A DNA stretch of 30,146 nt from an uncultured Aquincola sp. (GTDB taxonomy: Bacteria > Pseudomonadota > Gammaproteobacteria > Burkholderiales > Burkholderiaceae), in contig CAKZXL010000826.1 in assembly GCA_937883885.1 (NCBI GenBank), forward strand, positions 1 through 30,146. The letters run 5' to 3'. Made by a program: the position numbers and the translations under genes. The number at the start of each line of letters is the position of its first letter. Positions within the stretch are counted from its first letter, which is position 1. The notes beneath the pieces are model-generated. The model did not search any database, was not told the DNA's origin, and was given only the letters and a program-made list of their open reading frames with translations. Below, piece after piece: positions 1-30,146 of this stretch.

Positions 1-65
1 GAGGAGCGCAGCGGCGAGGTCGGCGCGCGCAGCGCGCTTCGTGAACTGACCCGCGGTGGTTGTTC

Positions 66-95
66 GAGCGCAGTGAGCGCAGCGAACGTAGCGAG
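66..95. repeat. Three imperfect tandem copies of a 9-bp unit
   Basis: GAGCGCAGT, GAGCGCAGC and GAACGTAGC follow one another without gaps and are followed by a further GAG. Related GAGCGCAGC/GGCGAG strings occur at 4-18. The unit does not lie in a recognisable gene. It may be a short slippage-generated microsatellite or the remnant of an intergenic repeat family. Confidence 0.6.
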
Positions 96-183
96 TTCCG
101 CCGCGCGACCTCGGCGCGAGCACCGCAGTGGAGTCGGCCCGCAGGGCTGACCGCCCCAGCATGAGCCCCGCCGCCCCCCGCCC

Positions 184-255
184 ACCGCACGGCGGTCGAA
201 CAAGAACAGCATATGCAGCACACGCACAACCGCACGGCGGCCGAACAAAACAGCA
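184..255. repeat. Pair of 27-28 bp direct repeats
   Basis: Copies lie at 184-211 and 229-255, starting 45 bp apart. Both begin ACCGCACGGCGG and end AACAGCA. They differ by one substitution (T196 versus C241) and one inserted base. A partial third match, CCGCACAGCGG, lies near 286-296. Two copies with a 17-bp spacer do not make a CRISPR array. They may be binding sites or a small duplication. Confidence 0.7.
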
Positions 256-357
256 CAGACAACCCCACCAAGCAGCACACCCATTCCGCACAGCGGTGCC
301 CCCAGGGAAACACCGCCTTGCCCCGCAGCCCCCTGGTGACTACAAACCATCGATCCC

Positions 358-396
358 CGAAACGAAGCTAAACGAAGCGGTTTCGCGCGGGTTTCG
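358..396. promoter_or_regulatory. Candidate operator: CGAAAC / GTTTCG array
   Basis: CGAAAC (358-363) is matched by inverted copies GTTTCG at 380-385 and 391-396. The nonamer AAACGAAGC is directly repeated at 360-368 and 370-378, exactly one helical turn apart. The array ends 34 bases before the hydrolase start codon, where a regulator would bind. IclR-family proteins often bind inverted repeats, and an IclR gene lies two genes downstream, so autoregulation is a reasonable inference but is not shown. Confidence 0.4.
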
Positions 397-430
397 AAAG
401 CAGTAGTAACAACAACGAACGGAGACGAAG

Positions 431-1960
431 ATGCCCAGCGATGTTTCCAAGCCAGGCAGGCTCACCCTTGCCGCGGCGGCCGCCACCGTGGCCGTCGGGC
501 TCAGCAGCCCGGCGGCGCAGGCCGCCACCCCCGTGCCAACGGCCACCGGGCCTCTGCCCACCACGGCGCAATCGCACCCCTTCGGCGGCGCCGCCTACAC
601 CCTGCGTGCGCAGGACCTGGCCAAGCTGGGCTACGTGGAGGAGGAGTACCTGCTCAGCGGCCAGGCCAACGTGTATGAGTGGCCCGCGCCCGGCCCGGCC
701 GTGGTGCGCACCGCCGATGCGCCCTACACCACCCGCGTGCTGGTGCGCCGGCCGATCAACCCGAAGAAGTTCAGCGGCAACGTCATCGTGGAGCCGCTCA
801 ACCCCAGCAACCTGTTCGACCTGAACATCGGCTGGGGCCTGTCGGGCGAGCACTTCGTGCGCAATGGCGACGTGTGGGTGGGCGTCACCGTCAAGCCGGT
901 GTCGGTGGTGGCGCTGAAGAACTTCGACCCCGTGCGCTACGGGCCGCTGAACTTCGCCAACCCGCTGCCGCTGGACGACCCGCGCAACTGCGCCACGGTG
1001 CCGGCCGATTCGTCGCGCAGCACCGAGAACGGCCTGGCCTGGGACATCATCAGCCAGACTGGCGCCTGGATGAAGAGCCAGGACCCGCGCAACCCGCTGC
1101 GGGCGGCGGCCGGCTTCAATGTGCAGCAGCTGATCGGCTTCGGCTACTCACAGACCGGCGGCTACTTCTACAACTACATCAACGGCATCCACCCGCTGGA
1201 AACCGCGCGCAATGGCGGCCGGCCGCTGTACGACGCCTACATCGTGGCCGTGGCCGGTGGCGCCTTCGCCGGGCTGTACCCCATCAACCAGTGCAAGCCG
1301 GCGCCCCTGGTGCCCGACCCTCGACGGCAGTTCAGCAACGTGGGCGTGCCCATCATCCACATCATGTCGCAGTCGGACTACCTCACCGGCATCGCCTCGC
1401 GCCGGCCCGACAGCGATGCGCCGGCCGACCGCTTCCGCCACTACGAGATGGCCGGCATGGCCCACGCCACGCCCGACGAGCTGTACAGCGCCGCCAAGCC
1501 GGAAGACATCGTCAAGGCCGGCCGCAGCGTGCCGCCGATGTCGTGCAACGAAGGGCCGCGCAGCCGCTTCCCCTCGAGCATCCACTTCAATGCCGCATTC
1601 CAGAACATGGACCTGTGGCTGCGCCGCGGCCTGCCGCCGCCCAGGGCCGAGCCCATCAACGTGGTGGACGGCAAGCCGGTGCTGGACGTGTTCGGCAACG
1701 TCACCGGCGGCGTGCGCAGCCCGCTGGTGGACGTGCCCACCAGCACCTGGAACGGCACCTCCACCGGTGCCAGCTTCTGCTTCATCGCAGGCCATGAGAT
1801 CCCGTTCGACGATGCGCGGCTGAACCAGCTCTACACCAGCCACGGCGACTACGTGACCAAGGTCAAGGACAGCGTGAACCGCCTGGTGCGCGACCGCTTC
1901 CTCACACCGGCCGAAGGCCTGAAGCTGCAGCGCGAAGCCGCGCAATCGCAGATTCCCTGA
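431..1960 (+). CDS. Secreted alpha/beta hydrolase (Abhydrolase_10-like)
   Basis: A 509-residue putative esterase/lactonase of the family annotated as 'alpha/beta hydrolase domain-containing protein'. The start ATG is preceded by GGAG (421-424). Residues 1-32 form a signal peptide ending SSPAAQA-A, so the enzyme should be exported. The nucleophile elbow is GFGYSQTGG with Ser240. The likely acid and base are Asp316 in SQSDYLTG and His345 in GMAHATPDE. Four cysteines (187, 288, 372, 450) could form disulfides, which fits a periplasmic or secreted protein. The substrate cannot be read from sequence. It heads a three-gene cluster with a PEP-CTERM protein (37-nt gap) and an IclR regulator, so regulated use of an ester or aromatic-acid derivative is possible. 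The fold and catalytic residues are firm, the substrate unknown. Confidence 0.85.
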   Translation: MPSDVSKPGRLTLAAAAATVAVGLSSPAAQAATPVPTATGPLPTTAQSHPFGGAAYTLRAQDLAKLGYVEEEYLLSGQANVYEWPAPGPAVVRTADAPYTTRVLVRRPINPKKFSGNVIVEPLNPSNLFDLNIGWGLSGEHFVRNGDVWVGVTVKPVSVVALKNFDPVRYGPLNFANPLPLDDPRNCATVPADSSRSTENGLAWDIISQTGAWMKSQDPRNPLRAAAGFNVQQLIGFGYSQTGGYFYNYINGIHPLETARNGGRPLYDAYIVAVAGGAFAGLYPINQCKPAPLVPDPRRQFSNVGVPIIHIMSQSDYLTGIASRRPDSDAPADRFRHYEMAGMAHATPDELYSAAKPEDIVKAGRSVPPMSCNEGPRSRFPSSIHFNAAFQNMDLWLRRGLPPPRAEPINVVDGKPVLDVFGNVTGGVRSPLVDVPTSTWNGTSTGASFCFIAGHEIPFDDARLNQLYTSHGDYVTKVKDSVNRLVRDRFLTPAEGLKLQREAAQSQIP

Positions 1961-1997
1961 TTGCCGCACCCGACAACCGCCAAGAGGAGAACCAAAG

Positions 1998-2576
1998 ATG
2001 TCTAGACAACCCACACTGCGCCGCGCCGCGGCGGCTGCCGCGGTGGCCGCCTTCGCCCTGGGCGCCGCCACCGGTGCGCAGGCCATGGACCTGTCGGTGA
2101 ACTGGGGCAACCACGGCCCGGCCCGCCTGGCCCAGGCCAACCCGGGGCCGGAAGGGGCCTTCTTCACCGACGCATATGCCTTCAGCCTGGGCGCCGGCAG
2201 CTGGAACATCGCCAGCACCGTGGTGGCCAACGAGTTGATGCTGGGCGGCAATGCCGTGTACGCCATCATCGGCGGCGTCTACGGCCTCTATGCCGACCCC
2301 GACGGCACGCCCGAAAGCGGCGACGAGTCGCTGATCGGCACCGACAGCGCCTTCAACGGCACCACCGGCGAGCTGTCGATGCAGGCCACCGTGGGCCAGG
2401 GCCGCTACTACTACCTGGTCACCGGCCTGGCGGCGGGCTCGGCCGGCGGCGCCTACCAGCTCAGCTCGGCCGTGGCCGCGGTGCCCGAACCCGCTTCGGC
2501 CGCGTTGCTGCTGGCCGGAGCGGCAGTGGTCGGCGGCATCGCGCGCCGGCGCACACGCGGGCGCCGGCAGGCGTGA
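1998..2576 (+). CDS. PEP-CTERM sorting domain protein
   Basis: A 192-residue exported protein. The start is set by AGGAGA (1984-1989), 8 nt before ATG. Residues 1-29 are a signal peptide ending GAQA. The mature part resembles the FxDxF group of PEP-CTERM proteins (FFTDAYAFSLG at 55-65, YYYLVTGLAAGSAGG at 137-151). The C-terminus has the full sorting signal: VPEP at 162-165, a hydrophobic stretch 167-181, then the basic cluster ARRRTRGRR. By family knowledge such proteins are processed by an exosortase and often join exopolysaccharide or the cell surface. No exosortase is present in the window. Its stop overlaps the start of the downstream IclR gene, an unusual pairing. The role of the mature domain is unknown. 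Confidence 0.88.
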   Translation: MSRQPTLRRAAAAAAVAAFALGAATGAQAMDLSVNWGNHGPARLAQANPGPEGAFFTDAYAFSLGAGSWNIASTVVANELMLGGNAVYAIIGGVYGLYADPDGTPESGDESLIGTDSAFNGTTGELSMQATVGQGRYYYLVTGLAAGSAGGAYQLSSAVAAVPEPASAALLLAGAAVVGGIARRRTRGRRQA

Positions 2577-3373
2577 ACGCCCGGCTGCCGGCCGGGTGGG
2601 ACGACGGCGCGCCGCGCGACCGGCGCTTCGTCACCGCGCTGGCTCGCGGGCTGGAGGTGCTGCGCTGCTTCGGCCCCGACGACCAATGGCTGGGCCACCG
2701 CGAGATCGCGCGGCGCACCGGCCTGCCGCCGTCCACCGTCAGCCGCCTGGCCTACACGCTGAAGATGCTGGGCTGCCTGAAGGCCGGCCCGGCCATCGGC
2801 CAGTACGGGCTGGACGCGGGCGTCATCGCGCTCGGCTTCAGCATGCTGGGCCGCTACGACATCGCCCGCATCGCGCGGCCCACCATGCAGGCGCTGGCAG
2901 ACGAGGCCGGCGTGCAGGTGGCGCTGTGCGTGCGCCACGGGCTGGAAGCGGTGTACGTGGGCCACTGCAGCGCGCTGCAGGCGCGCTCGGTGCTGGGGCT
3001 GGACGTGGGCGCCCGGCTGCCGCTGGCACCCACCGCCGCCGGCCGTGCGCTGCTGGCCGCGCTGGAGCCGGCCGAGCAGCAGCGGGTGCTGCAGCAACTG
3101 CAGCAGGCACAGCGGCCGGAGGAAGAACTGCAGGGGCTCCGGCAGGCGCTGCAGGCTTATGCGGCCGAAGGCTTCACACGATCGAACGAGGCGTGGGAAA
3201 GCGGCGTCAGCGCCGTGGCGGTGCCGCTGCAGCTGGGCGCTGGCCTGGCGCCGCTGGCCTTGAGCTGCGGCACCGCCAGCAGCACGCTCGATGCGCCGGC
3301 CATGGCCTTGCTCGGCCAGCGGCTGCGCGCCGCGGCCGACGAAGTGCGCCATGCGGTGCAGCGCGGCGGCTGA
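2573..3373 (+). CDS. IclR family transcriptional regulator
   Basis: 266 residues, close to the usual family length of 250-280. It starts with GTG at 2573, whose GTGA overlaps the TGA of the PEP-CTERM gene, so it is probably translationally coupled. An N-terminal winged helix-turn-helix covers residues ~18-80 (FVTALARGLEVLRCF, then HREIARRTGLPPSTVSRLAYTL as the recognition region). The IclR effector-binding domain covers ~85-260 (VGARLPLAPTAAGRALLAAL is the typical central motif). IclR proteins usually control catabolic or hydrolase genes and themselves. The obvious targets are the hydrolase gene at 431 and its own operon, through the array at 358-396. The family is certain, the effector unknown. 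Confidence 0.9.
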   Translation: MNARLPAGWDDGAPRDRRFVTALARGLEVLRCFGPDDQWLGHREIARRTGLPPSTVSRLAYTLKMLGCLKAGPAIGQYGLDAGVIALGFSMLGRYDIARIARPTMQALADEAGVQVALCVRHGLEAVYVGHCSALQARSVLGLDVGARLPLAPTAAGRALLAALEPAEQQRVLQQLQQAQRPEEELQGLRQALQAYAAEGFTRSNEAWESGVSAVAVPLQLGAGLAPLALSCGTASSTLDAPAMALLGQRLRAAADEVRHAVQRGG

Positions 3374-3382
3374 AGCCGCCGC
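3363..3382. terminator. Hairpin between convergent genes
   Basis: GCGGCGGC (3363-3370), loop TGAA, and GCCGCCGC (3375-3382) form a perfect 8-bp GC stem. It includes the IclR stop codon and lies 9 bases before the end of the convergent outer-membrane gene. There is no T-run, so intrinsic termination is uncertain. It could serve both strands. Confidence 0.4.
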
Positions 3383-3391
3383 CCGCCGCCC

Positions 3392-4045
3392 TCAGAACCG
3401 GTAGATCACGCTCACGCCGATCTGCGGAATGCCGCGCAGGCGCTCCACGTCGTCGCGGATGTCGTCCAGCTCACGGTCCACATCGGCCTGCGAGACGGTG
3501 TTGCTGAGCAGCGGCCCGCTCACCTGCCCGGTGACCTTGGGCTTGCCGAAGGCCAGGCCCAGGTCGACCATCACCCCCCAGCCGCCCACGGCCTGCGGCG
3601 GCTTGCCGAAGCCGATGCCCAGGTAGGGCATCACCGTCGGGTACTTCACCCGCACGTTCAGCTGGTCGTCGGGGCCGGCCACGTAGGTGCGGTCGCCGAT
3701 GGTGATGGTGGTGCCGTCGGCGCGGCCGGTCAGGCGCGCCTTGGCCTCGTTGACCGTCAGGCCGGCCGTGAGCCGGAAATTGCGGTGCACGTACCAGTCG
3801 CCGAAAAAGGCGAGTCGGTCGATCTGCACGCGGCCGTCGTAGTCCACGCCGGACTTGGAGCGGTCCCAGTCCAGCCGGCCCAGCGTGCTCACATCGGCAC
3901 GCAGGGTGAAGCGGTCGTCCACGGGGTGGGCATAACCCAGCGTCAGGCCGGGCAGGCCAGCGCCGAGGTACAGGTCGCCAGCATGGGCAGCGGTGGCGCC
4001 GCCCAGGGTCAGTGCGGCAAAGGTGGTGGCCAGCAAGGGCTTCAA
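3392..4045 (-). CDS. Small outer-membrane beta-barrel protein
   Basis: I place the start at a TTG (4045), which gives 217 residues. It is preceded at 6-nt spacing by GGAAAGG (4052-4058) and puts a clean signal peptide first (KPLLATTFAALTLGGATAAHA-GD). An upstream ATG at 4090 in the same frame would add 15 residues ending RHA and spoil the signal peptide. The mature part alternates polar and hydrophobic residues in short strands with Gly/aromatic turns (LYLGAGLPGLTLGY, LAFFGDWYV, PYLGIGFG). It ends in VIYRF, the terminal Phe expected of Bam-inserted barrels. A short helical stretch (SQADVDRELDDIRDDVERLRG) lies before the last strand. Similar proteins are annotated as OmpW- or CarO-like, but I cannot assign a substrate. 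It is divergent from the TonB receptor. Confidence 0.75.
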   Translation of the reverse strand: MKPLLATTFAALTLGGATAAHAGDLYLGAGLPGLTLGYAHPVDDRFTLRADVSTLGRLDWDRSKSGVDYDGRVQIDRLAFFGDWYVHRNFRLTAGLTVNEAKARLTGRADGTTITIGDRTYVAGPDDQLNVRVKYPTVMPYLGIGFGKPPQAVGGWGVMVDLGLAFGKPKVTGQVSGPLLSNTVSQADVDRELDDIRDDVERLRGIPQIGVSVIYRF

Positions 4046-4125
4046 GGCATGCCTTTCCAGCGGGCAACCGCGCCCGCGCACGCAGCGCATGGCAATCGCC
4101 GTACCGGCGCCACACCCGGCGCAGC

Positions 4126-4146
4126 AAACAAGAGTGATTCTTGTTT
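4126..4146. promoter_or_regulatory. Palindromic candidate operator upstream of the TonB receptor
   Basis: AAACAAGA (4126-4133) and TCTTGTTT (4139-4146) are perfect 8-bp inverted arms around GTGAT. The site lies just upstream of a -10-like TAGAAT (4152-4157), covering the expected -35 position. It sits between the divergent outer-membrane genes, so it could control both. Part of it (AGTGATTCTT) recalls betaproteobacterial Fur-box variants, but the match is weak and another metalloregulator is as likely. Confidence 0.45.
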
Positions 4147-4164
4147 ACCCCTAGAATGGAAGCT

Positions 4165-4228
4165 GTAAGGGCTCAGCCAACCGCCACGGTCCAGCCGGTG
4201 GCCCTGACGGTTTCTCCAAAGCTCTTAC
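4165..4228 (+). promoter_or_regulatory. Foldable 5' leader of the TonB receptor mRNA
   Basis: GTAAGGGCT (4165-4173) can pair with AGCTCTTAC (4220-4228): nine pairs including one G-U. Inside it AACCG (4179-4183) pairs with CGGTT (4208-4212), and CCAC (4184-4187) with GTGG (4198-4201), giving nested helices. If TAGAAT at 4152-4157 is the -10 box, transcription would start at about 4164-4165, the base of the outer helix. The only SD-like bases before the ATG at 4239 are ACGGA (4227-4231), partly inside the helix. It does not match the cobalamin riboswitch consensus. Confidence 0.35.
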
Positions 4229-4238
4229 GGACTTCTTC

Positions 4239-6347
4239 ATGCACCTGCGCCCCCATGCGCTGGCCACGGCCTGCGCCTGCGTCTTTTTGTCCCAGCCCCT
4301 GCTGGCCCAGACCGAATCCGCCGCCACCGGCGGCGCCGAGAAGGTGGTGGTCACCGCCACCCGCGGCGCCAAGGCCGTGGAAAAGATTCCCGGCGCGGTG
4401 AGCATCATCAACCGCCAGGACATCGAGACCCAGGGCCTGGTGAGCGAAGACCCGAGCGCGTTGCTGACGCTGCAGATCCCGGGCTATGCGCCCGCGCGCC
4501 AGAAGCTCACCAACTTCGGCGAAGGCCTGCGCGGGCGCAATGCGCTGCTGCTGCTGGACGGCATTCCGCAGACCAACCCGCTGCGCCTGGGCGGGCGTGA
4601 GGGCTACTTCGCCGACCCGATGATCGTCTCGCGCATCGAGGTGGTGTCGGGCGCCTCGGCCGCGCAGGGTCTGGGTGCCACCGGCGGCATCATCAACACC
4701 ATCACCCGCACGCCCACCGAAGAAGGCACGCACCACACGGTGGAGCTGAAGTACGGCAGCCAGTTCCATGGCGACAGCGCCAGCTGGAAGACCGGCTACA
4801 TGCTGGAGCACAAGAGCAGCTACGACCTGATCGCCTACCTGGGCGCGCGCAACCAGGACATCGGCGTGGACGGTGCCGGCCGGCCGCTGGCCACCGAATC
4901 GCTGCACCGCGCAGCCGACGTGTTCGTCAAGCTGGGCAAGGACTTCGGGCCGCAGCGGCTGCAGGTGATGCTCAACCGGTATCAGGCCGACGGCTTCGAC
5001 GACCGGGTGGACGTGGCGGGCAACCGCGCCACCGGCCTGCCCACCACCTCGCAACGCGGCACGCTGCCGTACGACGCGCCGCGCAACGAGGTGCGATCGG
5101 CCAGCCTGGAATGGACGCACAACGAGCTGGCCCAGGGCACGGCGACGGTGCAGCTGTTCAAGCAGAACTTCTCGGCCCGCTACAGCGGCGGCGTGATCGC
5201 CACCTTCCAGGACGCGGCCATTGCGCCGGTGGGCACCTTGGTCGATCAAAGCGAGATCGAGGCCGACAAATGGGGCCTGCGCGCCAGCTGGGTGCGGCCC
5301 GATCTGTTCACCCGCGGGCTGGAGCTGACGCTGGGCGCCGATTACCTGGACGACGAATCGCAGCAGCGGCTGACGCAGACCGGCCGCGTGTGGGTGCCGC
5401 CCATGACCTACCGCAGCCTGGCGCCCTTCGCGCAGCTGGAGTACGAAGTGGGCCCGCTGACGCTGCGCGGCGGCCTGCGCGACGAGCACAGCCGGCTGAA
5501 GGTGGACGACTACAACACCCTCGCCTACTACGGCAGCCGTGCGGTGCAGGGCGGCGAGCGCAGCGCCAGCAAGCTGGTCAAGAACCTTGGCGCGGTCTGG
5601 CGCTTCGGCAACACCGGCTGGTCCACCTTCGCCGCGTACAGCGAAGGCTTCGGCTCGCCCGACGTTGGCCTGATCCTGCGCGCCGTCAACAGCAGCGGCC
5701 GCTCGGTCAACAACCTGGTGGACCTGCAACCCATCCTGATCGACAACCGCGAGGTGGGCGTCACCTGGCGCGGCCAGCGCAGCAGCCTGTCGGCCTCGGT
5801 CTACCGCTCGCACTCCGACCTGGGCAGCCAGCTGGTGGTCAGCAACGGCATCGGCTCGGTGCAGCGGGTGCCCATCACCGTGCGCGGCTTCGAGGTGACG
5901 GGTGAATGGCGGCCGCTGCCGGACTGGCAGTTCAACGGCAGCTATGCCATCACCCGTGGCCGCACGGCCAGCGCCGCGGGCGGCAGCCTCGACCTGGACC
6001 TGGGCGCCCGTTCGCAAGGGCCCGACAAGCTGGTGCTGGGCGCACTGTGGCGGCCGGCGCCGGGCTGGCGGGCCAACTGGACGCAGTCGGTCTATCGCTC
6101 GCGCGATGCCAACGAAGGCAAGTTCTCGGGCCGCACCGCACTGGCCGAACATTTCCAGGGCTACACCGTGGCCGACGTGTCGCTGGCCTGGGATTCGCCG
6201 TGGGGCCAGCTGGGCGCGGGCATCGAGAACCTGTTCGACCGCCGCTACATCACCTACTACGGCCAGGCCAACTACTCGGGCACTGCCGAGGACTACTACG
6301 CCGGCCGCGGCCGCACGCTGACGCTGAGCTGGCGTCGCACCTTCTGA
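4239..6347 (+). CDS. TonB-dependent outer-membrane receptor
   Basis: A 702-residue active-transport receptor. This ATG is the only start codon after the in-frame TAG at 4152. Residues 1-23 form a signal peptide ending LLAQ. The TonB box is EKVVVTA (34-40). The plug domain covers ~44-160, with GLRGRNALLLLDGIPQ, RIEVVSGASAAQGLGATGGIINTITR and other standard plug motifs. The 22-strand barrel follows, with the usual closing region (IENLFDRRYITYYGQANY) and terminal LSWRRTF. Length fits siderophore receptors (650-750). The next gene, 2 nt away, is a PepSY membrane protein of the type often found beside ferric-siderophore receptors, so iron-siderophore uptake is the best guess. The ligand is not identifiable. 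Upstream control may involve the palindrome and leader listed separately. Confidence 0.92.
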   Translation: MHLRPHALATACACVFLSQPLLAQTESAATGGAEKVVVTATRGAKAVEKIPGAVSIINRQDIETQGLVSEDPSALLTLQIPGYAPARQKLTNFGEGLRGRNALLLLDGIPQTNPLRLGGREGYFADPMIVSRIEVVSGASAAQGLGATGGIINTITRTPTEEGTHHTVELKYGSQFHGDSASWKTGYMLEHKSSYDLIAYLGARNQDIGVDGAGRPLATESLHRAADVFVKLGKDFGPQRLQVMLNRYQADGFDDRVDVAGNRATGLPTTSQRGTLPYDAPRNEVRSASLEWTHNELAQGTATVQLFKQNFSARYSGGVIATFQDAAIAPVGTLVDQSEIEADKWGLRASWVRPDLFTRGLELTLGADYLDDESQQRLTQTGRVWVPPMTYRSLAPFAQLEYEVGPLTLRGGLRDEHSRLKVDDYNTLAYYGSRAVQGGERSASKLVKNLGAVWRFGNTGWSTFAAYSEGFGSPDVGLILRAVNSSGRSVNNLVDLQPILIDNREVGVTWRGQRSSLSASVYRSHSDLGSQLVVSNGIGSVQRVPITVRGFEVTGEWRPLPDWQFNGSYAITRGRTASAAGGSLDLDLGARSQGPDKLVLGALWRPAPGWRANWTQSVYRSRDANEGKFSGRTALAEHFQGYTVADVSLAWDSPWGQLGAGIENLFDRRYITYYGQANYSGTAEDYYAGRGRTLTLSWRRTF

Positions 6348-6349
6348 CC

Positions 6350-7720
6350 ATGGGCGGCCGATGGCGCAAGGCCCTGGCCTGGCTGCACCGCTGGGCCTCG
6401 CTGCTGGCTGCCGCCGTGCTGGTGGTGCTGGGCCTGAGCGGCAGCCTGCTGGTGTGGCAGGCCGAGGTGGATGCGGCGCTGAACCCGGCGTGGTTCAAGC
6501 CCCTGCCCGCCTGCACCGTGGCCGAGCCGGCGGGCCTGCCGGCCACCGACACGCCCGTGGCCCGCGTGCTGCAGGTGCTGCAGCGGCAGGCACCCGGGCG
6601 TGCGGCCAACATCGTGGTGGCGCCGCATGAGCGCGGCGCCGCCTGGCAGGTGTGGGAAAAGCGCGATGCCCAAGGCCTGCGCCGCGAGCACTTCATCGAC
6701 CTGGCCTGCGGCCAGTACCTGGGCGCGCGCGACCGCGGCCTGGTGCGCTGGGACGCGCAGCACCTGGTGCCCACGGTGTATGAGCTGCACCGCTACTTCT
6801 GGTCCGGCGAAGCCGGCGCCAACGTGGCGGGCACCGGCGGCCTGGTGCTGTTCGGCCTGGGGCTCAGCGGCCTGGTGCTGGCCTGGCCGCGGCAGGCCCT
6901 GCGCTGGAGCGCCTGGCGCCGCACCCTGGGCATCCAGTGGCAGGCCGCGCCCGCCCGCCGCTGGTACGACGTGCACCGGGCGGTGGGCTTCTGGCTGGCG
7001 CCGCTGTTGCTGCTGATCAGCCTCACCGGTGCGGCGCTGGTGTTCAACGACACGGCGCGCAGCTGGGTGGGCGCGGTGCTGCCGCTGCAAGTGCAGCCGC
7101 GCATGCAGCCGAAAGGCCCCGCCCAACCCGCGCCCGTGGCCGCAGCCGGCCACATCGACGCGCCCCGGCTGTCGCCCGACGAGATCGTCGGCTTGGCCAG
7201 CGCCCAGTTCCCCGACGCCCGCTGGAGCCGCCTGACCCTGCCCACCGGCCGCGGCCCGGCCGAAGTGCGGCTGCTGCAGCCCGGAGAGCCGCGGGCCGAC
7301 ACCGGCAACACCCGGGTGCGCATCGGCGCCGATGGGCAGGTGCTGCTGCGCTACGACCCCTTCGATGCGCCGGCCGGCAACGTGCTGCTGAACTGGCTGT
7401 TTCCGCTGCACACGGCCGAGGCCTTCGGCCTGGCCGCGCGTGTGCTGTGGAGCCTGTTCGGCCTGGTGCCCACGCTGCTGCTGGCTACAGGCCTGTGGCT
7501 GTGGTGGCGGCGCCGTAAGGCGCTGCGCCTGCAAAGGCCTGGCGCAGCCGCTCGCCCGCATAAGCCTGCGCCTCGCGCGCCTTCCGCAGCACGGCTGCCG
7601 CGCCAAAGAACTCGTGGGCCACGCCCTCGTATTCACGCCGCTGCACCGCATTGCCGGCGGCGCGCAGCGCGTCCTCCAGCTTGGCGCCGTCGCTGCGCAG
7701 CGGGTCCAGCCGGGCATTGA
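6350..7720 (+). CDS. PepSY-associated TM helix protein
   Basis: A 456-codon inner-membrane protein, starting 2 nt after the receptor stop and so probably coupled to it. Four hydrophobic segments lie at ~15-37, 160-180, 210-232 and 362-386. Between them are PepSY-type regions, and there are conserved-looking histidines at 13, 147, 209 and 354 (WLHRW, ELHRYF, DVHRAVGFW, FPLHTAEAFG). Relatives are thought to act in reduction or release of siderophore iron. Family members normally end soon after the last helix and its basic WWRRRK (385-390). Here the frame runs on for 66 more Arg/Pro/Ala-rich residues that are antisense to the downstream esterase gene. That tail looks like accidental read-through coding. 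The body is certain, the functional 3' end doubtful. Confidence 0.85.
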   Translation: MGGRWRKALAWLHRWASLLAAAVLVVLGLSGSLLVWQAEVDAALNPAWFKPLPACTVAEPAGLPATDTPVARVLQVLQRQAPGRAANIVVAPHERGAAWQVWEKRDAQGLRREHFIDLACGQYLGARDRGLVRWDAQHLVPTVYELHRYFWSGEAGANVAGTGGLVLFGLGLSGLVLAWPRQALRWSAWRRTLGIQWQAAPARRWYDVHRAVGFWLAPLLLLISLTGAALVFNDTARSWVGAVLPLQVQPRMQPKGPAQPAPVAAAGHIDAPRLSPDEIVGLASAQFPDARWSRLTLPTGRGPAEVRLLQPGEPRADTGNTRVRIGADGQVLLRYDPFDAPAGNVLLNWLFPLHTAEAFGLAARVLWSLFGLVPTLLLATGLWLWWRRRKALRLQRPGAAARPHKPAPRAPSAARLPRQRTRGPRPRIHAAAPHCRRRAARPPAWRRRCAAGPAGH

Positions 7721-8582
7721 TCAGCGTCACCGGCGGCAGGCCGGTCAGGTCGGCGTCGATCAGCTGCAACCGCGTGTCCTTCAGGTCGTTCTCGTGGTTG
7801 ATCAGGTGATCGACGAACCACTTCACCATCGCCCGGTTCAGCGGCTTGGCGATGGCGTTCTCGAGGTACGACTCGGTGTTCAGGCTGGTCTGCGCCACCG
7901 GGTACACCGACACCACATGCAGCGGCGGCCGCAAGGCCGCATCACGCGCCGCAATCGCGGTGGCCACGGCCAGGTTGCCGCCCGCGCTTTCACCGGCCAG
8001 GGCCAGCCGCGTGGGGTCGCCGCCCAGCCGGCTGGCATTGGCGATCAGCCAGCGGTAGGCGGCCAGCGCGTCGTCCCAGGCGGCGGGAAACTTGTGCTCC
8101 GGCGCCTGCCGGTAGTCCACCGACAGCACGATGGCGCCCGCCTGGGCGCACAGGCCGCGCGCGCCGCCGTCGTACACCTGCCGGTCGGCGATCACCCAGC
8201 CGCCGCCGTGGAAGTACAGCACCACCGGAAAAGGCCCGGTGCCAGGCGGCGTGTACAGCGTGGCCGGCAGCGGACCGGCGGCGCCTTCCACCTGCAGCTC
8301 GCTGGTGCGCACGCCGGGCACCAGCAGCAAGGGGTCGGCGGCCTTGCCTTCGCGCTGCAGCAGCGCCGTGACCGCATCGGCCACGGTGGGCTGCTGGCGG
8401 GCTTCGGCCACCGTCAGCTTCTCGATGGCCTTGGGGTGCAGCGCTTCGTGCGCCTCGGCCAGGTCCAGCTGGTCGTCATCGGCACGCAAGGCCGCCACCG
8501 CGTTGGACACGGCATTGACGATGGGGTTGGGCTGGCCGTGGCCGTCGTCGGCGGTGGCGCCGGGGCTGGAAGGATGGGTCAC
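7485..8582 (-). CDS. HSL-family alpha/beta hydrolase (esterase/lipase)
   Basis: A 365-residue cytoplasmic esterase of the hormone-sensitive-lipase (GDSAG) family. The GTG start at 8582 is supported by GAGGA (complement of 8589-8593) at 6-nt spacing. The oxyanion motif HGGG is at 125-128. The nucleophile Ser199 lies in GESAGG, the acid is probably Asp293 in NARLDPLRSD, and the base is His323 in GVAHEFF. The first ~75 residues are an extension of unknown role with no signal peptide. Likely substrates are short-chain or aryl esters. Its 3' end overlaps the PepSY frame on the other strand by 236 bp. The final ~14 residues after the last helix (GAAPYGAATTATGL) look like extension into the neighbour. 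Confidence 0.9.
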   Translation of the reverse strand: MTHPSSPGATADDGHGQPNPIVNAVSNAVAALRADDDQLDLAEAHEALHPKAIEKLTVAEARQQPTVADAVTALLQREGKAADPLLLVPGVRTSELQVEGAAGPLPATLYTPPGTGPFPVVLYFHGGGWVIADRQVYDGGARGLCAQAGAIVLSVDYRQAPEHKFPAAWDDALAAYRWLIANASRLGGDPTRLALAGESAGGNLAVATAIAARDAALRPPLHVVSVYPVAQTSLNTESYLENAIAKPLNRAMVKWFVDHLINHENDLKDTRLQLIDADLTGLPPVTLINARLDPLRSDGAKLEDALRAAGNAVQRREYEGVAHEFFGAAAVLRKAREAQAYAGERLRQAFAGAAPYGAATTATGL

Positions 8583-8655
8583 GCGGTTTCCTCAGTAGGT
8601 GTGGAAACCGCAGGCTAGGCGGCACGGGCCGCCGCGCCTGTCGGAGAAGGCCGAG

Positions 8656-8675
8656 GCGCCCCGTGGGAGGGGCGC
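8656..8675 (-). terminator. GC hairpin downstream of the glycine-zipper gene
   Basis: GCGCCCC (8656-8662) and GGGGCGC (8669-8675) form a perfect 7-bp stem with a 6-nt loop. On the minus strand it lies 19 bases after the stop at 8695 and before the esterase gene. There is no U-run, so termination efficiency is unclear. A second hairpin, GGCGGC-ACGG-GCCGCC, lies at 8618-8633. Confidence 0.4.
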
Positions 8676-8694
8676 GCTTCCGCCTTGCCGGGGC

Positions 8695-9411
8695 TTACAT
8701 CAGGTGGGCGCCGTTGCCGTCCACCGTGACTCGGGCGCCCTGGCCCGGCGCGCTGCGCTGGGTGAAGGTGCGGGTGGTGCCGTTGTCCATGCGCACGCGC
8801 ACTTCGTACACGGTCTCGGCCTTCATGCGCTTTTCCACCTCGTTGCCGGCATAGCCGCCGCCCACGGCGCCCAGCACGGTCATCGCGGTGCGGCCGTTGC
8901 CGCCGCCGACCTGGTTGCCCAGCACCGCGCCCAGCACGCCACCGGCCACCGCACCCACGCCATTGGCGTCGCCCTTGCGCTGGATGCTGCGCACGCTTTC
9001 CACCGTGCCGCAGGACTGGCACACCTCCACCGGCCGGCGCTCGGTGTGCACCGGCGCCTGCGCCACCACCGGGGCCGGCTGGCGCTGCTGCACCGGCGCA
9101 CGCTCGGTGCGCACGGGGGCGGGCTTCTCGGCCACGGGGCTGGGCGGGGCCTGCTCCAGCATCGCAGGCCGATCGTCCGGGGCGTTGGGCGGCAGGGTCT
9201 GCGGCGCGGGGGTCATCGGCAGCGCCTGACTGTTGGCCGCCGCCACCATCGGGGGTTGGGTGGCACCGCGCAGCATCCAGCCGCCGCCGGCCGCCAGCGC
9301 GGCCACCAGCAGGCCGCCGCCGACGATGGCCACCACGGTGCGGTCGCGGGAGCGGCGCCGGCTGGCGCTGGGCGACAGGGGCGCTTCGTTCAGGGCATCG
9401 GTGGTCGGCAT
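8695..9411 (-). CDS. Membrane-anchored glycine-zipper 2TM protein
   Basis: 238 residues from ATG at 9411, chosen because GAGGAG precedes it at good spacing. An upstream in-frame ATG (9531) adds 40 unconvincing residues. Order: a short cytoplasmic N-terminus, a TM segment at 25-48, a Pro/Ala-rich linker ~50-125, CQSC at 131-134, then a glycine-zipper region at 151-190 (GVGAVAGGVLGAVLGNQVGGGNG, AMTVLGAVGGGYAGN). A small C-terminal beta domain follows (VYEVRVRMDNGTTRTF). This is the Rick_17kDa_Anti/SlyB-like architecture on an uncleaved anchor. Such proteins sit in the envelope and are often stress-induced, but their function is not defined. The CxxC before the zipper may be redox- or metal-sensitive (inference). 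It is divergent from the lactate monooxygenase-like gene. Confidence 0.85.
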   Translation of the reverse strand: MPTTDALNEAPLSPSASRRRSRDRTVVAIVGGGLLVAALAAGGGWMLRGATQPPMVAAANSQALPMTPAPQTLPPNAPDDRPAMLEQAPPSPVAEKPAPVRTERAPVQQRQPAPVVAQAPVHTERRPVEVCQSCGTVESVRSIQRKGDANGVGAVAGGVLGAVLGNQVGGGNGRTAMTVLGAVGGGYAGNEVEKRMKAETVYEVRVRMDNGTTRTFTQRSAPGQGARVTVDGNGAHLM

Positions 9412-9491
9412 GGCAACTCCTCTTTCGTTGTGTCTTCCATCAGAACGCAGCAGCGCTGCTTTGGTTTGCGGGGTGGATGCATCAGGCGTCA

Positions 9492-9512
9492 CCCGCTGTA
9501 ACAACCAGCGGG
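9492..9512. promoter_or_regulatory. Inverted repeat in the divergent intergenic region
   Basis: CCCGCTG (9492-9498) and CAGCGGG (9506-9512) are perfect 7-bp arms around TAACAAC. The site lies between the divergent glycine-zipper gene (start 9411) and flavoenzyme gene (start 9597), as an operator would. It could equally be a hairpin in the leader of the minus-strand gene. The regulator is unknown. Confidence 0.4.
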
Positions 9513-9596
9513 CAAGCAGCGCGCCTGGCATGCGGGTGACATCCCCCGGCTGCGGGGCGCCTTAGGATCGATCCACAACCAGAAGGAGACACCGCC

Positions 9597-10760
9597 ATGC
9601 CGCACTACGGCGACTTCCAGAACGAGATCTACCTAGCCGGCCTGTCGGGCGTGGTGCCCAAGCTGCCCACCGACTTCAGCACGCTGGAAGCGCGCGCAGC
9701 GGCGGCGCTGCCGCCCCACGTGCTGAACTACGTGCAAGGCGGCTGCGGCGACGAGCTGACCCAGCGCCGCAACAGTGAGGCCTTCGGCCACTGGGGCATG
9801 GTGCCGCGCATGATGGTGGACAGCACCACGCGTGACCTGTCGATCGAGCTGTTCGGCCAGCGCTACCCCACGCCGCTCTTAATGGCGCCCATCGGCGTCA
9901 CCGGCATCTGCACGCAGGACCAGCACGGCGACCTGGCAGCCGCCCGCGCCAGCGTGGCCACCGGCGTGCCGCTGTGCCTGAGCACGCTGACCAACGATCC
10001 GCTGGAAACCGTGGCGCAGACGCTGGGCGAGCAGCCCGGCTTCTTCCAGCTGTACACCCCGCGCGATGCCGACGTGGCCGCCAGCCTGGTGCAGCGGGCC
10101 GAGCAGGCCGGCTACCGCGCCATCGTGGTGACGCTGGACACCTGGGTGACGGGCTGGCGCCCGCGCGACCTCAACACCGCCAGCTTTCCGCAGCTGCGCG
10201 GCCATGTGCTGAGCAACTACTTCAGCGACCCCGCCTTTCGCAAGCTGCTGGCGCAGCCGCCCGAAGCCGACCCGGCGGCCGCCATCCGCGCCTGGACCAA
10301 GATCTTCGGCCGTGTGCTCACCTGGGCCGACATGCCCTGGCTCAGGAGCCTGACCAAGCTGCCCATCGTGCTCAAGGGCATCTGCCACCCCGACGATGCC
10401 CGCCGCGCGGTGGACGCCGGGGCCGACGCCATCTACTGCAGCAACCATGGCGGCCGCCAGGCCAATGGCGGCATCGCGGCCATCGACCTGCTGCCCGAGG
10501 TGGTGAAGGCAGCGGGCAGCGTGCCGGTGCTGTTCGACTCGGGCGTGCGCTCGGGAACCGACGTGGTCAAGGCCCTGGCCCTGGGCGCGCGCGCCGTGGG
10601 CGTGGGCCGGCCCTATGCCTACGGCCTGGCGCTGGACGGCGCGGCCGGCGCCACCCATGTGCTGCGCTGCCTGCTGGCCGAAGCCGACCTGCTGATGGCC
10701 GTCAACGGCTGGCCCAGCATCGCCGCGGTGCGCGAAGCAGGAGCGCTGCGGGTGTCTTGA
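9597..10760 (+). CDS. Lactate 2-monooxygenase-like FMN enzyme
   Basis: 387 residues, FMN-dependent alpha-hydroxy-acid oxidase/dehydrogenase family. The ATG follows AAGGAGA (9583-9589). The sequence resembles mycobacterial lactate 2-monooxygenase from the start (YGDFQNEIYLAGLSGV) through LPPHVLNYVQGGCGDE, APIGVTGICTQDQHGD, QLYTPRDADVA, TLDTWVTGWRPRDL and SNHGGRQANGG. The catalytic base is His284 with Arg287 beside it, and Lys260 in VLKG contacts the flavin. In the type enzyme L-lactate and O2 give acetate, CO2 and water. Close homologues may prefer other 2-hydroxy acids, or release pyruvate and peroxide, so substrate and outcome are inferred. An MFS permease follows after 23 nt and may import or export the substrate. 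Confidence 0.9.
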   Translation: MPHYGDFQNEIYLAGLSGVVPKLPTDFSTLEARAAAALPPHVLNYVQGGCGDELTQRRNSEAFGHWGMVPRMMVDSTTRDLSIELFGQRYPTPLLMAPIGVTGICTQDQHGDLAAARASVATGVPLCLSTLTNDPLETVAQTLGEQPGFFQLYTPRDADVAASLVQRAEQAGYRAIVVTLDTWVTGWRPRDLNTASFPQLRGHVLSNYFSDPAFRKLLAQPPEADPAAAIRAWTKIFGRVLTWADMPWLRSLTKLPIVLKGICHPDDARRAVDAGADAIYCSNHGGRQANGGIAAIDLLPEVVKAAGSVPVLFDSGVRSGTDVVKALALGARAVGVGRPYAYGLALDGAAGATHVLRCLLAEADLLMAVNGWPSIAAVREAGALRVS

Positions 10761-10765
10761 TCTTT

Positions 10766-10781
10766 GGGCGAAGATTCGCCC
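10766..10781 (+). promoter_or_regulatory. 16-bp perfect palindrome just before the MFS start codon
   Basis: GGGCGAA (10766-10772), GA, TTCGCCC (10775-10781) form an RNA hairpin (six pairs with a 4-nt loop) ending 2 nt before the ATG at 10784. It fills the place where a Shine-Dalgarno site should be. It may limit or control translation of the permease, or be an operator. Confidence 0.45.
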
Positions 10782-10783
10782 CC

Positions 10784-12001
10784 ATGCAGTCCCTTGCCCC
10801 CGACACCGCCGGCCCGCCCGCGCTGGCGCGCCGTGAGCGCCTCTTGATCGGCGTGGTGTTGGCGGCCAACTTCGTGGTGGCCACCTGCGGCACCATGCTC
10901 ACGGCGCTGGTGCCCGACCTCAGCCGTTCGCTGCAGGTGAGCGTGGCGCAAGTGGGACAGCTGGTCACGCTGTCGGGCGTGGTCATGTGCCTGATGGCGC
11001 CGCTGGCGCCGGTGGTGGCGCGGCGCATCGGCCGGCGCCAGCTGCTCACCGCCACGCTGGCGGTGCAAGGCCTGGCGCTGCTGCTGTCGGCGCTGAAGAC
11101 CACCTGGGGCGGCCTGGCGCTGGGCCGGGCGCTGCAGTCGGTGGGGCCGGCGGTGTTCACGGCGCAGGCCGCGGCGCTGCTGGGTCTGCTGCTGCCGCAG
11201 CGTGTGGGCCGCGTCACCGCCACCGTGTACCTGGGCTGGCCGCTGGCCCTGGTGCTGGGCACGCCGGCGGCGGCCTGGTTCAGCGCGGTGGTGGGCTGGC
11301 CCTGGGTGTTTGCCTTCGTCGGCGGCTGCAGCCTGGTGGCCGCCGTGGCCGTGTGGCAGGCGCTGGCGCCCTTTGCCGCGCAGGTGCCGCCGGTGGTCAA
11401 GGCGCCGTGGCGCGGCATGGCCGCCGGCGTGCGCAGCTGCTGGCTCACCACCGCGATGGCGCTGGCCGCGCAGCTGGTGCTGCTGACCTACTTCACCAGC
11501 TATGGCCGCGACGTGCTGCAGGCCAGGCCGGCCGACATGGCGCTGGCACTGACGGCGCTGGGCGCCCTGGGCGTGCTGGGGGTCGCCCGCATCGGGCGCG
11601 TGGTCGACCGGCTGGGCGCGCCACGCGCGGTGGCGCTGTGCCTGGGCCTGATGGCGGTCTCGATGGGGGCCTGGCCGCTGGCCACCAGCCTGCCGCTGGC
11701 GATGCTGGTGCTGGCGCCCTGGGCGCTGGCGGGCTTTGCGCTCAACGCCGCCCAGCAGGCGCGGCTGCTGGCGCTGGACGCTGCGGGCGGTGCGCGCAAC
11801 ATCGGCCTCAACACCTCGTTCGTGTACCTGGGCCAGGCCCTGGGCGCCGGCCTGGGCGGCTGGTGGGTGGCGCACCACGGCTACGGCAGCCTGGGCCTGG
11901 CCGCGCTGGGCTTTCTGGCGCTGGCGGCGGTGGCGTCGTGGCACAGCGGGGCGGTGGCGAGGCCTGATTCGCCGACCGGGGGCCGCATTGATGCGGCTTG
12001 A
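10784..12001 (+). CDS. MFS transporter (DHA1-like)
   Basis: A 405-residue permease with about 12 hydrophobic segments, typical of the major facilitator superfamily. The cytoplasmic loop between TM2 and TM3 reads PVVARRIGRRQLL, a form of the family's loop signature. The second half repeats it at RIGRVVDRLGAPRAV. The frame extends far upstream without a stop, but that part is a shadow of the flavoenzyme gene. ATG at 10784 directly precedes a normal N-terminus (hydrophilic leader, then LLIGVVLAANFVVATCGTML). There is no Shine-Dalgarno site, and the region before the start is a palindrome. The substrate is unknown. Drug or metabolite efflux and hydroxy-acid transport are both possible. Confidence 0.88.
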   Translation: MQSLAPDTAGPPALARRERLLIGVVLAANFVVATCGTMLTALVPDLSRSLQVSVAQVGQLVTLSGVVMCLMAPLAPVVARRIGRRQLLTATLAVQGLALLLSALKTTWGGLALGRALQSVGPAVFTAQAAALLGLLLPQRVGRVTATVYLGWPLALVLGTPAAAWFSAVVGWPWVFAFVGGCSLVAAVAVWQALAPFAAQVPPVVKAPWRGMAAGVRSCWLTTAMALAAQLVLLTYFTSYGRDVLQARPADMALALTALGALGVLGVARIGRVVDRLGAPRAVALCLGLMAVSMGAWPLATSLPLAMLVLAPWALAGFALNAAQQARLLALDAAGGARNIGLNTSFVYLGQALGAGLGGWWVAHHGYGSLGLAALGFLALAAVASWHSGAVARPDSPTGGRIDAA

Positions 12002-12035
12002 CCGCACCGGGCAAAGGGGCCCCAATCAACCGCCG

Positions 12036-12064
12036 CTGGCAATGTAGTGCGTTTGCACTACGAT
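12036..12064 (+). promoter_or_regulatory. Promoter and operator of the toxin-antitoxin operon
   Basis: GTAGTGC (12044-12050) and GCACTAC (12055-12061) are perfect 7-bp arms around GTTT. The palindrome lies between a -35-like CTGGCA (12036-12041) and a -10-like TACGAT (12059-12064), which are 17 bases apart, and overlaps the -10. This is the usual layout for autorepression by an antitoxin. Transcription would start close to 12071, the A of the antitoxin ATG. Confidence 0.7.
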
Positions 12065-12070
12065 AGAGCC

Positions 12071-12343
12071 ATGAAGACCGCCACGATTCCTCAAGTCCGT
12101 GTTGAACCGGAACTGCGCGCCGATTTGGACGCCGTGCTGCTGCCCGGCGAAACCCTCACCGAGTTTGTCGAGGCTTCGGTGCGGCGCGCTGTCGAGTTCC
12201 GTCGTGTGCAGACCGACTTCGCGGCCCGCTGCGATGCCTCGTTAGCCGCTTACGAACGGACGGGCCACTCCATTCCAGCAGACGTCGTATTGGCGAAGTT
12301 GGAAGCCAAGGTGGCCGCGCGGGTGAAACAGCTCCGCAAATGA
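12071..12343 (+). CDS. YlcI/YnfO-like antitoxin
   Basis: 90 residues. The N-terminus (TIPQVRVEPELRADLDAVL...ETLTEFVEASVRRAVEFR) is a ribbon-helix-helix DNA-binding domain of the YlcI/YnfO type. The C-terminal half (LAAYERTGHSIPADVVLAKLEAKVAARVKQLRK) is the expected toxin-neutralising region. An ATG 24 nt upstream lies inside the operator and is not used. No Shine-Dalgarno site precedes 12071, and the predicted transcription start coincides with it, so the message may be leaderless. ATGA overlaps the toxin start. Somewhat lower GC than its neighbours and the presence of a rare TTA codon suggest lateral transfer. Confidence 0.85.
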   Translation: MKTATIPQVRVEPELRADLDAVLLPGETLTEFVEASVRRAVEFRRVQTDFAARCDASLAAYERTGHSIPADVVLAKLEAKVAARVKQLRK

Positions 12344-12654
12344 CGTTCAGGGTCGAGTTCACATCCGAGGCGGATGAGGACCTCGTTCGCCTTTTCGATT
12401 TTTTGCTCGATCAAGCCCAAACGTCAGAGGAGGCCATGCGCGCCTATGACGCAGTCTCGGCGATTCGGGAAGTGGCGCAGAGGCACCTGTCGATCACGCC
12501 CTACAGCTACCGCAAGGCGGGCCGGCGCCCGACCTTGCGAGAACTCATCATCCCCTTCGGAGCCACAGGATATGTCCTGCGTTTCGACATACGCAGCCCG
12601 GAGCTCGTGCTGGTGATTGGCGTCCGTCACCAGCGGGAAGAGGACTTCCACTGA
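12340..12654 (+). CDS. RelE/ParE superfamily toxin
   Basis: 104 residues, the normal size for this family. Typical features in order: FRVEFTSEADEDLVRLFDFLLDQ (first strand and helices), an AREVAQRHL-type helix with PYSYRKAG, RELIIPFGATGYVLRFDI (central strands), and LVLVIGVRHQREEDFH (last strand with the R/H/RE motif). ParE-like members poison gyrase and RelE-like members cut mRNA on the ribosome; this sequence looks nearer to ParE. Its ATG overlaps the antitoxin stop by 4 nt, giving coupled synthesis. The reading frame is intact, so the module is probably functional. Confidence 0.87.
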   Translation: MTFRVEFTSEADEDLVRLFDFLLDQAQTSEEAMRAYDAVSAIREVAQRHLSITPYSYRKAGRRPTLRELIIPFGATGYVLRFDIRSPELVLVIGVRHQREEDFH

Positions 12655-12659
12655 CGGAG

Positions 12660-12678
12660 CGCGACACCGCACGTCGCG
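12660..12678. terminator. Hairpin between toxin gene and convergent CmpX-like gene
   Basis: CGCGAC (12660-12665) and GTCGCG (12673-12678) form a 6-bp stem with a 7-nt loop, in the 30-base gap between two converging genes. There is no T-run on either side, so this is a weak bidirectional terminator candidate. Confidence 0.35.
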
Positions 12679-12684
12679 ATGCCG

Positions 12685-13554
12685 TCACCCGTCGCGCCGT
12701 GCGCCCCCACCCATGCGGCCCGGGCTGCCCGGACCGCCGGGTCCGGCGGTGCCGGTGCCCAGGCCGCCGGCGCCCATGCCGGCACCAGCAGCGCCGCTGG
12801 CTGCACCCGGCGCCCCGGGGTTGAACGGCGTCACCTGCGCGCCCGGTCCGCCGGGTGAGCGGGCGCCGCGCGGGGGCACGGCGTCCAGGCCCTTGCTGGG
12901 CCACCAGCGTTCCAGGTGCGCAGCCGCCCATTCGCGGCCGCCCAGGCCGAAGGCCAGCGCGATGGCGGCCACCAGACCGCCCAGCACGATGAGGAAGCTG
13001 TAGCGCACGATGGCGCCGCCGATGTCCAGGTGGTCCAGCGCGATCATCAGCACGAAGATGAGGATCGCGTAGCGCGCCAGGCCGCCCAGCAGGTCGGCAT
13101 CGCGCACGCCCACGCTGTGGCAGTAGGTGGCCACCGCATTGGCCACGAAGCGCGCGAAGTAGGCGCCGAAGGCCAGGATCAGCAGGCCCACGATCACCTT
13201 GGGCACGAACACCATCACCCGGCCCAGCAGCTCGGTGACCTGCGTCAGGCCCAGGCCGTTGAAGGCCACGATCAGCGCCGCCAGGATGACCACCCAGTAG
13301 GCCAGCCAGGCCAGCAGGTCGGTGGTGTCGGTCTCGCTGCCGCCCCTTTGCAGCAGGCCGTCCACGCCCGCCCGCCGAGTGACGATGTGGAAGTTGATGG
13401 CCCGCAGCGTCTTGCGCACCGCAAAGCGTGCCGCCTTGGCCACCAGCACCCCCACGATGAGCACGCCGGCCGCGATCAGCAGCCGCGGAATGAATGCGCC
13501 GATCTGCAGCAGGAAGGCCCGCAGCGGCTCCAGCATCATGTCTACCCGTTCCAT
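12685..13554 (-). CDS. CmpX-like conserved-TM-helix membrane protein (MscS-related)
   Basis: 289 residues. The ATG is 1 nt after the stop of the treS fusion gene (TGACATG), with GAGG inside the end of that gene as ribosome site. Hydrophobic segments lie at ~20-42, 80-103, 113-140, 160-177 and 182-205. The segment VIVGLLILAFGAYFARFVANAV is the repeated 'conserved TM helix' of CmpX-type proteins, which are related to small mechanosensitive channels. The last segment ends AFGLGGREWAA, the motif where MscS passes into its beta domain. Here no beta domain follows, only ~75 Gly/Pro/Ala-rich residues (PGGPGAQ, GTGTAGPGGPGSPG). Co-transcription with trehalose/glucan genes suggests a role in osmotic adaptation, which is inference. 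Confidence 0.82.
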   Translation of the reverse strand: MERVDMMLEPLRAFLLQIGAFIPRLLIAAGVLIVGVLVAKAARFAVRKTLRAINFHIVTRRAGVDGLLQRGGSETDTTDLLAWLAYWVVILAALIVAFNGLGLTQVTELLGRVMVFVPKVIVGLLILAFGAYFARFVANAVATYCHSVGVRDADLLGGLARYAILIFVLMIALDHLDIGGAIVRYSFLIVLGGLVAAIALAFGLGGREWAAAHLERWWPSKGLDAVPPRGARSPGGPGAQVTPFNPGAPGAASGAAGAGMGAGGLGTGTAGPGGPGSPGRMGGGARRDG

Positions 13555-13555
13555 G

Positions 13556-16897
<3,342 letters not shown>

Positions 16898-16913
16898 GGG
16901 TGGAGTGCGCCGT

Positions 16914-18981
<2,068 letters not shown>

Positions 18982-18992
<11 letters not shown>

Positions 18993-20889
18993 GAGCGTTT
19001 CCTTGTGCGCCGGTTTGCACGGCCGTTGCGGGCTTGAACATCACGGTGGACAGCGGCGGCAGCGTCAGCCGCAGCGCATGGCTGCGGCCGTGCGCGCCCG
19101 GGGCCTCGGCCTCGCGGCCGCCCCAGTTGCCCCAGCCGGCACCGCCGTAGTCGGCGGCGTCGCTGTTGAACAGCTCCTGCCACCAGCCGCCCTGCGGCAC
19201 GCCCACGCGGTAGTCCTCGCGCGGCAGCGGCGTGAAGTTGCACACCACCAGCACCGGGTCGCCACCGCCCCGGGGCTTGCGCAGGAAGCTGATGACCGAG
19301 TTGGCGCTGTCGTTGGCCTCGATCCACTCGAAGCCTTCGGGGCTGAAGTCCAGCTCGTGCAGCGCCGGCTCGGTGCGCAGCAGGTGGTTGAGCTGGGCCA
19401 ACGCGCGGCGCACGCCTTCATGGCCCGGTTGCGCGGCCAGGTCCCAGTCGAGCTGGCCCTCGTGCGCCCATTCGCGGCGCTGCGCGAACTCGCCGCCCAT
19501 GAACAGCAGCTTCTTGCCGGGGTGGGCCCACATCAGGCCGTACAGGGCCCGCAGGTTCGCCAGCTGCTGCCAGGCGTCGCCCGGCATCTTGGCGATCAGC
19601 GACTTCTTGCCGTAGACCACCTCGTCGTGCGACAGCGGCAGCACGAAGTTCTCGTTGAAGGCATACACCAGGCTGAAGGTCAGCTGCCCCAGGTGGTACT
19701 GGCGGTACAGCGGGTCCTTCTGCATGAACGACAAGGTGTCGTGCATCCAGCCCATGTTCCACTTCATCGCAAAGCCCAGGCCGCCGGTGGACGCGGGGCG
19801 GGAGACACGCGGCCAAGCCGTGCTTTCTTCGGCGATGGTCAGCGTGTCGGGGTGTTCGCGGTACACCGCCTCGTTGAGCTTTTGCAGGAAGTGGATGGCC
19901 TCCAGGTTCTCGCGGCCGCCGTAGCGGTTGGGCACCCATTCGCCGTCCTTGCGGGCGTAGTCCAGGTACAGCATCGAGGCCACCGCATCCACCCGCAGGC
20001 CATCGAGGTGGTACTTGTCCAGCCAGAACAGCGCCGAGCTGATGAGGAAGCTGCTGACCTCGCCACGGCCGTAGTTGAAGATGCTGCTGTTCCACTCGGG
20101 GTGGAAGCCCTGGCGCGGGTCGGCATGCTCGTACAGGTGTGTGCCGTCGAAGTACTGCAGGCCGTGCTCGTCGGTCGGGAAGTGCGAGGGCACCCAGTCC
20201 AGGATCACGCCGATGCCGCGCTGGTGCAGGTGGTCCACCAGGTACATCAGGTCCTGCGGCGATCCATAGCGCGAGGTGGCCGCGAAGTAGCCGGTGGTCT
20301 GGTAGCCCCAGGAGCCGTAGAACGGATGCTCGGTCACCGGCATCAGCTCCACATGGGTGAAGCCGCATGCCAGCACGTGATCGGCCAGCGCATGCGCCAG
20401 CTCGCGGTAGCCCATCATCTGGCCGTCGGGGCGGCGCCAGCTGCCGGCATGCATCTCGTAGATGGAGACCGGCGCTTCCAGCGCATTGCGGCGCGCGCGC
20501 GTGGCCATCCAGTCGGCGTCCTGCCAGTCGTATTCCAGGCTCCAGATGCGCGAGCCATTGGCCGGCGCCACCTCGGCATAGATGCCATAAGGGTCGGCCT
20601 TGTCCGCGCGGTAGCCGTTGTGGTTCGACTCCACCCGGTACTTGTAGGCCTGGCCGCGCTGGGCCTGCGTGCTGCGCCCTTCCCAGATGCCGCTGCTGTC
20701 TGGCCGCGGCTGCAGGCGGTCGGCTTCGGGGTTCCAGCCGTTCCAGTCGCCGATGACCGACACCGAACGGGCATTGGGGGCCCACACGGCAAACTCTGCC
20801 GCACCGTTGCGCCACTGGCAGCCCAGCTTGTCGTACAGGCGCGAGTGGGTGCCTTCACCAAAGAGATAAAGATCCTGGTCGGTCAACAC
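18982..20889 (-). CDS. glgB: 1,4-alpha-glucan branching enzyme GlgB
   Basis: I choose GTG at 20889 (635 residues). AGGAG (complement of 20900-20904) lies 10 nt before it, and the protein then opens VLTDQDLYLFGEGTHSRLYDKLG, the usual beginning of branching enzymes lacking the extra N1 module. The frame is open to an ATG at 21018 but the added 43 residues look unrelated. A CBM48 module (~25-110, EFAVWAPNARSVSVIGDWNGW) precedes the GH13 barrel, which has LDWVPSHFP, nucleophile Asp in GLRVDAVASMLYLDY, Glu in TIAEESTAWP and Asp in LPLSHDEVVYGK. It makes alpha-1,6 branches in the GlgE glucan. This is the first gene of the operon; the 170 bases before it hold no clear promoter match. Confidence 0.93.
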
Positions 20890-21059
20890 GCGTGCGTTAC
20901 TCCTGCATCGCGCACCGCGGGCCGCGGCGCTGCTTGAGCCTGGTTCGGCAACCGACGTACCCGAGATGTTGCAAATCGGTAGCGGCACGCATGTCCAGCC
21001 GGCACGCGGTTTGCCCATGGATGGGCTGCAGTCACCTCCCCCAGCAGGCTTTCCTTTCC

Positions 21060-21377
21060 ATGCAGCGCACGCAGGCCACCCCCTGGTTCGACGGCGATCA
21101 AGAGCCCTTGCGAGAAGGCCCTTACCAGCGGCGTGCCCCCGCCGGCCCTTACAGCTGCTGGGCGCAGGGGCGTTGGTTCGGCGATGCCGCTTCGCCGCAG
21201 GCGGCTGCGGCCTCGCGGCGCGCCAGCCGCTGGCAGCACGCCGCCTGGCGCGGGCTGGCTGCTTCTTCCGGCCTGCCGTGCAGCACCTGCCGCGGCAGCA
21301 AGCTGATTGACCTCGGCTTCGACGAAGAAACCGGCGAGGACCGCATCAGCGACTGCATCGATTGCGAGCCGGCATGA
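21060..21377 (+). CDS. Small hypothetical protein with C-terminal CxxC pairs
   Basis: 105 residues, not assigned to a known family. The N-terminus is WFDGDQEPLREGPYQRR...YSCWAQGRWFGDA, a WxG/YxR pattern seen in small uncharacterised proteins. The middle is Ala/Arg-rich. The end is GLPCSTCRGSKLIDLGFDEETGEDRISDCIDCEPA, with two CxxC pairs 24 residues apart that could bind zinc. The start is the last in-frame ATG before the recognisable part; the site lacks a strong Shine-Dalgarno, so it is uncertain. The stop overlaps the next gene (ATGA), which supports its being real. It opens the cluster containing Ku. Confidence 0.6.
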   Translation: MQRTQATPWFDGDQEPLREGPYQRRAPAGPYSCWAQGRWFGDAASPQAAAASRRASRWQHAAWRGLAASSGLPCSTCRGSKLIDLGFDEETGEDRISDCIDCEPA

Positions 21378-21979
21378 GCCCCACGGTGCCCGTGGTCAGG
21401 GCGCTCGACCCCATCACCCGGCTGCCCAGCGCGCCCAGCTTCTTTCTGGCGCTGGAGCTGGCGGCCACCGAGGCGCAGCACACCGGCGACCGCTTGTCGG
21501 TGCTGGTGGTGGATGCCGACGCCTTCGATGCGCTGCGGGCCCGCGAGGGCGACGACGCGGCCGATGCCTCGCTCGACCTCATCGGCAAGGTGCTGCGGCT
21601 GGCCCTGGGCCCGCAGGCGGTGCTGGCGCGGCTGATCGGCGACCAGTTCGGCGTGATGCTGGCGCACACCGGCATCGAGCAGGCCCACCACCGGGCCGAA
21701 GCGCTGTGCCAGGCCATCGAGCTGGGCTTCCTGTCGCACCAGCGGCGGCTGACGGTCAGCATCGGCGTGGCCTGCGGACCGCACGCCGGCGACTGGACGG
21801 GCCAGCAGATGATCGGCCTGGCCAGCCGCCGCCGCGACCTGGCGCGTGCAGCCGGCGGCCACCGCGTGCAGTCGCACGGCCACCCGGGCCTGCCCGCCGA
21901 CCAGCACGACCACTGGCCCAGCTTCGGCCAGGACGACAGCGGGCTGCCGGCGCAGCCCGGCCAGCTCACCCTCTTTTGA
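21374..21979 (+). CDS. Degenerate GGDEF-domain protein
   Basis: 201 residues with one GGDEF-like domain and no sensor. DPITRLPSAPSFFLAL (12-27) matches the DxLTGLPNR beginning of GGDEF domains, LSVLVVDADAFDALRAREGDDAAD (41-64) the metal-binding strand region, and LTVSIGVACG the terminal strand. The signature itself is IGDQF at 88-92 instead of GGDEF, with the essential acidic residue replaced by Gln. There is no RxxD inhibitory site. It is therefore unlikely to make cyclic di-GMP and may be a nucleotide-binding or scaffold protein. The tail after ~165 is Pro/Gln/His-rich. ATG overlaps the preceding stop by 4 nt; Ku follows after 16 nt. Confidence 0.75.
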   Translation: MSPTVPVVRALDPITRLPSAPSFFLALELAATEAQHTGDRLSVLVVDADAFDALRAREGDDAADASLDLIGKVLRLALGPQAVLARLIGDQFGVMLAHTGIEQAHHRAEALCQAIELGFLSHQRRLTVSIGVACGPHAGDWTGQQMIGLASRRRDLARAAGGHRVQSHGHPGLPADQHDHWPSFGQDDSGLPAQPGQLTLF

Positions 21980-21995
21980 CGTTCGGAGAACCGCC

Positions 21996-22964
21996 ATGCC
22001 CCGCGTGATCTGGAAAGGCGCCATCAGCTTCGGCCTGGTGTACGTGCCCGTGGCCCTGTACCCCGGCGCGCAGGACACCGGCATCAGCTTCGACTGGCTG
22101 GACAAGCGCAGCATGGACCCGGTGGGCTACAAGCGCATCAACAAGCGCACCGGCAAGGAGATCGACAAGGACAACATCGTCAAGGGCCTGAAGCAGGACA
22201 CCGGCGACTACGTGATCCTGAGCGAAGACGAGATCAACGCCGCCTACCCCAAGAGCACGCAGGTCATCGAGATCGAGCACTTCGTCAAGGCCGACCAGAT
22301 CCCGTTCACCTACCTGGAAAAGCCCTACCTGCTGGCGCCGCTGGGCAAGGGCGAGAAGGTGTACGCCCTGCTGCGCGAAGCCATGATCGATGCCGGCGTG
22401 ATTGCCGTGGCCCGGGTGGTGATGCACACCAAGGAAAGCCTGGCGGCGCTGATCCCCGATGGCGATGCGCTGCTGATGAACACGCTGCGCTGGGCCAGCC
22501 AGGTGCGCTCGCGCGAGGAGCTGAAGCTGCCGCCTGCCGGCAAGAAGGCCGCCGGCCTGAAGGACGCCGAGCTGGCCATGGCCCAGCAGCTGATCGGCGA
22601 GATGGTGACCGACTGGGACCCCAGCCAGTACGAAGACCGCTTCAGCGATGCCATCCATGCACTGGCCGCGCGCAAGGTGGAAGCCGGCGAGACGGCGCAG
22701 GTGACGCCGCTGGAGAACCCCGACGAAGCCCCGGCCAGCTCGAACGTGGTGGACCTGAGCGACCTGCTGCGCCGCAGCCTGGCCGGCCGCAAGGGCGACG
22801 ACAAGCCCGCTGGCAAGACCAGCCGGCCGGCCACAGCAGCGCCAACCAGGACCGCTGCAAAGACGGCCGCCAGGCCCGCCGCCAAGGCCGCCCCCAAGCC
22901 GGCCGCCAAGAAGGCCGCCACCGCCAGGAGCGCCGCCCGCAAGCCCGCCCGGAAGGCCGCATGA
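21996..22964 (+). CDS. ku: Non-homologous end-joining protein Ku
   Basis: 322 residues. Start ATG follows CGGAGAA at 5-nt spacing. The core (1-~250) is standard bacterial Ku: [23 protein letters not shown] at the start, [38 protein letters not shown], and ALLREAM...[19 protein letters not shown]. It forms a homodimeric ring on double-strand DNA ends and recruits ligase LigD. No ligD is in the window. The C-terminal ~55 residues are a Lys/Ala/Pro-rich tail of AAK/PAAK units, like histone H1 or AlgP tails, expected to bind DNA without sequence preference. ATGA overlaps the next gene, so Ku and the flavoprotein are coupled. Confidence 0.95.
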
Positions 22965-23872
22965 TCGATTGCCTGGTGGTGGGCGCCGGCCCCGCCGGCC
23001 TCACGGCCGCCATCTACCTGCGGCGCTTTCACCGCAGCGTGACGCTGATCGACGCCGGCCGCAGCCGGGCGCGCTGGATTCCCCGCTCGCACAACGTGCC
23101 CGGCTTTCCCGAAGGCATCGGCGGCACCGAGCTGCTGGACCGCATGCGCCAGCACCTGGCGCAGGTGCAGGGCGAGGTGCTGGCCGGCGAGGTGACCGCG
23201 CTGCGGCCACATGCGCAGGGCTTCGTGGCCGACACCACCGCGGGCCAGGTGCAGGCCCGTGCGGTGGTGCTGGCCACCGGCGTGGTGGACAACATTCCTG
23301 CCCTGCCCGGCTGCGACGGCCTGCGCGACCAGGCCCTGCTGCGCCAGTGCCCCATCTGCGACGGTTATGAACACACCGGCCGCCGCATCGTGGTGATCGG
23401 CGAAGGGCTGCATGGCGCGCGCGAGGCCTTGTTCATCCGCCACTTCAGCGACGACGTGACCCTGGTGCAGCGCGGGTTGGGCGAAGAGGCCATCGCGCCG
23501 CTGCGCCGCGCCGGCGTGCAGCTGCTGGACCGCACCGCCCGCTGCGTGCAGACCCTGGGCGAGCGTGGCCTGCGGCTGCAGCTGGACGACGGCCAGGCGC
23601 CGGAGTTCGAGGTGATGTATGTGGCGCTGGGCGTGAAGCCGCGCGCCGAACTGGCCTATGCGCTGGGCGTGGACACCGACGACTGCGGCGGCATCGAGGT
23701 CGATGCCCACGGCCGCACCAACGTGCCCGGCCTCTACGCCATCGGCGACGTGGTGTCGGGGCTGGACCAGATCGCCGTGGCCACCGGCCAGGCGGCCATC
23801 GCGGCCACCGCCGTGCACAACCACCTGGCACGGGTGCATGGGCAGGTGGCGCGGCAGCTCATTCCGGGCTGA
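22961..23872 (+). CDS. Thioredoxin-reductase-like FAD oxidoreductase
   Basis: 303 residues, class II pyridine-nucleotide disulfide reductase fold. FAD-binding GAGPAG is at 8-13, [14 protein letters not shown] at 42-55, a CPIC redox pair (Cys130, Cys133) followed by DGYE, an NAD(P)-binding strand [13 protein letters not shown], and YAIGDVV near the end for FAD. The redox site sits where CATC lies in TrxB. The nucleotide-binding motif is GEGLHG rather than GGGNSA, so the electron donor or partner may differ from those of TrxB. It starts within the Ku stop codon (4-nt overlap). Reduction of a thioredoxin-like partner is likely but not certain, and no thioredoxin is adjacent. It ends 6 bases before a convergent gene. 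Confidence 0.88.
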
Positions 23873-23878
23873 GGCCCC

Positions 23879-24255
<377 letters not shown>

Positions 24256-24259
<4 letters not shown>

Positions 24260-24642
24260 CCCGCCGTGCTGCGCGGCGGCTGGGCCAGCAGCGCGGCCAC
24301 CTTGTCCAGCAGGCCGCGGTAGTCGTAGGGCTTGGTGATGTAGCCGTCGCAGCCCGCGGCCAGGATGCGCTGCTCGTCGCCGCTCATGGCCAGGCCGGTG
24401 AGGGCCAGCACCCGAAGGCCCGCCGTCTGCGGGTCGCGGCGCAGCGCGCGGGTGGCGTCCAGGCCGTCCATGCCGGGCATCTGGATGTCCATCAGCACCA
24501 GGTCGGGCAGTTCGGTGCGCGCAATGGCCAGGCCCTGCACCGCATCGGTGGCCGTGCTCACCTGGTGGGCGGCATGTTCCAGCACCACGCGGGCCAGTTG
24601 CAGGTTGTGGTGGTTGTCTTCGATCACCAGGATCTTCGCCAT
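24256..24642 (-). CDS. Single-domain CheY/DivK-like response regulator
   Basis: 128 residues, a receiver domain without output. Acidic pocket Glu8-Asp9 in VIEDN, phospho-acceptor Asp52 in LVLMDIQMPGMDG, Thr in VLALTGLAM, and Lys in YITKPYD. The ATG follows GAGGAGG at 6-nt spacing, so it should be strongly translated. It lies 15 nt after the hybrid kinase gene and probably takes part in the same phosphorelay, acting through protein contacts as DivK does. It overlaps the DUF1232 gene. Confidence 0.93.
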
Positions 24643-24657
24643 GGGCAGCCTCCTCGG

Positions 24658-27498
24658 TCACGCCGTCCGTGGTGGCGGCGCTTCATGGTCCATCTGGCGG
24701 CGGTGCAGCGCGCGGCGCACCTCGGCCACCAGCTGGTTGGGTTGAAACTCGGCCTTTTCCAGGATGGCCTGCACGCGGCCCCGCAGCGCTTCGCGGTCGG
24801 CTTCGGTCACCAGCTTGGCGGTGAGCACCACCACGGCGATGCCGGCGGTCTCGGGCCGGCGGGCCAGCGCGTCCAGCACCTCGAAGCCGGTCATGTGCGG
24901 CATCATCAGGTCGAGGATGATGAGGTCGGGCCGCTGGCGGCGCACGATGCCCAGCGCTTCTTCGCCGCTGAAGGCGCTGGCCGGCTGAAAGCCCGCGGCC
25001 TCCAGGTGCGTGGTCACCAGCGTCACCGCCTTGGGGTCGTCGTCCACCACCAGCACCTGGCCCGGCCGGCTGCTCACCGCGATGCCCAGCGACGACAGCG
25101 CCGCCAGCAGGTCGTCGCGCTCCACCGGCTTGACCAGCACCTGCGAAGCGCCCAGCGCAAAGCCGCGCCGCGGCTCGTCGGTGACGGACACGATGACCAC
25201 CGGAATGCGCTGCGTGGCCGCCTCTTCCTTCAGCTGCGCCAGCATGTCCCAGCCGTCCATGCCGGGCAGGATCACGTCCAGCACGATGGCATCGGGCCGC
25301 CAGTGCCGGGCCACGCGCAGCCCGGTCTCGGCCTCGGGCGCCACCTCCACCTCATAGCCGTGCGATTCCAGCTGCAGCCGCATCACCCGCGCGGCGCTGG
25401 CTTCGTCCTCGATCACCAGGATGCGGGCCGAGCCGTTGCCTTCGGCCGCACGGTCGGCTTCGTGGGGCGCGGCCTGTGCGGCAGCCTCCGGCGCCGCCGG
25501 GGTGGCCGATGCCTCGGGCTCGCGCCAGGGCAGCCACACGGTGAAGGTGGAGCCTTCGCCCGGCCGGCTGTGCAGCTCCAGCCCGCCGCCGTGCAGCTCC
25601 ACCAGGCGCTGGGTCATGGTCAGGCCGAGGCCGGTGCCCTCATAGCGCTTGGACAGGGACGAATCCACCTGCTTGAACGGCTGGAACAGCTCGCGCAACG
25701 CTGCCGGCGCAATGCCGATGCCCGAGTCGGCCACGCGGATCTGCAGGTAGTGCGAGGTGACCGCGCCGGCCGGCGGAAACACCCGGCTGTGCTCCGTGGC
25801 CGCGCGCGACAGCGCCTCCTGCCGCGCAATGCGCGCCATCGACAGGTGCACCAGCCCGCCTTCGTTGGTGAACTTCACCGCGTTGGACAGCAGGTTGAAG
25901 ATGATCTGCAGCGTGCGGCGGCCGTCCAGCACCACCTGGCCCAGGTGCTCGGGCAGGTCGGCCTGCAGGTCGATGCGGCGCGCGGCCGCCCGCTCGCGCA
26001 GCACCGACAGGCCGCTGGCCGCCAGCGCGGCCGGGTTTTCAGGCGCCAGGTGCAGGTCCATCTGGCCGGCCTCGATCTTCGACAGGTCGAGGATGTCGTT
26101 GATCAGGGCCAGCAGGTGGCGCCCGCTTTCGTAGATGTCGTTGACGTACTGGCGCTGCTGCGGCTGCAGCGGGCCCACCAGGCCATCGCGCAGGATCTCG
26201 GAGAAGCCGATCACCGCATTGAGCGGCGTGCGCAGCTCATGCGACATGCTGGCCACGAACTCGCTCTTGAGGCGGCTGGCCAGCTCCAGCTGCTCGTTCT
26301 TGCGCTGAATGTCTTCGCCGCGCTCGCGCAGCTCGCTGGTCAGCAGGTTCAGGCCATCGAGCTGGGCCAGGTTGTTCAGCGCCACGCCCAGCTGCGCGGC
26401 CAGCCGCTCGACGAACTGCAGGTCGCGCTCGCTCAGCGCGCGCGCGGCGCCCAGCACCATCACGCCCAGCCGCCGGCCCTGGTAGGCCACCGGCGCCAGC
26501 AGCAGCTCGGCCGGCCGCAGCGTGGCCAACCCGGTCTCGATGCGCAGCCCGCCGCCGGCGGCCAGCCCGTCCAGCCGCACCGTCTGGCCGCTCAGGGCGG
26601 CGCGGCCCAGCGGCCCTTCGTGGGCATCGAGCAGGCCCTTGGCATCGCGCGGGGTGCCATGGCCGGCCACCATGCGCAGGGAGCCCCATTCGTCCAGCGC
26701 GTAGAACACCGAGACCGGAAACAGCCGGCCGGCGGCCTCGGCCAGCAGGGCCAGCGTGCCTTCGAGCACCGCCTTGCGGTCGGGCTTGGCATTGAACAGC
26801 GTCAACGCGCGCGCATGCAGCGCATTGAGGTCGCGCTCATGCCGGGCTTCTTCCTCGGCCTGGGTGCGGCCCAGCAGGTCGGAGCGCACGCGCCAGAACA
26901 TCAGCGCGAGCAAGGCCACCAGCGCCAGGCCGAACACCAGGAACAGCGAGCGGGCGATGCCCGACTGCCGATCGGCCGAGGCCTCGTGCTGCGCGAGGTC
27001 GGCCCGCAGCTCCGCTTCCATGTCGGCCAGCGCGGTGCGGATGCGCCCCAGCAGCTGCTGCGACGCCACCAACCGGTCTTCCAGCACCACCGGCTTGCCG
27101 GCGTCGTACAGGGCCTGCACCTCGCGGTAGGCCTGCAGCCGGTCGTTCAGCGCGCTGCGCAGCGATTCCAGGCGCCGCTGCTGCGAGGCCCCGCCAATGG
27201 GCAGGCGCGACAAGTCGGTCAGGTGGCCGGTGAGGGTTGTGATGGCGCCATCACGCTCGTCCACGAAGGTCTGCCGGCGCAGGTTGATGTAGCCGCGCTG
27301 CGCGGCTTCGGCACGATTGAAGCTGGCCTCGGTGGCTGTCAGCGTCTGCAGGCCCTCGCGAACGCTGCGCACGTAATCGGCCGCCGCCTGGCTCTGCCAG
27401 GCCGCCCACCAGGTGAGCGCGCCCAGCGCCAATGCAGCCAGGATGGCCAGCGTGAAACCGGCGTAGACCGCGCTGCGAAACGATGACGTCCTTGGCAT
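24658..27498 (-). CDS. Hybrid sensor histidine kinase (CHASE3-GAF-HisKA-HATPase-REC-REC)
   Basis: I place the start at ATG 27498 (946 residues), where a short N-terminus leads straight into TM1; an ATG 54 nt upstream is possible. Order: TM1 9-32, a periplasmic CHASE3-like helical domain 34-177 (ATEASFNRAEAAQRGYINL), TM2 183-203, a short linker, a GAF domain ~227-377, a coiled linker, HisKA with His420 in MSHELRTPLNAVIGFSEIL, HATPase with NLLSNAVKF, DSGIGI and GTGLGL, then two receivers with Asp741 (IVLDVILPGMDG) and Asp863 (IILDLMMPHMTG). There is no HPt domain, so an outside HPt or direct transfer is needed to reach a DNA-binding regulator. The signal is unknown; CHASE3 and GAF allow both external and cytoplasmic input. 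Confidence 0.93.
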   Translation of the reverse strand: MPRTSSFRSAVYAGFTLAILAALALGALTWWAAWQSQAAADYVRSVREGLQTLTATEASFNRAEAAQRGYINLRRQTFVDERDGAITTLTGHLTDLSRLPIGGASQQRRLESLRSALNDRLQAYREVQALYDAGKPVVLEDRLVASQQLLGRIRTALADMEAELRADLAQHEASADRQSGIARSLFLVFGLALVALLALMFWRVRSDLLGRTQAEEEARHERDLNALHARALTLFNAKPDRKAVLEGTLALLAEAAGRLFPVSVFYALDEWGSLRMVAGHGTPRDAKGLLDAHEGPLGRAALSGQTVRLDGLAAGGGLRIETGLATLRPAELLLAPVAYQGRRLGVMVLGAARALSERDLQFVERLAAQLGVALNNLAQLDGLNLLTSELRERGEDIQRKNEQLELASRLKSEFVASMSHELRTPLNAVIGFSEILRDGLVGPLQPQQRQYVNDIYESGRHLLALINDILDLSKIEAGQMDLHLAPENPAALAASGLSVLRERAAARRIDLQADLPEHLGQVVLDGRRTLQIIFNLLSNAVKFTNEGGLVHLSMARIARQEALSRAATEHSRVFPPAGAVTSHYLQIRVADSGIGIAPAALRELFQPFKQVDSSLSKRYEGTGLGLTMTQRLVELHGGGLELHSRPGEGSTFTVWLPWREPEASATPAAPEAAAQAAPHEADRAAEGNGSARILVIEDEASAARVMRLQLESHGYEVEVAPEAETGLRVARHWRPDAIVLDVILPGMDGWDMLAQLKEEAATQRIPVVIVSVTDEPRRGFALGASQVLVKPVERDDLLAALSSLGIAVSSRPGQVLVVDDDPKAVTLVTTHLEAAGFQPASAFSGEEALGIVRRQRPDLIILDLMMPHMTGFEVLDALARRPETAGIAVVVLTAKLVTEADREALRGRVQAILEKAEFQPNQLVAEVRRALHRRQMDHEAPPPRTA

Positions 27499-27567
27499 GC
27501 CTCCTCGTCGCTCCTGGCGGTGATGCGCCGCCCCTGGTCGCAGCGATGGCAAACGCCTTGCCCGGCG

Positions 27568-28266
27568 TCAGTCAGGCATCCCCAGGCCTTGCGCTGCGCA
27601 GTACTTCTTCAGCTCGGTGTTGTCGTGCCAGCCGGTCTTGGCCAGCACACGCATGCGGTAGTTGCCCACCGTCTTGACCGACAGCTGCATGACCTGCGCA
27701 ATGTGCGTCAGTCGGTGGCCGGCCGCAATCAGCTGCATCACCCGGTATTCCTGGGGCGTCAGCAACTCGTGCGGCAAGGTGGTTTTCAGGCCGCCGTCCT
27801 CGCGCGTCAACAGCCGCTGCGCCAGCTCGGGCGGCACATAACGACCCTGCGTCATCACGGTGGTGATGGCGGGTATCAGTTCTTCGCCCGTGCGTTCCTT
27901 GCTGACGTAAGCGGCTGCGCCCATTTGCAGCAGCCGCTGGGCATGGCTGGCATCTTTCTGGGCGCTGAGGATCAGGATGGGCACGTCGCCCGTCAGGCGC
28001 CGCATGCGGGCCAGCGCGTCGGTGCCCGGCGCGTCGTGCAGGGCCAGGTCGAGCACCACGAAGTCGGGTTGTGCCTGGCTGAATTGCCGCAGCGCCTCGG
28101 CCAGGCTGCCGGCTTCCCACACCTGGGCATGGTCCCATTCCAGCTCGATCACGCGGCGAAGGCCGCGGCGAACGATGGGTTGATCGTCGACCACCAGCGC
28201 CTTCATCGGTTGGGTGAGCAAGGACGCGGCCTCCGGCGCGCTGGACGTGACTTCTGCACTTCTCAT
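27568..28266 (-). CDS. NarL/FixJ-type response regulator
   Basis: 232 residues. Receiver domain from ~21 (MKALVVDDQPIVRRGL), phospho-acceptor Asp73 in FVVLDLALHD, Lys in AYVSKERTG. The LuxR-type helix-turn-helix lies at ~168-222 (LTPQEYRVMQLIAAGHRLTHIAQVMQLSVKTVGNYRMRVLAKTG). Start uncertain: ATG at 28266 adds 20 residues before the receiver, while ATG at 28206 would start exactly at it; neither has a good Shine-Dalgarno. It is first in the operon with the kinase and divergent from the GYGQ-repeat gene across 224 bases. Both its own operon and that gene are natural targets (inference). Confidence 0.9.
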   Translation of the reverse strand: MRSAEVTSSAPEAASLLTQPMKALVVDDQPIVRRGLRRVIELEWDHAQVWEAGSLAEALRQFSQAQPDFVVLDLALHDAPGTDALARMRRLTGDVPILILSAQKDASHAQRLLQMGAAAYVSKERTGEELIPAITTVMTQGRYVPPELAQRLLTREDGGLKTTLPHELLTPQEYRVMQLIAAGHRLTHIAQVMQLSVKTVGNYRMRVLAKTGWHDNTELKKYCAAQGLGMPD

Positions 28267-28293
28267 AGCGCTGAGACTCTAGTGGGGGCAGCG

Positions 28294-28315
28294 GCCTGCG
28301 CGCCCCCGCGCAGGC
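28294..28315. promoter_or_regulatory. Perfect 9-bp inverted repeat between divergent genes
   Basis: GCCTGCGCG (28294-28302), CCCC, CGCGCAGGC (28307-28315). It lies 27 bases upstream of the response-regulator start and 175 bases upstream of the GYGQ gene. It could be an operator for the divergent pair, or a hairpin in the leader of the regulator mRNA. The rest of the 224-base intergenic region includes an AT-rich patch (AAATATTGAC near 28330) and a -10-like CTAGACA near 28380, neither decisive. Confidence 0.4.
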
Positions 28316-28490
28316 GCTTGTTCGCAGGCAAATATTGACGCCGCCCTTGGGGCCTGCCGCGCGCCGGGCCGTGGCTTGGCTAGACAACTGCACCCGCTAA
28401 AGCGGCATGCGGGTTGCCGCCTGGCGATGCGGCCGGGCGCCTGACGGGCGGTACCGACCCTTCCCGCAACCCCGAGGAAAGGACACGGAG

Positions 28491-29717
28491 ATGACACAGC
28501 GCGACGATCAGAACCGATGGAACCAGGGCCAGCCGTCGCCAGGCGGTGGCCGCAGCGGCCAGCAAGGCGGCTGGGGCGACGAAGGCCATCGCGGTGGCCA
28601 GCAGGCCTGGGACTTCGGCGCCGGCCAGCAAGGCGGCGGCGGCCAGAACCAGGGCTACGGCCAGGGCGGCAATACCTACGGCACATCGCAGCCCGGCGAA
28701 GCCGGCTACGGCGGCGGCATGGGCCAGCACCAGGGCTACGGCCAAGGTGGCGGACAAGGCTACGGCCAGGGCGGACAAAGCCAGGGCGGCTACGGCCAAA
28801 GCCAGCGACAAGGCGGCTATGGCCAAGAGCAGGGCTATGGGCAGAGCCAGGGCTATGGCCAGGGCTATGGTCAAAGCCAGCACCAGGGCTATGGTCAGGG
28901 CCAGGGCCGCGACCAGGGCTATGGCCAGTCACAGGGCTACGGCCAGGGAGGCTACGGTGGCTACGGCCAAGGTGGCCAGGCCGGCTTCGGGCAGGGCAGC
29001 CAGGGCATGCCCGGCGGCTATGCCTCGCAAGGCGGCTACGGCTCGCACCAGGGCTCGCCTTATGGCGCGCAGGGCGGGCAGCAGCAGGCCCCGCAAGGCG
29101 GCGGCATGCCCACCCACTGGCAGCAGGACCAACGCCAGGGCTACGGCCAAGGCCATCAAAGCCAGGGCCACAGCCAGGGGCAGGGCCAAGGGCACGAGCA
29201 GCAGCACTTCGACCCCGACTACCACCAGTGGCGCAGCGAACAGATGCGCAACCTGGACGACGACTACCAGGCCTGGCGGCAGGACCGCTACAAGAAGTTC
29301 TCGGACGAGTTCACGCAGTGGCGCGGCAACCGCAAGGCGGGCGGCAGCAACACCAGCGCCGGCAGCAGCAGCGGGCTCACCAGCGGCATGGGCACGGGCT
29401 CATCCGACGGTGGCGGCGGCGAGCATTCCAGCACCCGCAGCTCCCAGGGATCGTCCAGCAGCGGCAGCAGCCTGACCGGCGGCAGCAGCCCGTCGTCCAC
29501 CTCGGGCATGGGCAGCGTGGGCGCCTCGGGCAGCGCATCGTCCGGCAGCGGCTCGTCGCCCAGCAGCAGCTCGGCCGGCAGCCACGGCGCCACCTCCAGC
29601 GGCAGCCTGCACGGCAGCGCCTCGGGCAGCAGCCCGGGCGGCGCGGGCCTGTCGGGCAGCAGCGGCACGGGCTCCGGCCTGACCGGCAGCGGCAGCGACA
29701 GCAGCAAGAGCCGCTGA
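28491..29717 (+). CDS. GYGQ-repeat, prion-like low-complexity protein
   Basis: 408 residues, from ATG 28491 with AAAGGA at 7-nt spacing. No signal peptide or membrane segment, so cytoplasmic. Three parts are visible. Residues 1-235 are Gly/Gln/Tyr-rich with 13 GYGQ units in a background of QGG, SQG and QHQ, containing almost no aliphatic residues; this resembles the SYGQ-rich domains of FUS/EWS. Residues 240-279 are a charged aromatic core with a repeated pattern ([36 protein letters not shown], given here as DYxxWR, DYxxWRxxRYxxF, FTQWR). Residues 283-408 are almost only Ser and Gly. I recognise no enzyme. The composition suggests an intrinsically disordered protein able to self-associate. 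Divergent from the phosphorelay genes. Existence as a gene is supported by the SD site and consistent frame use. Confidence 0.85.
28660..29150 (+). repeat. Degenerate GGCTAYGGYCAR repeat inside the GYGQ gene
   Basis: The codons for GYGQ recur as GGCTAYGGNCAR in 13 places with spacings that are multiples of 3 but otherwise irregular (6 to about 190 bases). Third positions vary (TAC/TAT, CAG/CAA, GGC/GGT/GGG), which shows the repeat is kept at protein level and is not a recent DNA slippage product. The densest part is 28790-28960. Confidence 0.8.
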
Positions 29718-29723
29718 CGCAGC

Positions 29724-29759
29724 GGCGGGCAGGGGCTGCGCCGCAGCGCCCTGCCCGCC
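29724..29759. terminator. Strong hairpin between convergent genes
   Basis: GGCGGGCAGGG (29724-29734) pairs perfectly with CCCTGCCCGCC (29749-29759), 11 bp. Inside it GCTG (29735-29738) pairs with CAGC (29744-29747) with one bulged G. It fills the 44-base gap between the GYGQ gene and the convergent dehydrogenase gene, so it probably ends both transcripts. There is no T-run. Confidence 0.6.
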
Positions 29760-29761
29760 CG

Positions 29762-30146
29762 CTACCGATTCACCGGGTTCAGCGGCGCCTGCCCTTGCAG
29801 CAGGCGCAGCACCTCGTCGGCCGCGCCCTCGCTCATCGCGGCCATACTCTCGTCGGTCAGGCCGGCGGCATGCGGCGTCAGCAGCACCTGGGGCAAGGCC
29901 AGCAGCGGGTGGTCGGGGCGCAGCGGCTGTTGGGTGAATACGTCCAGCGCGGCACCGGCGATGCGGCCGGCCTGCAGCGCGGCCACCAGCGCCGCTTCAT
30001 CGACGATGGCGCCGCGCGACACGTTGACCAGCAGCGCATCGCGGCGCATCAGGCCGATGCGGCGTGCATCCAGCAGGCCGCGCGTGGCCTCGGTCAGCGG
30101 GCAGGTCAGCACCACGCCGCGGCTGCGGGCCAGCAGCTCGTCCAGC
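29762..30146 (-). CDS. D-2-hydroxyacid dehydrogenase, C-terminal part (cut by window edge)
   Basis: The frame runs off the right edge: 30146 back to 30116 reads LDELLARSRG, continuing into VVLTCPLTEATRGLLD. An internal GTG at 30115 is not the true start. The visible ~127 residues are the second half of the NAD-binding domain and the closing catalytic segment of the SerA/GyaR family: GLMRRDALLVNVSRGAIVDEAAL with the substrate-binding Arg, AGAALDVF, and LLTPHAAG with the catalytic His. The residue usually Glu before Pro (DVFxxEP) is Gln here (DVFTQQP). The enzyme reduces a 2-oxoacid or oxidises a D-2-hydroxyacid with NAD(P); which one cannot be told. Confidence 0.88.
   Translation of the reverse strand, partial: LDELLARSRGVVLTCPLTEATRGLLDARRIGLMRRDALLVNVSRGAIVDEAALVAALQAGRIAGAALDVFTQQPLRPDHPLLALPQVLLTPHAAGLTDESMAAMSEGAADEVLRLLQGQAPLNPVNR

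What the first reader, a model, noticed from the sequence alone, without database searches (positions are those of the whole stretch)
28491..29717. Bacterial FUS/EWS-like prion-like protein
Residues 1-235 carry 13 GYGQ units in a Gly/Gln/Ser/Tyr background nearly free of aliphatic residues. This is the tyrosine-spaced composition that drives condensate or fibre formation in eukaryotic FUS-family proteins. Bacterial proteins of this kind are rarely described. It is cytoplasmic by sequence, has a strong ribosome site, and uses varied synonymous codons for the repeat, so the repeat is selected as protein. It may form a stress-dependent condensate.
Basis: partly seen in the sequence, partly recalled or inferred. 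Interest (0 to 1): 0.78.

Follow-up and report, generated by a model that had tools for sequence, protein, structure and literature searches.

The report
Tyrosine-spaced disordered bacterial helix protein
This bacterial gene makes a long floppy protein with evenly spaced tyrosines attached to one conserved aromatic helix; it belongs to an unnamed family, mostly in Burkholderiales, that often has a sigma-54 type promoter and may form stress-linked droplets or gels inside the cell.

Summary
The module defines a family without Pfam or NCBIfam model, mainly in Burkholderiales. The arm is kept in 77 of 79 locus proteins, its aromatics evenly spaced in 75 of 75 arms tested. GYGQ itself is not conserved: the same-position congener orthologue has one. 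A -24/-12 sigma-54 type element stands before 44 of 81 family genes, 0.86 expected in shuffles, including this one (28404-28417). In 22 of 80 loci an rpoN gene lies tail-to-tail with the gene. Best reading: a sigma-54-controlled cytoplasmic sticker-and-spacer scaffold whose helix self-associates; condensation is inferred, not shown. It resembles a FUS arm in design but is not a FET-family member. Main rival: a soluble hydrophilin-like protectant.

The parts
28404..28417 (+). -24/-12 (sigma-54/RpoN type) promoter element GGCATGCGGGTTGC; start of transcription expected about 12 bases further (inferred)
   Evidence: Pattern GG[ACT]A-N6-TTGC at -40..-260 before 44 of 81 family genes, Markov shuffles mean 0.86; position; core kept at the same distance (-87) in the congener G084
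28474..28483 (+). ribosome-binding site GAGGAAAGGA
   Evidence: read from sequence; same letters in G084, GAAAGGA kept in L001
28491..29717 (+). gene for the 408-aa protein; start at 28491, not the in-frame ATG at 28407, which lies within the promoter element
   Evidence: N-terminus [10 protein letters not shown] shared with the G084 orthologue
28491..29207 (+). arm, residues 1-239, G/Q/Y-rich, predicted disordered, 25 evenly spaced aromatics
28653..28970 (+). GYGQ block, residues 55-160 (12 of the 13 units), largely a lineage-specific expansion
   Evidence: mostly absent from the orthologue in G084; tandem array 28830-28948, period 30
29208..29339 (+). conserved module, residues 240-283: 2.5 copies of a 15-residue repeat ([DS]-x-[DE]-[YF]-x-x-W-R-x-x-[QR]); predicted single helix 242-285
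29346..29714 (+). Ser/Gly-rich tail, residues 286-408, predicted disordered

Best explanation
A sigma-54-transcribed, cytoplasmic, intrinsically disordered scaffold protein. The 44-residue aromatic helix (2.5 x 15-residue repeat) is the specificity and self-association unit. The long G/Q/Y arm carries evenly spaced aromatic stickers in a polar spacer. Together they give a multivalent protein that condenses or gels when the gene is switched on, probably in the transition to a stressed, surface-attached or drying state. SHOWN by computation: module, repeat period, predicted helix, low model confidence elsewhere, arm conservation, aromatic spacing, promoter element in the family. INFERRED: RpoN actually drives it; the helix self-associates; the arm condenses; the stress context. 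The 13 GYGQ units are this lineage's local way of building the arm, not a defining feature.
For: Arm retained in 77 of 79 locus proteins. Tyr median 8.5 per 100 residues; aromatic spacing more even than shuffles in 75 of 75 arms, mean z -2.59, 66 below -1.64. Module: conservation and hydrophobicity peak at period 3.75-3.8 (permutation 0.0005 and 0.0025) and the column profile self-matches at lag 15 (0.364, next best of lags 5-23 is 0.126). AF2: helix 242-285, block pLDDT 92-96 for residues 241-280, 333 of 408 residues below 50. Promoter element 44 of 81 vs 0.86 in shuffles (maximum 5 in 100 runs), 7 on the reverse strand, other spacings 0-2, 17 of 191 before neighbouring genes; 31 of 47 groups hold at least one after grouping similar upstream regions. 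Convergent rpoN 50-225 bp away in 22 of 80 loci, 20 of these 22 with the element, against 24 of the other 59; 16 of 19 rpoN-adjacent genomes searched (of the 22) carry at least two rpoN copies. Neighbours in other lineages: DUF4142, glycosyltransferases, hemerythrin.
Against: No experiment, expression data or condensate predictor. Even aromatic spacing also follows from any short repeat built on GYG, so it is not proof of sticker selection. The window arm has 7 Arg and no Lys in 239, so the Tyr-Arg pairing recalled for FET proteins is mostly absent here. Between window and G084 the later arm changes freely (residues 166-239: 24 non-synonymous, 8 synonymous codon differences in 63; module 4 and 7 in 46). 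The family is patchy: 22 of 150 genomes of the taxonomic family, 9 of 398 of the phylum, one of the nine unconvincing. The promoter pattern was picked from the same upstream regions it was then counted in; it differs from the textbook consensus (no T before GG in 44 sites; C after TTGC in 35 of 44); 37 of 81 genes lack it, among them most Ramlibacter and Variovorax type loci; it also stands before 7 of 23 rpoN and 3 of 8 YihY-type genes; and across the whole window 7 matches against 3.6 expected is not significant. In A. tertiaricarbonis (L001) the match lies at -56, not at -87. Neighbourhoods vary widely; in the congeners G001 and G084 no rpoN lies by the gene.
Confidence: 0.45

Rival explanations
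1. Hydrophilin/LEA-like soluble protectant: the glycine-rich, hydrophilic chain shields other proteins during drying or osmotic stress without forming a condensate; the helix folds on partners or membranes.
For: Gly >6% and GRAVY < -1 in 79 of 80 family proteins, window 30.1% and -1.33. Other genes of the window fit stress survival: GlgE, GlgB-like and trehalose-synthase-like genes and Ku. Ramlibacter, where the family is common, includes a desiccation-tolerant species (PMC3164672, passages).
Against: The third published criterion, mean hydrophilicity >1 (PMC4190154, passages), is met by 0 of 80; window 0.07 (scale recalled). High Tyr/Trp content and an aromatic helix are unlike typical hydrophilins (recalled).
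Confidence: 0.27
2. The helix module is the working part (binding a protein or nucleic-acid partner) and the arm and tail are entropic linkers or brushes; GYGQ growth is near-neutral repeat slippage.
For: The module is the only part that aligns throughout the family; 13 GYGQ vs 1 in the same-position congener; TAT run in the array; free change in the later arm; distant relatives join the module to an SWFGD domain (L094, L096, L097) and L094 to DUF2171.
Against: Arm composition, with Tyr, is kept in 77 of 79 although the window's DNA is 70.5% GC; aromatics evenly spaced in 75 of 75.
Confidence: 0.2
3. Surface or extracellular structural protein (cyst coat, biofilm matrix).
For: Glycosyltransferase genes follow the gene in several loci; sigma-54 has been linked to the bacterial exterior (PMC3162934, abstract and outline).
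Against: No signal peptide or hydrophobic segment. Secretion genes were not searched for specifically.
Confidence: 0.06

Closest known systems
FET family low-complexity arms (FUS, EWS, TAF15)
   Same: Tyr-spaced G/Q/S-type low-complexity arm, aromatics evenly spread, next to a conserved part
   Different: No RRM, RanBP2-type zinc finger (no Pfam domain) or RGG-box region; Gly rather than Ser dominates the arm; bacterial; no PDB chain at E<1. FET features are recalled
SWFGD domain / DUF2171 proteins (NF033157, PF09939)
   Same: Share the D-Y-x-x-W-R helix module (L094, L096, L097: E 2.5e-15, 4.8e-11, 1.9e-9 per genome) and a G/R/D/Y-rich arm
   Different: The window protein has neither SWFGD nor DUF2171 and ends in a Ser/Gly tail
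Hydrophilins / LEA-like proteins
   Same: Gly-rich, GRAVY < -1, predicted disordered
   Different: Mean hydrophilicity far below 1; aromatic-rich; conserved helix
Bacterial prion-like proteins (e.g. Clostridium botulinum Rho)
   Same: Low-complexity Gln-containing domain in a cytoplasmic bacterial protein; the passage of PMC4606120 seen notes that prion-like domains can also be rich in Gly, Ser and Tyr as in FUS
   Different: Gly/Tyr-spaced arm next to a 15-residue-repeat helix. The main texts of the surveys PMC6400439 and PMC4606120 hold no word beginning Burkholder; their supplements were not searched

Membership tests
FET family (FUS/EWS/TAF15) | RNA-recognition motif and RanBP2-type zinc finger (recalled) | tested here: not met
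   No Pfam family at E<=1
FET family (FUS/EWS/TAF15) | Tyr-rich [GS]Y[GS]Q-type low-complexity arm (recalled) | tested here: met
   13 GYGQ, 19 Tyr in 239 residues
FET family (FUS/EWS/TAF15) | Phase separation of the arm | not testable with these tools
   needs purified protein or imaging
Hydrophilins | Gly >6% and GRAVY < -1 | tested here: met
   30.1%, -1.33; 79 of 80 in the family; criteria from PMC4190154
Hydrophilins | Mean hydrophilicity >1 | tested here: not met
   0.07; 0 of 80 above 1
SWFGD / DUF2171 proteins | SWFGD domain (NF033157) or DUF2171 (PF09939) | tested here: not met
   present in distant relatives
Unnamed [14 protein letters not shown] family (Burkholderiales) | 44-residue module with D-Y-x-x-W-R ... 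Y-x-x-W-R ... F-x-x-W-R | tested here: met
   E 3e-18 to 1e-10 to 22 proteins; 22 invariant module positions in 23 sequences
Unnamed [14 protein letters not shown] family (Burkholderiales) | Long G/Q/Y/S arm before the module | tested here: met
   77 of 79 locus proteins; window arm 239 residues
Sigma-54 regulon | GG-N10-GC element upstream (consensus recalled) | tested here: met
   28404-28417; 44 of 81 in the family
Sigma-54 regulon | Transcription depends on RpoN and an enhancer-binding activator | not testable with these tools
   no expression data

The most novel reading that the evidence does not exclude
A family of sigma-54-controlled proteins, centred on Burkholderiales, that have independently reached the FUS design: an evenly tyrosine-spaced arm plus an oligomerising 15-residue-repeat aromatic helix, forming a switchable cytoplasmic condensate that accompanies an rpoN2-type programme of stress survival and envelope polysaccharide making.
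Probability: 0.3. Interest if true: 0.82.

Novelty: new variant of a known kind. Interest (0 to 1): 0.6.

Why it matters
If right, it gives bacterial cell biology a dedicated, transcriptionally switched sticker-and-spacer protein family with large natural variation in arm length, Tyr and Arg content over one constant helix: a ready-made evolutionary series for testing which sequence features drive condensation in a cytoplasm. It also gives a concrete clue to what the second rpoN of many Burkholderiales may control.

Tried and rejected
Tried without result: Pfam and NCBIfam on the window protein and Pfam on all 23 members of A1 (nothing); NCBIfam on six further family members, one weak match far below its cut-off; PDB by profile and by single sequence (one chance hit at E 6.9); plasmids, megablast (none); arm alone, residues 40-239 (none at 1e-5 among the 7993 candidates scored). 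A fold search of the model was not made: a single helix would match too much to mean anything.

Rejected or set aside: the neighbouring hybrid kinase and LuxR-type regulator as general partners: close homologues (63-86% identity) lie beside the gene only in L001 and G084 of the loci compared, though more distant hybrid kinases lie in the loci of 13 relatives; a translation start at 28407, because it lies inside the promoter element; FET membership; a module-DUF4142 fusion (P0079), more likely a frameshifted join with the downstream DUF4142 gene usual in Ramlibacter (my reading).

Rows dropped: L061 gave no protein by my pattern, so locus counts are of 79 (80 with the window, 81 with L099 as well). 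The aromatic-spacing test dropped 5 of 80 arms by a filter on high Ala, high I/L/V or length under 120, meant to remove misread starts. Only 80 of 139 relatives were returned and 120 of 171 protein hits listed. Starts of relatives were chosen by script, so some upstream regions and arms may be misplaced. The rpoN count was made on 19 of the 22 rpoN-adjacent loci plus two congeners.

Full report
OBSERVATION. The ORF at 28491-29717 (+) encodes 408 residues with 13 GYGQ units; shuffling residues 1-239 gives 0.64 on average and at most 4 in 5000 runs. The arm (1-239) is G 36.4%, Q 25.5%, Y 7.9%, S 5.9%, without I, L, V or C. The tail (286-408) is S 42%, G 27%. There is no hydrophobic segment.

THE MISSED MODULE. 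Between arm and tail lies [40 protein letters not shown] search with residues 236-288 found 22 proteins, E 3e-18 to 1e-10; window and hits share 22 invariant module positions. A profile search gave 171 proteins among 7992 candidates scored, 120 listed. Across 113 distinct modules the column profile matches itself at a lag of 15 (0.364; next best of lags 5-23 is 0.126) and conservation has period 3.75-3.8 (permutation 0.0005). So the module is 2.5 copies of a 15-residue unit with an aromatic face. AlphaFold2 with 23 sequences predicts one helix, 242-285, with block pLDDT 92-96 over residues 241-280, and 333 of 408 residues below 50. Low pLDDT agrees with disorder but does not measure it. Neither Pfam nor NCBIfam has a model that matches the window protein; Pfam finds none in the 23 members of A1.

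DISTRIBUTION. A scan of one genome per species gave 139 relatives, 80 kept; by record title 76 of the 80 are Burkholderiales (Ramlibacter, Roseateles/Pelomonas, Rubrivivax, Variovorax, Comamonas, Rhizobacter and others; orders recalled), the others being titled Rhodocyclaceae, Methylotenera, Gulbenkiania and Dactylopiibacterium. 22 of 150 genomes of the taxonomic family and 9 of 398 of the phylum match, the weakest of the nine (E 7e-4) being no convincing relative; most matching genomes have one copy. Distant relatives L094, L096 and L097 join the module to an SWFGD domain (NF033157), and L094 to DUF2171 (sequences).

HOW THE ARM EVOLVES. The G084 orthologue is 239 residues with the same N-terminus but one GYGQ and a short tail; L001 also has one. 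So the GYGQ block (residues 55-160) is largely a lineage-specific expansion. Its synonymous variation (TAC 7/TAT 6, CAG 7/CAA 6) is real, yet the six TAT units are consecutive, as local duplication leaves them. Between window and G084 the early arm (1-75) has 12 synonymous and 7 non-synonymous codon differences in 64, the late arm (166-239) 8 and 24 in 63, the module 7 and 4 in 46: the late arm is free in sequence. Across the family GYGQ counts are 0 in 44 of 80 arms, 1-7 in 35, and 13 here. What is kept is the arm: 77 of 79 locus proteins have at least 100 residues with GQYS >= 40% and Tyr >= 2%. In the metagenome-wide protein set 103 of 119 pass a looser cut (GQYS >= 35%); of the 16 that fail, 10 have fewer than 100 residues before the module and 6 fall below the composition cut; one further protein without the pattern was left out. 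Aromatics are spread more evenly than in shuffles in 75 of 75 arms, mean z -2.59. Repeats built on GYG produce some of this by themselves. Arm GC3 is lower than that of module plus tail in 74 of 79, so mixed codons in the arm are a family trait.

REGULATION. A search for spaced tetramer pairs in 80 upstream regions (320 bp) brought up GGAA-N6-TTGC in 22 regions, among GC-rich pairs such as CGGC-N2-CGGC (25); the commonest pair in each of five shuffled sets reached 15-17. GGCA-N6-TTGC (15) does not exceed shuffles by itself. GG-N10-GC is the -24/-12 layout of sigma-54 promoters (consensus recalled). A consensus score gave 25 of 81 regions at 6 or more of 8, against 5 on the reverse strand, 2.6 in shuffles and 5.2 in random windows of the same loci. 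The pattern GG[ACT]A-N6-TTGC, chosen from these results, stands at -40 to -260 in 44 of 81; Markov shuffles mean 0.86, maximum 5 in 100; reverse strand 7; spacings of 3, 4, 5, 7, 8 and 9 give 0-2; upstream of twelve groups of neighbouring genes 17 of 191, with 7 of 23 before rpoN itself and 3 of 8 before the YihY-type gene. The pattern and the count share their data, but the sharp dependence on spacing and strand does not follow from the choice of letters. Grouping similar upstream regions leaves 31 of 47 groups with at least one element; 39 of 44 sites lie at -52 to -148. In 22 of 80 loci an rpoN gene lies tail-to-tail 50-225 bp away; 20 of those 22 have the element, against 24 of the other 59. 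Of 21 genomes searched (19 of the 22 rpoN-adjacent ones plus two congeners) 18 have two or more rpoN copies, 16 of the 19. The window's element is at 28404-28417, at the same distance in G084 with its core kept; in L001 a match lies nearer the start, at -56. Most Ramlibacter-type loci lack it; 13 loci have GTCCTACA and GTCCGACA 13-14 bases apart instead.

CONTEXT. Neighbours change with lineage: ZIP transporter before and DUF4142 genes after (Ramlibacter type), glycosyltransferases and an amidohydrolase (Roseateles/Pelomonas), hemerythrin. In the window: GlgE and related alpha-glucan genes, Ku, DUF1232, a hybrid kinase and a LuxR-type regulator. Stress survival is the common impression, not a test.

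MECHANISM. Likeliest: sigma-54 dependent expression; self-association of the aromatic helix; arm-arm contacts through spaced Tyr/Trp; a condensate or gel as scaffold or protectant. Only the sequence side is shown. The hydrophilin reading is the main rival; two of three published criteria are met (79 of 80) and the third fails (0 of 80).

LITERATURE. Seven searches listed no paper that I recognised as describing this family; only listings and the papers named here were looked at, and the library lacks most subscription journals. The main texts of PMC6400439 and PMC4606120 hold no word beginning Burkholder (passages). PMC3162934 (abstract and outline) links sigma-54 with exopolysaccharides and the cell exterior; PMC4371752 (listing only) reports two rpoN genes in Ralstonia; PMC3164672 (passages) describes trehalose-centred desiccation tolerance in Ramlibacter tataouinensis and has no occurrence of hydrophil- or rpoN.

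VERDICT. A real, conserved protein family, undescribed as far as these searches go, with a FUS-like arm design but no FET kinship; the GYGQ number is its least conserved feature, the helix and the promoter the most informative.

Noticed in passing
window 20948-20961 (-) and 21001-21014 (+): Two divergent GG[ACT]A-N6-TTGC elements before glgB (true start probably near 20890, inferred) and toward the GGDEF/Ku side; the glgB-side 18-mer is identical in G084 and the other's core is kept, so the glucan operon may share the sigma-54 control.
   Followed up: partly
window 27548-27562: Inverted repeat GGCAA-N5-TTGCC between the regulator and kinase genes, with counterparts in both congeners; possibly the regulator's own site.
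   Followed up: no
L013, L014, L018, L019, L020, L022, L035, L036, L040, L060, L070, L076, L078 upstream of the family gene: These 13 loci, mostly Ramlibacter, carry GTCCTACA and GTCCGACA 13-14 bases apart, in most followed by CCTA some 15-20 bases on: a different promoter or operator, owner unknown.
   Followed up: partly
22 loci, e.g. L054, L050, L072: An rpoN gene, usually one of two or more in the genome, lies tail-to-tail with the family gene, with a hemerythrin gene nearby in several of these loci.
   Followed up: partly
window 21362-22961 (+): GGDEF domain protein followed by Ku (non-homologous end joining) beside the GlgE/GlgB cluster.
   Followed up: no
window 3392-4090 (-): ORF that by eye looks like a secreted outer-membrane protein, without Pfam match, with a -24/-12-like element at 4092-4105 (-) at its first ATG, so the true start is probably downstream.
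   Followed up: no
window 1998-2576 (+): PEP-CTERM protein, a sorting signal usually tied to exopolysaccharide-producing bacteria (recalled).
   Followed up: no
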